Under the pieces are notes generated by a model. The model was not told where the DNA came from, did no database searches, and saw nothing but the letters and a program-made list of their open reading frames with translations. The translations under genes were made by a program, and so were the position numbers. Positions 1 to 64,000 of a DNA stretch of 64,000 bases are shown here, one piece after another. Source of the DNA: Flavobacterium sp. SCGC AAA160-P02 (lineage in GTDB: Bacteria > Bacteroidota > Bacteroidia > Flavobacteriales > Flavobacteriaceae); NCBI GenBank assembly GCA_000383355.1, contig KB911093.1:1-64000 (forward strand), given 5' to 3'. Within the stretch, counting starts at the first letter, position 1. Every line of letters begins with the position of its first letter.

Positions 1-1029
1 TCCGTTATAATTTGTTGCTAACTCTTTTCCATCTTTTAAAGAAGTGATTTTATAATACTCATGCTTTATTGAAAGTTTTAACCTTTTAATTTGAGCACTT
101 AAAAATTCATTTTCAAACATGTTTTTACCACCTTCATCGGTATCATTTCTCCAAAATTCTGGATGATTTTTTTCCATTTCAGATGGCATTAAGCCAGAAA
201 AAATGGAATTTCTAGCATACTGAGTTGCAGTAGGAAGTATGCTGTAATAAGAATATTCTTCTTCTTTCTTGTAATAATTATTTATAAATGGTTCTAACAT
301 TCTATATTGGTCAAACCTTAAATTATCTATAACAACCCATAAAACACCATTTTCTTGAAATAAATTAGGAACAATATAATCGTTAAACAACGTATGAGAA
401 AAAGTAGGACTATCTGAGGAAGTTAAATACTCCTGATAATTTTTCTTAATAAATTTATAAAATAAGTTATTTGCTTCAGACTTCTGACTCTCTAAAATTT
501 CTAACATTCCAGAATCATTAATATTTTCCAATTCTAGTTCCCAATGAACTAATTTTTTATATAAATCTATCCATTCTTCATAAGAATTAACAGACATTAA
601 ATCCATTGATATTTTTCGAAATTCTTGCTGATAATTAGAGGTTGTTTTTTCAGAAACTAATCTAGAATGATCTAAATTCTTTTTTAAACTCAGTAAAATT
701 TGATTAGGATTTACAGGTTTTATCAAATAATCAGCAATTTTAGAGCCAATTGCTTCTTCCATAATATATTCTTCTTCACTCTTAGTAATCATTACTACAG
801 GTAAATTAGATCTTATTTGTTTAATTTCGGCCAATGTTTCTAGTCCATTAATACCAGGCATGTTTTCGTCTAGAAATATAATGTCAAAATTAGATTCCTT
901 AACAAAGTCAATGGCATCAGTTCCATTAGTACATGTTGTAAGTGTATACCCTTTTTTTTTGAGAAATAAAATATGAGGTTTTAATAAATCTATTTCATCA
1001 TCAACCCATAAAATTTGAATACTATTCAT
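1..1029 (-). CDS. porX: PorX-type response regulator with PglZ domain (C-terminus cut off by window edge)
   Basis: Two-component response regulator that controls the type IX secretion system in Bacteroidota. I translated the minus strand from an ATG at 1029; 343 codons are visible and the frame runs off the window. Residues 1-120 form a receiver domain with acidic D10/D11 and phospho-acceptor D54 in FLDEN. After a helical linker comes a PglZ/alkaline-phosphatase-like region with VVIDNLRFD and PTATQYARN, the layout known for PorX. It fits the type IX sorting tail on the protein at 25726. No clear TAnnTTTG box lies upstream. The PorX assignment rests on domain order and characteristic motifs. 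Confidence 0.88.
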   Translation of the reverse strand, partial: MNSIQILWVDDEIDLLKPHILFLKKKGYTLTTCTNGTDAIDFVKESNFDIIFLDENMPGINGLETLAEIKQIRSNLPVVMITKSEEEYIMEEAIGSKIADYLIKPVNPNQILLSLKKNLDHSRLVSEKTTSNYQQEFRKISMDLMSVNSYEEWIDLYKKLVHWELELENINDSGMLEILESQKSEANNLFYKFIKKNYQEYLTSSDSPTFSHTLFNDYIVPNLFQENGVLWVVIDNLRFDQYRMLEPFINNYYKKEEEYSYYSILPTATQYARNSIFSGLMPSEMEKNHPEFWRNDTDEGGKNMFENEFLSAQIKRLKLSIKHEYYKITSLKDGKELATNYNG

Positions 1030-1181
1030 AAAGCGATCGTTTCATTTAAAACGTTAAAAGTATTTATTTGTTATGGTTTGAATGCTTAGAAAATGATAAA
1101 TTATTCCTAATAAAGATAGAATCTACTTTGTAAAGAGTAAATTTAGTGTTTAGTTTGTACCAGTAACTCTAAAACAAAGGC

Positions 1182-2420
1182 TTGAAAAACTCATCAACCA
1201 ACAAATTAAAAATCTTAAATGATCCTATTTATGGTTTTATTAGAATTCCAAATAGTTTAATTTTTGATATTATTGAGCATGCTAGTTTCCAACGTTTAAG
1301 AAGAGTTTCACAAATGGGGTTTTCTAATTTAGTCTACCCAGGAGCCAATCACACTCGTTTTCATCATGCATTGGGTTGTTTACATCTTATGCAGAAAACA
1401 ATTAATGTATTAAGAGTTAAAGGAATAAAGGTTTCAGAAGAAGAAGGAAATGCTTTGTGTATCGCAATTTTACTTCACGACATTGGTCATGGTGCTTTCT
1501 CACATGCTTTAGAGCATAGTATTGTTACTGGAATTACTCATGAAGAGATTTCATTAAAATATATGCAGAAGCTTAATGAAGAGTTTAGTGGTCAGTTAGA
1601 TTTAGCAATAGAAATTTTTACTGGAAAATATCCTCGATTTTTTTTACAACAATTAATTTCTAGTCAATTAGACATAGATAGGTTAGATTATTTAAAAAGA
1701 GATAGTTTTTACACCGGTGTTGCAGAAGGAAACATAAGTTCAGATAGATTAATTGCCATGATGAACGTTGTTGATGACGAGTTGGTTATTGAAAAAAAAG
1801 GAATTTATTCTGTAGAGAAGTTTTTAATAGCAAGAAGATTAATGTACTGGCAAGTATATTTACATAAAACAAGTTTGGTAGCAGAACATATGCTCGTTAA
1901 AGTATTAATGAGAGCAAAAGAGTTAGCTGAAAAAAATATAGAACTATTTAGTAGCTCTTCTTTGCATTTTTTCTTGTATAATAAGACGAACAAAGAAAAT
2001 TTTGACACAGCAGTTCTAGAATTGTTTTCTAAATTAGATGATTATGATATACTATCAGCTATTAAAGAATGGACAAATCATTCTGATAAAATAATTTCTA
2101 ATTTATCAAATATGATCGTAAACAGAGATCTTCTAAAAATTGAAATTTATAATCAAGAGGTATCTGAAGATTATTTGTTAACCAATATGCATAAATTAAT
2201 GAATACCTCAATTTTAACAAAAAAAGAAGCGTCGTATTTTGTATTTAAAGGAGCTATTTCTAATCAAGCATATAATAAACTTCAACCTATAAAGATTGTA
2301 AATAAAAAAGGTGATTTAGAAGATATAGTGGAAGCATCTGATCAATTAAATTTACAAGCACTCTCAAAACCAGTGAGAAAATTTTTCATATGTTATCCTA
2401 AGAAAATGGAATTAGCCTAA
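1182..2420 (+). CDS. HD-domain phosphohydrolase
   Basis: Metal-dependent HD-superfamily phosphohydrolase, 412 aa, resembling the dNTPase/SAMHD1-like proteins that precede lpxD in many Flavobacteriia. The HD signature is clear: H57 and H61 in NHTRFHH, H99-D100 in LLHDIGHGAFSH, and a later aspartate in QLDIDRLDYL. I used the TTG at 1182 because the conserved N-terminus (NKLKILNDPIYGFI) starts right after it and the next in-frame ATG would remove it. It heads the plus-strand run, 29 bp before lpxD. The substrate is unknown; a nucleotide is likely from the family. Confidence 0.85.
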   Translation: MKNSSTNKLKILNDPIYGFIRIPNSLIFDIIEHASFQRLRRVSQMGFSNLVYPGANHTRFHHALGCLHLMQKTINVLRVKGIKVSEEEGNALCIAILLHDIGHGAFSHALEHSIVTGITHEEISLKYMQKLNEEFSGQLDLAIEIFTGKYPRFFLQQLISSQLDIDRLDYLKRDSFYTGVAEGNISSDRLIAMMNVVDDELVIEKKGIYSVEKFLIARRLMYWQVYLHKTSLVAEHMLVKVLMRAKELAEKNIELFSSSSLHFFLYNKTNKENFDTAVLELFSKLDDYDILSAIKEWTNHSDKIISNLSNMIVNRDLLKIEIYNQEVSEDYLLTNMHKLMNTSILTKKEASYFVFKGAISNQAYNKLQPIKIVNKKGDLEDIVEASDQLNLQALSKPVRKFFICYPKKMELA

Positions 2421-2435
2421 TCTTACATTTTTTTA

Positions 2436-2443
2436 TACTTTTG
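2436..2443 (+). promoter_or_regulatory. Putative -7 promoter element of lpxD
   Basis: TACTTTTG matches the Bacteroidota -7 consensus TAnnTTTG exactly. Only 6 nt separate it from the lpxD ATG at 2450, so a transcript starting here would have almost no leader. No convincing -33 TTG is seen at normal spacing. Confidence 0.4.
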
Positions 2444-2449
2444 CAAAAG

Positions 2450-3490
2450 ATGAAATTTACAGCCAAACAAATAGCTCAGATCTTAGAAGGTGAAATTGAA
2501 GGTAATCCAGATGCCGAAGTTTCTAGACTTTCTAAAATAGAAGAAGGCATAATTGGATCACTTACTTTTTTATCAAATCCAAAATATAATTCTTATTTAT
2601 ATACTACAAAAGCATCCATAACCATTGTTAATGATACGTTTAAGCTAGACAAAGAAGTCAGCACTACCTTAATTAGAGTGAAGGATGCCTATAAAGCCTT
2701 TTCTAAATTGTTAGAATTTTACAATCAAGTAAAGAATAACAAACAAGGAAGAGAAGAACCACATTATATTTCAAATACAGCCTCTATTGGTAAAGATGAA
2801 TATATTGGTGCGTTTAGTTACATAGGTGAGAATGTTGTGATTGGTGAGAATGTAAAAATATACCCTAACTCATATATTGGAGACAATGTAACCATTGGAA
2901 ATAACTGCTTAATTTTTGCTGGAGTAAAAATTTATTCTGAAACAGAAATAGGAAATGATTGTACGTTTCATTCAGGATGTATTATTGGTTCAGATGGATT
3001 TGGTTTTACCCCAAATGAGCATGGTGAATTTGTTAAAATTCCTCAGACAGGAAATGTAATTATAGAAAATAATGTAGATATTGGATCAAGTTCTACCATA
3101 GACCGGGCTACATTAGGAGCTACAATTTTAAGAAGTGGAGTTAAATTAGACAATCAAGTTCAGATTGCTCATAATGTTGAAATTGGTAAAAACACAGTAA
3201 TTGCAGCCCAAACTGGAGTTGCAGGATCTACCAAAGTAGGAGAGGGATGTATGATTGGAGGGCAAGTAGGAATAGCTGGACATTTAATTTTGGGAAATTT
3301 TCTTAAAATTCAAGCACAATCTGGAATTTCAAAAAATTTAAAAGATTATGATACTGTTCAGGGATCACCCGCTTTTGGTTATTCAGATTATTATAAATCC
3401 TATGTACATTTTAAAAACCTACCTAAATTGGTAAATAAAGTAGAAAAAATAGAAAAAGAATTTAATGCTCAAAATTTAAATGATGAGTAA
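2450..3490 (+). CDS. lpxD: UDP-3-O-acylglucosamine N-acyltransferase LpxD
   Basis: Third step of lipid A synthesis: transfers a 3-hydroxyacyl chain from ACP to the amino group of UDP-3-O-acyl-glucosamine in the cytoplasm. The protein has 346 aa with an N-terminal uridine-binding domain (1-100), then many hexapeptide repeats (I/V-G-x-N type) forming a left-handed beta helix. H241 in QIAHNVEIG is the expected catalytic base. I preferred the ATG at 2450 over the TTG at 2441 because MKFTAKQI is the usual LpxD N-terminus and a -7 box sits just upstream. The 3' end overlaps lpxC/fabZ by 11 bp, implying translational coupling. Confidence 0.95.
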   Translation: MKFTAKQIAQILEGEIEGNPDAEVSRLSKIEEGIIGSLTFLSNPKYNSYLYTTKASITIVNDTFKLDKEVSTTLIRVKDAYKAFSKLLEFYNQVKNNKQGREEPHYISNTASIGKDEYIGAFSYIGENVVIGENVKIYPNSYIGDNVTIGNNCLIFAGVKIYSETEIGNDCTFHSGCIIGSDGFGFTPNEHGEFVKIPQTGNVIIENNVDIGSSSTIDRATLGATILRSGVKLDNQVQIAHNVEIGKNTVIAAQTGVAGSTKVGEGCMIGGQVGIAGHLILGNFLKIQAQSGISKNLKDYDTVQGSPAFGYSDYYKSYVHFKNLPKLVNKVEKIEKEFNAQNLNDE

Positions 3491-4874
3491 AAAACAAAAA
3501 ACAATACAAAACGAAGTTAGTTTATCTGGTGTTGGATTGCATACTGGTAACGAAGTTAAAATGACTTTTAAGCCTGCTCCTGAAAACCATGGTTTTGCTT
3601 TTAAAAGAGTAGATTTGCAAGGCTCTCCAACTATAGAAGCGAAGGCTGAATACGTTGTAAACACACAAAGAGGAACTAACCTTGAGAAAAATGGAGTTTT
3701 AATTCAGACTTCAGAACATGTTTTAGCCGCAGCAGTTGGACTAGACATAGATAACTTAATAATTGAAATTAATGCATCTGAACCTCCTATAATGGATGGT
3801 TCATCAAAGTTTTTTGTAAAAGCATTAGAAAAAGCAGGAATTAAAGAATTAGATGCTGAAATTGAAGAATATATTGTTAAAGAGATTATTTCTCATAAAG
3901 ATGAAATATCAGGAAGTGAGATAATTTTAATGCCTTCAGATGAATATCAAATTACCACTATGGTAGATTTTGGAACTAAAATTTTAGGAACACAAAACGC
4001 TACTTTAGAGCACATGTTAGATTTTAAAGAAGAAATTGCAGATGCTAGAACCTTTAGTTTTCTTCATGAGATAGAAATGTTGTTAGAGAATGATCTTATT
4101 AAAGGTGGTGATTTAAATAATGCTATTGTTTATGTAGACAAGGAGCTTTCTGAGGCAACCATGCAAAAACTAAAAAAAGCATTTAAAAAAGATGACATTA
4201 AAATTAAGTCTAATGGTATTTTAGATAATTTAAATTTACATTGGGCAAACGAAGCTGCTAGACATAAACTTTTAGATGTCATAGGAGATTTAGCATTAAC
4301 CGGTACCAGAATTAGAGGGAAAGTTATCGCAAACAAACCAGGGCATCTTGTTAATACCCAGTTTGCTAAAAAATTAGCGAAAATAATAAAGATTGAAAAA
4401 AGAAATAATATTCCTCAAGTAGATTTAAACGAGCCTCCTTTGATGGATATTCATCAAATTATGGAGATTTTACCACATAGACCTCCATTTTTATTTGTTG
4501 ACAGAATCATTGAACTATCTGACAAGCATGTAGTAGGAATGAAGAATGTAACAATGAATGAAGATTTCTTTGTTGGTCATTTTCCTGGAGCTCCAGTAAT
4601 GCCTGGTGTTTTACAAGTAGAGGCAATGGCTCAATGTGGCGGGATTCTAGTTTTAAGCACTGTTCCAGATCCAGAAAATTACTTGACTTACTTTATGAAA
4701 ATAGATAAAGTTAAATTCAAACAAAAAGTACTGCCTGGAGATACTTTAATTTTTAAAGCTGAGTTAATAACCCCCATAAGAAGAGGTATTGCTCATATGC
4801 AATCTTATGGATATGCAAACGGAAAATTAGTTGTTGAAGCAGAATTGATGGCACAAATATCTAAAAGAAAATAA
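3480..4874 (+). CDS. lpxC/fabZ: Bifunctional LpxC deacetylase / FabZ dehydratase fusion
   Basis: Fusion typical of Bacteroidota, 464 aa. Residues 1-310 are LpxC, the zinc UDP-3-O-acyl-GlcNAc deacetylase that commits flux to lipid A: zinc ligands H80 (TSEH), H262 and D266 (ARHKLLDVIGD), and H289 in KPGHL. Residues 320-464 are FabZ, the (3R)-hydroxyacyl-ACP dehydratase: LPHRPPFLFVDRI, H367 in GHFPG and E381 in VEAMAQ. The two activities compete for the same 3-hydroxyacyl-ACP pool. Two ATGs in tandem (3480, 3483) both lie inside the end of lpxD. lpxA follows after 2 nt. Confidence 0.96.
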   Translation: MMSKKQKTIQNEVSLSGVGLHTGNEVKMTFKPAPENHGFAFKRVDLQGSPTIEAKAEYVVNTQRGTNLEKNGVLIQTSEHVLAAAVGLDIDNLIIEINASEPPIMDGSSKFFVKALEKAGIKELDAEIEEYIVKEIISHKDEISGSEIILMPSDEYQITTMVDFGTKILGTQNATLEHMLDFKEEIADARTFSFLHEIEMLLENDLIKGGDLNNAIVYVDKELSEATMQKLKKAFKKDDIKIKSNGILDNLNLHWANEAARHKLLDVIGDLALTGTRIRGKVIANKPGHLVNTQFAKKLAKIIKIEKRNNIPQVDLNEPPLMDIHQIMEILPHRPPFLFVDRIIELSDKHVVGMKNVTMNEDFFVGHFPGAPVMPGVLQVEAMAQCGGILVLSTVPDPENYLTYFMKIDKVKFKQKVLPGDTLIFKAELITPIRRGIAHMQSYGYANGKLVVEAELMAQISKRK

Positions 4875-4876
4875 TA

Positions 4877-5659
4877 ATGAATCAACCATTAGCATACGTT
4901 CATCCACAAGCAAAAATAGCCAGAAATGTAGTTATTGAGCCTTTTACAACCATACATGCTAATGTTCATATAGGATCAGGAACATGGATTGGTTCTAATG
5001 TAACTATTATGGAAGGAGCTAGAATAGGTAAAAATTGTAGAATTTTTCCTGGTGCAGTGATATCAGCAATTCCACAAGATTTAAAATTTGAAGGAGAAGA
5101 TTCACTAACCGTTATTGGAGACAACACAACAGTTCGTGAGTGTGTTACTATTAATAGAGGTACTAGTGCTTCTGGTGAAACTAGAATTGGAAAAGATGTA
5201 TTAATTATGGCAACAGTTCATATTGCACATGATTGTGTTATTGGTGATAACGCTATCATTGTAAATGGAGTTGCTCTAGCTGGTCATGTAACTATTGGAG
5301 ATTATGCCATTATTGGTGGTTTGGCTGCAATTCATCAATTTATTCATATTGGAGATCATGCAATGGTTTCTGGTGGATCTTTAGTTAGAAAAGATGTGCC
5401 ACCTTATACTAAAGCAGCAAAAGAACCTTTATCTTATGTTGGAATTAATTCTATTGGCTTAAGACGTAGAGGTTTTTCAACCGAAAAAATTAGTGAAATA
5501 CAGAATATTTATAGGATACTGTATCAAAAAAACTACAATACTTCCCAAGCTGTTGGTAAAATTGAAGCAGAAATGGAAGCTACTTCAGAGAGAGATGAAA
5601 TATTATTATTCATTCGTAATTCACAAAGAGGTATTATGAAAGGATATTGGGGAGGTTAA
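4877..5659 (+). CDS. lpxA: UDP-N-acetylglucosamine O-acyltransferase LpxA
   Basis: First step of lipid A synthesis: acylates the 3-OH of UDP-GlcNAc from 3-hydroxyacyl-ACP. It has 260 aa, the normal LpxA length. Residues 1-190 are hexapeptide repeats of a left-handed beta helix, with HIAHDC at 115-120 (H118 corresponds to the catalytic histidine), then IHQFIHIGDHAM and a C-terminal helical region starting GLRRRGFS. The ATG is 2 nt after the lpxC/fabZ stop, so the three Lpx genes are one operon. Confidence 0.95.
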   Translation: MNQPLAYVHPQAKIARNVVIEPFTTIHANVHIGSGTWIGSNVTIMEGARIGKNCRIFPGAVISAIPQDLKFEGEDSLTVIGDNTTVRECVTINRGTSASGETRIGKDVLIMATVHIAHDCVIGDNAIIVNGVALAGHVTIGDYAIIGGLAAIHQFIHIGDHAMVSGGSLVRKDVPPYTKAAKEPLSYVGINSIGLRRRGFSTEKISEIQNIYRILYQKNYNTSQAVGKIEAEMEATSERDEILLFIRNSQRGIMKGYWGG

Positions 5660-5706
5660 TTAGATTTATAGCAACTATTTTAAACATTAAACAAGCATAC
5701 GATACT

Positions 5707-6273
5707 ATGGCAACAACATCAGATATTAGAAATGGATTATGCATAAAGTATAACAATGATATTTATAAAGTAATAGAATTTCTTCATGTAAAACCAGGAA
5801 AAGGCCCTGCTTTTGTTAGAACAAAATTAAAAAGTGTTACCAGTGGAAAAGTAATAGATAATACATTTCCAGCTGGAAGAAAAATTGAAGATGTTCGTGT
5901 AGAAACTCATAAGTTTCAATATTTATATAATGAAGGAGAAACCTATCACTTTATGAATAATGACGATTATAGCCAGATTGAAATACAAAAAAACACGTTA
6001 GATTCACCAGATTTAATGAAAGAAGGTGAAACAGTCACCATTATTATTAATTCTGAAGATGATATGCCATTGTCTGTAGATATGCCAGCAAGTGTAGTAT
6101 TAGAAGTGATTCATACAGAACCCGGTATTAAAGGAAATACAGCGACTAATGCAACCAAGCCCGCAAAAGTAGAATCGGGAGCCACTGTAAATGTTCCTCT
6201 TTTTATTAATGAAGGAGATAAAATAAAAGTAGAAACGACCAAAGGAACCTACCAAGAAAGAATTAAAGCATAA
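5707..6273 (+). CDS. efp: Translation elongation factor P
   Basis: EF-P, 188 aa, relieves ribosome stalling at polyproline stretches. The three beta-barrel domains are recognisable: the N-terminal KOW-like domain with the tip loop KPGKGPAF (K32 at the position that is modified in many bacteria), the central OB domain, and the C-terminal OB domain beginning near EPGIKGNTA. I chose the ATG at 5707 (MATTSDIRNG, the normal EF-P start) rather than an in-frame GTG-type start at 5647 inside lpxA. It follows lpxA by 47 bp and precedes the second lpxD-like gene by 10 bp. Confidence 0.95.
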   Translation: MATTSDIRNGLCIKYNNDIYKVIEFLHVKPGKGPAFVRTKLKSVTSGKVIDNTFPAGRKIEDVRVETHKFQYLYNEGETYHFMNNDDYSQIEIQKNTLDSPDLMKEGETVTIIINSEDDMPLSVDMPASVVLEVIHTEPGIKGNTATNATKPAKVESGATVNVPLFINEGDKIKVETTKGTYQERIKA

Positions 6274-6283
6274 ACATTCTTCA

Positions 6284-7210
6284 ATGAAATTTAAATCTGT
6301 CCAAACATTACAAAAAATAGCAAACTTAATTGATGCAACATTTGTTGGTGAATCAGATTTTAAAATTTCAGGAATTAATGAAATACATGTTGTAGAAGCT
6401 GGTGATATTGTTTTTGTAGATCACCCAAAATATTATGAAAAAGCGTTAAATTCTGAGGCAACAATTATCTTAATAAATAAAGCGGTTGATTGCCCAAAAG
6501 GGAAATCACTTCTAATTTCAGACAATCCGTTTCGAGATTTCAACAAAATAACAAAACACTTTAGCCCTTTTATTAGTTCAAAAGTAAGCATTGCTGATAC
6601 TGCTATAGTAGGGGAAGGAACTATCATACAGCCCAATGTTTTTATTGGAAATAATGTTAGCATAGGAAAAAACTGCTTGATTCATCCAAATGTAACTATT
6701 TATGATAATACTATTATAGGAGATGCGGTTATAATACATGCAAATACTGTATTAGGTGCGGATGCATTTTATTATAAAAATAGGCCAGAAGGCTTTGATC
6801 AATTACTTTCTGTTGGTAGAGTAGTGGTAAAAGATAATGTTCATATTGGTGCTTCTTGTACCATAGATAAAGGAGTTACGGGAGATACAACAATTGGCAA
6901 AGGAACTAAAATAGACAATCAGGTTCATGTTGGACATGATACCAAGATTGGAAAAAAATGCTTAATCGCTTCACAAACAGGAATAGCCGGTTGTGTAATT
7001 ATTGAAGATGAAGTAACACTCTGGGGCCAGGTAGGCACAAATAGCGGAATTACTATTGGTAAAGGAGCTGTTATTCTTGGTCAAACTGGAGTAACAAAAT
7101 CAGTGCCAGGAGGGAAAACCTATTTTGGAACACCTATTTCTGAGTCAAGAGTAAAGCTAAAAGAGTTAGCGTATTTAAAACGATTGCTAAGAGAAGAAAA
7201 GAAAGATTAA
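6284..7210 (+). CDS. Second LpxD-like UDP-3-O-acylglucosamine N-acyltransferase paralogue
   Basis: A second, shorter LpxD-family protein (308 aa) in the same run as the standard lpxD. It has the N-terminal LpxD-type domain ([20 protein letters not shown]), then hexapeptide repeats, with [12 protein letters not shown] aligned to the catalytic-histidine segment of LpxD. Differences include the [14 protein letters not shown] insert region and a basic C-terminal helix ([15 protein letters not shown]). It could have a different acyl-chain or sugar-nucleotide preference; the sequence alone does not settle this. It starts 10 bp after efp and is probably cotranscribed. Confidence 0.85.
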
Positions 7211-7239
7211 TTTTCCTTTTTTTGCTTCAAACAATAAAG

Positions 7240-7247
7240 TATTTTTG
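7240..7247 (+). promoter_or_regulatory. Putative -7 promoter element of sucD
   Basis: TATTTTTG matches TAnnTTTG and lies 27 nt before the sucD ATG. A TTTG at 7221-7224 could serve as the -33 element, although its spacing of 15 nt is slightly short. Confidence 0.5.
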
Positions 7248-7274
7248 CACAAAATATTAGAAAAAAAATATACC

Positions 7275-8147
7275 ATGAGTGTTTTAGTAAATAAAGATTC
7301 AAAAATTATAGTCCAAGGATTTACAGGTGGTGAAGGTACTTTTCACGCTGGTCAAATGATTGATTACGGAACCAATGTAGTTGGTGGAGTTACACCAGGT
7401 AAAGGAGGTCAAGAACATCTTGGAAAGCCAGTTTTTAATACCGTAAAAGAATCGGTTGATAATGTACAAGCTGATACTTCTATAATCTTTGTACCACCAG
7501 CCTTTGCTGCTGATGCAATTATGGAATCTGCTGAAGCTGGAATTAAAGTAATTATTTGCATTACTGAAGGAATTCCAACTGCAGACATGGTAAAAGTAAA
7601 AGCATATTTAGAAAATAAAGACTGTACTTTGATAGGACCAAATTGCCCAGGTGTTATAACGCCAGATGAAGCTAAAGTTGGTATTATGCCAGGGTTTATT
7701 TTCAAGAAAGGAAACGTTGGAATTGTTTCAAAATCTGGAACATTAACTTATGAAGCAGCAGATCAAGTTGTAAAACAAGGATACGGTATTACTACTGCCA
7801 TTGGTATAGGAGGAGACCCTATTATTGGAACCACTACAAAACAAGCAGTAGAATTATTAATGAATGATGATGAAACAGAAGCTATTGTAATGATAGGTGA
7901 AATAGGAGGTCAATTAGAAGCCGAAGCTGCACAATGGATTAAAGCAGACGGAAACAGAAAACCTGTTGTAGGTTTTATAGCTGGTCAAACAGCTCCTGCA
8001 GGAAGAACTATGGGACACGCTGGTGCCATTGTTGGTGGAGATGACGATACTGCACAGGCAAAAATGAAAATTTTAGCAGAAAACGGTATACATGTAGTAG
8101 AATCACCTGCAAAAATTGGTGAAATGATTGCTAGTGTATTGAAATAA
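7275..8147 (+). CDS. sucD: Succinyl-CoA ligase (ADP-forming) subunit alpha
   Basis: TCA-cycle enzyme subunit, 290 aa, the usual SucD length. It has the N-terminal CoA-binding Rossmann domain ([24 protein letters not shown]), the ITEGIP segment, IGPNCPG, and near residue 248 the phosphohistidine in MGHAGAI. I chose the ATG at 7275 ([15 protein letters not shown]), preceded by a -7 box, over an upstream non-ATG start. The beta subunit gene sucC is not in this window, which is common in flavobacteria. Confidence 0.96.
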
Positions 8148-8172
8148 TAAAGTTTAATAAAAAAATAGTGAC

Positions 8173-8204
8173 AAAAATTCTCGTATTCTTTACGGGGATT
8201 TTTT
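8173..8204 (+). terminator. Intrinsic terminator after sucD
   Basis: Stem AATTCTCGTA / TACGGGGATT with two G-U pairs and a 5-nt loop, followed by a T run. Located 26 bp after sucD. Confidence 0.7.
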
Positions 8205-8247
8205 GTTAAAAAAAGAATTATATTTGACAATCAACTAACATTAACTT

Positions 8248-8994
8248 ATGAAATTACTAGAAAATAAAACTGCAATTATTACAGGTGCCACAAGAGGAAT
8301 AGGTCGTGGAATTGCCGTTGAGTTTGCCAAGCAAGGTGCTAATGTGGCATTTACGTATAGTTCTTCTGTTGAAGCTGCAAATACTTTAGAAGCAGCGTTA
8401 ACTTCTTTAGGTGTTAAAGCAAAAGGATATCAATCTAATGCGGCAGAATTTAATACAGCCCAAGAGTTAGCAAAAGAAGTATTAAATGAATTTGGGAGCA
8501 TAGATATACTGGTTAACAATGCAGGAATTACAAAAGATAATTTATTGTTGAGGATTTCTGAACAAGACTTTGATAAGGTGATCGATGTAAATCTAAAATC
8601 TGTATTTAATATGACCAAAGCCGTTATTAGACCTATGATGAAACAAAGAGCAGGTTCAATTATTAATATGAGTTCTGTTGTTGGATTAAAAGGAAATGCT
8701 GGTCAATCTAATTATGCAGCTTCTAAGTCTGGAATTCTTGGATTTTCAAAATCTGTAGCCTTAGAACTAGGCTCAAGAAATGTACGAAGCAATGTAATCG
8801 CTCCAGGTTTTATAGAAACTGAAATGACAGGTAAATTAGATGAAGCTACCGTACAAGGTTGGAGAGATTCTATTCCTTTAAAGCGTGGTGGTACTCCAGA
8901 GGACATTGCTAATGCATGTGTTTTTTTAGCTTCTGACATGAGCAGTTATATTACTGGACAAACTTTATCTGTTGATGGAGGAATGCTTACATAA
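8248..8994 (+). CDS. fabG: 3-oxoacyl-ACP reductase, SDR family
   Basis: NADPH-dependent ketoreductase of the fatty-acid elongation cycle, 248 aa, the FabG length. Motifs: cofactor loop TGATRGIG (12-19), NNAG (90-93), and the triad S143, Y156 and K160 in YAASK, with PGFIET in the substrate loop and the C-terminal SVDGG. It stands alone between two terminators, so it has its own transcript. Other FabG-like reductases may exist in the genome, so the symbol is likely rather than proven. Confidence 0.9.
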   Translation: MKLLENKTAIITGATRGIGRGIAVEFAKQGANVAFTYSSSVEAANTLEAALTSLGVKAKGYQSNAAEFNTAQELAKEVLNEFGSIDILVNNAGITKDNLLLRISEQDFDKVIDVNLKSVFNMTKAVIRPMMKQRAGSIINMSSVVGLKGNAGQSNYAASKSGILGFSKSVALELGSRNVRSNVIAPGFIETEMTGKLDEATVQGWRDSIPLKRGGTPEDIANACVFLASDMSSYITGQTLSVDGGMLT

Positions 8995-9014
8995 AATTAA
9001 ATAATAAAACATAT

Positions 9015-9053
9015 AAAAAAAACCTAGACATATTTCCTGTCTAGGTTTTTTTA
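9015..9053 (+). terminator. Intrinsic terminator after fabG
   Basis: Perfect stem AACCTAGACA / TGTCTAGGTT (9021-9030, 9039-9048) flanked by an A run and a T run. Confidence 0.85.
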
Positions 9054-9092
9054 TACACAGCTTCTTTTTATCTTTCGCATAAATATTATTTT

Positions 9093-11120
9093 TTGGAAAA
9101 ATATTCTGCTATATGGTTTATCATTGCTTTTGTATTAAGTGGCTCTTTGGGTTATTATCAGTACTATTACAGAGTTAAAAAACCAACAAAAGTTAGTTTT
9201 CTATTAGTAATAATTCGCTCACTAGTTTTCTTCTTACTGATGTTAGTCATACTAAACCCAAGTATAACCAAGGAGAGCATCATTAACCAAAAAGCAAAAC
9301 TGTCTGTTCTTGTTGATAATTCTTCATCTATTACTTTTTTCAAAAAAGATAGTTTAGTTCATGCGATATTACAAAACTTTAAAACTCATAAAAAACTAAA
9401 TAAACGATTTGATATAAATTATTATTCTTTTGGAAATCTATTTCAACAAAGTGACAGTTTTAGTTTTGATGAAAATCAAACAGACATTTCAATGCCTCTA
9501 GAAAGAATTTCTAAGATTCAAAAAAATGCAAGTAATGCCATAGTTCTCCTTTCAGATGGAAATCAAACCATAGGAAATGATTATCAGTATACCTCTATAA
9601 AAGATCCTGTTTTTCCTGTAGTAATAGGAGATACTACTAAGTATCAAGATGTAAAAATTGCTCAAATAAACGTAAATAGATATAGCTTTATTAACAATCA
9701 ATTTCCAGTAGAATCAATTTTACAATATGAAGGAACACAAACTATAAAGCTTCGTTATTCATTAGAAAATAATGGAAAGATTATTTTTAGTGAACGTATT
9801 AATTTTAGCGAAAAAAATAATTCTCATATACTTAAAACATTTATTAAAGCATCCAAAGAAGGGACCAATTTCTTTACCTCAAAGATAGAATACTTAGAAA
9901 ATGAAAAGAATGTAGTTAATAATAGTAAGAATTTCTCAGTAGAGGTTATAGACAAACAATCTGAAATACTTATAGTTAGTTCATTCTATCACCCAGATTT
10001 AGGAGCTTTAAAGAAAGCTATAGAAAGTGATAAACAACGAAAAGTTACTATAAGAATAGTAGATAACAAAAATATTCAACTTAATAATTATCAATTAGTT
10101 GTACTGTATCAGCCAAATAATAAGTTTAATATAATTATCGATCAATTAAATAGCAATAAATCATCTTTTATGTTGATTACAGGATCCAAAACAGATTGGT
10201 TATTTCTAAATAATAAATCTTTAGGAATCAATAAGAAAAATATAAACCAGTTAGAGAATTACTCTGCAAGGTTTTATAATGGGTTTTTAAATTTTTCTCA
10301 AAAAAATATTGGATTTGAAAATTTACCTCCAATGATAGATTACTACGGAGAAACAACTGTATCAATTCCACATCAAACCTTGTTATATCAGAGTATCAAC
10401 GGTTTTTCTTCTCAAAACCCTCTGTTAGCAACAGCAAATCATAACAATCAAAAGAAAGTGTTTTTATTTGGTGAAGGATTATGGAAATGGAGATCAAGTA
10501 GCTTTTTGAAAAATGATTCTTTTCAATATTTTGATGAATTTATAGGCAACCTTGTTCAATATGCTTCGAATAAGAAAATTAGAAATCGATTAGATCTAGA
10601 TATTAACTCTTTTTACAATGCAAATTCGAGTATACAAATTGGCGCTTTTTATGTAGATGAAAATTATCAGTTTGATGATAGAGCTACCATATTATTTACA
10701 ATTAAAAATAAAAATTCAAAGAAAAAGCAAACATTCCCATTTTCATTATCAGGTTCTTCTTATCAATTAGAATTAACTTCGTTAGAGGCTGGCGAATATG
10801 AGTATACTATTGAAGTAGATGGGCGAAATATTTCTAAAAAAGGAACATTTAAAGTTAATGAGTTTCTGGTGGAAGAGCAATTTACCAATGCTAACAGTTA
10901 TAAATTAGAGCTTTTGGCACAAAAAACAGCTGGAAAACTTTATTTTGAAGACAAATACAGATTAGTGATTGATGATTTAACTAATGATACTAGGTTTTCC
11001 ACTATTCAAAAATCTAAAAAAACTATCGATAAACTTGTTAATTGGCAATGGCTAATGCTTCTAATTATTGGCTTATTGTCTTTAGAGTGGTTTATTAGAA
11101 AATACATTGGTAAAATTTAA
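9093..11120 (+). CDS. VWA-like membrane protein of unknown function
   Basis: Large Bacteroidota-type membrane protein, 675 aa. Two membrane helices at the N-terminus (about 5-20 and 36-58), a von Willebrand A-like segment from residue 70 with LSVLVDNSSSI (DxSxS-type) and AIVLLSDGNQ, a long beta-rich periplasmic part, and a C-terminal helix (about 650-668) followed by a basic tail. This resembles BatA/aerotolerance-like proteins. Start is a TTG at 9093; no nearby ATG fits. It is preceded by the fabG terminator and followed by a separate promoter, so it is monocistronic. Function is inferred only at fold level. Confidence 0.75.
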   Translation: MEKYSAIWFIIAFVLSGSLGYYQYYYRVKKPTKVSFLLVIIRSLVFFLLMLVILNPSITKESIINQKAKLSVLVDNSSSITFFKKDSLVHAILQNFKTHKKLNKRFDINYYSFGNLFQQSDSFSFDENQTDISMPLERISKIQKNASNAIVLLSDGNQTIGNDYQYTSIKDPVFPVVIGDTTKYQDVKIAQINVNRYSFINNQFPVESILQYEGTQTIKLRYSLENNGKIIFSERINFSEKNNSHILKTFIKASKEGTNFFTSKIEYLENEKNVVNNSKNFSVEVIDKQSEILIVSSFYHPDLGALKKAIESDKQRKVTIRIVDNKNIQLNNYQLVVLYQPNNKFNIIIDQLNSNKSSFMLITGSKTDWLFLNNKSLGINKKNINQLENYSARFYNGFLNFSQKNIGFENLPPMIDYYGETTVSIPHQTLLYQSINGFSSQNPLLATANHNNQKKVFLFGEGLWKWRSSSFLKNDSFQYFDEFIGNLVQYASNKKIRNRLDLDINSFYNANSSIQIGAFYVDENYQFDDRATILFTIKNKNSKKKQTFPFSLSGSSYQLELTSLEAGEYEYTIEVDGRNISKKGTFKVNEFLVEEQFTNANSYKLELLAQKTAGKLYFEDKYRLVIDDLTNDTRFSTIQKSKKTIDKLVNWQWLMLLIIGLLSLEWFIRKYIGKI

Positions 11121-11199
11121 AATATATTTTTAATAGTTATTATTTATATAAATATAAAAGATGATTTCACATAACGGTTAATAAAAGAACATTAAGTTG

Positions 11200-11207
11200 T
11201 AAATTTG
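11200..11207 (+). promoter_or_regulatory. Putative -7 promoter element of the prohibitin gene
   Basis: TAAATTTG matches TAnnTTTG exactly, 20 nt before the ATG at 11228. Confidence 0.5.
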
Positions 11208-11227
11208 TAAAAACAAAAAATAAAAAA

Positions 11228-12061
11228 ATGGCAAATAATCAAATAGAATTTAAATTTCCTAAAGGAGCTATTATTACGATAGCTGTAATTTTAACAACAA
11301 TAGTACTGATTTCTAAATCTGCTGTAACTATAGGATCTGGAGAACGTGGCGTCCTATATGAATGGATAGGAGGAGTAGTAACTGATGTCCCACCTTTAGA
11401 TGAAGGGTTTAATCTAGTGATGCCTTGGAACAAGGTTTTTAAATACAATGTTAGACAACAAGAGTTATTTGAAGAAAAGATGTCTGTATTATCATCAAAC
11501 GGATTAGAAATTAAATTAGACGCTTCGGTTTTATACCAAGCTACAACAGCTACAGTTGCTTTATTGCACCAAACTAGAGGTGAAGCCTATGAAGATGATG
11601 TAATTATTCCTGCAATTAGATCTGCTACTAGAAGTGTTGTTGGTAGATATACACCAGAACAATTATATTCTACAAAAAGAGATGCAATACAAACAGAAAT
11701 ATTTGAAGAGACTAAAAAGATATTAGGTCCTCAATATATCCAATTAAATGCTGTATTAGTTAGAGACGTAACACTTCCTCCAACAATTAAAACAGCTATT
11801 GAACGTAAGTTAAAACAAGAACAAGAATCTTTAGAATATGAGTTTAGATTGGTAACTGCAAAAAAAGAAGCAGAAAAACAAATTATTGAAGCTCAGGGTA
11901 AGGCAGATGCTAACAAGATTTTAAGTGCTTCATTAAACGATAGAATTTTACAAGATAAAGGAATTGAAGCTACTATTAAATTATCTGAATCACCAAACAG
12001 TAAAGTAGTAATTATTGGTTCTGGAAAGAGTGGAATGCCTATTATTTTAGGAAATCAATAA
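11228..12061 (+). CDS. Prohibitin-family (SPFH/Band 7) membrane protein
   Basis: SPFH-domain scaffold protein, 277 aa. An N-terminal membrane helix (about 14-32, IITIAVILTTIVLISKSAVTI) is followed by the SPFH/prohibitin domain (GERGVLYEWIGG to about residue 200) and an alanine/glutamate-rich coiled coil (KKEAEKQIIEAQGKADANK). Family members assemble into membrane rings and often associate with proteases such as FtsH; that is family knowledge. It is monocistronic with its own promoter and terminator. Confidence 0.88.
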   Translation: MANNQIEFKFPKGAIITIAVILTTIVLISKSAVTIGSGERGVLYEWIGGVVTDVPPLDEGFNLVMPWNKVFKYNVRQQELFEEKMSVLSSNGLEIKLDASVLYQATTATVALLHQTRGEAYEDDVIIPAIRSATRSVVGRYTPEQLYSTKRDAIQTEIFEETKKILGPQYIQLNAVLVRDVTLPPTIKTAIERKLKQEQESLEYEFRLVTAKKEAEKQIIEAQGKADANKILSASLNDRILQDKGIEATIKLSESPNSKVVIIGSGKSGMPIILGNQ

Positions 12062-12078
12062 AAATAAAATATTAAAAT

Positions 12079-12108
12079 AAAAAACCAGCTTTTAAGCTGG
12101 TTTTTTTT
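12079..12108 (+). terminator. Intrinsic terminator after the prohibitin gene
   Basis: Stem AAAACCAGCTT / AAGCTGGTTTT with a 2-nt centre and a run of T. Confidence 0.85.
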
Positions 12109-12217
12109 ATTTCTTAACAATATGTTAAACTATCTTATATAAGTAACTAAAAAGCAGTTTAGACGTCTTGTAGGTATATTCTAAAGAATAAACTTTAGTT
12201 TGTATTAGTTAGTTTTT

Positions 12218-12252
12218 AAAGTCAAAGTTTATGTAAACTTTGACTTTTTTTT
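12218..12252 (+). terminator. Second strong plus-strand terminator hairpin
   Basis: Perfect 14-bp inverted repeat (12218-12231 with 12234-12247) followed on the plus strand by nine T. The T run favours plus-strand termination, although the nearest plus-strand gene already has a terminator 110 bp upstream. It also abuts the stop codon of the minus-strand gene at 12252 and may serve both sides. Confidence 0.65.
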
Positions 12253-13067
12253 TAGTTTCTTTTCTTTGTGGGCAATCTGCTTCTTTCAATTTTTCCTAGC
12301 TTAAGAGCCTTATAAGTTTCATAACAATCTAAAACAGCTTCAATCATTTGAAGATCACTTGCATTTTTGACAAAATAATCAGAGTAATTACAATCTGAAA
12401 TTAATTTCATTAGATCATTTCTATCCATTTCAAGATACTCCATCATTACTTCTCTATCAAACTTACCTGCCATAATCTTACGTAAGTTGTCTTCTTTTTT
12501 AATTTTTTGAAGTTTTTTTAACTGTTTAGGTTTCTTTCCAAAGAGTTTGTATAAGAAATCAACTGGCTGAAATAATGCCGCAATAGGAGAAGCAAAGTCA
12601 CCTGCTCTTGGTCTAGCAATTTCATAAGTTTGTCTAATTCCATTAATTTTTATTCTGGTAAACTTATCTTTAGGAACTAGTTTAACATCAACCTCTAACA
12701 CACCAATTAGTTTGCTAGATCTAATAATGATTTCTTTTATTTCTTCAGATTTTTCATATAAGGCTATTAATAACTCATTTCCCTTAAGTAAATCATTTGT
12801 TACTTTAATTTTTATAGAGGAATGACCTAAGTATGAAACCATTACTGTATCATTAGCTTTCGCTGTAATTTCAAAAAAACCTTGATCATCGGTAATTGTA
12901 CCCGTAACAGAATTTAAATTTAAAATATGTGAAGCACTTAATGATTTTTTACTTTCAGAATCTATTACTTGTCCTTTCAAATTTTTAACAGCCAAACTAT
13001 CTGTCTGAGAAAAAACATTTAAGGATAAAAAAAGGAATAGTAATAAGAAAATTTTGTTTTGATGCAT
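12252..13067 (-). CDS. Carboxypeptidase-like regulatory-domain protein
   Basis: Exported protein, 271 aa. A signal peptide (MHQNKIFLLLFLFLSLNVFSQ) is followed by a carboxypeptidase-D-like regulatory (CarbopepD_reg_2) domain: LKGQVIDSESKKSL, TITDDQGFF, MVSYLGH. The C-terminal half is lysine-rich and unrecognised. Such standalone proteins are common in Flavobacteriaceae and their role is unknown. I chose the ATG at 13067 over a longer frame from 13094 because a TACTTTTG box lies 4 nt upstream of it and it gives a proper signal peptide. Confidence 0.8.
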   Translation of the reverse strand: MHQNKIFLLLFLFLSLNVFSQTDSLAVKNLKGQVIDSESKKSLSASHILNLNSVTGTITDDQGFFEITAKANDTVMVSYLGHSSIKIKVTNDLLKGNELLIALYEKSEEIKEIIIRSSKLIGVLEVDVKLVPKDKFTRIKINGIRQTYEIARPRAGDFASPIAALFQPVDFLYKLFGKKPKQLKKLQKIKKEDNLRKIMAGKFDREVMMEYLEMDRNDLMKLISDCNYSDYFVKNASDLQMIEAVLDCYETYKALKLGKIERSRLPTKKRN

Positions 13068-13071
13068 CCCA

Positions 13072-13079
13072 CAAAAGTA
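13072..13079 (-). promoter_or_regulatory. Putative -7 promoter element immediately before the ATG at 13067
   Basis: On the minus strand TACTTTTG, an exact TAnnTTTG match, ends 4 nt before the start codon, suggesting a leaderless or nearly leaderless mRNA. Confidence 0.45.
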
Positions 13080-13135
13080 AGGATTATTAAGCACATCGAA
13101 TGGTTAATTTTGTGTGAAAAAACAACCTTTTTAAG

Positions 13136-13220
13136 TGCGCACGAGAAGATTCGAACTTCCACATCCTATTCAGATACCAGCCCCTCAAGCTGGCGCGTCT
13201 ACCAATTCCGCCACGTGCGC
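13136..13220 (-). tRNA. tRNA-Leu (anticodon GAG)
   Basis: 85-nt cloverleaf on the minus strand. Acceptor GCGCACG pairs with CGTGCGC, D-arm contains AATTGGTAGAC, anticodon stem CCAGC/GCTGG with loop TTGAGGG (GAG), a long class II variable arm, and the T-loop GTTCGAAT. The 3' CCA is not encoded. Confidence 0.95.
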
Positions 13221-13246
13221 TTTTAAAGCAAAAGCAATAACTTTAG

Positions 13247-13319
13247 TGACCGGGCTGGGGCTCGAACCCAGGACCCTCTCCTTAAAAGGGAGATGCTCTA
13301 CCAACTGAGCTACCAGGTC
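13247..13319 (-). tRNA. tRNA-Lys (anticodon TTT)
   Basis: 73-nt cloverleaf on the minus strand. D-arm GCTCAGTTGGTAGAGC, anticodon stem TCTCC/GGAGA with loop CTTTTAA (TTT), T-arm CTGGGTTCGAGCCCCAG, discriminator A, no encoded CCA. The acceptor strands are GACCTGG and CCCGGTC, which leaves a T-C mismatch at pair 5:68. It lies 26 bp upstream of tRNA-Leu in the same direction, so they are probably cotranscribed. Confidence 0.94.
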
Positions 13320-13417
13320 TTAATTTTTTTTAAGACTGCAAATATAAACGCATTCATATAGAAAAGCACTTTTTTTACTTTATTTTTTATCGATATTTGC
13401 AATCTAATTAACGTTGT

Positions 13418-13936
13418 ATGAAAATTATTCTATTAGGGTATATGGGAAGTGGTAAAACAACAATTGGCTTTCAACTGGCAAAGAAACTATATCTTGATTT
13501 TACTGATTTAGACGAGTATATAGAAAAAAAAGAAGGGAAAACTATTTCGGATATTTTTGCTGATAAAGGAGAAATTTATTTTAGAAAAATAGAACATACT
13601 TATTTAAAACAATTTATTAGTGAAAACAACTCATATGTTTTATCTCTAGGAGGAGGAACGCCATGTTATTCAGGAAACATAGATATGATCATTAATCAAA
13701 CCAAAATTCAAACTATTTATTTACAAGCCTCAATTGCTACAATTTATGAAAGGTTATATGAGAATAGTTCTAAAAGACCCTTGCTAGCAACATTAACAAA
13801 AGAGGGATTAACAGAGTACATTGCAAAACATTTATTTGAACGAGGTATTTACTATGAAAAAGCTAAGTATCGTATTTCTATTAATTCAAAAAGCATAGAA
13901 GCTATTGTAGCTGAAATAAGAATCCTTCTACATTAA
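13418..13936 (+). CDS. aroK: Shikimate kinase
   Basis: Phosphorylates shikimate at the 3-OH in the aromatic amino-acid pathway; cytoplasmic, 172 aa, the usual length. Walker A GYMGSGKT at residues 7-14, shikimate-binding D-x-D (FTDLDEYIE), the FRKIE segment with the conserved arginine, LGGGTP, and RPLL in the lid region. The 3' end overlaps the convergent phosphoribosyltransferase gene by 9 bp. Its ATG lies 98 bp upstream-divergent from the tRNA-Lys 5' end. Confidence 0.94.
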   Translation: MKIILLGYMGSGKTTIGFQLAKKLYLDFTDLDEYIEKKEGKTISDIFADKGEIYFRKIEHTYLKQFISENNSYVLSLGGGTPCYSGNIDMIINQTKIQTIYLQASIATIYERLYENSSKRPLLATLTKEGLTEYIAKHLFERGIYYEKAKYRISINSKSIEAIVAEIRILLH

Positions 13937-14428
13937 AAAAGCTTTAGAGTTTTTTTTATCAAATACAACTTCTACATGTTCCTTGATTGATGTTGATAAA
14001 GAAATGCCTTTAAAATCTGCCTTCACAGGATATTTTTTATGATTTCTATTTACCAGCACCGCTGTTTTAAATCTTTTTAGAGGTACGTCTAAAAAATACT
14101 TAATTCCGTACATTAATGTAGTTCCAGAGTTCAAAACATCATCTACTAAAACAATAGGCTTATTTTTATACTCACTATTTTTAATGCTAGTTGTAATAGC
14201 ATTTAAAGGATTTTTTTTATCGATATATACTTCACAGAGAATAATTTTTAAAGAAGATATTTTTTCTAAAGATGTAGCTAGTTGTTCTGCAAAATAAATT
14301 CCGTTTCCTTGAATACCAGCAATTACAACTTCTTTTTCAGAACTATTAGCCTCATAAATCTGATAAGCTATCCTTATGATTTTCTGATTAATTTGATTGT
14401 GATCTAAAATTATAGTGGTTGTTTTCAT
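13928..14428 (-). CDS. Phosphoribosyltransferase family protein (PyrR-like)
   Basis: Type I phosphoribosyltransferase, 166 aa. The PRPP-binding motif VLVDDVLNSGTT (about 94-105) is intact and the N-terminal beta strand IVIAGIQGNGIYFAEQL matches the family. PyrR/uracil phosphoribosyltransferase-type proteins are the nearest class I recognise, but substrate identity cannot be read from the sequence. It starts 9 bp after the stop of the S4-domain gene, so the two form a minus-strand pair. Confidence 0.85.
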   Translation of the reverse strand: MKTTTIILDHNQINQKIIRIAYQIYEANSSEKEVVIAGIQGNGIYFAEQLATSLEKISSLKIILCEVYIDKKNPLNAITTSIKNSEYKNKPIVLVDDVLNSGTTLMYGIKYFLDVPLKRFKTAVLVNRNHKKYPVKADFKGISLSTSIKEHVEVVFDKKNSKAFLM

Positions 14429-14437
14429 TCGTTTTTT

Positions 14438-14812
14438 TTATTGCTCTGGAGATTCATAATAGTCATCAATATCTCTTCTATCTTTCTTAGTTGGTCTTCC
14501 TGTTCCTCTTTTTCTGTAATAATCTTTAGAATATTTTAGTAAATCTAACTTTTCAAACTCTTCCTTTGGAGTAATATCCTTACAAAATTGTTGAAGTAAC
14601 TTTGCACCAATTCTACTTTCAGGTATACTTAGTATTTCAATTTTTAAATTTATTTGGTTTTTTCGAACCGTAATAATTTCACCACCATACACGTCTTTGG
14701 AAGGTTTACAATTAACACTATCTATTTTAACATGCCCTTTTTTACAAGACTCTGTTGCAATACTTCTTGTTTTAAATGTACGAATACACCAAAGATATTT
14801 ATCTATTCTCAT
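14438..14812 (-). CDS. S4-domain RNA-binding protein (Hsp15/HslR-like)
   Basis: Small basic RNA-binding protein, 124 aa. The S4 domain occupies the N-terminal half (MRIDKYLWCIRTFKTRSIATESCKKGHVKIDS), followed by a basic tail with YRKRGTGRPTKKDRR. HslR in E. coli rescues nascent-chain-blocked 50S subunits; the same role is plausible but unproven here. It is directly upstream of the phosphoribosyltransferase gene. Confidence 0.88.
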   Translation of the reverse strand: MRIDKYLWCIRTFKTRSIATESCKKGHVKIDSVNCKPSKDVYGGEIITVRKNQINLKIEILSIPESRIGAKLLQQFCKDITPKEEFEKLDLLKYSKDYYRKRGTGRPTKKDRRDIDDYYESPEQ

Positions 14813-14887
14813 AAAAAAGTTAAAAAAAGCTTAATCACTTTCTACAAAGGTATAAAAATGGTAAATTGCAGCACTAAATTAGTTTAA

Positions 14888-15787
14888 ATGTTTAAGAGAA
14901 AGTTTTTATTTTTATGTTTGTCAATATTATTAGTTGGATATGCTTGTGATGACGATAGTTTTAGTGCTCCCGTAGATAATTTTGATTATGCTGGACAGGC
15001 ATTAATTGACAATGATTCCATTGTTAATTTTTTAGAAAATCATTACTATAATGATGCAATAGATTCCCTTCAGCCTTTAGTAACTGGATCTGTTGCTTTA
15101 ATAGACGATTCTAGGTTAATGATTCAAGACGTTACTGACTTTGAGGTAGATTATATATTGTATGCTTTTGTAAAAAGAGAAGGAAATCCAGATCCTGTGA
15201 AAAGTTTTCCAACAGTTATGGATTCTGTCTTGGTTAAATACAAAGGACAGTATTTATCTAATACTAATAGTTTAATTAATTTTGATGAAAATTCTGTAAA
15301 CCCTATTTGGTTAACATTAAATAATGTTATTCGTGGATGGTCTTATGGTTTTGGAAACTTTAAGGGAGGAAAGTTAAGAACAGAGCCTAATGGAGACCCC
15401 TACAACGGTCCAATAACATTTGACAATGGAGGTAAAGGTGTTTTATTTATTCCTTCAGGATTAGGATATTCAACTACTGGTAATGCAGTTATTCCTCCAA
15501 ATTCAAATTTGATATTTTACATTGACCTATTTGATGTGATAGAAAATACAGATCATGATAGTGATAACATTGCTTCTATATTTGAAGATCCAGATGGAGA
15601 TGGTGATCCTAGAAATGACGATACTGATGGAGATGGTTTTCCTAATTTTCTTGATATTGATGATGATAATGATGGTGTTTTAACCAAAGATGAAGGTGGA
15701 GCAGATGGAGACCCAACAAACGATTTTAACGATCCAAATAATCCAACGTTACCAGATTATTTAAATCCAGATGTTACAAGTAATTGA
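14888..15787 (+). CDS. FKBP-type peptidyl-prolyl isomerase-like lipoprotein with Ca-binding repeats
   Basis: Lipoprotein of 299 aa. The signal peptide ends at lipobox GYAC (C20), followed by an acidic DDDS that fits outer-membrane surface export in Bacteroidota. Residues about 95-215 look FKBP-like: VMDSVLVKYKGQYL, NPIWLTLNNVIRGWSYGF, GKGVLFIPSGLGYS, PPNSNLIFYIDLFDV. The C-terminus is a string of thrombospondin type 3-like Ca-binding repeats (DHDSDNIASIFEDPDGDGDP, DTDGDGFPNFLDIDDDNDG). The protein is probably a secreted folding factor. It stands alone, ended by a strong terminator. Confidence 0.85.
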   Translation: MFKRKFLFLCLSILLVGYACDDDSFSAPVDNFDYAGQALIDNDSIVNFLENHYYNDAIDSLQPLVTGSVALIDDSRLMIQDVTDFEVDYILYAFVKREGNPDPVKSFPTVMDSVLVKYKGQYLSNTNSLINFDENSVNPIWLTLNNVIRGWSYGFGNFKGGKLRTEPNGDPYNGPITFDNGGKGVLFIPSGLGYSTTGNAVIPPNSNLIFYIDLFDVIENTDHDSDNIASIFEDPDGDGDPRNDDTDGDGFPNFLDIDDDNDGVLTKDEGGADGDPTNDFNDPNNPTLPDYLNPDVTSN

Positions 15788-15807
15788 TATCATAAGATTA
15801 TATGAAT

Positions 15808-15841
15808 AAAAAAAAGCTCTTGAATTTCAAGAGCTTTTTTT
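15808..15841 (+). terminator. Intrinsic terminator, probably bidirectional
   Basis: Stem AAAAAGCTCTTGAA / TTCAAGAGCTTTTT between convergent genes ending at 15787 and 15863; A and T runs on both sides. Confidence 0.88.
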
Positions 15842-15862
15842 ATGATTAACATGCTGTTAATT

Positions 15863-16492
15863 TTACTTATTAATTTTATTTAGTTTGTAAGAAATACCAA
15901 AAATTATTTGACTAACTCTCTTGTCAAAATTAAAATTATTATTTATTGTATTGTCTACAAATACACTTTCTATTTTGGAGAATCCTCTTTCCCATCTTAC
16001 ATCTACACCAAGGCGTCCTAATTCTACACCTCCTCCAAGTTGAAAACCAAGAGAAAAATTGTCAACAGAAACCTCGCTTAAATCATTTAATTCAAAATCT
16101 GACGATAGAATATATTGAAAAGAAGGTCCTACAAAAACATTCCCAATTCCTAGAATTTTCTTCCCAAACAAAACAGGAACGTCAATTTTTCTAAATTTAA
16201 AATTTGTATTTCTTGGCGCTGTAAACTGACTGTCATAACTTACACTATTATTTAATTCAGTGTATACAATCTCTGGTCTTATATAAAAACCAATAGCTGG
16301 TAATTTTGCTCTAAACCATAAGCCTGTATGAAAACCTGTTTTAGTTTTTGCTCCGTTTAAAACATCTTCAGAAACATCTTCAAAAGAATCAGAATTGTAA
16401 TTAACACCTGCTTTTACACCAAATTGAAGTTGAGCTTGTGAAAATTGAATAGCTCCTATGATAAAGAAGCTGGCTAGTAATATTTTTTTCAT
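15863..16492 (-). CDS. Outer-membrane beta-barrel protein (porin family)
   Basis: 209 aa. Signal peptide (MKKILLASFFIIGAIQFSQAQ), then alternating amphipathic strands typical of an OmpA-type or PorT-like beta barrel: FGVKAGVNYNS, GLWFRAKLP, FYIRPEIVYTEL, KIDVPVLFGKKI, FVGPSFQYIL, LGFQLGGGVEL, VDVRWERGFS, and a last strand IIFGISYKLNKI. Likely a small 8-stranded barrel; function unknown. Confidence 0.82.
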   Translation of the reverse strand: MKKILLASFFIIGAIQFSQAQLQFGVKAGVNYNSDSFEDVSEDVLNGAKTKTGFHTGLWFRAKLPAIGFYIRPEIVYTELNNSVSYDSQFTAPRNTNFKFRKIDVPVLFGKKILGIGNVFVGPSFQYILSSDFELNDLSEVSVDNFSLGFQLGGGVELGRLGVDVRWERGFSKIESVFVDNTINNNFNFDKRVSQIIFGISYKLNKINK

Positions 16493-16533
16493 AACTTTTT
16501 TATTAATTGTAAAACAAAGACTTTTTGTGAGAA

Positions 16534-17487
16534 TTATTTTCTCTTTAAAACATTCATTACTGCTGTAACGACTGCAGCATCATTAATATTGTATTTTTCC
16601 ATTAATTGTGCTGGTGTAGCAGATTCGCCAAAGGTGTCGTCTACAGCTACAAATTCTTGAGGTGTTGGATTATTTTGTGATAAACATCTTGCAACACTTT
16701 CACCTAAACCTCCATATTTGTTGTGCTCTTCAGCAGTTACAATACAACCAGTTTTTGCGATTGATTTTAAAATTACTTCTTCATCTAAAGGTTTAATTGT
16801 GTGAATATTAATCACTTCAACACTAATTCCTTTAGCTTCTAATTTTTCTGCTGCTAGTAAAGACTCCCAAACTAAATGACCTGTAGCTACAATAGTTACA
16901 TCTGTTCCTTCAGTTAAAACAATTCCTTTCCCAATTTCAAATGGTTGATCTGTTGGCATAAATACAGGCACTTTAGGTCTTCCAAATCTTAAATAAACAG
17001 GTCCTTTATGGTCTGCTATAGCTATAGTTGCTGCTTTTGTTTGATTGTAGTCACACGTATTAATAACAGTCATTCCTGGCAACATTTTCATTAATCCAAT
17101 ATCTTCTAAAATCTGATGAGTTGCACCATCTTCACCCAATGTTAACCCAGCATGAGAAGCACAAATTTTTACATTTTTATCAGAATAAGCTATTGATTGA
17201 CGGATTTGATCATATACACGTCCAGTAGAAAAATTAGCAAACGTTCCTGTAAACGGAATTTTTCCTCCAATGGTTAAACCAGCAGCTATTCCCATCATAT
17301 TTGCTTCTGCAATTCCTATTTGAAAGAAACGTTCTGGATGATTTTCTTTAAAGTCGTTCATTTTTAATGAACCTATTAAATCTGCACATAGAGCAACTAC
17401 ATTAGGGTTTGTTTTCCCTAATTCTGTTAAACCGTCACCAAAACCAGACCTAGTGTCTTTCATTTCTGTGTATGTATATTTTTTCAT
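16534..17487 (-). CDS. Transketolase, C-terminal subunit (split form)
   Basis: 317 aa, the pyrimidine-binding plus C-terminal domains of transketolase. Visible: QIGIAEANMMGIAAGL with the catalytic glutamate, ICASHAGLTLGEDGATHQ, VYLRFGR, and the C-terminal domain starting at IGKGIVLTEGTDVTIVATG. In bacteria with split transketolase the N-terminal TPP/diphosphate-binding subunit is normally adjacent. Here the upstream neighbour is maf, and no N-subunit is found anywhere in the window. It probably partners with a subunit encoded elsewhere. Confidence 0.9.
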   Translation of the reverse strand: MKKYTYTEMKDTRSGFGDGLTELGKTNPNVVALCADLIGSLKMNDFKENHPERFFQIGIAEANMMGIAAGLTIGGKIPFTGTFANFSTGRVYDQIRQSIAYSDKNVKICASHAGLTLGEDGATHQILEDIGLMKMLPGMTVINTCDYNQTKAATIAIADHKGPVYLRFGRPKVPVFMPTDQPFEIGKGIVLTEGTDVTIVATGHLVWESLLAAEKLEAKGISVEVINIHTIKPLDEEVILKSIAKTGCIVTAEEHNKYGGLGESVARCLSQNNPTPQEFVAVDDTFGESATPAQLMEKYNINDAAVVTAVMNVLKRK

Positions 17488-17535
17488 TTTTATTGTGTTG
17501 TTATTTATTCGTAAAAATAAGTTATTAATTAAATC

Positions 17536-18120
17536 TTATTGAGCAATTTTTAGCAATTCTTTATACAATTTATGAACAGGTAATCCCATCACATTAAAAT
17601 AGCTTCCAATGATTTTTTTTACACCAACCAGCCCAATCCAGTCTTGTATGCCATAACTCCCTGCTTTATCATATGGAGAGAATTTTTCTAAATAATAATT
17701 AATTTCTTCATCTGTGAATTCTTCAAACTCAACAATAGTTTCATCATGAAATATTTTTTGAAAAAAACTGCTTTTTATGCTAATAGATGTGTAAACAGCA
17801 TGTTGCTTTCCTGACATTTTTTTAAGCATATTAAATGCTTCTTCTTTATTTTTTGGTTTCCCAAGTGCTTTTTCTTCAAACCAAACAATTGTATCGGATG
17901 TAATTAATAAATCGTTAGATTTTAAATTGGTGAAACACTTCGACTTTAAATCTGCTAAGTAGTCTGTTATTTCTGCTGCTTTTAGATGGTTTGGATAGAT
18001 TTCATTAACTTCTTTAATCTCAATGGTAAAAGGAACATCTAGTTCTTTAAAAAAATGTTGTCTTCTTGGAGACCCTGAAGCCAAGATAAGATTGTAATTA
18101 GATAATTTATTTCTTAACAT
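17536..18120 (-). CDS. maf: Maf-family nucleotide pyrophosphatase
   Basis: House-cleaning nucleoside triphosphate pyrophosphatase, 194 aa. Signatures: ILASGSPRRQHFF (residues 12-24), SDTIVWFEEKALGKPKN, and YDKAGSYGIQDW near 152-163. Maf proteins hydrolyse non-canonical NTPs or dTTP/UTP. Its ATG shares one base with the stop of the upstream ubiA-like gene (TAATG), so translation is coupled. Forms a minus-strand operon smpB-ubiA-maf. Confidence 0.92.
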   Translation of the reverse strand: MLRNKLSNYNLILASGSPRRQHFFKELDVPFTIEIKEVNEIYPNHLKAAEITDYLADLKSKCFTNLKSNDLLITSDTIVWFEEKALGKPKNKEEAFNMLKKMSGKQHAVYTSISIKSSFFQKIFHDETIVEFEEFTDEEINYYLEKFSPYDKAGSYGIQDWIGLVGVKKIIGSYFNVMGLPVHKLYKELLKIAQ

Positions 18121-19025
18121 TACTTAAATTTAAAAAGTGTCATTGATAATATTCCTATAAACATGATGAGTTTCATTAAATTACTTAAATAATGAAATTG
18201 TTTTTTTGTACTTGCGTTCCAACTCTTAAAAATGAAGTGTACTAAAATAATAGAGATCATTAACATTATAGTTCCTAAGAAATACTTTTTTGAGATAAAG
18301 TAATTACTAGATACTAAAAAAAGAAAGAGTAGAAGAACTACCGATAAAAATATAGAAATATTTCTTGCTCTTGTTTTTCCAATTAGAATAGGAAGTGTTT
18401 TTAGCTTTACTATATAGTCTCCATTAATATCTTCAATATCCTTAATAATTTCTCTAATCATTGTTGTTAAAAAAGCAAAAAACATATAGTAAAAAACAGC
18501 TATAGACAAGAAAAAATATTGCAGTATGTTACTAAATGTTTTGCTATTACTATCAAATTTATAGAGTAAGTATATAGGTAGCGTAACTAATAAAGAAATA
18601 CATAAGTTCCCAATAAATACTTGTTTTTTTAACAATACAGAGTATAGAAACAGTAGGAGCGTAGTTCCAATGAAATAGAACGACAGAAAGTCACTATTTT
18701 TTATAACTGATAAATAAATTCCTAAGATTACTCCCAATGTAGAGCTAAGTAAATAAATAACCCATGCATTTTTTTTTGAAATACTTTTAGAAATAAAAAC
18801 TTTTAATGGTTTGTTAATTGTATCTGCTTCAATATCATAAAGATCATTTATGATGTATCCACCTGCTGTAATAAATAAAATGCTTAGTGAAAGAATTATA
18901 AAATCAATAGAAGTTAAGGATGGGTTACTTATAAAGGAATTTATAAGGGCATATTTAGTTAAAATCATGGTCAGTAAGACCATTAATAGATTTTTATAAC
19001 GAATGAGTTGAAAAAAAGAAATCAT
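18120..19025 (-). CDS. UbiA-family prenyltransferase (geranylgeranylglycerol-phosphate geranylgeranyltransferase-like)
   Basis: Integral membrane prenyltransferase, 301 aa, with about 8-9 hydrophobic helices. The first metal motif is NDLYDIEAD at 60-68 (NDxxDxxxD) and the second lies in IKDIEDINGDYIVKLKTL. This resembles archaeal-type digeranylgeranylglyceryl phosphate synthases that many Bacteroidota carry. Other UbiA substrates (quinone or heme precursors) cannot be excluded. It overlaps smpB by 4 bp (ATGA) and maf by 1 bp, so the three genes are tightly coupled. Confidence 0.82.
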   Translation of the reverse strand: MISFFQLIRYKNLLMVLLTMILTKYALINSFISNPSLTSIDFIILSLSILFITAGGYIINDLYDIEADTINKPLKVFISKSISKKNAWVIYLLSSTLGVILGIYLSVIKNSDFLSFYFIGTTLLLFLYSVLLKKQVFIGNLCISLLVTLPIYLLYKFDSNSKTFSNILQYFFLSIAVFYYMFFAFLTTMIREIIKDIEDINGDYIVKLKTLPILIGKTRARNISIFLSVVLLLFLFLVSSNYFISKKYFLGTIMLMISIILVHFIFKSWNASTKKQFHYLSNLMKLIMFIGILSMTLFKFK

Positions 19026-19489
19026 GCATTAAACGTCTTTTTTATTCTTGCCAAGTCTCGTTTACTATCACGATCTTTTATTGTTTCTCGTTTATCATGT
19101 GTTTTCTTTCCTTTAGCTAAGGCAATTTCTAGTTTTGCCCAGCCATTTTCATTTAGAAATAAACGTAGCGGAACTATTGTATTTCCTTTAGCTTCAACAT
19201 CTTTTTGTAAACTACGCAGCTCTCTTTTATTGAGTAATAACCTGCGTTCACTTGTAGTTTTATGATTGAAATGATGACCAAATGAATATTCTTCAATATA
19301 CATATTTACAATAAACAATTCTCCTCTGTCATTAAATTCACAAAAACTTTCTGTAATTCTGGCTTTGCTTTCGCGAATTGACTTAATTTCTGTTCCTGTT
19401 AATTGTATTCCAGCAGTATATTTGTCTAGAATTTCAAATTCGAAACGTGCTTTTTTATTTTGTATGTTAATTTTTTTTTGAACTCCCAT
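19022..19489 (-). CDS. smpB: SsrA-binding protein SmpB
   Basis: Binds tmRNA and delivers it to stalled ribosomes for trans-translation; 155 aa, normal length. Recognised by FEILDKYTAGIQLTGTEIKSIRE, the NMYIEEYS segment, RRLLLNKREL, and the basic C-terminal tail KTHDKRETIKDRDSKRD. First gene of the smpB-ubiA-maf operon. No tmRNA gene was seen next to it. Confidence 0.96.
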   Translation of the reverse strand: MGVQKKINIQNKKARFEFEILDKYTAGIQLTGTEIKSIRESKARITESFCEFNDRGELFIVNMYIEEYSFGHHFNHKTTSERRLLLNKRELRSLQKDVEAKGNTIVPLRLFLNENGWAKLEIALAKGKKTHDKRETIKDRDSKRDLARIKKTFNA

Positions 19490-19532
19490 TAAGATTTACC
19501 TTACTTTTAAGGTTTAATATAAAAATCTTTTA

Positions 19533-19540
19533 CAAAGATA
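19533..19540 (-). promoter_or_regulatory. Putative -7 promoter element of smpB
   Basis: Minus-strand TATCTTTG matches TAnnTTTG, about 43 nt before the smpB ATG. The -33 element is not clear. Confidence 0.4.
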
Positions 19541-19572
19541 CATTTTTAGTCTGCTTTTATGCCTGTAATTTT

Positions 19573-20355
19573 ATGAGTTATCTAATCACAAATAGTAAAA
19601 TAACACACTTTCTAACATATAGATTTCTCTTCTGTCTATTTTTAATCTCATTAACTTCGTGTAAGACAGATAAAAAATTATTAACGGCTCAGCAAATCAC
19701 TGATAATTCTATTAAGATGTCTGGTGTTGATAAAATTCATAATTCTACACTTTCTTTTAATTTTAGAGATAAGAAATATATTGCGGAAAGAAACTCGGGA
19801 GTATTTGTGTTGAAAAGAATTTCTGCAATGAAAGATCTTCAAATAGAAGATCAATTGTCTAATCAAGGATTTCAAAGATTAATCAATTCTAGGCCTTCCA
19901 TAGTTGCAGATTCTATGGCTGTTAAATATATAGAATCTATAAATTCTGTTCATTATTTTTCTGTGTTACCGTATGGTTTAAATGATAACGCTGTTCAAAA
20001 GAAGTTATTGAAAAGTACGATCATCAAAGGAAAAAAATATTACAAAGTTCAAATTACATTTAATGAAGATGGAGGAGGAGTAGACTTTGATGATGTTTTT
20101 ATTTATTGGATTGGTGCAGAAGATTTTAAAATAGATTATCTAGCTTATACATTTCACGTAAATGGTGGTGGAATGAGATTTAGAGAAGTAAGAAAAGAAC
20201 ATTTAATTGAAGGAACTCGATTGTTAGATTACAATAATTTTAAACCAAAAGATACAAACACAAAATTATCGGACTTAGATAAAGCCTTTGAAAACAACAA
20301 ATTGATAAAAGCTTCCGAAATTAATTTAGAGAATATTAAAATTACTTTTAATTAA
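19573..20355 (+). CDS. DUF6503-like lipoprotein
   Basis: 260 aa with an N-terminal hydrophobic segment ending in a lipobox (LISLTSC, C30) followed by KTDKK. The body resembles the flavobacterial DUF6503 family: QQITDNSIKMSGVDKI, YYKVQITFNEDGGGVDFDDVFIYWI, DYLAYTFHVNGGGMRFR, and EGTRLLDYNNFKP. The fold is suggestive of LolA/LolB-like outer-membrane lipoproteins but I cannot show this. Convergent with the phosphatase gene, overlapping by 8 bp. Confidence 0.75.
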   Translation: MSYLITNSKITHFLTYRFLFCLFLISLTSCKTDKKLLTAQQITDNSIKMSGVDKIHNSTLSFNFRDKKYIAERNSGVFVLKRISAMKDLQIEDQLSNQGFQRLINSRPSIVADSMAVKYIESINSVHYFSVLPYGLNDNAVQKKLLKSTIIKGKKYYKVQITFNEDGGGVDFDDVFIYWIGAEDFKIDYLAYTFHVNGGGMRFREVRKEHLIEGTRLLDYNNFKPKDTNTKLSDLDKAFENNKLIKASEINLENIKITFN

Positions 20356-20842
20356 TTTTTAATAAAATAGCCGAGGGCTTTCCATCAATAACAGTAACAA
20401 TATATAGATTTGAGTTATTGCTATCATTAATTTCATCATATTTTTCTTCACCTAGCACCTTGTTTGCAAACACATTGGTTGTATTACTGTGACCAACAAC
20501 TAAAACTGTTTTTCCTTTGGTATTATTCTGAAAGGCTTCAGAATACATATTATCAGGCCTATACAACAAAATTGGTAAGTTTTTACTATCTGCTGTTGGT
20601 TTGGCTGTTAATTTAGTTCTGCTGTAATCTGTAGAATAAACAGCATCAAAAGAAATAGCAGAGAAAACCTCTTTCCAAGCTTCTGCTCTTTTAAGCCCAT
20701 CATCATTTAAATTTGGATTTCTGTCTGTTTTATCAATTCGTAATTTTTCTGCATGTCGAATAAAATAATAGGTAGTAATCTCTTGAGAGTAAGAATTTAA
20801 GGATATAAAAAGAACGCTAAAAGCAAGAACTAATTTTTTCAT
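20348..20842 (-). CDS. Secreted histidine phosphatase family protein
   Basis: 164 aa with a signal peptide (MKKLVLAFSVLFISLNSYSQ). The phosphoglycerate-mutase-like active site is visible: R29-H30 in FIRHAEK, the later arginine in YSTDYSRTKLTA, and the second histidine in VLVVGHSNTTN. The family dephosphorylates diverse phosphoesters; the substrate is unknown. It is likely periplasmic. Its 3' end overlaps the convergent DUF6503-like gene. Confidence 0.87.
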   Translation of the reverse strand: MKKLVLAFSVLFISLNSYSQEITTYYFIRHAEKLRIDKTDRNPNLNDDGLKRAEAWKEVFSAISFDAVYSTDYSRTKLTAKPTADSKNLPILLYRPDNMYSEAFQNNTKGKTVLVVGHSNTTNVFANKVLGEEKYDEINDSNNSNLYIVTVIDGKPSAILLKIN

Positions 20843-20998
20843 TATTTATGATATTTTGTTTTACGAATATAGCTAAAATATAAAAATGATACTTATGATC
20901 TACATATAGATATTCTTGAATATTCAGTCTATAAATAAGGTGCTGTTATTATGGTTGATTTATGCTGCTTAGATAACTATAATTAAATATTTAGATTG

Positions 20999-21006
20999 TA
21001 TTTTTG
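20999..21006 (+). promoter_or_regulatory. Putative -7 promoter element of ytxJ
   Basis: TATTTTTG matches TAnnTTTG, 16 nt before the ATG at 21023. Confidence 0.45.
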
Positions 21007-21022
21007 TTCAATAAATATGTGA

Positions 21023-21412
21023 ATGGGGTTATTTGATAGAATATTGGGAAGTAAAGTAAAAGAAAAAAAGGAAACTAACGTAAGCTGGATTTCTTTAAAT
21101 TCTTTAGAACAAATAAAAACTATTAAAGAGCAATCTAAATCTGAAACCATATTTGTTTTTAAACATTCTACCCGTTGCGGTATTAGTAGTATGGTTATCA
21201 AACGTTTTGAAAACTTATTTGACTCCTCTATGAATAATATCAAAGTATATTATTTAGATTTACTTAATTTTAGAGCTATCTCTGATGAAGTTGGGTATAG
21301 CTTTCAAGTACAACATCAATCTCCACAATTATTAATCATTAGAAACGAAGTTGCTGTTTTAAACGTTTCTCATTATGATATTGCAACTGTAAATATCCAA
21401 AAATATCTTTAA
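21023..21412 (+). CDS. ytxJ: Bacillithiol-system redox-active protein YtxJ
   Basis: Thioredoxin-fold monothiol protein, 129 aa. It carries the family signature FKHSTRCGISSMV with a single active cysteine (C52), followed by VYYLDLLNFRAISDEVG and a cis-proline region QHQSPQLLII. YtxJ is proposed to reverse bacillithiol mixed disulfides; this implies bacillithiol use by the host, consistent with Bacteroidota. The following helicase starts 17 nt downstream, so they may share a transcript. Confidence 0.9.
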   Translation: MGLFDRILGSKVKEKKETNVSWISLNSLEQIKTIKEQSKSETIFVFKHSTRCGISSMVIKRFENLFDSSMNNIKVYYLDLLNFRAISDEVGYSFQVQHQSPQLLIIRNEVAVLNVSHYDIATVNIQKYL

Positions 21413-21429
21413 CAAATTTTCTAATCAAA

Positions 21430-22992
21430 TTGTATAAAATTTTGTCAAAAATCAATACTTTAAAAAACACTTCAGGAAAAGAACTTTACAATTATCAAAA
21501 AACAGCTATTGAAGAAATATTTCAAAGGTTTGATAGCGCTGCAGATGATTATCATTTATTATATCAGCTTCCAACAGGAGGTGGTAAAACTGTTATTTTT
21601 TCTGAAATTGTAAGACGATATATCTCAAAATACAACAAAAAGGTTTTAGTATTAACTCACAGAATTGAACTGAGTAAGCAAACCTCAAACATGCTTGATG
21701 AGTTTGGAGTTCCTAATAAAATTATTAATAGTACAGCTAATCTAGACGATCAAGACAATTATCATTGTTTTGTAGCCATGGTTGAAACACTAAAAAATAG
21801 GCTAACTGATGATAAGTTAGATATTTCTGATATTGGTTTGGTAATTGTAGATGAAGCTCATTATAATTCATTTACAAAGATTTTTAAATTTTTTGATGAC
21901 TCTTTTATATTGGGTGTAACAGCAACTCCGTTAAGTTCTAATATAAAGCTTCCCATGTATGAAAACTACCAAGAATTGTATGTAGGCGAAACAATAGAGC
22001 ATTTAATTGAACATCATTATTTAGCTAGTGCAAATATGTTTTCATATAATGTAGGTTTAACATCTCTTGAAGTGGGAGCTAATGGAGATTATACTGTAAA
22101 ATCATCTGAAGATCTATATACCAATGTAGATATGCTTTCTAAACTGGTAGGTGCTTACGAAGAAACATCAAAAGGAAAGAAGACCTTAATTTTTAACAAC
22201 GGAATTCATACTTCTATTCAAGTATATCACGCATTTAAAAAGGCTGGCTATCCAATTGCACACTTAGATAATACAAATACAAAAAAAGAACGTGATTTTA
22301 TTCTAAGATGGTTTAAGAAAACTCCCAATGCCATCATTACTTCTGTAAGTATTTTAACTACTGGATTTGATGAACCTACTATAGAATCTATCATTTTAAA
22401 TAGGGCTACAAAGTCATTAACCTTGTATTATCAAATGATTGGTCGTGGTTCTAGAATTTTAGACAATAAATCAACTTTTAATGTGATTGATTTAGGGAAT
22501 AACTTTCATAGGTTTGGAGCTTGGGGAGCAGACTTAGATTGGCAAAGAATGTTTAGAGCCCCTGATTATTATTTAGATGCTATTCTATCAGATGAAGAGA
22601 TTGAAGGTGCATTTAGATTTGAACTCCCTAGCGATATTAAAAAGGAGTTTGCTAAATCTTCAGAGCTTTATTTTGATATTAAAAACGAATATTTAAGTAC
22701 TATTAGAGCCGGAGAATCCTCAAAAAAAGTACTTGAAAGGTCTATCATACATCATGCTAAAATATGTATAGAAAACAGTGAAGACGTATATGATTCTTTA
22801 GCATTAGCAAAAATGTTAGGAGAAGAAATAGATGATCGAATTAATAGATATTCTAAATGTATTTCTAAAAGCACACATAATTTTATAACATGGTTAAAAG
22901 ATGATTACCGCAAGAAATTAAAAGCTTACTTGAGAGCAAATTTTGAAATAGATTTTGAAAAAATTCATGGTCATCCACCTATTGAAGAATAG
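21430..22992 (+). CDS. DEAD/DEAH-box helicase, superfamily 2
   Basis: 520-aa SF2 helicase. Motif Q-like YNYQKTAI, motif I LPTGGGKT (about 47-54), motif Ia LTHRIELSKQ, motif II VDEAH (DEAH), motif III VTATP, motif V TTGFDEPT and motif VI QMIGRGSR are all present, so the ATPase looks intact. The C-terminal 150 residues are helical and unrecognised. RadD/YejH-like or restriction-type helicases are the nearest relatives. The start is a TTG at 21430, giving the only N-terminus that leaves the Q-motif intact. It ends at a long palindromic terminator. Confidence 0.87.
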   Translation: MYKILSKINTLKNTSGKELYNYQKTAIEEIFQRFDSAADDYHLLYQLPTGGGKTVIFSEIVRRYISKYNKKVLVLTHRIELSKQTSNMLDEFGVPNKIINSTANLDDQDNYHCFVAMVETLKNRLTDDKLDISDIGLVIVDEAHYNSFTKIFKFFDDSFILGVTATPLSSNIKLPMYENYQELYVGETIEHLIEHHYLASANMFSYNVGLTSLEVGANGDYTVKSSEDLYTNVDMLSKLVGAYEETSKGKKTLIFNNGIHTSIQVYHAFKKAGYPIAHLDNTNTKKERDFILRWFKKTPNAIITSVSILTTGFDEPTIESIILNRATKSLTLYYQMIGRGSRILDNKSTFNVIDLGNNFHRFGAWGADLDWQRMFRAPDYYLDAILSDEEIEGAFRFELPSDIKKEFAKSSELYFDIKNEYLSTIRAGESSKKVLERSIIHHAKICIENSEDVYDSLALAKMLGEEIDDRINRYSKCISKSTHNFITWLKDDYRKKLKAYLRANFEIDFEKIHGHPPIEE

Positions 22993-22994
22993 TA

Positions 22995-23040
22995 TTTACA
23001 TAAAAAAAGCATCCTTTTAAGGATGCTTTTTTTATGTAAA
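22995..23040. terminator. Bidirectional terminator, perfect 22-bp palindrome
   Basis: 22-bp perfect arms (22995-23016 and 23019-23040) with a 2-nt centre; the GC-richer core is GCATCCTT/AAGGATGC, flanked by A and T runs on both sides. It sits between the convergent helicase and fahA genes. Confidence 0.9.
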
Positions 23041-23055
23041 TATGAAATTAAACAA

Positions 23056-24333
23056 CTATTTAGCTGGTAGAATTTGGCCTATACACTCTCCAAAACCTAT
23101 TCGTATGATATCATTTTTACAATGAGCCCTCATAATAACGGTATCATAATCATTAATAAATTTTCTTTCGGAACCATCATCCAACTTAATTGGATTTTGA
23201 CCTTTCCAAGTAAGTTCTAACATAGAACCATAACTGTCTTTAGTTGGGCCAGATATTGTACCACTTCCCATCATATCTCCGGCATTCACCGGACAACCAT
23301 TTACAGTATGATGAGCCAATTGCTGAGCCATAGTCCAGTACATATATTTAAAGTTAGAATTAGCAATAACAGTCTCTTTTTCTCCTTCTGGTTGAATTCC
23401 TACTTGAAGATTGATATCAAAACTTCCCTTTCCTTCATTTTGAAGATACGGAAGTGGTTTAAAATCTTGTTTTGGATTTTCTACCCTAAAGGGTTCTAAT
23501 GCGTCTAATGTTACTATCCATGGAGATATTGTTGAGGCAAAACTTTTACCTAAAAACGGCCCCAATGGAACATACTCCCATGCTTGAATATCTCTTGCAG
23601 ACCAATCATTAAATTGTACTAGTCCAAAAATATATTCTTCAGCTTCATCTATGGGAATTCTTTCTCCTAAATTATTAGAAGCGGTAGTAATAAAAGCCAT
23701 TTCTAATTCAAAATCTAATAACTTAGAAGGGCCAAAACCAGGTGTGTTAGATCCTTCTGGTGGTCTTGTTTGGCCGTAAGGTCTTCTAATTTTTGTTCCA
23801 GAAGGAATAATAGAAGAGCTTCTACCGTGATAACCTATAGGAATATGTAACCAGTTCGGTAATAATGCATTTTCAGGGTCTCTAAATAAACTACCTACAT
23901 TTGTGGCATGCTCTTTACTGGCATAAAAATCTGTATAATCACCAATACTAACTGGTAACAACATTTCTACTTCGTCCATTCTAAAGATAACCTTGTCTTT
24001 ATGCTCAGCATTGTCTCGCAATGCACCGTTAGTTACATCAAAAACATCTGCAATTCTGTTTCTAACTAAACGCCATGTTTTTCTACCATCAGCTATAAAA
24101 TCATTTAAATTATCTTGTAAAAAAATATCATCAGTAAGCGGAATTCCATCAAAATATCCTAACTGGTGAAAAGCTCCCAAATCAATAGCAAAATCTCCGA
24201 TTCTACTACCAATAGTAATAATATCATCTTTGGTAATAAAAACTCCAAAGGGTATGTTTTGAATAGGAAAATCTGAGTTGTCTGAAACTTTTAACCATGA
24301 TTTTCTTTTTGGGTTGTTGGCTGTTATTTTCAT
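23056..24333 (-). CDS. fahA: Fumarylacetoacetase
   Basis: Last enzyme of tyrosine catabolism, cleaving fumarylacetoacetate to fumarate and acetoacetate; 425 aa. Active-site features match the animal enzyme: D135 in GDYTDFYAS, H142 in EHATNVG, E209/E211 in DFELEM, and D243 in FNDWSARD, plus GPFLGKSF and DMMGSGTISGP. The other tyrosine-degradation genes are not in the window. Its promoter region is shared with the divergent glyA (98 bp between start codons). Confidence 0.95.
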   Translation of the reverse strand: MKITANNPKRKSWLKVSDNSDFPIQNIPFGVFITKDDIITIGSRIGDFAIDLGAFHQLGYFDGIPLTDDIFLQDNLNDFIADGRKTWRLVRNRIADVFDVTNGALRDNAEHKDKVIFRMDEVEMLLPVSIGDYTDFYASKEHATNVGSLFRDPENALLPNWLHIPIGYHGRSSSIIPSGTKIRRPYGQTRPPEGSNTPGFGPSKLLDFELEMAFITTASNNLGERIPIDEAEEYIFGLVQFNDWSARDIQAWEYVPLGPFLGKSFASTISPWIVTLDALEPFRVENPKQDFKPLPYLQNEGKGSFDINLQVGIQPEGEKETVIANSNFKYMYWTMAQQLAHHTVNGCPVNAGDMMGSGTISGPTKDSYGSMLELTWKGQNPIKLDDGSERKFINDYDTVIMRAHCKNDIIRIGFGECIGQILPAK

Positions 24334-24358
24334 TAAAAATTGTTAATAAAGTTTGTAT

Positions 24359-24366
24359 CAAATATA
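24359..24366 (-). promoter_or_regulatory. Putative -7 promoter element of fahA
   Basis: Minus-strand TATATTTG, an exact TAnnTTTG match, 25 nt before the fahA ATG. Confidence 0.5.
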
Positions 24367-24400
24367 GTGGAAAGTTATCATCTTAAAAACGTTTTTTAAG

Positions 24401-24408
24401 TACATTTG
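24401..24408 (+). promoter_or_regulatory. Putative -7 promoter element of glyA
   Basis: TACATTTG, an exact TAnnTTTG match, 23 nt before the glyA ATG. It is divergent from the fahA element 34 bp away. Confidence 0.5.
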
Positions 24409-24431
24409 AATTTCTTAATTAAATTTTAACA

Positions 24432-25706
24432 ATGCAACGAGATACAGAGATTTTTGAATTAATAGATGCTGAAAAAGAGAGACAGCTAAATGGCTTAGAA
24501 TTAATAGCTTCAGAGAATTTTGTGAGTGATCAAGTAATGGAAGCAGCAGGTTCTGTTTTAACTAATAAATATGCAGAAGGATATCCCCAAAAAAGGTATT
24601 ATGGTGGATGTCAAATTGTTGATATAGTAGAGCAATTAGCCATAGACAGGGCAAAAGAGCTATATGGTGCTGAATATGCAAACGTTCAACCCCATTCAGG
24701 TTCTCAAGCAAATACAGCTGTTTTTCATGCATGTTTAAAACCTGGTGATAAAATTTTAGGATTTGATTTATCTCATGGAGGACATTTAACACATGGATCT
24801 CCTGTTAATTTTTCTGGCAAATTATATGAACCTCATTTTTATGGAGTTGAGAAAGAAACAGGAGTATTAAATTATGATACTATACAAGAAATAGCAACAA
24901 AAGTGCAGCCGAAAATGATTATTGCGGGTGCTTCCGCTTATTCAAGAGACATAGATTTTAAGCGCTTTAGAAAGATTGCAGACAGTGTAAATGCCTTGTT
25001 ATTGGCAGATATTTCTCATCCTTCAGGGATGATTGCAAAAGGAATATTAAATGATCCCTTGCCTCATTGTCATATAGTAACCACTACAACTCATAAGACA
25101 TTGCGTGGTCCTAGGGGAGGAATGATTTTAATGGGAAAAGATTTTGACAATCCATTTGGTTTAAAATTAAAGAATGGAAACCTCAAAAAAATGTCTGCAT
25201 TACTTAATGGAGGTGTTTTTCCTGGAAATCAAGGAGGACCATTAGAACATATTATAGCTGCAAAAGCAATTGCTTTTTCTGAAGCACTAACAGATGATTT
25301 TTTACATTATCAAATTCAAGTAAAGAAAAATGCTGCCGCTATGGCAAAAGAGTTTGTTGCTAAAGGATATCATTTAATTTCAGGTGGTACAGATAATCAT
25401 ATGATGCTAATAGATCTTAGAAATAAGAATATTACTGGAAAAGATGCTGAAGCTGCTCTTGAAAAAGCAGAAATTACTGTCAATAAAAATATGGTTCCTT
25501 TTGATGATAAATCACCATTTGTTACCTCTGGCATTAGAATTGGAACCCCTGCAGTAACTACTCGAGGATTAAAAGAAGAAGATATGAAGACCGTTGTTGA
25601 ATTTATTGACACAGTCATTCAAGATTTTCAAAATGAAGAAACATTACAAGTAGTTTCAGAAAAAGTTCATGATTTTATGAGTCATAGACCTTTATTCAAC
25701 GGATAA
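24432..25706 (+). CDS. glyA: Serine hydroxymethyltransferase
   Basis: PLP enzyme converting serine plus tetrahydrofolate to glycine and methylene-THF; 424 aa, normal length. Motifs: [33 protein letters not shown], and the PLP lysine K222 in [14 protein letters not shown]. It stands 19 bp upstream of the VCBS-repeat gene, which may or may not be cotranscribed. Confidence 0.97.
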
Positions 25707-25725
25707 AATTATTAACTTTATAAGC

Positions 25726-27486
25726 ATGAACAAGATAAGTTTTATTTTTTTTCTGTTCTTCTCAAATATTTTATACTCCCAAATAGCTTTTGAAGATGTC
25801 GCTAGTTATATAGGTGTTGACTATAGTTACGGTGATTCTGAGTATGGAGGTGGTGTTTCTTTTGCAGATTTTAATAATGATGGCTGGGATGATATTACCT
25901 ATGCTTCAGAAGATGGCGCTCAAGTATATTTTTTTAAAAACAACAATGGAGTCTTTAATTTAGTGACATTAAATGGTATTTCAAATACATACAAAACAAA
26001 GCAAGTAATTTGGATAGATTATGATAATGATGGTGATAAAGATTTATTTGCCACTGCTATCGAAGGAATAAATCAATTCTACAGGAATGATGGAGATATG
26101 AGTTTTACCAATATTTCATCTACAATTGGTTTTTTTCAAACAGATCTTTTTACCTATGGTGCTTCATTTGGTGATATTGATAATGATGGTGATTTAGATG
26201 CTTTTATTTCAAATAGAACAAATACTGAAGAGAATCAACGCAATTACCTATATAGAAATGATGAAGGTATTTATATAGATATTACTCAATCATCAGGGAT
26301 TCCAATACAAGATGAAGATGGTAATGAAAACAGCCAATTATCTTTTTGTACTATCTTTTTTGATTATAATAAAGACGGATTTCAAGATATATATTTAGCA
26401 AATGACAAAATTGATAACATAAACAGACTATACAAAAACTTAGGAGATGGTACTTTTGAAGATGTTTCTGTCGCTAGTGGCTCAGGAATAGCTGTTAATG
26501 CAATGACAACAACTTTAGGTGATTATAACAATGACGGTTGGTTTGACATATACATTACAAACACCCAAAGTTCACAAGCGGGTAATGGTAATGTATTATT
26601 AATGAATAATGCTGACGGTACTTTTACTAATGTTGCTGAAGAAACAGGTACTACTTTTAACAGTTTTGCATGGGGTGCTGTTTTTCTTGATACTGACAAT
26701 GATACTTTATTAGATTTATATGTTAGTGGTGGTTTTGATGGTAGTATTGGATCATTTTTATCTGCTGCTTTTTATCATCAACAAAATGACGGTACGTTTG
26801 TTATACCTCAAAATATAGGTTTTGAAAATGATACAAGAAAAAGTTACTCTAACGCTATTGGAGATATTAATAATGATGGAAAGCCTGATATTATTGTTTG
26901 TAATGATACCGAGAATAATTTTTTGTGGGAAAATAAAACAGTCAATGAAAACAATTGGTTAAAAGTAAAACTAGAAGGAGTCATATCAAACAGAGACGGT
27001 ATTGGAAATACTATAGAAATTAGTATTGATGGGCAATCTCAATATCGGTATACATTAGCCGGAGAAGGATACTTATCTCAAAATTCTTTTTATGAGTTTT
27101 TTGGTACTGGAACAGCTATTGAAATTGATTATATTAAAGTGACATGGACAGCTACAGGTATTATAGAGACTATTACTAATATTGATGTAAACCAAGCAAT
27201 AATTATTAAAGAGGGTAGTGGAATACTAAGCAATACTGATATTCAAACTGACAATCTCTTTAGCATGTATCCGAATCCAAGTAATAATGGTATTTTTAAA
27301 CTATCAATTTCAGATAACGAAAGAGTTTCTTTGCAGATTTTTGATCTTTCAGGAAGATTAGTTACTAAAAAAGATGATTTAAGAAATAATGATGAAATAG
27401 ATGTAAGTCATTATCATAAAGGAATATATATTGCTAAAATTTCTTCAGGAAGAAACATCAGTTCTATTAAGTTACTTGTAAATTAA
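25726..27486 (+). CDS. Secreted VCBS/FG-GAP repeat protein with type IX sorting tail
   Basis: 586 aa. Signal peptide (MNKISFIFFLFFSNILYSQ), then repeated beta-propeller blades with Ca-binding DxNxDGxxD loops (FADFNNDGWDD, DYDNDGDKDLF, DIDNDGDLDAF, DYNKDGFQDIY, DYNNDGWFDIY, DINNDGKPDII). An ASPIC/UnbV-like segment (WLKVKLEGVISNRDGIG) comes next. The C-terminal 75 residues (MYPNPSNNGIF to IKLLVN) form a type A sorting domain for type IX secretion. Likely a cell-surface or secreted adhesin-like protein. Confidence 0.88.
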   Translation: MNKISFIFFLFFSNILYSQIAFEDVASYIGVDYSYGDSEYGGGVSFADFNNDGWDDITYASEDGAQVYFFKNNNGVFNLVTLNGISNTYKTKQVIWIDYDNDGDKDLFATAIEGINQFYRNDGDMSFTNISSTIGFFQTDLFTYGASFGDIDNDGDLDAFISNRTNTEENQRNYLYRNDEGIYIDITQSSGIPIQDEDGNENSQLSFCTIFFDYNKDGFQDIYLANDKIDNINRLYKNLGDGTFEDVSVASGSGIAVNAMTTTLGDYNNDGWFDIYITNTQSSQAGNGNVLLMNNADGTFTNVAEETGTTFNSFAWGAVFLDTDNDTLLDLYVSGGFDGSIGSFLSAAFYHQQNDGTFVIPQNIGFENDTRKSYSNAIGDINNDGKPDIIVCNDTENNFLWENKTVNENNWLKVKLEGVISNRDGIGNTIEISIDGQSQYRYTLAGEGYLSQNSFYEFFGTGTAIEIDYIKVTWTATGIIETITNIDVNQAIIIKEGSGILSNTDIQTDNLFSMYPNPSNNGIFKLSISDNERVSLQIFDLSGRLVTKKDDLRNNDEIDVSHYHKGIYIAKISSGRNISSIKLLVN

Positions 27487-28781
27487 TCTTCAGTTGCTCT
27501 ATCTAACAAGCTCTTGTTCATCACTTTACTAGTTTTTGCCCCTAATTCCTTAATTTTTTCTACTTTTTTAATAAGATTTCCTTTACCTGTTAGTTTTTTC
27601 ATTGAGGTATCATAACTTCCTTGAACTGTTTTCAATTGGTTACCAACTTTTATTAAATCGTCTGTTAAATTTACAAATTGATCATATAATCTTCCAGCTT
27701 GATTGGCAATTTCTAATACATTTTTCTTTTGATTTTCTTGTCTCCACATAGAAGAAACTGTACTTAATGTGGCTAAAAGAGTAGAAGTAGATACAAGCAC
27801 AACATTTTTATCTAATGCTTCCATATATAGTTGGTTATTTTTACTTAAAGCTAATAAATAAGCAGGTTCTATAGGTACAAACATCAATACATAATCTGGA
27901 GTATTAATTTCATATAAAGACTCGTACTTCTTTTCACTTAATTCTTTGATATGCTTACGAATACTTTCTATGTGTTTTTTTAAATGAAGTTCTTTCTGTT
28001 GTTCATCTTCTGCATTAAAATAAGCTTCATAATTTGTTAAAGAAACTTTAGAATCTACAATCAAGTGACGATTGTCTGGTAAATTGATAATGAAATCTGG
28101 TTTTTTTAATCTTCCATCATCATCTCTATAACCACCTTGTGTGGTAAAGTGAATATTTTTGGCAAGATTTGCTTTCTCTAAAAGAATTTCTAATTGAGTT
28201 TCACCCCAGTCTCCTTGGGCTTTACTATCGCCTTTTAGGGCTTTTGTTAAATTTATAGCCTCTTTACTCATTTGAAGATTTAAATCTTTTAGATTGTTAA
28301 GCTGTTCTTTTAATGCAGAATGCATTCCAATACTTTCTTTTTGAGACTCTGATACCTTTTTTTCAAATCCTTCAATTTTTTCTTTTAAAGGTGAAAGAAT
28401 AGAAGTCATGTTAACTTTATTCTGTTCTGTAAACTTGGTAGATTTCTCTTCTAAAATTTTATTGGCTAAGTTTTCAAATTCTTTGGTAAATTTTTCCTGA
28501 ATCTTACCCAACTCTTCTTTGTTTTCAGCGATATTTTTTTCCGAGTTTTTTAATTCTGTTTCCAAACGAGTTTTGGAAGCTATTAAAGCTTCTTTTTCTA
28601 GTTGAGTAGTTTTTAAATCATCAGTAGTATCTTGTAGACTGAGATTTAAACTAGTATTTCTCTCTTCAAGGGTAGCTTGTTCTTTTTCAAACCGTAATTT
28701 GGCTGAATTTCTTCCTAAAAATAGGCCAATAAAAACACTGGCAATTGCTATAATCAAGTAAATAAATAAATCTGTCATCAT
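27483..28781 (-). CDS. rmuC: RmuC-family DNA recombination protein
   Basis: 432 aa. An N-terminal membrane helix (about 5-22) precedes a long coiled coil (about 30-170) and the RmuC domain: GDSKAQGDWGETQLEILLE, KPDFIINLPDNRHLIVDSKVSLTNYEAY, YVLMFVPIEPAYL, and MEALDKNVVLVSTSTLLATL. RmuC limits inversion at short inverted repeats; a nuclease-like core is proposed. Two ATGs (28781, 28778) are possible starts. The 3' end overlaps the convergent VCBS gene by 4 bp. Confidence 0.92.
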   Translation of the reverse strand: MMTDLFIYLIIAIASVFIGLFLGRNSAKLRFEKEQATLEERNTSLNLSLQDTTDDLKTTQLEKEALIASKTRLETELKNSEKNIAENKEELGKIQEKFTKEFENLANKILEEKSTKFTEQNKVNMTSILSPLKEKIEGFEKKVSESQKESIGMHSALKEQLNNLKDLNLQMSKEAINLTKALKGDSKAQGDWGETQLEILLEKANLAKNIHFTTQGGYRDDDGRLKKPDFIINLPDNRHLIVDSKVSLTNYEAYFNAEDEQQKELHLKKHIESIRKHIKELSEKKYESLYEINTPDYVLMFVPIEPAYLLALSKNNQLYMEALDKNVVLVSTSTLLATLSTVSSMWRQENQKKNVLEIANQAGRLYDQFVNLTDDLIKVGNQLKTVQGSYDTSMKKLTGKGNLIKKVEKIKELGAKTSKVMNKSLLDRATED

Positions 28782-28821
28782 TCAAAAATAAGTTCTTAAA
28801 TTTAGAACTTTAAAATTGACG

Positions 28822-29361
28822 ATGCAAAAATTATCAAAATTTATATTTACACGTATTTTAGGTTGGAAATTAGTGGGTGACTTTCCAAAACATTTAAAGA
28901 AATATGTAGTAATAGCAGCACCACATACAAGCTGGAAAGACTTTCCTATTGCCATTTTAGCTAGAAACTCTTCTGGTGAAAAAGTGAATTTTATTGGAAA
29001 AAACTCTTTATTTAAAGGGCCTTTTGGCTTTATCTTTCGTTCTTTAGGTGGTACACCTGTAGACAGAAGTCAGAGTAGTAATATGGTTGATGCAATTGTT
29101 CAAATTTTCGAGAACAAGAAAGAGTTTAGACTTGGAATCTCTCCAGAAGGAACTAGAAAAAAAGTAGCAGCTTGGAAAACAGGTTTTTATTATATTGCAA
29201 AAGGAGCTAAAGTACCTATTGTAATGGCAACTTTAGATTTTGAAAACAAACAAATAAAATTTTCAGAACCTTACGACACAACCAACGATAAAGAAAAAGA
29301 CTTTAAACATTTTCATGCCTTCTTTAAGGGAGTGAAAGGAAATCATTCAGAATTATCCTAG
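28822..29361 (+). CDS. 1-acyl-glycerol-3-phosphate acyltransferase-like protein
   Basis: PlsC-family acyltransferase, 179 aa, a short form common in Bacteroidota. The acyltransferase boxes are visible: APHTSWKDF (variant of HxxxxD with H near 35 and D near 40), a GGTPVDR box II, and ISPEGTRKK (box III). The ATG at 28822 was chosen over a TTG 6 nt upstream. Its 3' end overlaps convergent pepT by 4 bp. Confidence 0.85.
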   Translation: MQKLSKFIFTRILGWKLVGDFPKHLKKYVVIAAPHTSWKDFPIAILARNSSGEKVNFIGKNSLFKGPFGFIFRSLGGTPVDRSQSSNMVDAIVQIFENKKEFRLGISPEGTRKKVAAWKTGFYYIAKGAKVPIVMATLDFENKQIKFSEPYDTTNDKEKDFKHFHAFFKGVKGNHSELS

Positions 29362-30599
29362 TTTTTAAATTTTTTAGCCACTTTTTCTGAAATTCCAATA
29401 ATTACTTCTGTTGCTTTTATCATAGATTCTACTGGAACATATTCATATCTTCCATGGAAATTATGACCACCCGCAAATATGTTTGGGCAGGGAAGTCCCA
29501 TAAATGAAAGTTGAGAACCATCTGTTCCTCCTCTTATAGGTTTTATTAAAGGTGTAATCCCGATATCTTTCATTACTTCTTCAGCAATATCTACAATATG
29601 CATTACAGGGACTACTTTTTCTTTCATATTGTAATATTGATCTTTTAATTCTATTTCAATGGCATTACTTCCTAGTTCTATATTCATTTTGGCTACCAAA
29701 TCTAGCATAAATTGTTTTCTGTTTTCAAACAAATTATGATCATGATCTCTAATAATATAGTGTAAAACAGTTTGTTCTACTTTACCTGCCAATTGATGTA
29801 AATGAAAAAATCCTTCATAGCCATCTGTAGCTTCTGGCACTTCTTTTGAAGGCAGTCTACTAATAAAATCACTTGCAATGGTCATAGAATTAATCATCTT
29901 TCCTTTTGCATAACCAGGATGAACTATTTTTCCTGCAATAGTTACTTTTGCACCTGCTGCATTAAAATTTTCGTATTCTAATTCTCCAATCTGACTGCCA
30001 TCCATTGTGTATGCCCAGTCTGCTCCAAACTGCTCTATATCAAATTTATGAGCACCCTTTCCAACTTCTTCATCAGGTGTAAAGCAAATTCTAACGTTCC
30101 CGTGTTTTATTTCTGGATGATTGATTAAATATTCCATTGCTGAAACAATTTCAGTAATTCCAGCTTTATCATCTGCACCTAAAAGAGTTGTACCATCTGT
30201 AGTAATAATGGTCTGTCCTTTGTATTGTAGTAAATCATCAAAATAGGAAGAACTTAATACAATGTTTTCTTTTTCATTAAGCATAATATCTTTTCCATCA
30301 TATTGATGATGAATTTGAGGTTTCACATTGGCTCCTGTATAATCTGGTGTTGTATCTATATGAGAAACAAAACCAATGGTTGGAACTTCATAGTCTATGT
30401 TGCTTGGTAAAGTAGCCATCACATAACAGTTGTCGTCTAATGTAATGTCGCTCATGCCAATATCTGTTAGTTCTTTTACCAAGAACTTGGCTAAGTCCCA
30501 TTGTTTTTCCGTACTTGGAAATGCAGGGTTATTTGGGTCAGATTCTGTGTCTATGGTTACATAACTAACAAATCTATTGATAATGTGCTCTTTATTCAT
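29358..30599 (-). CDS. pepT: Peptidase T (tripeptide aminopeptidase)
   Basis: Di-zinc M20 peptidase that removes N-terminal residues from tripeptides; 413 aa, normal length. Zinc and catalytic motifs: VSHIDTTPD, LLGADDKAGI, FTPDEEVGKGA, DGSQIGELEYENFN, PIRGGTDGSQLS and NIFAGGHNFHG. It begins 5 nt after the neighbouring lipoprotein gene's stop in the same direction, forming a three-gene minus-strand unit. Confidence 0.95.
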   Translation of the reverse strand: MNKEHIINRFVSYVTIDTESDPNNPAFPSTEKQWDLAKFLVKELTDIGMSDITLDDNCYVMATLPSNIDYEVPTIGFVSHIDTTPDYTGANVKPQIHHQYDGKDIMLNEKENIVLSSSYFDDLLQYKGQTIITTDGTTLLGADDKAGITEIVSAMEYLINHPEIKHGNVRICFTPDEEVGKGAHKFDIEQFGADWAYTMDGSQIGELEYENFNAAGAKVTIAGKIVHPGYAKGKMINSMTIASDFISRLPSKEVPEATDGYEGFFHLHQLAGKVEQTVLHYIIRDHDHNLFENRKQFMLDLVAKMNIELGSNAIEIELKDQYYNMKEKVVPVMHIVDIAEEVMKDIGITPLIKPIRGGTDGSQLSFMGLPCPNIFAGGHNFHGRYEYVPVESMIKATEVIIGISEKVAKKFKN

Positions 30600-30604
30600 A
30601 CGTA

Positions 30605-31153
30605 TTAATAAGTTGTTTTTTCTACTAAATTAATGCCTTTGCAAATTCTTTGATTTACTAAAGAATCTCCGAAAACTTCAATAGTTGAGTTTATATAATT
30701 CTTTTCATCTAGTTTTATAAACAAAGTAAGAATCTGATATTTAAATGTTCTTTTTATTCCGGTAGCTAAAGAGTAATAAGCCTCTTTATCTTTAAATGTT
30801 AGTGTTCCAGAACTGTTTTCTTCCAGTTGCTGCTTTAATAAGTTTGAGTTAAATTTTTTGATAAAATTAGTATCAAATTTTAGTTGATTAGAGATATGTG
30901 TAATATCTAACAACATGGTTTCTTTTAACTGTTTGGTCGTATCTGCTGTAAAAATAGACGATTGGTTTTTATCATAATACAAATTAGTTTTCCAAGTATC
31001 TGGATATTGAACTGTAAATAGTTTCTTAACGTCTTCAATTTTTTCTAGGTTTGAAAAACTTTCTACACCACAATTAAATTCTGAAATAAATACTGGCTCT
31101 TCATCACAAGAGTTTAGTATAACAATTAATAAGATGATGCTATATTTTTTCAT
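30605..31153 (-). CDS. Small lipoprotein of unknown function
   Basis: 182 aa. Signal peptide with lipobox ILNSC (C16) followed by DEEP, matching surface-lipoprotein export. I do not recognise the rest; it contains QYPDTWKTNLYYDKNQSS and DTTKQLKETMLLDITHI, somewhat like PsbP/DUF1795-type proteins. It overlaps the BNR-repeat gene by 4 bp and precedes pepT by 5 bp, so it is part of that operon. Confidence 0.7.
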   Translation of the reverse strand: MKKYSIILLIVILNSCDEEPVFISEFNCGVESFSNLEKIEDVKKLFTVQYPDTWKTNLYYDKNQSSIFTADTTKQLKETMLLDITHISNQLKFDTNFIKKFNSNLLKQQLEENSSGTLTFKDKEAYYSLATGIKRTFKYQILTLFIKLDEKNYINSTIEVFGDSLVNQRICKGINLVEKTTY

Positions 31154-32190
31154 TTTCTTGGAAGCATTAGTTTTCCTATTTTATTATTTCCAGCCAACCA
31201 TGCGTTATTTCTATCTACAAACTGAATAGTATAATAAGAATCTTCACTTACTTGTACCCAGTTTAGGCCACCGTTATTGGAGTAAGAAACACCTGTTTTT
31301 CCTACCGCAAAAACTTCTTTTCCAGCTGTATTTGGAACATATTGAACACAACTCTTATAATCTGGATTTTCTCCATCTGCAATAAGTGACCATGTTTTAC
31401 CACCATCATTGGTAATGGCTTTGTTACTATAGTTTTCTTCGGGCTTTAAATAATCACCACCTAGAATGATTCCATGATATTGATCAGCAAAATCTACTGA
31501 ATAAATTCCTTGTGAGCTTTTACCTTGAATAATTGGTGTTTCATAAACTTGCCATGTATTACCAATATCAGTAGATTTAAAAACTCGTGCCTTGGTTCCA
31601 CCAGTTACCAACCATACCGTTTTATCTAATACTTTTATAGATGTATTACTTGCTGCAAAAGCTGCTTCACCAGCGACAGTTTCTGGGAGTTTCTCACAGG
31701 GTATTTTAGACCAAGTCTTTCCTCCATCATGTGTTAAAAGAATGGACATGCAATTTTCTGTAGGATCTCCCATGGCTATACCATGTAAACTATCAAAAAA
31801 CGTAAGAGCATCATAAAAAACTTTTTCATGTACTTCTTTATATACCAAGGTATCTTTAGAAAGGTTAAAAAGTAATGCTGGATTTCCAATACTCATCGCA
31901 AAATAATCTGTTCCATTTGTTGCTAAACTTCTAAAATTAGGAATAATAGAATCTGCATATTTTACAGTCTTTATAGAATTAAACATCCCATTGTCTAATT
32001 GTAGCCCCGAGTTTCCGTTGGAAGCAGCAAAATATACTTTTTTAGCATCTACAGGAACTATAGTTCTAATACTGGCATTTTCTACTGCAAAGGGTTTTAT
32101 TGAAACAGCAGCTATTTTTCTTGATTCATATTCATTAGAACAAGAACACATAAAAACTAATAAAATAAAGACTGTATAGAATGATTTCAT
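31150..32190 (-). CDS. YCF48/BNR-repeat lipoprotein
   Basis: 346 aa. Signal peptide with lipobox MCSC (C16). The body has Asp-box/BNR repeats of a beta propeller: LTHDGGKTWSKI, STDIGNTWQVY, TNDGGKTWSLI, SNNGGLNWVQV, like photosystem-stability YCF48/oxidoreductase-annotated proteins. I chose the ATG at 32190 over an in-frame start at 32226 because it gives a clean signal peptide. It is the first gene of a three-gene minus-strand operon. Confidence 0.8.
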   Translation of the reverse strand: MKSFYTVFILLVFMCSCSNEYESRKIAAVSIKPFAVENASIRTIVPVDAKKVYFAASNGNSGLQLDNGMFNSIKTVKYADSIIPNFRSLATNGTDYFAMSIGNPALLFNLSKDTLVYKEVHEKVFYDALTFFDSLHGIAMGDPTENCMSILLTHDGGKTWSKIPCEKLPETVAGEAAFAASNTSIKVLDKTVWLVTGGTKARVFKSTDIGNTWQVYETPIIQGKSSQGIYSVDFADQYHGIILGGDYLKPEENYSNKAITNDGGKTWSLIADGENPDYKSCVQYVPNTAGKEVFAVGKTGVSYSNNGGLNWVQVSEDSYYTIQFVDRNNAWLAGNNKIGKLMLPRK

Positions 32191-32236
32191 TTTGGTATTT
32201 TTATAAAACGAAAATACACAAATCATTTGTTGAATA

Positions 32237-33160
32237 ATGAAGAAAGCATTAGTAATTTCAGGAGGAGGAAGTAAGGGAGCATTTGCAGGAGGTGTCGCAG
32301 AATATTTATTAAAAGAAAAGAAAAAAAACTATGATATTTTTCTTGGCACATCTACCGGAAGTTTGATGGTTTCACACCTAGCACTTGGTAAAATTGATAC
32401 ACTTAAAGAAATATATACATCTGTAAATCAACGCAGTATATTTAATGTAAACCCGTTTCGTGTTACTATTAAAGATGGAGTTACTATCGTGCATATTCGC
32501 CACAGCAGTACCTTACTTAACTTTTTAAGAGGAAGTAAAACTTTTGGAGAAAGTAAAAATCTTCGAAAACTTATTAAAAAAAATATAACTAAAGAGATTT
32601 ACGACAGTATCTTAGAGCAAAAGAAAGAAGTTGTTGTAACAATTTCAAATCTTACAGCCAATCAAATAGAATACAAAACAATACAAGAGCACAGTTATGA
32701 AGATTTTTGTGATTGGATCTGGGGATCGTGTAATTATATTCCTTTTATGAGTTTATTGGAGAAAAACGGTCATCAATTTGGTGATGGAGGTTTTGGTTGT
32801 TTAATTCCTATTAGAGAAGCTATTGAAAGAGGTGCTAAAGAAATTGATGCTATTATTTTAGAAACAGAGATCACGCAAATTAATAGAATGCCTGCAAAGA
32901 ATCCTTTTTCGTTATTGTTTACCATCCAAGAATTTATGATGGAGCATGTAGAAAAACACAATATTACCATAGGTAAACTCTCAGCTAAACAAAATAATGT
33001 AAAATTAAATTTATATTATACGCCAACTGTTTTAACAACAAATTCACTGGTTTTTGATGCTAAGAAAATGGCAAAGTGGTGGGATTCGGGTTTTAAATAT
33101 GCACAAAAAAGAGAAGAAGAAAAAAGTAGTGAATTTAGACCAGATATTTTAGATGTTTAA
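32237..33160 (+). CDS. Patatin-like phospholipase
   Basis: 307 aa cytoplasmic acyl hydrolase. Oxyanion motif SGGGSKGAFAGG (8-19), nucleophile GTSTGS with serine near 42, and catalytic aspartate in GDGGF near 180. All catalytic elements are intact. The ATG is 46 bp from the divergent BNR lipoprotein start. Substrate (phospholipid or other ester) is not determined by sequence. Confidence 0.9.
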   Translation: MKKALVISGGGSKGAFAGGVAEYLLKEKKKNYDIFLGTSTGSLMVSHLALGKIDTLKEIYTSVNQRSIFNVNPFRVTIKDGVTIVHIRHSSTLLNFLRGSKTFGESKNLRKLIKKNITKEIYDSILEQKKEVVVTISNLTANQIEYKTIQEHSYEDFCDWIWGSCNYIPFMSLLEKNGHQFGDGGFGCLIPIREAIERGAKEIDAIILETEITQINRMPAKNPFSLLFTIQEFMMEHVEKHNITIGKLSAKQNNVKLNLYYTPTVLTTNSLVFDAKKMAKWWDSGFKYAQKREEEKSSEFRPDILDV

Positions 33161-33193
33161 AAACAGAGATGGTTTATACAAATATTCATTATT

Positions 33194-34660
33194 TTATTTC
33201 TTTAGCTCTATAAACATGTTATTTCTTAGTGGATTATTAGCCTTAGAACTACTAATTTCTTCTAAGTCAAGAAAATTAGTTTTGCTAAAATTATTAGTCC
33301 TACTACCTGTGGTAATTAAAAGAACTGTTCTATCTAACAATGGATCACTTCGCTCACCTAAAACACCCAGATTTTCGTAATTTTCGGGGATTGCTACTGT
33401 AGGTATAATACCATTAGGTTCGTTAAAATTATCTTTATTTTTTATTTCTAATACCAGTGGTTGTATGGCCCAAGTATGATTTGAAGCTAAATTGTCTCCA
33501 GTTCTTGTGTAATTATCGGAATCATAAAGTGTTACAGAACCCTGAACCTTCCCAACGGTCTTTTTACCTACAGAACTAACCTGTATGTAGGAAGACAAGC
33601 TATTCATAACCAATTCAGAGGCAGAAGCTGAACTTCCAGTTGTAATAAAATAAACACGATTTAAATTGAGTGAATTAATAGGTTCTTGTAAAACAATATT
33701 TTGATTCTGATCTTTATTTACTATTTCATTGGTGAAATTATTTTCAAAAACACTAGCATCTATTACTTCTTGTACTTTAGTATTCCATTGTTCTTTAGAG
33801 AATAACTGACCGTTAAATTGGCCTGTAACCATACCACCCAAATATGTTGCCGTATTTACACTACCACCACCATTATAGCGCAGATCTAAAATTAAATCGG
33901 TAACGTTTTCTGATTGAAACGTAGCAAAGGCAGCATTTAAGTATCCATCAAAACTACTAGAGAATTGATTGTATAATAAATATCCTATTTTGTGATCTCC
34001 TTCTTCAATTATTTTTACAATTGCAACAGGGTTTTCTTGAAGTTGAGTTTTTGATAAACTAACGGTTGTTGAATTAGCCAATGGATTCCCGTCATTAAAG
34101 TCTGCTAAGCTAATTGTATAACTAGTGCCATCATCAAAAAGAAGATCTCTGTAGTTAGACTCTGTTAGCTGAACACCATCAACTTCTGAAAACAACATTC
34201 CTCTTTCTATGTTTTGAGCTTCTGCATCTGACCCAGGAATTACATAACGAACGTATCCAAATACTTTTGTAGCATCATTATCATACCGAACCAAACCAAA
34301 CTCCATTCCGTTACTTAAATTTATTCCTTGAAAAGAATTCTCTAAAGCTACATAATCATCAACAATCCAAGAAAACCTATCTACAACTCCTGGCTGATAT
34401 CGAAGACTTTCAAACACATCTCTAGGTGATGAAAAATTAGAATATTCAGAATATAATTGACCAATATTAGTGAATCTTGTATCTGATAAATCTGGCACAT
34501 TTGATTGCCATAAGTAATAGTTATTCATTGCTCTCCAAATGAATAAATGAATTTCATCATTTCCACTAGCTGTAAAATTATCGCTTTTTTCACAAGAAGT
34601 AAATAGTGTAATACAAACAATTACAAGTAGTATATATGTAAATTTAATATTTTTTATCAT
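33194..34660 (-). CDS. S41-family C-terminal-processing protease lipoprotein (intact active site)
   Basis: 488 aa. Lipobox LFTSC (C23). After an S41 N-terminal helical region and a PDZ-like domain (about 105-200), the protease core has LDLRYNGGG (259-267), S346 in SSASASE, and K371 at the normal 25-residue spacing, so the Ser-Lys dyad is intact. The C-terminal 70 residues are a family-specific tail (LGERSDPLLDRTVLLITTG). It overlaps the upstream paralogue by 4 bp. Confidence 0.88.
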   Translation of the reverse strand: MIKNIKFTYILLVIVCITLFTSCEKSDNFTASGNDEIHLFIWRAMNNYYLWQSNVPDLSDTRFTNIGQLYSEYSNFSSPRDVFESLRYQPGVVDRFSWIVDDYVALENSFQGINLSNGMEFGLVRYDNDATKVFGYVRYVIPGSDAEAQNIERGMLFSEVDGVQLTESNYRDLLFDDGTSYTISLADFNDGNPLANSTTVSLSKTQLQENPVAIVKIIEEGDHKIGYLLYNQFSSSFDGYLNAAFATFQSENVTDLILDLRYNGGGSVNTATYLGGMVTGQFNGQLFSKEQWNTKVQEVIDASVFENNFTNEIVNKDQNQNIVLQEPINSLNLNRVYFITTGSSASASELVMNSLSSYIQVSSVGKKTVGKVQGSVTLYDSDNYTRTGDNLASNHTWAIQPLVLEIKNKDNFNEPNGIIPTVAIPENYENLGVLGERSDPLLDRTVLLITTGSRTNNFSKTNFLDLEEISSSKANNPLRNNMFIELKK

Positions 34661-36144
34661 CGTCCTAGATTTGGTAAGTCTTGTTTTATAAAAGTTCCTT
34701 TATCGATTAATCGCTGTGAGTCTATAGAAACATAAATGAGTTCTAATTCAAATGGGTTGCAGGAAAACGTTACTCCAGTATTTCCAGTGGTTATATATTG
34801 CAGTACTTCACCAAGTAAAGGATCTGTGATCTTACCTAGTTCGCCTAAATTAAGAGCATCTTCAACAGTACATAATTGTATAGTAGGTATAATTCCTGTC
34901 TCATAAGTTTCATCTTCCTTATTAGAAAATGTTACAACAGTAGGTTGTAATGAATATGTGTGATTTAAATTGGAATTAAAAATATCATAATCAGGAGAAT
35001 CATACAAACTAATAGATCCTAAATTATCGCCTTTTGTAGTATTTCCTAACACATGAACATTAATATAAGGTTGTAAGCTATTTATTAATAATTCTAGAGC
35101 AGAAGATCCATTAAAACCATTACCATTTAAAATAATGTAAACATCTGTTAGATTTAAAGAATTAATAGTCTCATTATTTTGAAGCGTTGATGGAAATTTT
35201 GTAATAAGAGAATCTGGCTGATTGAGTTCAAACCAAGTTTGAGCTTTTTCATTCCAAGTTTCTTTCATAAGAATTTCATTAGGAAATTGACCCGTTATCA
35301 TTGAAGCAATTTCGGCAATAGTTCTTGCGTAAGAATAACTACCAATAGCATATCTCAAATCAATAATCAATTCGTTTACAGACTCATTTTTAAACTCCTG
35401 CATGGTTGCGTTTAGGTCTCCTATATAATTGGTGGAAAAATCATTGTTGTATAATAAATATCCTACTTTTTTAGCACCTAGATCAAAAACTTCTTTTAAC
35501 AAAATAGGAGGGTACTGATAATTTTTTTTAACCAAGTCTACTCTTTGATTATTTATAATAAGGGTATCTCCATTAAAATTAGCCATGAGTAATTTTAAGG
35601 TGTCTTGAGGATAGCTTAATAAAAGCGCTCTATAATTGTCTTCTTTTAGATGTATGGTATCTGCTTCTTCATTAATAATAGCATAGAAAAAATCTCCTCT
35701 TACAATACTATCTGTAGATGCCTGAGAAAGTGGAAGAATATGAGAAACAAAGCCTATAATACTATCTAATCTATTAGGGTCTTTAAAAAGCCCAAATTCC
35801 ATTCCTGTGGTAAATGATGATCGTAAAGGCGAAACAATATCTTCATTGGTATAATCATCAATTAATAAAGACCTAGAATCGGAAGGAAGTTTTAATGAAT
35901 TAAAAATATCTACAGGTGTGTCAAAACCAACCAAATAATTTTCTAACTGGAGGTCAGAACTAAAACGTGTATCAGATAAATCAGCAATATCTTCTTGGTA
36001 TAAATAGTAAGCATTCAAACCTTTCCACACAAAATCTTGTACTTCAATAGCGGGGTTTAATACATCGTCAGTTCTATCACAGCTTTGCAGCGAAATAATT
36101 ACAAATAAAATTAAAATAAGAGGTTTCAGTATTATTTCTTTCAT
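34657..36144 (-). CDS. S41-family protease paralogue with degenerate active site
   Basis: 495 aa lipoprotein (lipobox LQSC, C22) with the same architecture as the gene at 33194, including the C-terminal LGELGKITDPLLGEVLQYITTG segment. The conserved RxNGGG motif is replaced by RYAIGSY (263-269). A serine (S348) aligns with the nucleophile, but the lysine position (+25) is D373 and the nearest lysine is at +23. It is therefore probably inactive or altered, perhaps a partner of the intact copy. First gene of the pair. Confidence 0.85.
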   Translation of the reverse strand: MKEIILKPLILILFVIISLQSCDRTDDVLNPAIEVQDFVWKGLNAYYLYQEDIADLSDTRFSSDLQLENYLVGFDTPVDIFNSLKLPSDSRSLLIDDYTNEDIVSPLRSSFTTGMEFGLFKDPNRLDSIIGFVSHILPLSQASTDSIVRGDFFYAIINEEADTIHLKEDNYRALLLSYPQDTLKLLMANFNGDTLIINNQRVDLVKKNYQYPPILLKEVFDLGAKKVGYLLYNNDFSTNYIGDLNATMQEFKNESVNELIIDLRYAIGSYSYARTIAEIASMITGQFPNEILMKETWNEKAQTWFELNQPDSLITKFPSTLQNNETINSLNLTDVYIILNGNGFNGSSALELLINSLQPYINVHVLGNTTKGDNLGSISLYDSPDYDIFNSNLNHTYSLQPTVVTFSNKEDETYETGIIPTIQLCTVEDALNLGELGKITDPLLGEVLQYITTGNTGVTFSCNPFELELIYVSIDSQRLIDKGTFIKQDLPNLGR

Positions 36145-36290
36145 ATCATGTATTACAATAATAGAAACGCAATTTAAGTATAATTAGTATTTTTTTATCT
36201 ATTGTTGTAACAAAATATAATGCATGTCGTCGAAGAGTTGTATAGTTATATAACAAAACGTTTTATATTTAGGACTAGATACCATACATA

Positions 36291-36800
36291 ATGAATCAAT
36301 CTGACTTTTTAAAAGTTGTTTTACCCTTTAAAGATAAGGTCTTTAGATTGGCAAAAAGATTCTTGGTATCTACAGAAGAGGCAGAAGATGCTACTCAAGA
36401 ACTATTATTTAAACTATGGAAAAATAAAGATAAATTAGCTGATTACAGAAATATAGAAGCCTTTGCCATGACAATGACAAAGAATTACTGTTATGATAGA
36501 TTAAAATCTAAACAGGCCAGTAATTTAACATTAATTCATAGTAATTATAAAGATAAAGAAACAAGTTTAGATAAGAAACTAGAATATATGGATAGTGTTC
36601 GTAAAGTTCATCTTCTCATTGAAAACTTGCCTGATCAGCAAAAGTTAATTATTCAATTGCGAGACATAGAACAGTATGATTTTGAAGAAATATGCAGCAT
36701 GTTACAGATGAAACCAACTGCCGTAAGAGTTTCATTATCTAGAGCAAGAAAAACAATTAGAGAACAACTCACAAAACAACATAATTATGGAGTTAGCTAA
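36291..36800 (+). CDS. ECF-type RNA polymerase sigma factor
   Basis: Sigma-70 family, ECF group, 169 aa. Region 2 (LKVVLPFKDKVFRLAKRFLVSTEEAEDATQEL...LW) and region 4 (LIENLPDQQKLIIQLRDIEQYDFEEI...VRVSLSRARKTIREQL) are clear. It overlaps the next gene by 14 bp, and the unit continues with two DUF4252 genes. This sigma factor probably controls its own operon, as is common for ECF loci. Confidence 0.93.
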   Translation: MNQSDFLKVVLPFKDKVFRLAKRFLVSTEEAEDATQELLFKLWKNKDKLADYRNIEAFAMTMTKNYCYDRLKSKQASNLTLIHSNYKDKETSLDKKLEYMDSVRKVHLLIENLPDQQKLIIQLRDIEQYDFEEICSMLQMKPTAVRVSLSRARKTIREQLTKQHNYGVS

Positions 36801-37215
36801 CATAGAACAATTATTGATAAAGTATGAAAATGCTGAGACTACCTTAAAGGAGGAGGCACTACTAAAAGCGTATTTTTTATCAGATACTGTAGCACCACAT
36901 TTAGAAGAATATCAACTAATTTTCGCATATTTCAAAGTAAGTAACGATGAAACGTACACAAATAAAATAAACTTCAAGACAAAGACTAGAAATTATACAT
37001 GGTTGCCAGTTGCAGCTTCCGTAGCTTTGTTGGTGAGTATGTATTTAGGATCTACTAAGTTTGAGGAGTATCAGGAAAGAAAAGCAGCAGCAAAAACTCT
37101 AGCAGAGGTTACAAAGGCATTAAAAATAGTGTCGTCGAGTTTAAAAAAGGGACATCAGGCATTTAATAAATTATATGTGTATGAAGATTCTGTACATAAA
37201 ATATTTAAAAAATAA
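36787..37215 (+). CDS. Single-pass membrane protein, possible anti-sigma factor
   Basis: 142 aa. Cytoplasmic N-terminal helical part (ANIEQLLIKYENAETTLKEE) resembling short anti-sigma N-termini, one membrane helix at about 70-88 (TWLPVAASVALLVSMYLGS), and a lysine-rich coiled C-terminal part. Its 14-bp overlap with the sigma gene is the main support for an anti-sigma role; no named family is recognised. Confidence 0.75.
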   Translation: MELANIEQLLIKYENAETTLKEEALLKAYFLSDTVAPHLEEYQLIFAYFKVSNDETYTNKINFKTKTRNYTWLPVAASVALLVSMYLGSTKFEEYQERKAAAKTLAEVTKALKIVSSSLKKGHQAFNKLYVYEDSVHKIFKK

Positions 37216-37239
37216 TACTATTAATTAAATTCAATAACA

Positions 37240-37752
37240 ATGAAAAAAATAATTTTCTTAATTTCCATGGCAGTTATATCAACAGTAAGTTATGGGCAAT
37301 CTATTTTTGATAGATTAGAAGACATGGACGGAGTTTCGTCTGTAGTGATTAGTAAAGACGCCTTCGAAATTTTATCAAAGTTTAATTTTGAGAGTGACAA
37401 GGGGGGTAATGAAATGACAGAGGTCTTTAAAATGATTGACGATTTAAACGAGTTCAAAACATTTTCTACAGACGAACCTGACATTGCTGTACAAATGGAA
37501 AGTATGGTTAAAAATGCCGTAAAAGTTCAAAAATTAACCGAATTAATGAGACTCAAAGAAGACGATTCTAAAGTTTGGATCTATGTAAAAACAACGTCTA
37601 ACAAAGATCTTGTAAGTGAAGTTCTCATGCTAGTAAAAGGAATTGATAAAAGAACCAACGGGATGTCTGAAGCGATGATTATTTCGTTGAGCGGAAACAT
37701 AGACATCAATCAAATGTCAACATTAGTAGATACTTTCACTAAAATTAACTAA
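37240..37752 (+). CDS. DUF4252 protein, exported
   Basis: 170 aa with a signal peptide (MKKIIFLISMAVISTVSYGQ). The body matches the DUF4252 pattern: DRLEDMDGVSSVVISKDAFEIL, VWIYVKTTSNKDLVSEVLMLVKG, IISLSGNIDINQMSTLVDTF. Paralogous in layout to the next gene. DUF4252 proteins recur behind ECF sigma genes in flavobacteria; their function is unknown. Confidence 0.8.
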   Translation: MKKIIFLISMAVISTVSYGQSIFDRLEDMDGVSSVVISKDAFEILSKFNFESDKGGNEMTEVFKMIDDLNEFKTFSTDEPDIAVQMESMVKNAVKVQKLTELMRLKEDDSKVWIYVKTTSNKDLVSEVLMLVKGIDKRTNGMSEAMIISLSGNIDINQMSTLVDTFTKIN

Positions 37753-37756
37753 GAAT

Positions 37757-38302
37757 ATGAAAAAAATAGCCATCATGGTATCTGCTCTAATTTTATCTGT
37801 TCTATGTATTTCTTGCAATAAAGAACAATCATTACAATCGTATCTAGTAGAAAGTCAAGATAAGCCTGGTTTTATGTCTATAGATGTTCCTCTTAGTTTT
37901 ATTCAATTAAAAACTAATGAGGTACCTAATGATATTAAAGAGGCTTACAGGAGTATTCGGAAAGTAAATTTGGTAGGTCTTCCATACCTTAATAACGAAG
38001 CCGCTTATAAAGTTGAAAAAAAGGCACTCTCAACAATTCTTAAGAATTCAAAATCGTATAAGAATTTAATGAGAATGGATGTAAAGGGTATGAAAATGTC
38101 TGTTTATTGTAATGGTGATTCTGATGCTATTGATGAAGTTATTGCTTTTGGTTATTCTAAAGAAGTAGGGGTAGGGGTTGCAAGAATATTAGGTAAAAAT
38201 ATGAATGCAGCCAAAATTATGCAAATGGTAGAGTATCTTAAAATTGATCCTAAACAGTTTAATCTTCAACAATTACAACTTTTTTTTAATAAGATTGATT
38301 AA
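37757..38302 (+). CDS. DUF4252-like lipoprotein
   Basis: 181 aa lipoprotein (lipobox LCISC, C20). The same family type as its upstream neighbour: MSIDVPLSFIQL, VEKKALSTILKNS and a C-terminal KIMQMVEYLKIDPKQFN. It starts 4 nt after the preceding stop. With the sigma factor, membrane protein and first DUF4252 it forms a four-gene operon ended by a terminator. Confidence 0.78.
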   Translation: MKKIAIMVSALILSVLCISCNKEQSLQSYLVESQDKPGFMSIDVPLSFIQLKTNEVPNDIKEAYRSIRKVNLVGLPYLNNEAAYKVEKKALSTILKNSKSYKNLMRMDVKGMKMSVYCNGDSDAIDEVIAFGYSKEVGVGVARILGKNMNAAKIMQMVEYLKIDPKQFNLQQLQLFFNKID

Positions 38303-38313
38303 ATTAACTTGTT

Positions 38314-38348
38314 AAGTCATTATTTAAAAACATAATGACTTTTTTTTC
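38314..38348 (+). terminator. Intrinsic terminator after the DUF4252 operon
   Basis: Stem AAGTCATTAT / ATAATGACTT (38314-38323, 38332-38341) with an 8-nt loop and a T run. Confidence 0.82.
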
Positions 38349-38387
38349 TTTTAACTAGGGATTAACAACTGCCTTTTTATTATTTAG

Positions 38388-38395
38388 TATTTTTG
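38388..38395 (+). promoter_or_regulatory. Putative -7 promoter element of the M1 aminopeptidase
   Basis: TATTTTTG matches TAnnTTTG. It sits 18 nt before the ATG at 38414 and abuts an earlier ATG at 38396, which favours the downstream start. Confidence 0.45.
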
Positions 38396-38413
38396 ATGCT
38401 TATTAAATCACAT

Positions 38414-40876
38414 ATGAAGATTCAAAAGTCTGTCTTTTTAATCATTTCCTTACTTTCATGTTCTGTTCTTTTTTCACAAATTCAAGATCCTTCTTCAATT
38501 TACAGAAAAGAAAGAGATAAAATAAATAACCTAGTTCACACGAAGCTTAAGGTTAATTTTAATTTTGAAAAAAAAGAATTAAATGGTGAAGAGTGGCTTA
38601 CATTAGAACCACATTTTTATTCAACAAATAAGGTTGTTTTAGACGCAAAAGCAATGATCATTCAAACCGTCAGTTTAGATGATAAAAATTTAGACTATAC
38701 TTATGATGGTTATCAATTAACAATTGAGTTACCAAAAGAATATAAAAAAGGTGAGACCTATACCTTGTATCTTAAATACACCGCAAGACCAGAAAAAGTA
38801 AAAGATAAGGGAAGTATTGCAATTACTGCTGCCAAAGGATTGTATTTTATAAATTCTACTGGTTCAGATCCTAACAAACCTACTCAAATATGGACACAAG
38901 GTGAAACAGAAGCAAACAGCTGCTGGTTTCCAACGATAGACTCGCCCAATCAAAAAACAAGTCAAGAAATTTATATTACTGTTCCAAATAAATTTAAGAC
39001 ACTTTCTAATGGAGTACTCGTAAGTCAAGAAAATAGTGGATCAAACAGAACAGATTATTGGAAATTTGATCAAAAACACGCACCTTACTTGTTTTTCATG
39101 GGAGTTGGCGAATATGAAGTTATAGAAGATTCATACAAAAACATTCCTGTTAACTATTATGTTGAGAAAAAATATGCATCCGTAGCGAAAGATATATTTG
39201 GGCTAACACCTGAAATGATTGGTTTTTTTGAAGACAGACTTGGAGTTGCTTACCCGTGGGCTAAGTATAGTCAAATAGTTGCAAGAGAATATGTAAGTGG
39301 AGCGATGGAAAACACTACAGCTGTAGTACATGGAGACGATGCATACCAAATGAAAGGCCAGTTAATTGATGAAAACAGGCAAGAAAACACCATTGCACAC
39401 GAAATATTTCATCATTGGTTTGGCAATTTAGTTACTTCAGAAAGTTGGAGTAACCTAGCGCTTAATGAATCTTTTGCCAATTATAGCCAATACCTTTGGA
39501 GAGAATATAAATATGGTAAAACAGATGCAGATGCACATCTATTTGAAAATATTAAGGCATACAAAGACGATACAGACAATTATGAAAAAAAATTAGTTCG
39601 TTTTTATTATGAAGACAAAGAAGATATGTTTGACCTTATTAGCTATAATAAAGGAGGAGCGATCTTACACATGCTACGAAATTATCTAGGAGACAAGGCT
39701 TTCTTTTCAGGATTAAAAAAATACTTAACAGACCATCAATACAGATCTGCAGAAGTTTCTCAATTGCGTTTGGCATTAGAGGAAGTTAGTGGTAAAGATT
39801 TACAATGGTTTTTTAATCAGTGGTTTTATGGTGCAGGGCATCCAAACATTCAGGTATCTTATGATTATAATTCCTTAGAAAAAACAGTGACTATAAACTT
39901 TGTTCAAACTCAAACCAATGAATTTAAATTTCCAATGGCTATTGATGTTTTTGAAAACGGAACCAAAACTAGACATCAGGTTTTTATTGATGCCAGAGAT
40001 AGTTCATTTAAATTTGTTTTTAACAGCAAAAGCCCAGATTTAATTCAAGTAAATGCAGATGGGGTGTTATTGGCAGAGTTTACAGAAAACAAAGTTTTGA
40101 GCGATTATATCTTTCAACTTAAAAACGCAGAAAATTACCAGCACAAAAGAGAAGCTTTATTAAAAGTAGCAGAAAAACAAGATCAAAAGAAAGCATTTAA
40201 CGCCATTGCAGAAGCTCTTAACGATAATTTTTATAAAATAAGAATACTTGCTCTAGAACAAATTAACCTAATTAATAAGTGGTCTAAAAAAACTGCCATA
40301 ACTGACATAAAAAAAATAGCCTCTAATGATCCAAAAACTTTAGCACAGGCAGCAGCTATAGAAACTCTTGGTAAATTAACAGACCCTGAACTAAGACCTG
40401 TTTTTGCAAAAGCACTTTCTAGTGAATCTTATAGTGTTATTGGGAAGGCATTGGTTGGAATGTATTATATAGACAAAGAATTTGCCATTAAAAAATCTAA
40501 AGAACTGCCTCTGGAGGTTAAAAATATTATTGCAACACCATTAACAAGAATATATATAGAAGAGAAAGATGATTCTGAAATGGCCTTTATTGCCAATAAT
40601 GTATTGGCAGGGATGTATTTAAATAACAATCCAAAGATTCAAGAAATCTATAAAAAAGCCTACGAGCAAATATCAAAAAGTAATAATACTGAAGCCATTC
40701 AGAACTTGGTAAATGATGTTGTAGTAAAAGGCAATCAGTATAGGAAATTTAACTTTGATCAGGTAGGGATTAGCCTTTTAAGACAAATGGTTCAGAAACA
40801 AAAAAAAGCAAACTTGTCTAATAAGTTTAACAACATTGAAATTATTAGGACCGGAATTGCTAAATTAATTCAATAA
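38414..40876 (+). CDS. M1-family zinc aminopeptidase, exported
   Basis: 820 aa. Signal peptide (MKIQKSVFLIISLLSCSVLFSQ), N-terminal beta domain, M1 catalytic domain with exopeptidase motif SGAMENTT, zinc site H329-E330-x2-H333 in HEIFHHWFGN and E352 in LNESFANY, and catalytic tyrosine region SYNKGGAIL. Residues about 580-820 form a HEAT-like helical C-terminal domain. I chose the ATG at 38414 because earlier in-frame starts lie inside the promoter box. Likely a periplasmic or secreted peptide scavenger. Confidence 0.93.
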   Translation: MKIQKSVFLIISLLSCSVLFSQIQDPSSIYRKERDKINNLVHTKLKVNFNFEKKELNGEEWLTLEPHFYSTNKVVLDAKAMIIQTVSLDDKNLDYTYDGYQLTIELPKEYKKGETYTLYLKYTARPEKVKDKGSIAITAAKGLYFINSTGSDPNKPTQIWTQGETEANSCWFPTIDSPNQKTSQEIYITVPNKFKTLSNGVLVSQENSGSNRTDYWKFDQKHAPYLFFMGVGEYEVIEDSYKNIPVNYYVEKKYASVAKDIFGLTPEMIGFFEDRLGVAYPWAKYSQIVAREYVSGAMENTTAVVHGDDAYQMKGQLIDENRQENTIAHEIFHHWFGNLVTSESWSNLALNESFANYSQYLWREYKYGKTDADAHLFENIKAYKDDTDNYEKKLVRFYYEDKEDMFDLISYNKGGAILHMLRNYLGDKAFFSGLKKYLTDHQYRSAEVSQLRLALEEVSGKDLQWFFNQWFYGAGHPNIQVSYDYNSLEKTVTINFVQTQTNEFKFPMAIDVFENGTKTRHQVFIDARDSSFKFVFNSKSPDLIQVNADGVLLAEFTENKVLSDYIFQLKNAENYQHKREALLKVAEKQDQKKAFNAIAEALNDNFYKIRILALEQINLINKWSKKTAITDIKKIASNDPKTLAQAAAIETLGKLTDPELRPVFAKALSSESYSVIGKALVGMYYIDKEFAIKKSKELPLEVKNIIATPLTRIYIEEKDDSEMAFIANNVLAGMYLNNNPKIQEIYKKAYEQISKSNNTEAIQNLVNDVVVKGNQYRKFNFDQVGISLLRQMVQKQKKANLSNKFNNIEIIRTGIAKLIQ

Positions 40877-41242
40877 TTAGCCTTTTTTGTATTCATCAAA
40901 AGTGCCATCTGTATAAAAAACAACAATTCTATCCATTTTTTTTATTGAATTAGAGGAAGAATCCTTTGAATCTAGAAAACTATTAGTTGTCGGATAGGAG
41001 GGGACATCGGCTGATTTCTTTGGAAACGAGCCTTTTCCGTTCAATAGCCAATAAATATCAACATCACTAAATATATTAGTTACTTTTAAAATAAAATCTA
41101 AACTAGGCTTATTTCTCCCAGACAATATATGAGAGATACTAGAACGTTGTACACCAATTTTATCTGCAAACAAAGAAGCTGTTAATTGATGGTGTTCCAT
41201 TATTTTTTTAAGTCTGTTCGTAAATTCTATCTTGTTTACCAT
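40877..41242 (-). CDS. XRE-family helix-turn-helix regulator
   Basis: 121 aa. N-terminal HTH_3/XRE domain (NRLKKIMEHHQLTASLFADKIGVQRSSISHILSGRNKPSLDFILKV, about 8-60), then a short linker rich in serine. The start codon lies inside a palindrome and its putative -7 box lies inside a second one, suggesting autoregulation. Directly convergent with the M1 gene, with no gap. Confidence 0.88.
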   Translation of the reverse strand: MVNKIEFTNRLKKIMEHHQLTASLFADKIGVQRSSISHILSGRNKPSLDFILKVTNIFSDVDIYWLLNGKGSFPKKSADVPSYPTTNSFLDSKDSSSNSIKKMDRIVVFYTDGTFDEYKKG

Positions 41243-41249
41243 TGTAAAC
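41234..41249. promoter_or_regulatory. Palindrome over the XRE start codon (possible operator)
   Basis: GTTTAC-cattGTAAAC, arms of 6 bp around a 4-nt centre, containing the minus-strand ATG (41242-41240). A repressor bound here would block its own start. Confidence 0.4.
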
Positions 41250-41260
41250 TATTATTTAAG

Positions 41261-41272
41261 TTACAAATGTAA
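41261..41272 (-). promoter_or_regulatory. Overlapping -7 box and operator-like palindrome of the XRE gene
   Basis: TTACAAATGTAA (arms TTACA/TGTAA). Read on the minus strand it contains TACATTTG (41271-41264), an exact TAnnTTTG match, about 21 nt before the XRE ATG. An identical 12-mer occurs at 41430-41441. Confidence 0.5.
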
Positions 41273-41429
41273 ACCTAGTATAGGTTGTTTCCAAATTTAA
41301 ATTATGTAAAGTTTTAAAATAGATTTAATAAATAAAGTAAAGCTTTAGTTAAAGCTTGTAAATAACTGATTATGTGAACAATATATTAATTAATGTATAA
41401 AACAACCAACGAGGCTTAAATTAATGAAA

Positions 41430-41441
41430 TTACAAATGTAA
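41430..41441. promoter_or_regulatory. Second copy of the TTACAAATGTAA palindrome
   Basis: Identical to 41261-41272, 169 bp away, between the XRE gene and the divergent M14 gene. Possible second operator; on the minus strand it also carries a TACATTTG box. Confidence 0.4.
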
Positions 41442-41557
41442 CGAGTCGGTAGCAAGTTTACAATCATCACAATTATAGGATAATTAGCTGTAACAATTGT
41501 AATATGTTACCAAGCTAAAATTATAATTGATTTTACATGATACTAAAATGATTCTTG

Positions 41558-41565
41558 TATTTTTG
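41558..41565 (+). promoter_or_regulatory. Putative -7 promoter element of the M14 gene
   Basis: TATTTTTG matches TAnnTTTG, 8 nt before the ATG at 41574. Confidence 0.42.
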
Positions 41566-41573
41566 TTCTGAAT

Positions 41574-42635
41574 ATGACCACTACAAATACATTAATCAAA
41601 GCTAATATAGCAAGTAAAATTGCTGAAGAATTTAAGGATGTTTCCATTACAGGTAGACGGGTTACTTTGAATGATTTAGAAAAGGTTTTTACAAAATTTA
41701 AAAATTCTCCTAAAATATCCTTCAAAAAAATTGGAATCTCAGAGGAAAATAGGAATATTCATCAAATCACTATGGGTTCTGGCTCCAAAAAAATTCTTAT
41801 TTGGACTCAAATGCACGGAAATGAGAGTACAGGTACAAAAGCAGTTATAGATTTATTAAACTATATCTACACTTCTAAAGATGACATATGCTCTAAAATT
41901 CTTGACAACTGTACTATAAAAATAATTCCTATTCTTAACCCAGATGGGGCAGAGCATTATACCAGAGTAAATGCGCATGCAATTGATCTTAACAGAGATG
42001 CTGTTGATATAATTGCTAAAGAGAGTCAATTGTTACGAACTGTATTAGAGGAGTTTTGTCCAGATTTTTGTTTTAATCTTCATGATCAACGTACTATTTT
42101 TGGTGTAGAAGGCACAAAAAACCCTGCAACTATTTCTTTTTTAGCACCCTCAGAAGAAGAAACTAGGAAAGTTACCCCTACCAGAAAAAAAACCATGAAT
42201 GTTATTGTAGCTATGAATAGCTTATTACAACAGATAATTCCAAATCATATAGGTAGGTATACAGATACCTTTTACCCAAAAGCAACAGGTGATAATTTTC
42301 AAAAGCTTGGTTATTCAACCATATTAATAGAATCTGGTCATTATAAAAAAGACTACCAAAGAGAAAAGGTGAGAGAATTTACCTTTATTTCTATCCTTCA
42401 AGGGTTATATCATATTAGCATAGCTAAGAATTATGACGATTATAATGCATATTTTAAAATCCCTAATAATAATGAAAGTTTTAGAGACATATTGCATATA
42501 CATCCAAAAAAGCATAATGAAGTATTTCAATATGACGAAGTTTTAGAGAAAAAAGAAGTAAAATTTATCCCAAATCAAGTTTTTGGAGATATTTCTGAGT
42601 TCTTTTTCCATAAAGAAATCGTTTTCGTTCGTTAA
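41574..42635 (+). CDS. M14-family zinc carboxypeptidase
   Basis: 353 aa, no obvious signal peptide. M14 zinc ligands: HGNE in WTQMHGNESTGT and a later histidine in CFNLHDQRT; arginine region LNRDAVD, and catalytic glutamate in LIESGHYKKD. Intracellular members act on short peptides or modified amino acids. Divergent from the XRE regulator and upstream of the Lrp-family regulator. Confidence 0.87.
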   Translation: MTTTNTLIKANIASKIAEEFKDVSITGRRVTLNDLEKVFTKFKNSPKISFKKIGISEENRNIHQITMGSGSKKILIWTQMHGNESTGTKAVIDLLNYIYTSKDDICSKILDNCTIKIIPILNPDGAEHYTRVNAHAIDLNRDAVDIIAKESQLLRTVLEEFCPDFCFNLHDQRTIFGVEGTKNPATISFLAPSEEETRKVTPTRKKTMNVIVAMNSLLQQIIPNHIGRYTDTFYPKATGDNFQKLGYSTILIESGHYKKDYQREKVREFTFISILQGLYHISIAKNYDDYNAYFKIPNNNESFRDILHIHPKKHNEVFQYDEVLEKKEVKFIPNQVFGDISEFFFHKEIVFVR

Positions 42636-42684
42636 TTTTTTGAATTTTTCTCATAATATTACCTATTGTGTTCAATTTAATTTA

Positions 42685-42692
42685 TACTTTTG
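42685..42692 (+). promoter_or_regulatory. Putative promoter of the Lrp gene
   Basis: TACTTTTG matches TAnnTTTG, with TTG at 42666-42668 as a possible -33 element (16-nt spacing). 27 nt before the ATG at 42720. Confidence 0.5.
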
Positions 42693-42719
42693 TTAAATTA
42701 TTTGAATAATTTATATATT

Positions 42720-43199
42720 ATGAAAAAATTTATCCTAGATGAAATTGATCATCAGATACTAGACATCTTAATTGAAAATGCTAGAACTCCTTTTACAGAT
42801 ATTGCTAAAAAATTATTAGTCTCTGCAGGTACAATTCACGTACGTGTAAAAAAAATGGAAGATGAAGGAATCATTCAGGGGTCTACATTATCCTTAAATT
42901 ATGAAAAGATGGGCTACTCATTTATAGCTCACGTTGGAATTTTCTTAGAAAAAACATCTATGACACAAAATGTTATTTCTAATTTAAACTCCATTCCTAA
43001 CGTAACGGTAGCCTATGTTACTGCTGGAAAATATAATATTTTTTGTAAAGTACGTGCAAAAGGAACCAATGATGCTAAAGATATCATCTATGAAATAGAT
43101 GAAATACCTGGTGTGAGTAGAACCGAAACAATGATTGCTTTAGAAGAAAGTATTAACGACAAAAAAAGAATGATGCATGCAATTTTTAAAGAATTATAA
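42720..43199 (+). CDS. Lrp/AsnC-family transcriptional regulator
   Basis: 159 aa, normal Lrp length. N-terminal HTH (LDEIDHQILDILIENARTPFTDIAKKLLVSAGTIHVRVKKMEDEGII) and C-terminal RAM ligand-binding domain (GIFLEKTSMTQNVISNLNS...VTAGKYNIFCKVRAKG...PGVSRTETMIAL). I chose the ATG at 42720 because the upstream in-frame start overlaps the promoter box. Neighbouring peptidase, aminotransferase and keto-acid dehydrogenase genes suggest amino-acid-responsive control. Confidence 0.92.
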   Translation: MKKFILDEIDHQILDILIENARTPFTDIAKKLLVSAGTIHVRVKKMEDEGIIQGSTLSLNYEKMGYSFIAHVGIFLEKTSMTQNVISNLNSIPNVTVAYVTAGKYNIFCKVRAKGTNDAKDIIYEIDEIPGVSRTETMIALEESINDKKRMMHAIFKEL

Positions 43200-43228
43200 A
43201 AATTTCGCAGCTAAACGTATATAGTTAA

Positions 43229-43262
43229 AAAACCTTATCATTATTTGATAAGGTTTTTTTTA
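43229..43262 (+). terminator. Intrinsic terminator after the Lrp gene
   Basis: Stem AACCTTATCA / TGATAAGGTT (43231-43240, 43246-43255) with a 5-nt loop and a T run. Confidence 0.87.
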
Positions 43263-43274
43263 TATCTTCAACTC

Positions 43275-44417
43275 ATGAATTTTAAGTCTAAACTTCCCAA
43301 CGTTCGTACTACAATTTTTACGATCATGAGTTCCTTAGCAAAAGAGCACAATGCTTTAAACCTTTCGCAAGGATTTCCTGATTTTAAAAGTGACCCTGTA
43401 TTAATTGAATTAGTTTCACAAGCCATGAAAAATGGGCATAATCAATATGCACCTATGATGGGAGTCATTGAATTAAGAACTGCTATTGCTCAAAAATTTA
43501 AAGAATTATATCAATCTAGTTATAGTCCAGAAAAAGAAATTGTAATTACAGTTGGGGCTACTCAAGCCATTTTTACCGTTATTTCTGCCTTCATTCATAC
43601 AAACGACGAAGTCATTATTTTTACTCCAGCTTATGACTGTTATCAGCCATCTGTAGAGCTCCAGGGTGGGAAAGTTATACCTATTCAACTTCAATACCCT
43701 AAAAATACAATTGATTGGAGTCTAGTTGAGAAGAGTATTACCTCGAAAACAAAAATGATTATCATTAATTCACCACAAAATCCTTCAGGTAGTATTTTTT
43801 CTTTGTCAGATATGAAAAGACTTGAAAAGATCACAAACAATACAGATATTATTATTTTAAGTGATGAAGTCTATGAACATATGATCTTTGATGGTAAAAA
43901 ACATCAAAGCATCTGTTTATTTCCTGAATTGAAAAAAAGATCTTTTATTACTGCATCTTTCGGGAAAACATTTCACAACACTGGCTGGAGAGTTGGCTAT
44001 TGCTGTGGGCCAGAAAATTTAATGCGTGAATTTATTAAAGTTCACCAGTTTAACGTTTATTCTGTAAATCATCCTGTACAAATTGCCTTGGCTAAATACC
44101 TAGAGGAACCAAAACATTACAATTTGTTGCCAGAATTTTTTCAAAACAAACGAGACTTTTTTTTAACTGCAATTGCCACTTCTAATTTTTCTTTTAAACC
44201 AACAGAAGCCACCTACTTTCAAACCTTAGATTACTCATCTATTAGCAATGAGAGAGATGTAGATTTTGCCAAAAGGTTAATCATAGAAGCAGGAATAGCT
44301 TCCATTCCTATGTCTGTTTTTAACAAAAACCAACAAGACAATAAGACCCTGCGTTTTTGTTTTGCTAAAACAGATGAAACACTTTTAAAAGCTGCTAAGA
44401 TTTTAAATAAATTATAA
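43275..44417 (+). CDS. PLP-dependent aminotransferase (methionine/aromatic, YbdL-like)
   Basis: Class I fold-type I aminotransferase, 380 aa. Starts MNFKSKLPNVRTTIFTIMSSLA with LNLSQGFPDF; PLP features NSPQNPSG, LSDEVYEHM, and the lysine in TASFGKTFHNTGWRVGYC. Close to YbdL/kynurenine-type methionine aminotransferases. I used the ATG at 43275; an upstream in-frame start lies in the Lrp terminator. It may supply keto acids to the E1 gene downstream. Confidence 0.9.
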   Translation: MNFKSKLPNVRTTIFTIMSSLAKEHNALNLSQGFPDFKSDPVLIELVSQAMKNGHNQYAPMMGVIELRTAIAQKFKELYQSSYSPEKEIVITVGATQAIFTVISAFIHTNDEVIIFTPAYDCYQPSVELQGGKVIPIQLQYPKNTIDWSLVEKSITSKTKMIIINSPQNPSGSIFSLSDMKRLEKITNNTDIIILSDEVYEHMIFDGKKHQSICLFPELKKRSFITASFGKTFHNTGWRVGYCCGPENLMREFIKVHQFNVYSVNHPVQIALAKYLEEPKHYNLLPEFFQNKRDFFLTAIATSNFSFKPTEATYFQTLDYSSISNERDVDFAKRLIIEAGIASIPMSVFNKNQQDNKTLRFCFAKTDETLLKAAKILNKL

Positions 44418-44470
44418 TCGTATTTGTGTTTGAAAATAGTATTTTCGTTAACCAATAGATAGAATTGATA

Positions 44471-44478
44471 TAATTTTG
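44471..44478 (+). promoter_or_regulatory. TAnnTTTG box abutting the E1 start codon
   Basis: TAATTTTG ends at 44478, immediately before the ATG at 44479. Either coincidence in AT-rich DNA or an unusual start arrangement. Confidence 0.25.
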
Positions 44479-46467
44479 ATGACTACTAATTTAGAATATG
44501 ATACTTCAAGTTTAGAAAAAGAAAGACTTATTAGCTTATACATGCAGATGTTAAAGCCTCGCCTGATTGAAGAAAAAATGCTCGTTTTGTTGAGGCAAGG
44601 AAAAATTTCTAAATGGTTTTCTGGAATTGGACAAGAAGCCATCTCTATTGGGGTTACTGCGGCCTTACATAAAGAAGAATACATTCTTCCTATGCATAGA
44701 AATTTAGGTGTCTTTACATCAAGAGAGATTCCTTTACATCGTTTATTTTCTCAATGGCAAGGAAAAATGAATGGTTTTACAAAAGGTAGAGATCGCAGCT
44801 TCCATTTTGGAACACAAGAGTTTAATATTGTGGGAATGATTTCTCATTTAGGTCCTCAATTAGGTGTTGCAGACGGAATAGCATTGGCTAATAAATTAAA
44901 ACAAAACAACCAAGTTTGCGCAGTTTTTACTGGCGAAGGAGGTACCAGTGAAGGTGATTTTCATGAAGCATTAAATGTAGCTTCTGTTTGGGATTTGCCC
45001 GTATTATTTTGTGTAGAAAACAATGGGTATGGTTTGTCTACTCCAACTTCTGAACAATATAATTGTGAGCATATAGCCGATAAGGGCATTGGCTATGGTA
45101 TGGAAAGCCATATCATTAATGGAAATAATATTTTAGATGTATATACCACGGTTTCTAACATAGCTAAAGACATCAGAAAAAATCCTCGCCCCGTCTTATT
45201 AGAATTTAAAACCTTTAGAATGCGAGGCCATGAAGAGGCTAGTGGTACAAAATACGTTCCACAAGAATTAATGGAAACCTGGGCAAAAAAAGATCCTTTA
45301 AAAAACTACGAAACTTTTCTGCGTTCTAAAAATATACTCACAGAACAACAAATAACCAATGCCACCAAAGAAATTAAAGCAGAAATTAATGAACATCTGC
45401 AAATGGCATTTAATGAAGAAACTATAAATGCAGATTTAGAGACAGAGCTAAAAGACGTTTTCAAAGAATATCAACAAGAAATTATAACACCTTCTAATAA
45501 AAAAAGTAATATAAGATTAATAGATGCCATATCTAAGGGCTTACGCGAGTCTATGGAACGATATGAAAATCTAGTTATTATGGGGCAAGATGTTGCAGAA
45601 TACGGGGGTGTTTTTAAAATAACAGAAGGTTTTACAGAACAATTTGGTAGAGAACGTGTAAGAAACACACCCATTTGCGAATCTGCTATTGTTGCAGCTG
45701 CCTATGGTGCAGCTTTAAACGGAATGAAAGCCGTTATGGAGATGCAGTTTGCAGATTTTGTAAGCTCTGGGTTTAATCCAATTGTAAACTTGTTAGCAAA
45801 ATCTAACTATCGTTGGAATCAGAATGCTGATGTAGTGGTAAGAATGCCTTGTGGAGCTGGTGTAGGAGCTGGGCCTTTTCACAGTCAAACAAATGAAGCA
45901 TGGTTTACCAAAACACCTGGCTTAAAAGTAGTGTATCCTGCTTTTCCAGAAGATGCTAAAGGCTTGTTGTGTGCTGCTATTAATGATCCAAATCCTGTGT
46001 TGTTTTTTGAACACAAAGCATTGTATCGTTCTATATACCAAGAAGTTTCTGATGATTATTTTACGGTAGAATTAGGAAAAGCATCCCTTTTAAAAGAAGG
46101 AAATGATGTCACTATTATATCATACGGAGCTGGAGTTCATTGGGCTTTAGATACTTTAAAGACACATCCAGAAATAAGTGCAGATCTTTTAGACCTAAGA
46201 ACATTACAACCTTTAGATGTAGCAACAATATATGAATCGGTTCGTAAAACTGGAAAAGCAATTTTCTTACAAGAAGATTCACTTTTTGGAAGTATTGCAA
46301 GCGATGTTGCTGCATTAATTACCGAACACTGTTTTGAATCATTAGATGCCCCTGTAAAACGTGTGGCTAGTATAGAAACACCCATTCCTTTTCAAGGAGA
46401 ACTAGAAAAACAATACTTACCAAAGCATCGTTTTGCTACTGAATTAAAAACCTTATTAGAGTATTAA
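44479..46467 (+). CDS. Fused alpha/beta 2-oxoacid (branched-chain type) dehydrogenase E1
   Basis: Thiamine-diphosphate E1 decarboxylase with alpha and beta subunits fused, 662 aa, typical of Bacteroidota. Alpha half (about 1-325): KMLVLLRQGKISKWFSGIGQEA, TGEGGTSEGDFHEALNVASVWDLPVLFCVENNGYG (TPP motif), and MRGHEEASG with the phospho-loop. Beta half (about 335-662): LVIMGQDVAEYGGVFKITEGF, TPICESAIVAAAYGAAL with the glutamate, and the C-terminal transketolase-like domain. Acts on branched-chain keto acids; E2/E3 are not in the window. Confidence 0.94.
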   Translation: MTTNLEYDTSSLEKERLISLYMQMLKPRLIEEKMLVLLRQGKISKWFSGIGQEAISIGVTAALHKEEYILPMHRNLGVFTSREIPLHRLFSQWQGKMNGFTKGRDRSFHFGTQEFNIVGMISHLGPQLGVADGIALANKLKQNNQVCAVFTGEGGTSEGDFHEALNVASVWDLPVLFCVENNGYGLSTPTSEQYNCEHIADKGIGYGMESHIINGNNILDVYTTVSNIAKDIRKNPRPVLLEFKTFRMRGHEEASGTKYVPQELMETWAKKDPLKNYETFLRSKNILTEQQITNATKEIKAEINEHLQMAFNEETINADLETELKDVFKEYQQEIITPSNKKSNIRLIDAISKGLRESMERYENLVIMGQDVAEYGGVFKITEGFTEQFGRERVRNTPICESAIVAAAYGAALNGMKAVMEMQFADFVSSGFNPIVNLLAKSNYRWNQNADVVVRMPCGAGVGAGPFHSQTNEAWFTKTPGLKVVYPAFPEDAKGLLCAAINDPNPVLFFEHKALYRSIYQEVSDDYFTVELGKASLLKEGNDVTIISYGAGVHWALDTLKTHPEISADLLDLRTLQPLDVATIYESVRKTGKAIFLQEDSLFGSIASDVAALITEHCFESLDAPVKRVASIETPIPFQGELEKQYLPKHRFATELKTLLEY

Positions 46468-46484
46468 TACCTAACATATAAAAT

Positions 46485-47492
46485 ATGAAGAACAAACAAA
46501 TTATTTTAAAAGAAAGACCCATTGGTTTTCCCAATGATGCTACATGGAATTTAGAATCTAATGCAATTCCAACACTTAAAGAAGGAGAAGTTTTAATACA
46601 GCATCACTACATCTCATTAGATCCTGCAATGCGTGGTTGGATGAACGACAGTAAATCATACATTCCACCTGTAGGTATTAATGAAGTAATGCGTTCTGGC
46701 TCTATTGGTAAAGTAATAGAAGTAAACAATCATCCTATTTTTAAAGTTGGAGACTGTGTAACAGGCTGGGGTGGTGTTCAACAATATGTTGCTACCGATG
46801 GAGCAGGTTGGTTTAAAGTAGATGATACTATTGCACCAATGCCATTGTTTATTGGCACCTTAGGGATGCCAGGGATGACGGCTTACTTTGGAATTCATGA
46901 AGTTGGAAAAATTAAAGAAGGTGATATTGTCTTGGTTTCTGGTGCTGCTGGAGCAGTAGGAAGTGTTGTTGGACAAATTGCAAAAATTAAAGGATGTACT
47001 GTAATTGGTATTGCTGGTGGAAAAGATAAATGTGACTATCTTTTAAATGAATTGGGTTTTGATGCTGCAATTGATTATAAATCTGAAAATATCTATGAAG
47101 CCTTAAAAGAAAAATGTCCGAAAGGAATTGATGTTTATTTTGACAATGTTGGGGGTGAAATTTTAAACGCTGCATTATCTAAACTTAGAATGCACGCTAG
47201 AATAGTTATTTGTGGTGCTATTTCACAATACAACAATAAAGTATTGGTAAAAGGTCCCAGTAATTATTTGAGTTTACTTGTTAATAGAGCAACTATGCAA
47301 GGTATGGTTGTTATGGATTATGCAAAAGATTATAAAAAAGCTGCTGAAGAAATGGGTATGTGGATAGCTCAAGGGAAGTTAAAATCTAAAGAAGATATCT
47401 ATGACGGTATTGAAAACTTTCAAGAAACCTATGCACGCTTATTTAACGGTAATAAAAAAGGAAAATTAGTTTTAAAAGTTATAGAAGACTAA
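46485..47492 (+). CDS. NADP-dependent MDR oxidoreductase (CurA/leukotriene B4 DH-like)
   Basis: 335 aa, zinc-free medium-chain dehydrogenase/reductase. N-terminal GroES-like domain with LDPAMRGWMND and cofactor-binding VSGAAGAVGSVVGQIAKIKG (about 143-160), plus DVYFDNVGGEILNAAL and RIVICGAISQYN. These enzymes reduce enones or quinones with NADPH. It follows the E1 gene by 17 bp, so they are probably cotranscribed. Confidence 0.92.
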   Translation: MKNKQIILKERPIGFPNDATWNLESNAIPTLKEGEVLIQHHYISLDPAMRGWMNDSKSYIPPVGINEVMRSGSIGKVIEVNNHPIFKVGDCVTGWGGVQQYVATDGAGWFKVDDTIAPMPLFIGTLGMPGMTAYFGIHEVGKIKEGDIVLVSGAAGAVGSVVGQIAKIKGCTVIGIAGGKDKCDYLLNELGFDAAIDYKSENIYEALKEKCPKGIDVYFDNVGGEILNAALSKLRMHARIVICGAISQYNNKVLVKGPSNYLSLLVNRATMQGMVVMDYAKDYKKAAEEMGMWIAQGKLKSKEDIYDGIENFQETYARLFNGNKKGKLVLKVIED

Positions 47493-47495
47493 ACT

Positions 47496-47675
47496 TTGGA
47501 GCATTTTTTTCAATGTCCGCATTGCTGGGAAGAAATATCAATGATTTTAGACAGTAGTATTAGACAGCAAACTTATATAGAAGATTGTGAAGTATGTTGC
47601 AATCCTATTGAAGTTACGCCTATATTTCAAGCACAAGAACTTATTGCTTTTGAGAGCCAATCTTTAGAGCAATGA
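47496..47675 (+). CDS. CPXCG-motif small cysteine-rich protein
   Basis: 59 aa, too short for a standard 60-codon cutoff. TTG start at 47496, 3 nt after the oxidoreductase stop. Translation shows two cysteine pairs: FQCPHCWEEISM (C7, C10) and IEDCEVCCNP (C31, C34), the CPXCG zinc-ribbon pattern, followed by IEVTPIF and an acidic tail. The family is tiny and functionally uncharacterised. No ATG alternative exists in frame. Confidence 0.85.
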   Translation: MEHFFQCPHCWEEISMILDSSIRQQTYIEDCEVCCNPIEVTPIFQAQELIAFESQSLEQ

Positions 47676-47681
47676 GTTTTT

Positions 47682-48386
47682 TTATGAAAGCGGATTCTTC
47701 CACAAAAACTTTTCAAATAATTGAATCCAATCTTCTGAAAAAGATGATTTTAGGACTAATTTTTGTTCTGTAAATGGGTGAGTAAATTCTAAGGAGCCTG
47801 CATGTAAAAAAAGGTTTTTCCAGCCAAATTGCTCTTCATACATGATGTCGTGGTTTTTATCACCATATTTAGCATCGTTTATTAACGGAGTAGAAACTTT
47901 GTTCATATGAATGCGCAACTGGTGCATTCTTCCGGTTTTAGGTTGCAGTTCTACCAAACTATATCTTGAAGAATCATAAGGTTTTACAGGTATATCAAGT
48001 ATAATTTTATCTAAGAGTTTTACATGAGTTTCTGCTTCTTTATACACATCTGCATCTCTTCCTTTTACTGGAGAGTCTATAATTTTAAATTCTTGAGCAA
48101 AACCACGAACCAGTCCGTAATATATTTTCTGAATCTGGTTATTGGTAAATAAGGACTGAAAAGAAGCAACATACTCTCTTTTAGAAGCCAATAAAATAAT
48201 TCCAGAAGTTTTTCTATCTAATCTATGGATAGGGTAGTACCTAGTACCTAATTGATGCTCAATTAATTGCAATAATGATTCTTCATCTATTTTATTTCTA
48301 GAATGATGTGCGTGATGAACCAATACATTGTTTGGTTTGGTAACCAACAAACAATAGCTGTCTTGATAGATAATTTCTAAAGGCAT
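47682..48386 (-). CDS. RluA-family tRNA/rRNA pseudouridine synthase
   Basis: 234 aa. RluA-type catalytic motif HRLDRKTSGIILLA (about 56-69) with the catalytic aspartate, and further YGLVRG, ELQPKTGRMHQLRIHM and DAKYGDKNHD. No S4 domain, so TruC-like. Its start shares one base with the stop of the upstream MFS gene, so the two are translationally coupled. Confidence 0.9.
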   Translation of the reverse strand: MPLEIIYQDSYCLLVTKPNNVLVHHAHHSRNKIDEESLLQLIEHQLGTRYYPIHRLDRKTSGIILLASKREYVASFQSLFTNNQIQKIYYGLVRGFAQEFKIIDSPVKGRDADVYKEAETHVKLLDKIILDIPVKPYDSSRYSLVELQPKTGRMHQLRIHMNKVSTPLINDAKYGDKNHDIMYEEQFGWKNLFLHAGSLEFTHPFTEQKLVLKSSFSEDWIQLFEKFLWKNPLS

Positions 48387-49603
48387 TAAGCAGGTTTTTT
48401 AACAAATAATAACAAAAGTAAAGAACCAAAACCACAGGCTGCAAAACCAATAAATAATGGCAGGGCAGTGGTCTCTACAAAACCACCAATAAACGTAGCA
48501 ATAGGCACCGCCATAATGGTAGAAACAAAGCCGTTAATAGCAGCTCCAATTCCTGCAATATGCCCCAAAGGCTGCATTGCTAATGATCTCACGTTACCAA
48601 AGAGGAAACCAACAGAAAAAAACTGTAGCGCTAGAAAAAGTACTAAAATGCCAATACTTGGGTTGGTTTCTCCATAAAAGATACTAATGTAAAGAAGAGA
48701 AGTTAGAGAAAATAATATTGAAAAAATAGTCACTAATTTTTTCATTCCAAACCTAACAACCAGTGTGCCATTAGTAAAAGTAGCCACACCAACAGAAAAA
48801 GCCAAGGCACCAAATATATAAGGAAATTCATCTACTAATCCGTATTGAACCTCAAATATATGCTGAGAAGTGCTAAGAAAAACCATAAAAGATCCGGTAG
48901 CTAATCCAGAGATTAAGGTAAAAATAATGGCAGATCTATATTTTAAAAACTCTTTAGAACCACTGATAAAAATAGCCATTGAAAACTTTTTCTTATACGC
49001 CGGAGGAAGTGTTTCTGGTTGTCTTTTCCAAAACCAACACAACACTACAATACCAAATAATAACTGACTGTAAAAGATAGATTCCCAACCATAGTTGTCT
49101 AACAAAAATTTACCTAAGGTAGGAGCAATAATTGGTACCAGAATAAAAATAGTAACCACAAAAGACATTATTTTAGCCATATAATCGCCTTCAAAACGAT
49201 CTCTAATCATGGCAATGCTAATAGATCTAGAAGCAGAAAGTCCTATTCCTTGAAGAATACGACCAACAACCATTATTTCTATGCTGGGAGCTGCAATACA
49301 TAAAAAACTAGCCAATACAAATACTGCAAACCCAATGTAAACAACAGGTTTTCTTCCAAAACTATCTGATAATGGCCCAAAAATTAACTGTCCGAAACCT
49401 AGACCTAAAAAAATCATGGTAATTAATAGTTGATTTTCCCCAGCACTTGTAGTACCAACAGAAAGGCCTATTGGTTTTAAAGCTGGGAGAATTGTATCTA
49501 TAGACAAGGCTACAATAGACATCAAACAAGCCATTAACAGTATGAATTCTAACTGAGAAGTACCCGTTTTTTTTGTATCTATTGAAGGTTTTTTTGAAAT
49601 CAT
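48386..49603 (-). CDS. MFS multidrug exporter, Bcr/CflA type
   Basis: 405 aa, 12 predicted membrane helices. Bcr/CflA signatures: LSIDTILPALKPIG in helix 1, FGPLSDSFGRKPVVYIG (motif A), GRILQGIGLSASRSISIAMIRDRF (motif C-like), and later GFGSLLLLLFVKK at the C-terminus. Exports drugs or small metabolites by proton antiport. Preceded by a 393-bp gap with strong inverted repeats that could control it. Confidence 0.9.
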   Translation of the reverse strand: MISKKPSIDTKKTGTSQLEFILLMACLMSIVALSIDTILPALKPIGLSVGTTSAGENQLLITMIFLGLGFGQLIFGPLSDSFGRKPVVYIGFAVFVLASFLCIAAPSIEIMVVGRILQGIGLSASRSISIAMIRDRFEGDYMAKIMSFVVTIFILVPIIAPTLGKFLLDNYGWESIFYSQLLFGIVVLCWFWKRQPETLPPAYKKKFSMAIFISGSKEFLKYRSAIIFTLISGLATGSFMVFLSTSQHIFEVQYGLVDEFPYIFGALAFSVGVATFTNGTLVVRFGMKKLVTIFSILFSLTSLLYISIFYGETNPSIGILVLFLALQFFSVGFLFGNVRSLAMQPLGHIAGIGAAINGFVSTIMAVPIATFIGGFVETTALPLFIGFAACGFGSLLLLLFVKKPA

Positions 49604-49996
49604 TGCGCAAAAGTAGCCTATTTTTTCAATTAGACTAGAATAGTTTTCTTCTTTTTATTCCTATGCTATAGGAGTGAATGATCTCAACAATACAAAAAAC
49701 CTACTTAACATAATATAAATTATAGTACATTTATGTAGTAATTTCTGTATAGCCGTATTTCAGGCTATTTACACATAAATGTAGATATAGTGCCTTTAGG
49801 TCTATATCGTCAACAATTATGTTAAAAGAAATTACGGTTTAGAAACTTTAAGGTTTATTTGATAGCTATAATTCTCTATGGAGTTTATATTGAGCGAAGT
49901 CGAAATATAAAATATTCAAGAAACTGTAGTAATTATTTTAAATATTAAGTACTTGTTTCGGTCGTTTTGCAATCTGTTGTATCATTAAGTTTATGA
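49604..49996. other. 393-bp gene-free region with nested inverted repeats
   Basis: No ORF or known RNA gene. It carries the structured element at 49726-49835 and, at 49891-49906, the sequence TGAGCGAAGTCGAAAT, which resembles a dispersed repeat often seen in flavobacterial intergenic regions. On the minus strand this is the leader of the MFS gene or the trailer of the phosphatidyltransferase gene. Confidence 0.7.
49726..49835. repeat. Compact element with mutually exclusive inverted repeats
   Basis: Four inverted repeats within 110 bp. P1: GTAATTTCT (49738) with AGAAATTAC (49827-49835). P1': 11-bp arms 49726-49736 with 49773-49783. P2: ATAGCC (49749) with GGCTAT (49763-49768). P3: GATATAG (49784) with CTATATC (49802-49808). 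P1 and P1' cannot form together, giving two alternative folds that both keep P2 and P3. It could be a structured RNA, a terminator/attenuator or a degenerate miniature mobile element. Confidence 0.6.
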
Positions 49997-50764
49997 TTAT
50001 TTATAAAAAAACTTTCTTATACCCACAAATACAAAAATCATTATAGTATACAACAAAAAGAAAGGGAGAATAATTGCTTTTAAACCCAATACAAGTAATA
50101 TTGCTATAATTAGTAACTGAAAACCTAAACCAAAGGTAGAAACGCTGGTCATTAACCAATTTGGTAATATGGTACCTTTGTCTGCATTACTATCTAGCGT
50201 ATAAATAACTTTGTCAAATACACCATATAACAGTTTATACAAGCCAAAAAGAATGTTTACGTGCTGTTGTTTTTCTCCTGCTAAAGCTTCGGGTGTTTTA
50301 TCTTCAAATACTCTACTAGTGGTATCTCCATCAAATCTATTCCTTAAAATAACATAGTAGTAATTATAAAGTGTGCCTTGCAACTGCAATCCAAAGAAAG
50401 CAAGAAAACATATCCAAATTGAAATATTTGTTATATACCAAATGGCACTTAGAAATAAGGCGTTTAATATGATATCTGCTACTGAATCTAAATATCTACC
50501 AGTGTACGATGGTTTCTGTTTTACACGTGCCAATTCACCATCTGCAGCATCTAAAATAGATTTAAAAATTAAAAAAAATGCAGCAAGCCAATAATACCCC
50601 ATAATAATACAATAAATAGCCATAAGCCCAGATATTATAAAGGCAATGGTTACATGAATTGGAGTAAAAGAGGTGTTTTTTAATGAGTTTGCGATGAACT
50701 TAGCAACAGGTCTTCCATAATCTGAAAGATCTGTAAATTGATGTTCTTTAGGTAATTTAGACAT
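49997..50764 (-). CDS. CDP-alcohol phosphatidyltransferase
   Basis: 255 aa integral membrane enzyme. The signature DG-x2-AR-x8-G-x3-D-x3-D is intact: DAADGELARVKQKPS...TGRYLDSVAD (about 71-96). Several membrane helices flank it. It makes a phospholipid head-group bond; head group unknown. I chose the ATG at 50764 because a TATATTTG box lies upstream and a longer frame would start inside that box. Inferred to be a phospholipid-biosynthesis enzyme. Confidence 0.88.
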   Translation of the reverse strand: MSKLPKEHQFTDLSDYGRPVAKFIANSLKNTSFTPIHVTIAFIISGLMAIYCIIMGYYWLAAFFLIFKSILDAADGELARVKQKPSYTGRYLDSVADIILNALFLSAIWYITNISIWICFLAFFGLQLQGTLYNYYYVILRNRFDGDTTSRVFEDKTPEALAGEKQQHVNILFGLYKLLYGVFDKVIYTLDSNADKGTILPNWLMTSVSTFGLGFQLLIIAILLVLGLKAIILPFFLLYTIMIFVFVGIRKFFYK

Positions 50765-50818
50765 GCATGAGTAAAGAAAAAACCGTACTGTGGAATATAC
50801 CAAGATTTTTTGATGTGC

Positions 50819-50826
50819 CAAATATA
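50819..50826 (-). promoter_or_regulatory. Putative -7 promoter element of the CDP-alcohol phosphatidyltransferase gene
   Basis: Minus-strand TATATTTG matches TAnnTTTG, 54 nt before the ATG at 50764. Confidence 0.45.
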
Positions 50827-51045
50827 CTCTTAAATTACCTTTTTTAGAAGATTATTATAGATGATGTTATAGTTTTTAAAAGCTTCATTGAACTATGATG
50901 GTAATATAACTACTAGTCTAGAATACTAGTTTTTTTTGCCTCAGTAATCTTAAATAATAGGCTACATTGTAGTACATTTACTAAATTGAAATGAAAAAGC
51001 AACCTTACATTATTTATAAACAACCAATAATTAAATTTTTAAACA

Positions 51046-51456
51046 ATGAAAAAAGTAATTTTAAGTCTTGTTTTTCTAATTGCAATTAGTTTTACAAGCT
51101 GTACGAGTAAAGCAAAAAAAGAAACCACTACCACTACTGAAGTTGTCAAAGAAATGGCAATGACAGATATTTCATTTGGTGTTAGAGGAAATTGTGGTAT
51201 GTGTAAAACAACCATTGAAAAAGCAGCTAATAGTTTAGAAGGTGTAGTAACTGCAACTTGGGATGTAGATCTAAAGAAAATAGCAGTATCATTTAATGAT
51301 GCAAAAACAGATGCATTGTCTATTCATAATGCTATTGCTGCCTCTGGATATGATACAGAAACAGTATTAGGAAACCTTGAAGCTTATAACAGTTTGCCAG
51401 GGTGTTGCCAATACGATCATGAAATGGCAATGAATCAAGTTGCTGAAGTAGAATAA
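51046..51456 (+). CDS. Lipoprotein with heavy-metal-associated (HMA) domain
   Basis: 136 aa. Signal peptide with lipobox SFTSC (C19), threonine-rich linker, then an HMA ferredoxin-like fold with GNCGMCKTTIEKAANSLEGV (CxxC metal site, about 51-54) and IHNAIAASGYDTE. The C-terminal GCCQYDHEMAMNQ has extra cysteine, histidine and methionine ligands. A periplasmic copper or zinc carrier is likely by family. Confidence 0.87.
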   Translation: MKKVILSLVFLIAISFTSCTSKAKKETTTTTEVVKEMAMTDISFGVRGNCGMCKTTIEKAANSLEGVVTATWDVDLKKIAVSFNDAKTDALSIHNAIAASGYDTETVLGNLEAYNSLPGCCQYDHEMAMNQVAEVE

Positions 51457-51480
51457 TAACTTCATTACTTTATAGCATAA

Positions 51481-51512
51481 AAAAAGTCCATCACATAAGT
51501 GATGGACTTTTT
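51481..51512. terminator. Bidirectional intrinsic terminator
   Basis: Perfect 14-bp stem (51481-51494 with 51499-51512), core AGTCCATCAC/GTGATGGACT, loop ATAA, between convergent HMA lipoprotein and csp genes. Confidence 0.9.
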
Positions 51513-51533
51513 AAAAACTTGAAGTATATTTTA

Positions 51534-51725
51534 TTAAATAACTTTTACGTTTACTGCGTTTAATCCTTTGTTACCTTCTTGAAGATCAAATTCAACTTGG
51601 TCGCCTTCGCGAATTTCGTCTACTAATCCAGAAATGTGTACAAAATGATCTTTGTCTACTCCTTCTTCAGTGATAAATCCAAATCCTTTAGACTCATTGA
51701 AAAATTTTACTGTTCCTTTACTCAT
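51534..51725 (-). CDS. Cold-shock protein (CspA family)
   Basis: 63 aa, a single cold-shock OB domain. RNP1 KGFGFI and RNP2 HFVHIS are present (MSKGTVKFFNESKGFGFITEE...DHFVHISGLVD). An RNA chaperone acting on mRNA structure in the cytoplasm. A minus-strand CATCTTTG (one mismatch to TAnnTTTG) near 51750-51757 may be its promoter. Distinct in architecture from the csp at 63408, which has an extra N-terminal part. Confidence 0.94.
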   Translation of the reverse strand: MSKGTVKFFNESKGFGFITEEGVDKDHFVHISGLVDEIREGDQVEFDLQEGNKGLNAVNVKVI

Positions 51726-51901
51726 TGTAATATAATTTAATATTTGAAATGCAAAGATGACTCCTTTTTTTATACACGCAAGGAATTAATTAACTTATAT
51801 TGAATAAGTTCACTAATAAAAAGCTATAAATCAGTCATTAGAGCTAAAAAATAGTTTTAATTGTGATTAATAACTTGTTGTACTTCTCAGATATGAATCA
51901 T

Positions 51902-51909
51902 TATATTTG
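51902..51909 (+). promoter_or_regulatory. Promoter of the Crp-like gene
   Basis: TATATTTG (exact TAnnTTTG) with TTG at 51878-51880 as -33 element, 21-nt spacing. It lies 17 nt before the TTG start codon at 51927 and supports that start. Confidence 0.6.
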
Positions 51910-51926
51910 CAAAATATTATTTATTA

Positions 51927-52505
51927 TTGAAAAATTTAGAACAAATAAAATTATATTTAGATCAAATAGCGTCTATATCTGAACTAGATTGGTTGTTTTT
52001 TACGTCCAAATTACAACGTCGGATAATTCTAAAGAAAGCTCTTTTTTTTAAAGCTATAGAAATAGAAAATCATATTTCATTTATAGAATCTGGAGTTGTA
52101 AGATTATTTATTCCAAAAGAAAATCCAGAAAAAGAAATAACTTTTGGTTTTAGTTTTAAAAATCAGTTTGTGAGCGCTTATGATTCTTTTTTAACACAAA
52201 CTCCCTCTTCTTATCAACTACAAGCTCTCACAGAAACCACCATACTTAGCATTACGTATGAAGATTTGCAGTTGGTTTATAAACACACGCAGATTGGAAA
52301 CCTTATCGGTAGATTAACCGCAGAACGTCTTTTTTTAATAAAATCTAAACGAGAACAAAACCTTTTAAACCTCAGTGCAGAAGAACGATATCTTAAATTA
52401 TTTAAAGAACGTCCAGAACTTTTAAAAGAAATTCCTTTAAAATATATTAGTTCATATATTGGTGTTACAGCACAAGCGTTAAGTAGAATTAGAAAACGTT
52501 TATAA
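51927..52505 (+). CDS. Crp/Fnr-family transcriptional regulator
   Basis: 192 aa. N-terminal cyclic-nucleotide-binding-like beta barrel (KKALFFKAIEIENHISFIESGVVRLFIP) and C-terminal HTH (LKEIPLKYISSYIGVTAQALSRIRKRL). The Bacteroidota short Crp type. Its TTG start at 51927 follows a good promoter by 17 nt. It ends 69 bp before the desaturase ATG, so it probably heads a transcript with it and may regulate membrane-lipid genes nearby. Confidence 0.85.
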   Translation: MKNLEQIKLYLDQIASISELDWLFFTSKLQRRIILKKALFFKAIEIENHISFIESGVVRLFIPKENPEKEITFGFSFKNQFVSAYDSFLTQTPSSYQLQALTETTILSITYEDLQLVYKHTQIGNLIGRLTAERLFLIKSKREQNLLNLSAEERYLKLFKERPELLKEIPLKYISSYIGVTAQALSRIRKRL

Positions 52506-52574
52506 TACCTCAATTTTATTGATTTGGGTTCATTGTTTGGCTTTCAAGATCAAAGTATCTTTGAAACAAAAAAC

Positions 52575-53297
52575 ATGGTGATTCTTATTTTTGTTTTAGT
52601 ACTCTGGTATGGTGGGTTATTTTTTCAATCTTTCTTTTTACATCGTTATGCCGCACATCAGGTATTTACCATGTCTAAAACAATGGAACGTATTACGTTT
52701 GTTTTAACTTGGGTTTTTCAAGGTTCTAGTTATTTAAGTGCTTATGGTTACGGCATTATGCATAGAATGCATCACGCATATACAGATACTGAAAAAGATC
52801 CCCACTCCCCTTCTCATGATTCAAATTTATTTGCAATGATGTGGAAAACTAAAACAATCTATCAAGATATTAATCTACAACGAATAGCTATTGATCAACG
52901 TTTTATGAAAAATGTTCCACAATGGAAAGGCTTTGATAAATTTGCAAGCTCTCGGTTTTCTAGATTGCTTTGGATTGCCGTTTATATCACATTCTTTATT
53001 GTATTTGTAACTAGCTGGTGGCAGTGGTTTTTATTGCCAGTAATCTTGTTAATGGCCCCTATACACGGGGTTATTATTAACTGGTTTGGTCATATATATG
53101 GTTATGTGAATTATACCATGAAAAACACCAGTAAAAACCTCTTTCATTTTGATTTTTTAATGATGGGTGAAGGATATCATAACAACCATCACAAAAATGC
53201 AAGCAATGCTAATTTTGGTGTTAAATGGCATGAGGTAGATATTACTTACCTAATTATAAGAGTATTAAATGCAGTTGGATGTATTCAATTAAAATAG
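52575..53297 (+). CDS. Acyl-CoA/fatty-acid desaturase
   Basis: Integral membrane di-iron desaturase, 240 aa. The three histidine boxes are intact: HRYAAH, HRMHH and HNNHH, with membrane helices between. Introduces a double bond into an acyl chain. I prefer the ATG at 52575 to a TTG at 52524, because homologues begin at the first membrane helix. It is adjacent to a Crp-like regulator, pointing to regulated membrane fluidity. Confidence 0.9.
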   Translation: MVILIFVLVLWYGGLFFQSFFLHRYAAHQVFTMSKTMERITFVLTWVFQGSSYLSAYGYGIMHRMHHAYTDTEKDPHSPSHDSNLFAMMWKTKTIYQDINLQRIAIDQRFMKNVPQWKGFDKFASSRFSRLLWIAVYITFFIVFVTSWWQWFLLPVILLMAPIHGVIINWFGHIYGYVNYTMKNTSKNLFHFDFLMMGEGYHNNHHKNASNANFGVKWHEVDITYLIIRVLNAVGCIQLK

Positions 53298-53322
53298 TTG
53301 CTCTTAAAAATTGTTGATAAAA

Positions 53323-54885
53323 CTACCAGTCTATAGGAAAATAATCTTTTAAAAATTTCCCAGACCAATGTTTTCCAGTATTAATACCGTCTATTAACGG
53401 ATCCATCACTCTTGCTGCCCCGTCTACAATATCTAAAGGAGGTTGAAAATCATGAATCTCTACCTTCTTTTTAGATAATTCTGCCGGATCTTCATCTGTT
53501 ACCCATCCAGTATCAACAGCATTCATATAAATACCTGATTTGGCAAAGGTTGCAGAAGAGGTATGTGTGAGCATATTTAAGGCTGCTTTTGCCATATTGG
53601 TGTGTGGGTGTCTGTCTACTTTTTTAAATCGATGAAATTTACCTTCCATTGCAGACACATTAATAATGTGTTTCTTACCCGTATTTTCTTTCATCATTAA
53701 ATTAGACAAACGGTTACATAAAACAAAAGGAGCAACCGCATTTACCAATTGAACTTCTACCATTTCTGTTGTTTCAATTTCACCAAGTCTTAATCGCCAA
53801 CTATTGGTTTTTCTTAAATCTACCTGCTGTAAATCTGCATCTAATTTTCCTACAGGGAAAACCTCAGCAGTTTGTAGTGAATTGTCAAAACTGTAAGGAA
53901 TTTGTGACAATGCAGCAGAATTACGAAGTCCAATACCTGGTTCTGGTCCGTGCCAACTAACAGGCAAAACATTATTTTTATTTGTTTTTAAAGCACCAGT
54001 ACTTATCTCTGTTAATTCCTGCAAACAGTTGCTATGATTTTTTAATACTATTTGAGCAGCTTTGGGAAGTTGGTCTATGGGCAACTTCTCTTTCTCCATT
54101 AGATGCACATAAAAACCAGCAGGTCTTCTTACTGTTTGTGCGGCATTATTAATTAAAATATCTAATCGATCATATGTTTGCTCTATATAATTACAAAATA
54201 TTTCTACACTAGGAATGTGGCGTAAATCTAGTCCGTGAATATGTAAGCGATCATTCCACTGTTTATAATCATCTTCTTTAGAAAACCGTAGTGCAGAATC
54301 TGCCGGAAAACGAGTAGTTGCAATCACTGTTGCACCAGAACGCAATAACATTAGAGTGATATGATAACCTATTTTAAGCCTAGAGCCAGTAATAACTGCT
54401 ACCTGATCTTTTAAGTCTGTTGTTTGAAACCGTTTTGTATAATTAAAATCGCCACATGCTAAACACATGGTATCATAGAAGTGATGTAATTTCGTAAATA
54501 CAGACTTACATACATAGCAGTTTCTTGGAGATTCTAACTCCAATGTTTCGTCTGTTATAGACGCAGCAGCTAGTAGCTTTGGAGCTACAAATAGTGCTGC
54601 TTCACGTGCAGACCTTATTCCTGTTGTTTTTCTTGCATGAGTGTCTTTGGCAATCATTTTACGTTTTGCCGCTTTTTTAGCATCTTTCCTTCTTCGTTGA
54701 AACTCATCTCTATTGGGTCTAGAAAGTATTCCAGAAACCTTCAGTAATGCTGTTCTTTTATCTTCTGAAAGATCAAACAGTTGATTTGTATCAGACACTA
54801 GCTGCTCTAATACAGCAATACAGCTGTCTATTTCTTTTGATGAAATAATTTTAGCACTTTCTATTTCGTTTTGATCTTCAGGCAT
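53323..54885 (-). CDS. Large SDR-family protein with N-terminal zinc ribbon and Thr in place of catalytic Tyr
   Basis: 520 aa. The N-terminal 170 residues are a basic helical region plus a zinc ribbon (CYVC x16 CLAC). The SDR Rossmann domain follows: [15 protein letters not shown] (TGxxxGxG variant), LINNAAQ, and INVSAMEG with the catalytic serine. In [12 protein letters not shown] the lysine of YxxxK is present but the tyrosine position is a threonine. A pseudo- or altered-chemistry oxidoreductase is likely. Start is ATG 54885; an upstream TTG at 54903 is possible but would leave only 13 bp to the divergent gene. Confidence 0.82.
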
Positions 54886-54916
54886 ATATAAGCGTTGTGA
54901 CAATAAAAATCTGGTT

Positions 54917-56104
54917 GTGATTAAAAATAATCTTGCGAAGATAAGAATACAGACCTTGGAAACTGGCCATGGAGAGTGGTTAATATCTAAACAGTTAAGT
55001 TTGTTTTTTCTTTTCTATTTCGCTTTTTTACTTGCTGACTATTTGACTATATTTATAGAACCTTTTAGCCAAGGTTATATTCAAAAAATTATTAATATTG
55101 TTGTTACTTCTATTATTTTAGGAATGAAAAAATACCTCTATATTTTCTTTATTTACCTCTCCTCTGCTTATAAAGTATTTTGGTTAAACCCCAGAAATTC
55201 TAGAAAAATTATTCAAGAATTAAATCTAGTATTGGCAGTTAAAAACACCTCTTTAGATGGTAATATTAGTAGAAGAATCAAACTTTATATATTGATGAGT
55301 GATTTTACGAATAGTTGGTTTTGTTCACTTAGAGGATATGCTGCAACAACAAAAGAAAAACACGATACATTTTATCTGGCAGCTATTATGCCTTTATTAG
55401 ATGATCTTACAGATTCTTTAAAAATACCTTCTATAGACATTATAAAAGGTCTTAAAAATAATAATGATAGTCTTCACCCAAGCATGCCTGCCATAAGATA
55501 CCTTTATAATAAATTACTAAATAATTGCAGTGATAGTTTTGTTAAATTATTTCATGAGGCTCTTAAGGTTCAAGATAAAAGTATTTTGCAGTTAGAAAAT
55601 CATACATTAGATACAGCTATTTTAAAACAAATAACTTATGAAAAGGGAGGAATTTCTACCTTCTTATTTAGGCTTGTTTTAGAAAACTCTTTGGTGAAAA
55701 ACGAAGAAAAAGCTATTTATGAATTAGGATACCTAATTCAATTAATCAATGATATGTTTGATGTTTATAAAGATCATAAAAACAAACAACAAACATTATT
55801 TACCAACGCGTCTTCACTAAGCCATCCGATTAAAGAATTTAGTGGTTCTTTCAATAAAATAACTAGGTCATTTTTATCTTTAGATTATCATTATAAAGAC
55901 ATAAAAAAATGCTTATCACAGATATCAACAATTACTTCAAGAGGCCAAGTTTGTATAGAACAACTTCTTGAATGTGAAATTAGCACACAGGGAAATTTTT
56001 TAATTGATACCTATCAAAGAAAGCAATTAATTTGTGATATGGATACCTTTTCTAGTATTTACAAGACTTTTAAGTATAGTACAGTCTATTGTGAAAAATT
56101 ATAA
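54917..56104 (+). CDS. Membrane-associated class I isoprenoid-synthase-like protein
   Basis: 395 aa with two hydrophobic segments near the N-terminus (about 28-50 and 57-85). The rest is all-helical and contains DDLTD at 162-166 (DDxxD) and NDMFDVYKD at 278-286, which resembles the second NSE/DTE metal motif of class I terpene synthases and prenyltransferases. NCBI-type naming for such Bacteroidota proteins is class 1 isoprenoid biosynthesis enzyme. The GTG start is provisional; TTG at 54956 is an alternative. Divergent from the SDR gene. Confidence 0.65.
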
Positions 56105-56229
56105 AGTTTCTTAAAAACAGAGAGAAAATTCATGTAGAAAAACATATTTAATGATTTTCTTAACTCAAATAGTGATGGTTTTGTTGTAATCTTGTTGAAG
56201 TAAATAATTCTTAAATAATAAAAGATCAA

Positions 56230-56580
56230 TTGGATATACTTACAATAGTAATTTGGTTCTCAGGAGTAGCTTTTGTGTATTTTGGTTTCAACTGTTTTTA
56301 TTCAAAATTTATTATTTCTGAATTTGATAGATATGACTTGCCTAAATTTAGAAAACTAACTGGTTTTCTTCAATTAATTGGCGCTTTAGGGTTGTTGATA
56401 GGTTTGTACTTAAGTCCAATAATTCTGTTATTAGCATCAACTGGCTTATTTTTATTAATGATAGCTGGTTTTATTGTACGATTAAAAATTAAAGATAATT
56501 TTATTAAATCTTCTCCGTCTTTTGGTTTTGCAGCCCTAAACCTTTTTATTGCGATAAAAACCTTTATTGATTTTTTTTAG
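56230..56580 (+). CDS. DoxX-like small membrane protein (A)
   Basis: 116 aa, four predicted helices: VIWFSGVAFVYFGFN, LTGFLQLIGALGLLIGLYL, IILLLASTGLFLLMIAGFIVRL and FGFAALNLFIAIKTFIDFF. DoxX-family layout. TTG start at 56230; no better ATG in frame. It ends convergent with a similar gene, overlapping by 4 bp. Some DoxX-family proteins link to redox stress, but no function is assigned here. Confidence 0.7.
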   Translation: MDILTIVIWFSGVAFVYFGFNCFYSKFIISEFDRYDLPKFRKLTGFLQLIGALGLLIGLYLSPIILLLASTGLFLLMIAGFIVRLKIKDNFIKSSPSFGFAALNLFIAIKTFIDFF

Positions 56581-56954
56581 AGAGAAAGAAAAGCAATCAC
56601 AAGATTCATTAGCATAAACAAAAAAGCAGGAAATGATTTATACCATGCATCTTTTACCTTTACATGCATTAGTATAGATCCTAGCAGTAATAACGCTAAG
56701 CCTAGACTGCTAACTAAGGTTAAGACATCAAATTGTATAGAAGCTAGAAGCAAGATTGCTAAACTTACTTTTAAAATGTAAATAGTAACATAAAAAGACT
56801 TTGATAAACCATAAACATTAAATTCTTCAATAATTGTTGTAGCATCACCACCTCTCCATTTTGTGTGTTTATTAGATTGAATTAACCATACATTTAAGAT
56901 ACTAATACCAATAATTATTTTTAGTCCAATGATAATATATGCTTGTAATTCCAT
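56577..56954 (-). CDS. DoxX-like small membrane protein (B)
   Basis: 125 aa, four helices. The C-terminal half (TLVSSLGLALLLLGSILMHVKVKDAWYKSFPAFLFMLMNLVIAF) parallels that of the convergent neighbour (STGLFLLMIAGFIVRLKIKDNFIKSSPSFGFAALNLF). The two look like diverged paralogues in convergent orientation with a 4-bp overlap. Function unknown; possibly partners in a membrane complex. Confidence 0.7.
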   Translation of the reverse strand: MELQAYIIIGLKIIIGISILNVWLIQSNKHTKWRGGDATTIIEEFNVYGLSKSFYVTIYILKVSLAILLLASIQFDVLTLVSSLGLALLLLGSILMHVKVKDAWYKSFPAFLFMLMNLVIAFLSL

Positions 56955-57113
56955 GATTTTAGTTTTTTATACTATTAAACATGTACGAATTTATAAAAAT
57001 AATCTTATTAAAACCATTGCCTAGAAGACTAATTATAGATCTTTCATAAACTACTGCAAGAATAAGGGAAAACTTATGATTGTTATTTTTAAATATTTAA
57101 AATTTAATTCAAA

Positions 57114-57143
57114 AAAAAAAGCTCTTTTTAAAGAGCTTTTTTT
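57114..57143. terminator. Intrinsic terminator downstream of the BNR-repeat gene
   Basis: Stem AAAAGCTCTTT / AAAGAGCTTTT with A and T runs on both sides, just past the stop codon of the minus-strand gene. Confidence 0.82.
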
Positions 57144-57150
57144 ATTTAAA

Positions 57151-60100
57151 TTAGTTGTTTATTAAGCCTTGACCTTCTACCCAAGGTGCTCCCGTTTTCC
57201 TTAAATCGTTCCCAAGTCTTGGAAGCGTAGAATTAACAATAGGCGCTAATTTTTCTTTTACTGTCTTCAACTGCTTTTGAACACGGCTTAATAAACCTTT
57301 GTGTTCATCAGTTGGGCCATAGGTATTTCCTAGGGCTCTCCAGCCTAATGAATTTCCATCACTTGCAGTTGGGTTAGATCGTTCTCCTATTTCATCTTTT
57401 ACTGCATCACCATGAAGTTCTTTATCTATGTCTAATAACGTTATTTTAAGACCATTTAATTGCTTAAATAACTCATTAGATGGAGACGTTGCTTTATTGT
57501 GTGCTCTTAACATAGCATCAACAGTTTGTTGACTTCGAGATAAGGCAATATTTGTTGCTGTCAAATCTTGCTGAAAAGCAAAGGCTGCTTCTCTAAACTC
57601 ATCTATTTCCTTGTATGATTTCCTAGGTAAAGCCCCTTCAAATAAAGGTTCTACAGAAAATGATTCAGGGCCTTGTAATTCTGTATGTATACCATCAACT
57701 CTTTTCATAAGTGTTACTGAATAAACTCCTGGTGTAACCATCACTCCTCCTCCTCTAAACCCACGTCTACCTCTAGGTGCCTGCAAGCGTTCTCCACTTT
57801 TACTTGGATAGCTTAACCCCCAGTTTACTCTATTGAAACCTTTTTTATTTGTTCCTTTGATGGTATTTACTACGTTGCCATTGGCATCTTTTATAAGTAA
57901 GACTATAGAGGGGCCATCTTGTCTGTTTTCATCTTCAAGAGCATCCCAACCTGGAAATTTAACATCTCCCTTTTTTTCTTTTGCTTTTCTAAGATCTTTC
58001 TTAGATTTAATTTTATCTGCCATATAATAAGTGAAATTAGCACCAAATGGAGGGTTTTTTGCGATCCATTCTGCATCACCTTGACTTCCTACTCTACTAG
58101 ATTGACGATACCAATGTGCTGTTTTAACAGGAAACATGCTAGCTTCTGCAGACATCATGCTTTTAGTAAAAGTACGCAATGGGGTGATGTCATCTAAAAT
58201 GAATATTCCTCTTCCAAAAGAGCCTGCAACCAAATCATTTTCACGTCTTTGAATTTTAATATCTCTGATTGGAACAGTTGGCATTCCACCTTTTAATTGT
58301 ATCCAATTTTTACCACCGTTAGACGTAAAGTACACACCAAATTCTGTGGCAGCAAATAGTAAATCTTTGTTAACATGATCTTGTACTAATCTCCAAATTA
58401 AAAGTTTGTTTGGTAAATCTCCGTTAATAAGTCTCCAAGATCTTCCTTTGTCTGTACTTTTAATAATATAAGGTTTATAATCACCATATTTATGATTATC
58501 TAAGGCAGCATACACAACATTTGCATCAAAAAGATCTGCTCTAACATCATTTACAAAAGGTGTAGCGGGTATACCTTTAATAGTATTTAGAGAAAATTTG
58601 TTCCAATTAGCACCTTCATCTTCTGTTACTTGAATCAATCCATCATCTGTTCCTGCATATAACAAACCTTCTTGTTTTGGTGATTCTGCCAATGATGTAA
58701 TGGTATTATAATTAGACATGGCACCTACATCCCAGGCATTATCCCAGCTTTGAGTTTTATCATAATATGGAAAAGTCATTCTTTCTTGATTTAATGTTAA
58801 GTCTCCCGAAATAGGTTCCCAGCCATCACCTCTGTTTTTTGATTTCCATACTCGTTGAGATGCAAAATATAATCGCTTAGGATTGTGTGAACTTACTAAA
58901 ATTGGGGCATCCCAATTAAATCGTTCATAAGGATCTCCTTCTCTGGCTTGCGGTTGAATAAAAACTGTTTCTCTAGTTTTACTATCTATTCTCCACAAAG
59001 CTCCTTGTTGAAACTCTCCGTATGAAATATCTGGATTTCCTGGTTCAGTAGCGGTTTGAGCCCCATCTGCCCCAAGTGTTTTCCACCAATCTGCACTAGC
59101 AATACCATCTGAACTAATTGTTCTAGACGGCCCACCATGCGATCCATTATCTTGAGTACCACCATACACATTATAAAATGGCTTGGCATCATCTACTGCA
59201 ATTTTAAAGTATTGAGTAATGGGTAAATTTCGTACATATTTCCAGCTTTTTGTTCCATCAAAACTTTCGTACAAACCACCATCAGTTCCTATTAATAAAT
59301 AATTAGGATCAGATTTTTTAAAAACCAACGCATGACTATCACTGTGCTGATTTGATCTGCTCATATTGGTAAATGTTTTTCCGTGATCTTTTGAAATTAA
59401 AGCGCTGTTATTCATGAAGAAAATAGTTCCCTCATGATGTGGTGAAGCAATAATTTCTTGATAATAATGTGGCCCTGTTCCTCCAGAAACTGCATTAGAT
59501 TGTTTTGACCAAGACTCACCACCATTAGTAGTCATATATACCCCTCCTTTTGTTCTATCAAACTCTAGAGCAGCATAAATAACATTAGAATTAAATGGAG
59601 ACATTGCTAATCCTGTTTTTCCAAGGTTTGAAGATGGAATACCATTTTTAAGAGCTTTCCATGTTTCACCTCCATCTATACTTTTATGCAATCCTGAACC
59701 AGGACCACCCCCAAGATAACCAGCTACGGTTCTGTGCCTTTGCCAAGTTGCAGCATATAAAACATCTGAATTTGTAGGATCTATAAGCATGTCTGTAGCA
59801 CCAACCCATGCGGCATCTCCTAAAGTACGTCTCCATGATTTACCACCATCTATTGTTTTATAAACTCCACGATCGCCACCTTTACTCCATAATGGTCCTT
59901 GAGACGCAACCCAAACGATGTCTGAGTTTTCTGGATGAACAATAATTTTAGATATATGTTCGGAGTTTTCCAACCCCATATTTTTCCAAGATTTACCATC
60001 ATTATGACTAACGTAAACACCATCACCAAAACCAGCATGACGCCCTCCTACATTTTCCCCTGTTCCTAACCAAATAGTACTTGGCTTCTTAGAATCTATA

Positions 60101-60390
60101 GTAATACATCCAGTAGAATATACTTTTTGATTATCAAAAATTGGTTTCCAAGTTGTTCCAGAATTCATTGTTTTCCAAACACCTCCTGAGCCTACAGCTA
60201 CATACCAAACATTTTCGTTTTCAGGGTGTATTGCAATATCTGCAATTCTACCAGAGGTCATGGCAGGACCTATATTTCTAAATTCTAAGCCTCCATATAT
60301 ATTCTTACTAGATTTTTGAGCCATCACATGAAAGTTGGCAACAAAAAAATAGACAAGCATACAAAGCATCATTGATTGTTTTTTCATCAT
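57151..60390 (-). CDS. VPS10/BNR-repeat sortilin-like exported protein
   Basis: About 1079 aa. Signal peptide (MMKKQSMMLCMLVYFFVANFHVMAQ), then two or more beta propellers built from Asp-box/BNR repeats (SGTTWKPIFDN, NDGKSWKNMG, DGGKSWRRTLG, NGGESWSKQ, DKGRSWRLI, NGGKNWIQL), a VPS10/sortilin-like layout, then an Ig-like segment and a helical C-terminal part. Glycosyl-hydrolase annotation of such proteins is by repeat similarity only; no catalytic site is visible. I used the ATG at 60390 for the signal peptide. Confidence 0.82.
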   Translation of the reverse strand: MMKKQSMMLCMLVYFFVANFHVMAQKSSKNIYGGLEFRNIGPAMTSGRIADIAIHPENENVWYVAVGSGGVWKTMNSGTTWKPIFDNQKVYSTGCITIDSKKPSTIWLGTGENVGGRHAGFGDGVYVSHNDGKSWKNMGLENSEHISKIIVHPENSDIVWVASQGPLWSKGGDRGVYKTIDGGKSWRRTLGDAAWVGATDMLIDPTNSDVLYAATWQRHRTVAGYLGGGPGSGLHKSIDGGETWKALKNGIPSSNLGKTGLAMSPFNSNVIYAALEFDRTKGGVYMTTNGGESWSKQSNAVSGGTGPHYYQEIIASPHHEGTIFFMNNSALISKDHGKTFTNMSRSNQHSDSHALVFKKSDPNYLLIGTDGGLYESFDGTKSWKYVRNLPITQYFKIAVDDAKPFYNVYGGTQDNGSHGGPSRTISSDGIASADWWKTLGADGAQTATEPGNPDISYGEFQQGALWRIDSKTRETVFIQPQAREGDPYERFNWDAPILVSSHNPKRLYFASQRVWKSKNRGDGWEPISGDLTLNQERMTFPYYDKTQSWDNAWDVGAMSNYNTITSLAESPKQEGLLYAGTDDGLIQVTEDEGANWNKFSLNTIKGIPATPFVNDVRADLFDANVVYAALDNHKYGDYKPYIIKSTDKGRSWRLINGDLPNKLLIWRLVQDHVNKDLLFAATEFGVYFTSNGGKNWIQLKGGMPTVPIRDIKIQRRENDLVAGSFGRGIFILDDITPLRTFTKSMMSAEASMFPVKTAHWYRQSSRVGSQGDAEWIAKNPPFGANFTYYMADKIKSKKDLRKAKEKKGDVKFPGWDALEDENRQDGPSIVLLIKDANGNVVNTIKGTNKKGFNRVNWGLSYPSKSGERLQAPRGRRGFRGGGVMVTPGVYSVTLMKRVDGIHTELQGPESFSVEPLFEGALPRKSYKEIDEFREAAFAFQQDLTATNIALSRSQQTVDAMLRAHNKATSPSNELFKQLNGLKITLLDIDKELHGDAVKDEIGERSNPTASDGNSLGWRALGNTYGPTDEHKGLLSRVQKQLKTVKEKLAPIVNSTLPRLGNDLRKTGAPWVEGQGLINN

Positions 60391-60555
60391 AAAAATTTTA
60401 AGTGATTTAATTGTATATAAATATATAAAAAAGAACTCAAATAATACCAAACTTCTTAAAGACAGCTTTTTAAATACTTTCGGTACTTAAATTTATTAAA
60501 ATAATACCATTATTTCTAGCAATTGAAAGTTCCAATGTATTAATTATATTTACAC

Positions 60556-61557
60556 ATGATTCAACACACACAAACATTTCCAGAAAAACTACTTGCCTGT
60601 TGGCACCCTGTTGGCTATAGCGATGAAATTAAAGCAGACAAACCATTTGGCACTATTCTATTAGATGAACCTGTGGTAATATGGAGAACTTCAGATGGCA
60701 CAACACATGCCATGAGAGATTTGTGTATACACAGAGGCACAGCCCTGTCATTAGGATGGATAAAAGATGATTGTTTGGTATGCCCTTATCATGCTTGGCA
60801 ATATGATAAAAAAGGTGCTTGTGTATTAATTCCACAAGCAAAAGAAATGGAAATACCTTCAAAAGCAAAAACACCAAGCTACCATTGTCAAGAAAAATTT
60901 GGATTGGTTTGGGTAGCGCTAAAAAAACCTCTTTTAAAATTACCATCCATTCCTGAATTTGAGCAAAATGATTGGAAACTCGTAAACACTGGACCCTTTG
61001 ATTGGAATAGTGATAGTTCTAGACAGGTTGAAAATTTTACAGACTTTGGTCATTTTCCATGGGTTCACCCTGGTTTATTAGGAGATCCTGAAAGACCTGA
61101 GGTTCCGGATTGTCAAGTAACAATAAAAGACACAGTATTGCACTATTCTGTAGTAAGACCTGAGGCAAAAAACAGTGATAACTTTCCTATTTTTGCAAAT
61201 GATGATGTTGTAAAACCAGAAAGAAAAAGTGTGTATGAACTTCATCTTCCATACACCATTGTTCTTCGTTTGGGCTGGGGAGGCAAAAAGGGAATGGTAT
61301 ACTTTTTTACATCTCAACCTATTTCAAAAAACTCATGTAGAGGGTTTTGTATTATTGGTAGAAATTATAATCTAGAGGACCCAGATACTGTTTTACAAGA
61401 GTTTGAACAAGTTATTTTTGACCAAGACAAGCGAATTGTAGAATCTCAAAGACCCATTCAAGTTCCTTTTGATTTATCTGAAGAACTTCATTTAAAATTT
61501 GACACAGTAGCTATGAATTACCGCAGGGCTATGAAAAAAAATAAATTAAATTATTAA
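60556..61557 (+). CDS. Rieske [2Fe-2S] aromatic ring-hydroxylating oxygenase
   Basis: 333 aa. N-terminal Rieske domain with C57-x-H59 (DLCIHRG) and C76-x2-H79 (CPYHAW), then the mononuclear iron domain with NFTDFGHFPWVHPG providing aspartate and two histidines. This resembles the oxygenase component of vanillate-demethylase-type or carbazole-type oxygenases; the substrate is not evident. A TATATTTA box lies just upstream. No ferredoxin/reductase partner gene is nearby. Confidence 0.9.
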   Translation: MIQHTQTFPEKLLACWHPVGYSDEIKADKPFGTILLDEPVVIWRTSDGTTHAMRDLCIHRGTALSLGWIKDDCLVCPYHAWQYDKKGACVLIPQAKEMEIPSKAKTPSYHCQEKFGLVWVALKKPLLKLPSIPEFEQNDWKLVNTGPFDWNSDSSRQVENFTDFGHFPWVHPGLLGDPERPEVPDCQVTIKDTVLHYSVVRPEAKNSDNFPIFANDDVVKPERKSVYELHLPYTIVLRLGWGGKKGMVYFFTSQPISKNSCRGFCIIGRNYNLEDPDTVLQEFEQVIFDQDKRIVESQRPIQVPFDLSEELHLKFDTVAMNYRRAMKKNKLNY

Positions 61558-61573
61558 GATAAAAGCAACTTGT

Positions 61574-63274
61574 TTATTTCTTTTTGTAAACAGAAACACC
61601 TTCTTTGATGGTTTCTAAAACTACGATTTCTTTAATTTCAGTTGGTGAAATTTTTAGTGGGTTTTTATCTAAAATAACCATATCTGCCAATTTCCCCTCT
61701 TGTAAAGTTCCTTTCTGGTCTTCTTCAAAATGTTGATAAGCAGACCAACTAGTAATAGATTGAAGTGCTTCGTAAGGAGTTAATTTTTCATGTTCTCCAA
61801 TTACTTTTCCAGAACGTGATTTTCTGTCTACAGAGATTCCTACCATACGCATTAGATTTGGCAATGCAACAGGAGCATCTGTATGAATCGTGATTTTTAA
61901 TCCTTTATTTAAAGCCGTTCTTGTTGGGCTTATAGTATTACCTAAGCTGTCTCCAATAATTTCTTTGTGCCAATCTCCCCAATAAAATGTATGTAAAGGA
62001 AAAAGAGAGGCAATTACATCTAAGTCTTTAAACGAATCTAATTGATCTTCTCTTACATACTGACCATGAATGAGAACATTTCTTCTATTTGTATTTCCAT
62101 ATTTAGCAGCTATCGGTTTCATTGTCCTAATCATTTGATCCATGGCAGCATCTCCATTGGCATGTGTATGAATTTGCCAATTATTTTTAAATCCTTTTTC
62201 ATATATAGCAATTACTGAACTATCATTTGGAATTGCTGGATACCCAAGATATCCTTCTTTAGCACCATCAGGAGGCAATAAATAAGGTAGTGTTCTCCAT
62301 GCAGTTCTTCCTTGAGGAGAACCGTCTAAAGTTAATTTCATTCCTCCAATACGATAATTATTGTCATAAGACCTACTATTCCATTTAGACCCCATATACT
62401 TGTCTACAAATAAATAATCTACATAACTTACTACATCTAATTTTAGTTTACCTGCTTTGGACGCATTTACCAACATTTCATGATTTTCCATAGCCCTTCC
62501 TTCTTGAGCTGTTGTATAGCCAAATGATAATGCCATTTCTTGTCCTGCTTCAAAAAAATGATCTGCAGCTTCCTTTGATGTTGGATTTAAAACTTTAAGC
62601 ATGTATGGAATAGCGGCTAACTCTTCTAAAACTCCGTTAGGTTCATTACCGTTTTCTCTTCTAATAATGCCACCTTCAGGGTTTTTAGTTTCAGAAGTAA
62701 TCATTAACAGTTCTAATGCTTTAGAGTTTACTACAGCAAAATGACCTGAAATATGAATAATCATAATGGGAAACTCTGTAGATACTTGATCTAAATCATG
62801 CTTTGTTGGAAATCTTTTTTCCTTTAAAACAGAATCATCAAACCCCATCCCAAAAATCCAACCTGTTAAAGCTCTGTTTTCAGGAGTATTCCAGGTTTTT
62901 AAAATACTAATTAATGTTGCAATGTCTTTTGCTCCTGCATCAGGTGGTGGTAATATCTTTGCTCCAATTGCTTGAGCAGAAAATGAAGCAAAATGTGCAT
63001 GACCATCTATAAAGCCTGGCAAAAGAGTCTTTCCTTCTAAATTAATCATTTGATGATTATTTCCAGCAATCTTCATAGCTTCTTCTGAAGAACCTACAAA
63101 TTGTATTTTCTTGTTTTTTACAACAAGGGCTTCAGCATATGCCGGAGAATTTCCTTCCATGGTAATGATATCACCATTAAAATAAACAATTGATCTTAAG
63201 TTTTCTTGTGGGTTATCTTGTTTACAGTTGATAAAACTAATAAGTAGCAGTAAAATTATGTGAATTTTTTTCAT
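61574..63274 (-). CDS. Amidohydrolase-family lipoprotein (YtcJ-like)
   Basis: 566 aa. Lipobox LISFINC (C18). Amidohydrolase metal motifs: GFIDGHAHF, IHTHANGDAAMDQ, VLIHGQYV and HTDAPV; C-terminal beta domain with LADMVILDKNPL. YtcJ-type enzymes hydrolyse amides or imides; substrate unknown. Convergent with the Rieske gene, with a 16-bp gap. Confidence 0.88.
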   Translation of the reverse strand: MKKIHIILLLLISFINCKQDNPQENLRSIVYFNGDIITMEGNSPAYAEALVVKNKKIQFVGSSEEAMKIAGNNHQMINLEGKTLLPGFIDGHAHFASFSAQAIGAKILPPPDAGAKDIATLISILKTWNTPENRALTGWIFGMGFDDSVLKEKRFPTKHDLDQVSTEFPIMIIHISGHFAVVNSKALELLMITSETKNPEGGIIRRENGNEPNGVLEELAAIPYMLKVLNPTSKEAADHFFEAGQEMALSFGYTTAQEGRAMENHEMLVNASKAGKLKLDVVSYVDYLFVDKYMGSKWNSRSYDNNYRIGGMKLTLDGSPQGRTAWRTLPYLLPPDGAKEGYLGYPAIPNDSSVIAIYEKGFKNNWQIHTHANGDAAMDQMIRTMKPIAAKYGNTNRRNVLIHGQYVREDQLDSFKDLDVIASLFPLHTFYWGDWHKEIIGDSLGNTISPTRTALNKGLKITIHTDAPVALPNLMRMVGISVDRKSRSGKVIGEHEKLTPYEALQSITSWSAYQHFEEDQKGTLQEGKLADMVILDKNPLKISPTEIKEIVVLETIKEGVSVYKKK

Positions 63275-63351
63275 GGTTAGAGGATGTTTAAAATAATTTT
63301 AACTAAATATACTAAAAAACTGAAGAAGATCTTATTCAAAAAAAAAGTTGC

Positions 63352-63386
63352 ATAAAAAAAAGGCTACAAATTTAAATTTGTAGCCC
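63352..63386 (-). terminator. Intrinsic terminator of the right-edge csp gene
   Basis: Perfect 24-bp palindrome 63362-63385 (arms GGCTACAAATTT/AAATTTGTAGCC), followed on the minus strand by a run of T. Confidence 0.85.
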
Positions 63387-63407
63387 TTGTATATTATTGA
63401 TGATAGA

Positions 63408-63797
63408 TTACTTTTTTAATGTAACTTTTACAGCATTCATACCTTTCATACCTCGTTCTAATTCAAAGGTAACTTTATCGTTTTCAGCAATTTCATCTAT
63501 GATACCACTAACATGAGTGAAATACTTTTCTTGGTTTTCTGTATCTATAATAAAACCAAAACCTTTTGAGGAATCAAAAAATGAAACTTTACCATTTCTA
63601 ACAGGATCAACCTTATCAGCTTCTGTCATTTTAGGAACACTAATCTCTATATTCTTTGCTTTTATCTTAACCTTTAACGATGGATCTGGCGGAGTGTCTG
63701 TTAAATTTCCATTATGGTCTACATAAGCAAATTCAATTCCTTTGCTTCCATTTTCCTTTAGCTCAGCTTTCCTAGCCTCCAATATTTGCAGCATCAT
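63408..63797 (-). CDS. Cold-shock-domain protein, apparently missing its usual N-terminus
   Basis: 129 aa. The cold-shock domain (about 68-129: NGKVSFFDSSKGFGFIIDTENQEKYFTHVSGI) is intact, with the linker AYVDHNGNLTDTPPDP that this flavobacterial type shares. Family members normally begin with a longer lysine-rich segment; here homology seems to start at about residue 7 (EARKAEL), and the first six codons (MMLQIL) are the complement of the adjacent TonB-like frame. The gene probably lost its promoter and first codons at the 63780 junction, or the assembly is joined here. Confidence 0.7.
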   Translation of the reverse strand: MMLQILEARKAELKENGSKGIEFAYVDHNGNLTDTPPDPSLKVKIKAKNIEISVPKMTEADKVDPVRNGKVSFFDSSKGFGFIIDTENQEKYFTHVSGIIDEIAENDKVTFELERGMKGMNAVKVTLKK

Positions 63798-64000
63798 TAT
63801 ACTTAAGCAGCAACCAAGGAGCCTATTCTGAAGAAGATGGTAGTTTTATAATTACCGATGTTATTCCTGGTTCTTACAATTTAACAGCTAGTTTTGTTGG
63901 CTTTGATTCACAAACAAAATTTAATGTTATTATTAAATCTAAAGGAAACCGCTCGTTTAATTTTATTTTAATTGAATCTTTTGAATCTTTAGAAGAAGTA
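63776..64000 (+). pseudogene. Headless TonB-dependent-receptor-like frame (start missing, right end off window)
   Basis: Open frame of 75 codons running off the right edge. Translation gives ASLYLSSNQGAYSEEDG, then IITDVIPGSYNLTASFVGFD and a following acidic LIESFESLEEV, the carboxypeptidase-like domain that precedes the TonB plug of a SusC/FecA-type receptor. An in-frame TAG at 63773-63775 lies upstream and no ATG, GTG or TTG or signal peptide precedes the domain. The 5' end therefore appears deleted. Confidence 0.7.

Follow-up and report, generated by a model that had tools for sequence, protein, structure and literature searches.

The five bases at 63777–63781 of the analysed DNA are, with high confidence, a false inverted (fold-back) join made during amplification or assembly, with no real biological feature behind them. 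In the assembly, two chromosomal sites ~9 kb apart are joined back to front, and two genes lose their starts at this point: a cold-shock-domain gene (csp) and a gene for a TonB-dependent receptor. Most likely, the join is a chimera from whole-genome amplification of very little DNA. The window, by which we mean the whole analysed stretch of 64,000 bases, comprises bases 1–64000 of contig C4 (72,763 bases) in an assembly of Flavobacterium sp. SCGC AAA160-P02 that has 80 contigs and 2.54 Mb and is 88.8% complete. The pieces present in this assembly indicate that both genes are intact in the organism. The following features surround the join.

63408–63797, minus strand: decapitated cold-shock-domain gene, 129-aa open reading frame (ORF) (PF00313, E = 6.3e-14; native frame)
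63687–63781, minus strand: csp stretch that recurs in inverted form as the final 95 bases of C4 (C4:72669–72763; 100% over 95 bases)
63773–63775, plus strand: TAG met by the receptor frame when read upstream across the join (frame reading)
63777–63781, no strand: very probable false join; CTCCA, common to both native sequences (5-base overlap of the exact-match walks made from either side)
63777–63958, plus strand: beginning of the receptor fragment, matching the final 182 bases of contig C40 (100% over 182 bases)
63777–64000, plus strand: decapitated TonB-dependent receptor frame, extending beyond the window as far as C4:66022 (the continuation holds PF00593 and PF07715)

Two genes truncated at one point

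The csp ORF in the window begins MMLQILEARK. Its codons 1–5 and the first base of codon 6 (63782–63797) come from the receptor side of the join and are foreign to the gene, as the initial annotation of this DNA had read them; relatives' matches to the ORF mostly begin at residue 6 or 7. That annotation had also noted the absence of the lysine-rich start usual for the family, and rightly so: the start stands just before the last 95 bases of C4, where the native csp frame reads MAKSQQTFNKSEKEKKRLKKREDKRKKMEARKAEL... through the contig end. A lysine-rich start is likewise present in 24 of 27 relatives' csp loci (L010–L036), the other three (L012, L029 and L036) yielding no csp frame under the motif filter of our script. 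The short starts in the window are therefore abnormal for the family.

The receptor frame opens mid-domain in the window. Read upstream across the join, it gives ...S*PPIFAASLYLSS..., in frame with the TAG at 63773–63775, and frame reading bears out the earlier remark that no start codon lies in this frame between the TAG and the join. The missing start stands just before the last 182 bases of C40. The end of C40 encodes a hydrophobic N-terminus followed by a CarboxypepD_reg (carboxypeptidase-like) domain, and the native receptor read from C40 is an 806-codon open frame with this hydrophobic N-terminus.

Aligning the window to these native pieces placed the breakpoint exactly and confirmed that csp and the receptor frame lose their 5′ ends at the same point. 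The native csp sequence equals the window up to 63781, so that the window and the C4 end diverge at 63782; the native receptor sequence equals the window from 63777, with divergence from C40 at 63776. Searching the genome with 63300–64000 returned, besides the query itself, two full-identity matches (the C4 end and the C40 end) and three short ones (27 to 46 bases, 80–93%). Two simpler accounts of the truncation, short N-termini native to these proteins and a frameshifted receptor start farther upstream, were rejected, as the native pieces and the relatives have long N-termini.

The initial annotation had left the choice between a deletion and a false join, and the second part of that proposal stands. 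Loss of both gene starts and a shared promoter through a fixed deletion would account for the missing 5′ ends of csp and the receptor frame in the window, but it has next to no probability: the 5′ ends of both genes are found in the same assembly, nothing has been deleted, and the two genes are not divergent neighbours in relatives.

Native arrangement of the locus

In four close relatives (L042, L039, G010 and G014), receptor and csp lie on one strand, receptor first, and the matched parts are separated by 3.8 to 5.3 kb. These relatives do have an intervening segment, a point that had been suggested as a check, and the supposed pair of divergent neighbours with a shared promoter does not exist in them. 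The fullest comparison is provided by L042, an independent, uncultured Flavobacteriaceae MAG whose receptor is 90% identical. Its order is MATE (−), thioesterase (+), DEAD-box (+), a 145-aa protein (−) and receptor (+), followed by haloperoxidase-like (−), DEAD-box (+), csp (+), amidohydrolase (+) and Rieske (−). This order is obtained by following C40 with the part of C4 past 63777 and then with the window side in reverse orientation. The same order is kept over the covered parts of L039, G010 (L119) and G014 (L121), the last two having an additional DEAD-box gene, and a short contig (L040) carries receptor, DEAD-box and csp on one strand. When a 4-kb query across the join was taken to G010 and G014, it split at query position 2015–2025, with the pieces on opposite strands. 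Gene names were verified with Pfam, which gave no match for the 145-aa protein; the haloperoxidase-like protein is named from DUF6851 and a vanadium chloroperoxidase domain match below its cut-off.

The neighbourhood itself varies among relatives. The amidohydrolase gene (window 61574–63274) lies between csp and Rieske both here, on the other strand, and in L042, and is absent from that position in G010 and G014, a one-gene gain or loss. Among 10 more distant loci, 8 hold only the receptor among the markers. In L061:9130–10001 (Flavobacteriaceae bacterium D16) and L058:9029–10001 (Croceitalea dokdonensis), csp immediately precedes the receptor on its strand; these csp genes have full N-termini and stand in line with the receptor, unlike the head-to-head pair in the window.

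Resemblance to amplification chimeras

For E. coli single-cell MDA, the part of the report by Lasken and Stockwell (2007; PMC1855051) that counts chimeras gives 406 of 475 as inverted, 337 of these 406 with partners <10 kb apart, and more than 70% of chimeras as primed at 2–21 shared bases. The join at 63777–63781 has the same form. Its second segment is inverted; the shared stretch, CTCCA, is 5 bases long and so falls within 2–21 bases; and the two breakpoints lie 8,888 bases apart in the native order of the Flavobacterium sp. SCGC AAA160-P02 genome, within the <10 kb that is usual for such partners. The native arrangement is present in the same assembly, at the ends of C4 and C40. Random joins shared at least 5 bases in 0.9% of 200,000 trials. 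As described in that part of PMC1855051, the published inverted chimeras are alike in being inverted, in sharing few bases, in having partners at such distances (~9 kb here), in the native sequences also being present and in occurring several to a genome. They differ in that they were counted in reads, whereas those here have been built into contigs.

Inverted copies at contig ends across the assembly

Ends with this sign are not confined to C4. Of the 160 contig ends in the assembly, 17 (belonging to 16 of the 80 contigs) copy a stretch of their own contig, and all 17 copies are inverted, with none direct. Two of the 17 belong to C11, whose two ends match each other. The copies are 95–283 bases long and at least 98% identical, and nine of them measure exactly 95 bases. 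They span <10 kb in 10 cases and >10 kb in 7, up to 43 kb; the latter share exceeds that in the chimera counts of PMC1855051, where it is 69 of 406 inverted chimeras. The survey covered all 160 contig ends, amounting to 1,418,433 of 2,544,614 bases, and thus misses copies of other interior stretches; matches of <90 or >1000 bases were left out of the count. At the seven joins whose breakpoint is fixed by a third contig end, the shared stretches are 5, 7, 4, 1, 2, 11 and 10 bases, so that six fall within 2–21 bases and one shares only 1 base.

As a control, we took contig starts of G014: 0 of 20 have a copy in their initial 20 kb, compared with 6 of 27 in the present assembly; the control is a small sample from a genome that may differ in its sequencing. 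Further joins were compared with G010 and G014. The C16 join had no match in either, and the C26 join had one short 72% match, in G014 only. For C57, the tested interior point is contiguous in these relatives, and its false join would therefore be at the contig end. The inverted end copy there lies at C57:109600–115700; a join at the contig end would have 10 shared bases.

These counts bear on whether the join could be a natural inversion. Bacteroidota are known for invertible outer-membrane receptor loci, and if the 8.9-kb segment were truly invertible (phase variation) and the sample contained cells of either orientation, both arrangements would appear in one assembly, where they are indeed found at 100% identity. 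We nevertheless regard such a segment as very improbable. The breakpoints share only 5 bases, and a search of 300 bases on either side of both native breakpoints gave no strong match as inverted repeats, the best matches being short and not an inverted pair at the breakpoints. The five main ORFs of the segment are the receptor, the haloperoxidase-like gene, two DEAD-box genes and the desaturase, with no recombinase among them, and both breakpoints destroy genes. A natural inversion in part of a population should also leave the reciprocal junction, which is absent from the assembly: the native receptor head is present once, as is the native csp head (leaving aside an unrelated match of 60 bases to the latter at 80%), and the two are not joined to each other. 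Finally, inverted copies are present at 16 further contig ends. It is likewise extremely improbable that the 8.9-kb segment undergoes a rare real inversion in part of the population, by a 5-base illegitimate exchange that switches off receptor and csp together.

Proposed origin of the join

We infer that the sample was amplified by MDA and that the chimera arose there and not in library making, through strand-level steps such as the following. The native order runs from C40 through the receptor, the haloperoxidase-like gene, two DEAD-box genes, the desaturase and csp to the amidohydrolase and the Rieske oxygenase; these last two lie in the window, where the other strand is shown. In the course of MDA, a growing 3′ end that was being copied through csp would have been displaced and would have annealed via ~5 bases (CTCCA) to single strand ~8.9 kb away on the same branched molecule. 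Backward extension of the annealed end would then have linked csp and the receptor in inverted orientation. The chimeric path would have been taken by the assembler, so that C4 reads A, S, inverted A and stops on re-entering A, and C40 stops shortly after running into S (A being the side that carries csp, and S the segment entered at the receptor). A polymerase produces such an A, S, inverted A arrangement if a 3′ end within A folds back on the distal end of S and is extended in the direction of A.

At a branch, an assembler with a top k of 95 would be expected to leave overlaps of precisely 95 bases. Such behaviour also speaks for a chimera that owes nothing to MDA and arose in library preparation or in the assembler itself. 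That origin has very little likelihood, as an assembler needs a shared k-mer and only 5 bases are common here, and library chimeras would have no evident reason to be inverted in 17 of 17 cases and <10 kb apart in 10 of 17. In the methods passage of PMC10066038, a single-cell assembly pipeline used SPAdes with k 22,55,95, trimmed 200 bases off contig ends and dropped contigs <2 kb; contigs here go down to 1,027 bases, so the agreement with the pipeline of that passage is in the k value only. The corresponding passage of PMC9771814 names no k, and none of the 8 papers listed in a literature search contains the k series as a phrase.

Taken with the resemblance to the chimeras in the counts of PMC1855051, the inverted end copies make it probable that this is a single-amplified genome. 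Searching contig ends for inverted copies offers a simple chimera check that needs no reads, and 16 of 80 contigs carry this sign. Close to such joins in this assembly, truncated genes, the order of genes and seeming operons are not to be taken as biology.

Two further observations concern contig relationships. At the opposite end of the window, positions 1–243 correspond to C23:8267–8507 (99.2% identity), adjoining another inverted copy in C23, and C4 may natively continue into part of C23. Separately, C9, C11, C18 and C79 share identical stretches of 16 to 24 kb; these redundant contigs may inflate the contamination figure of the assembly.
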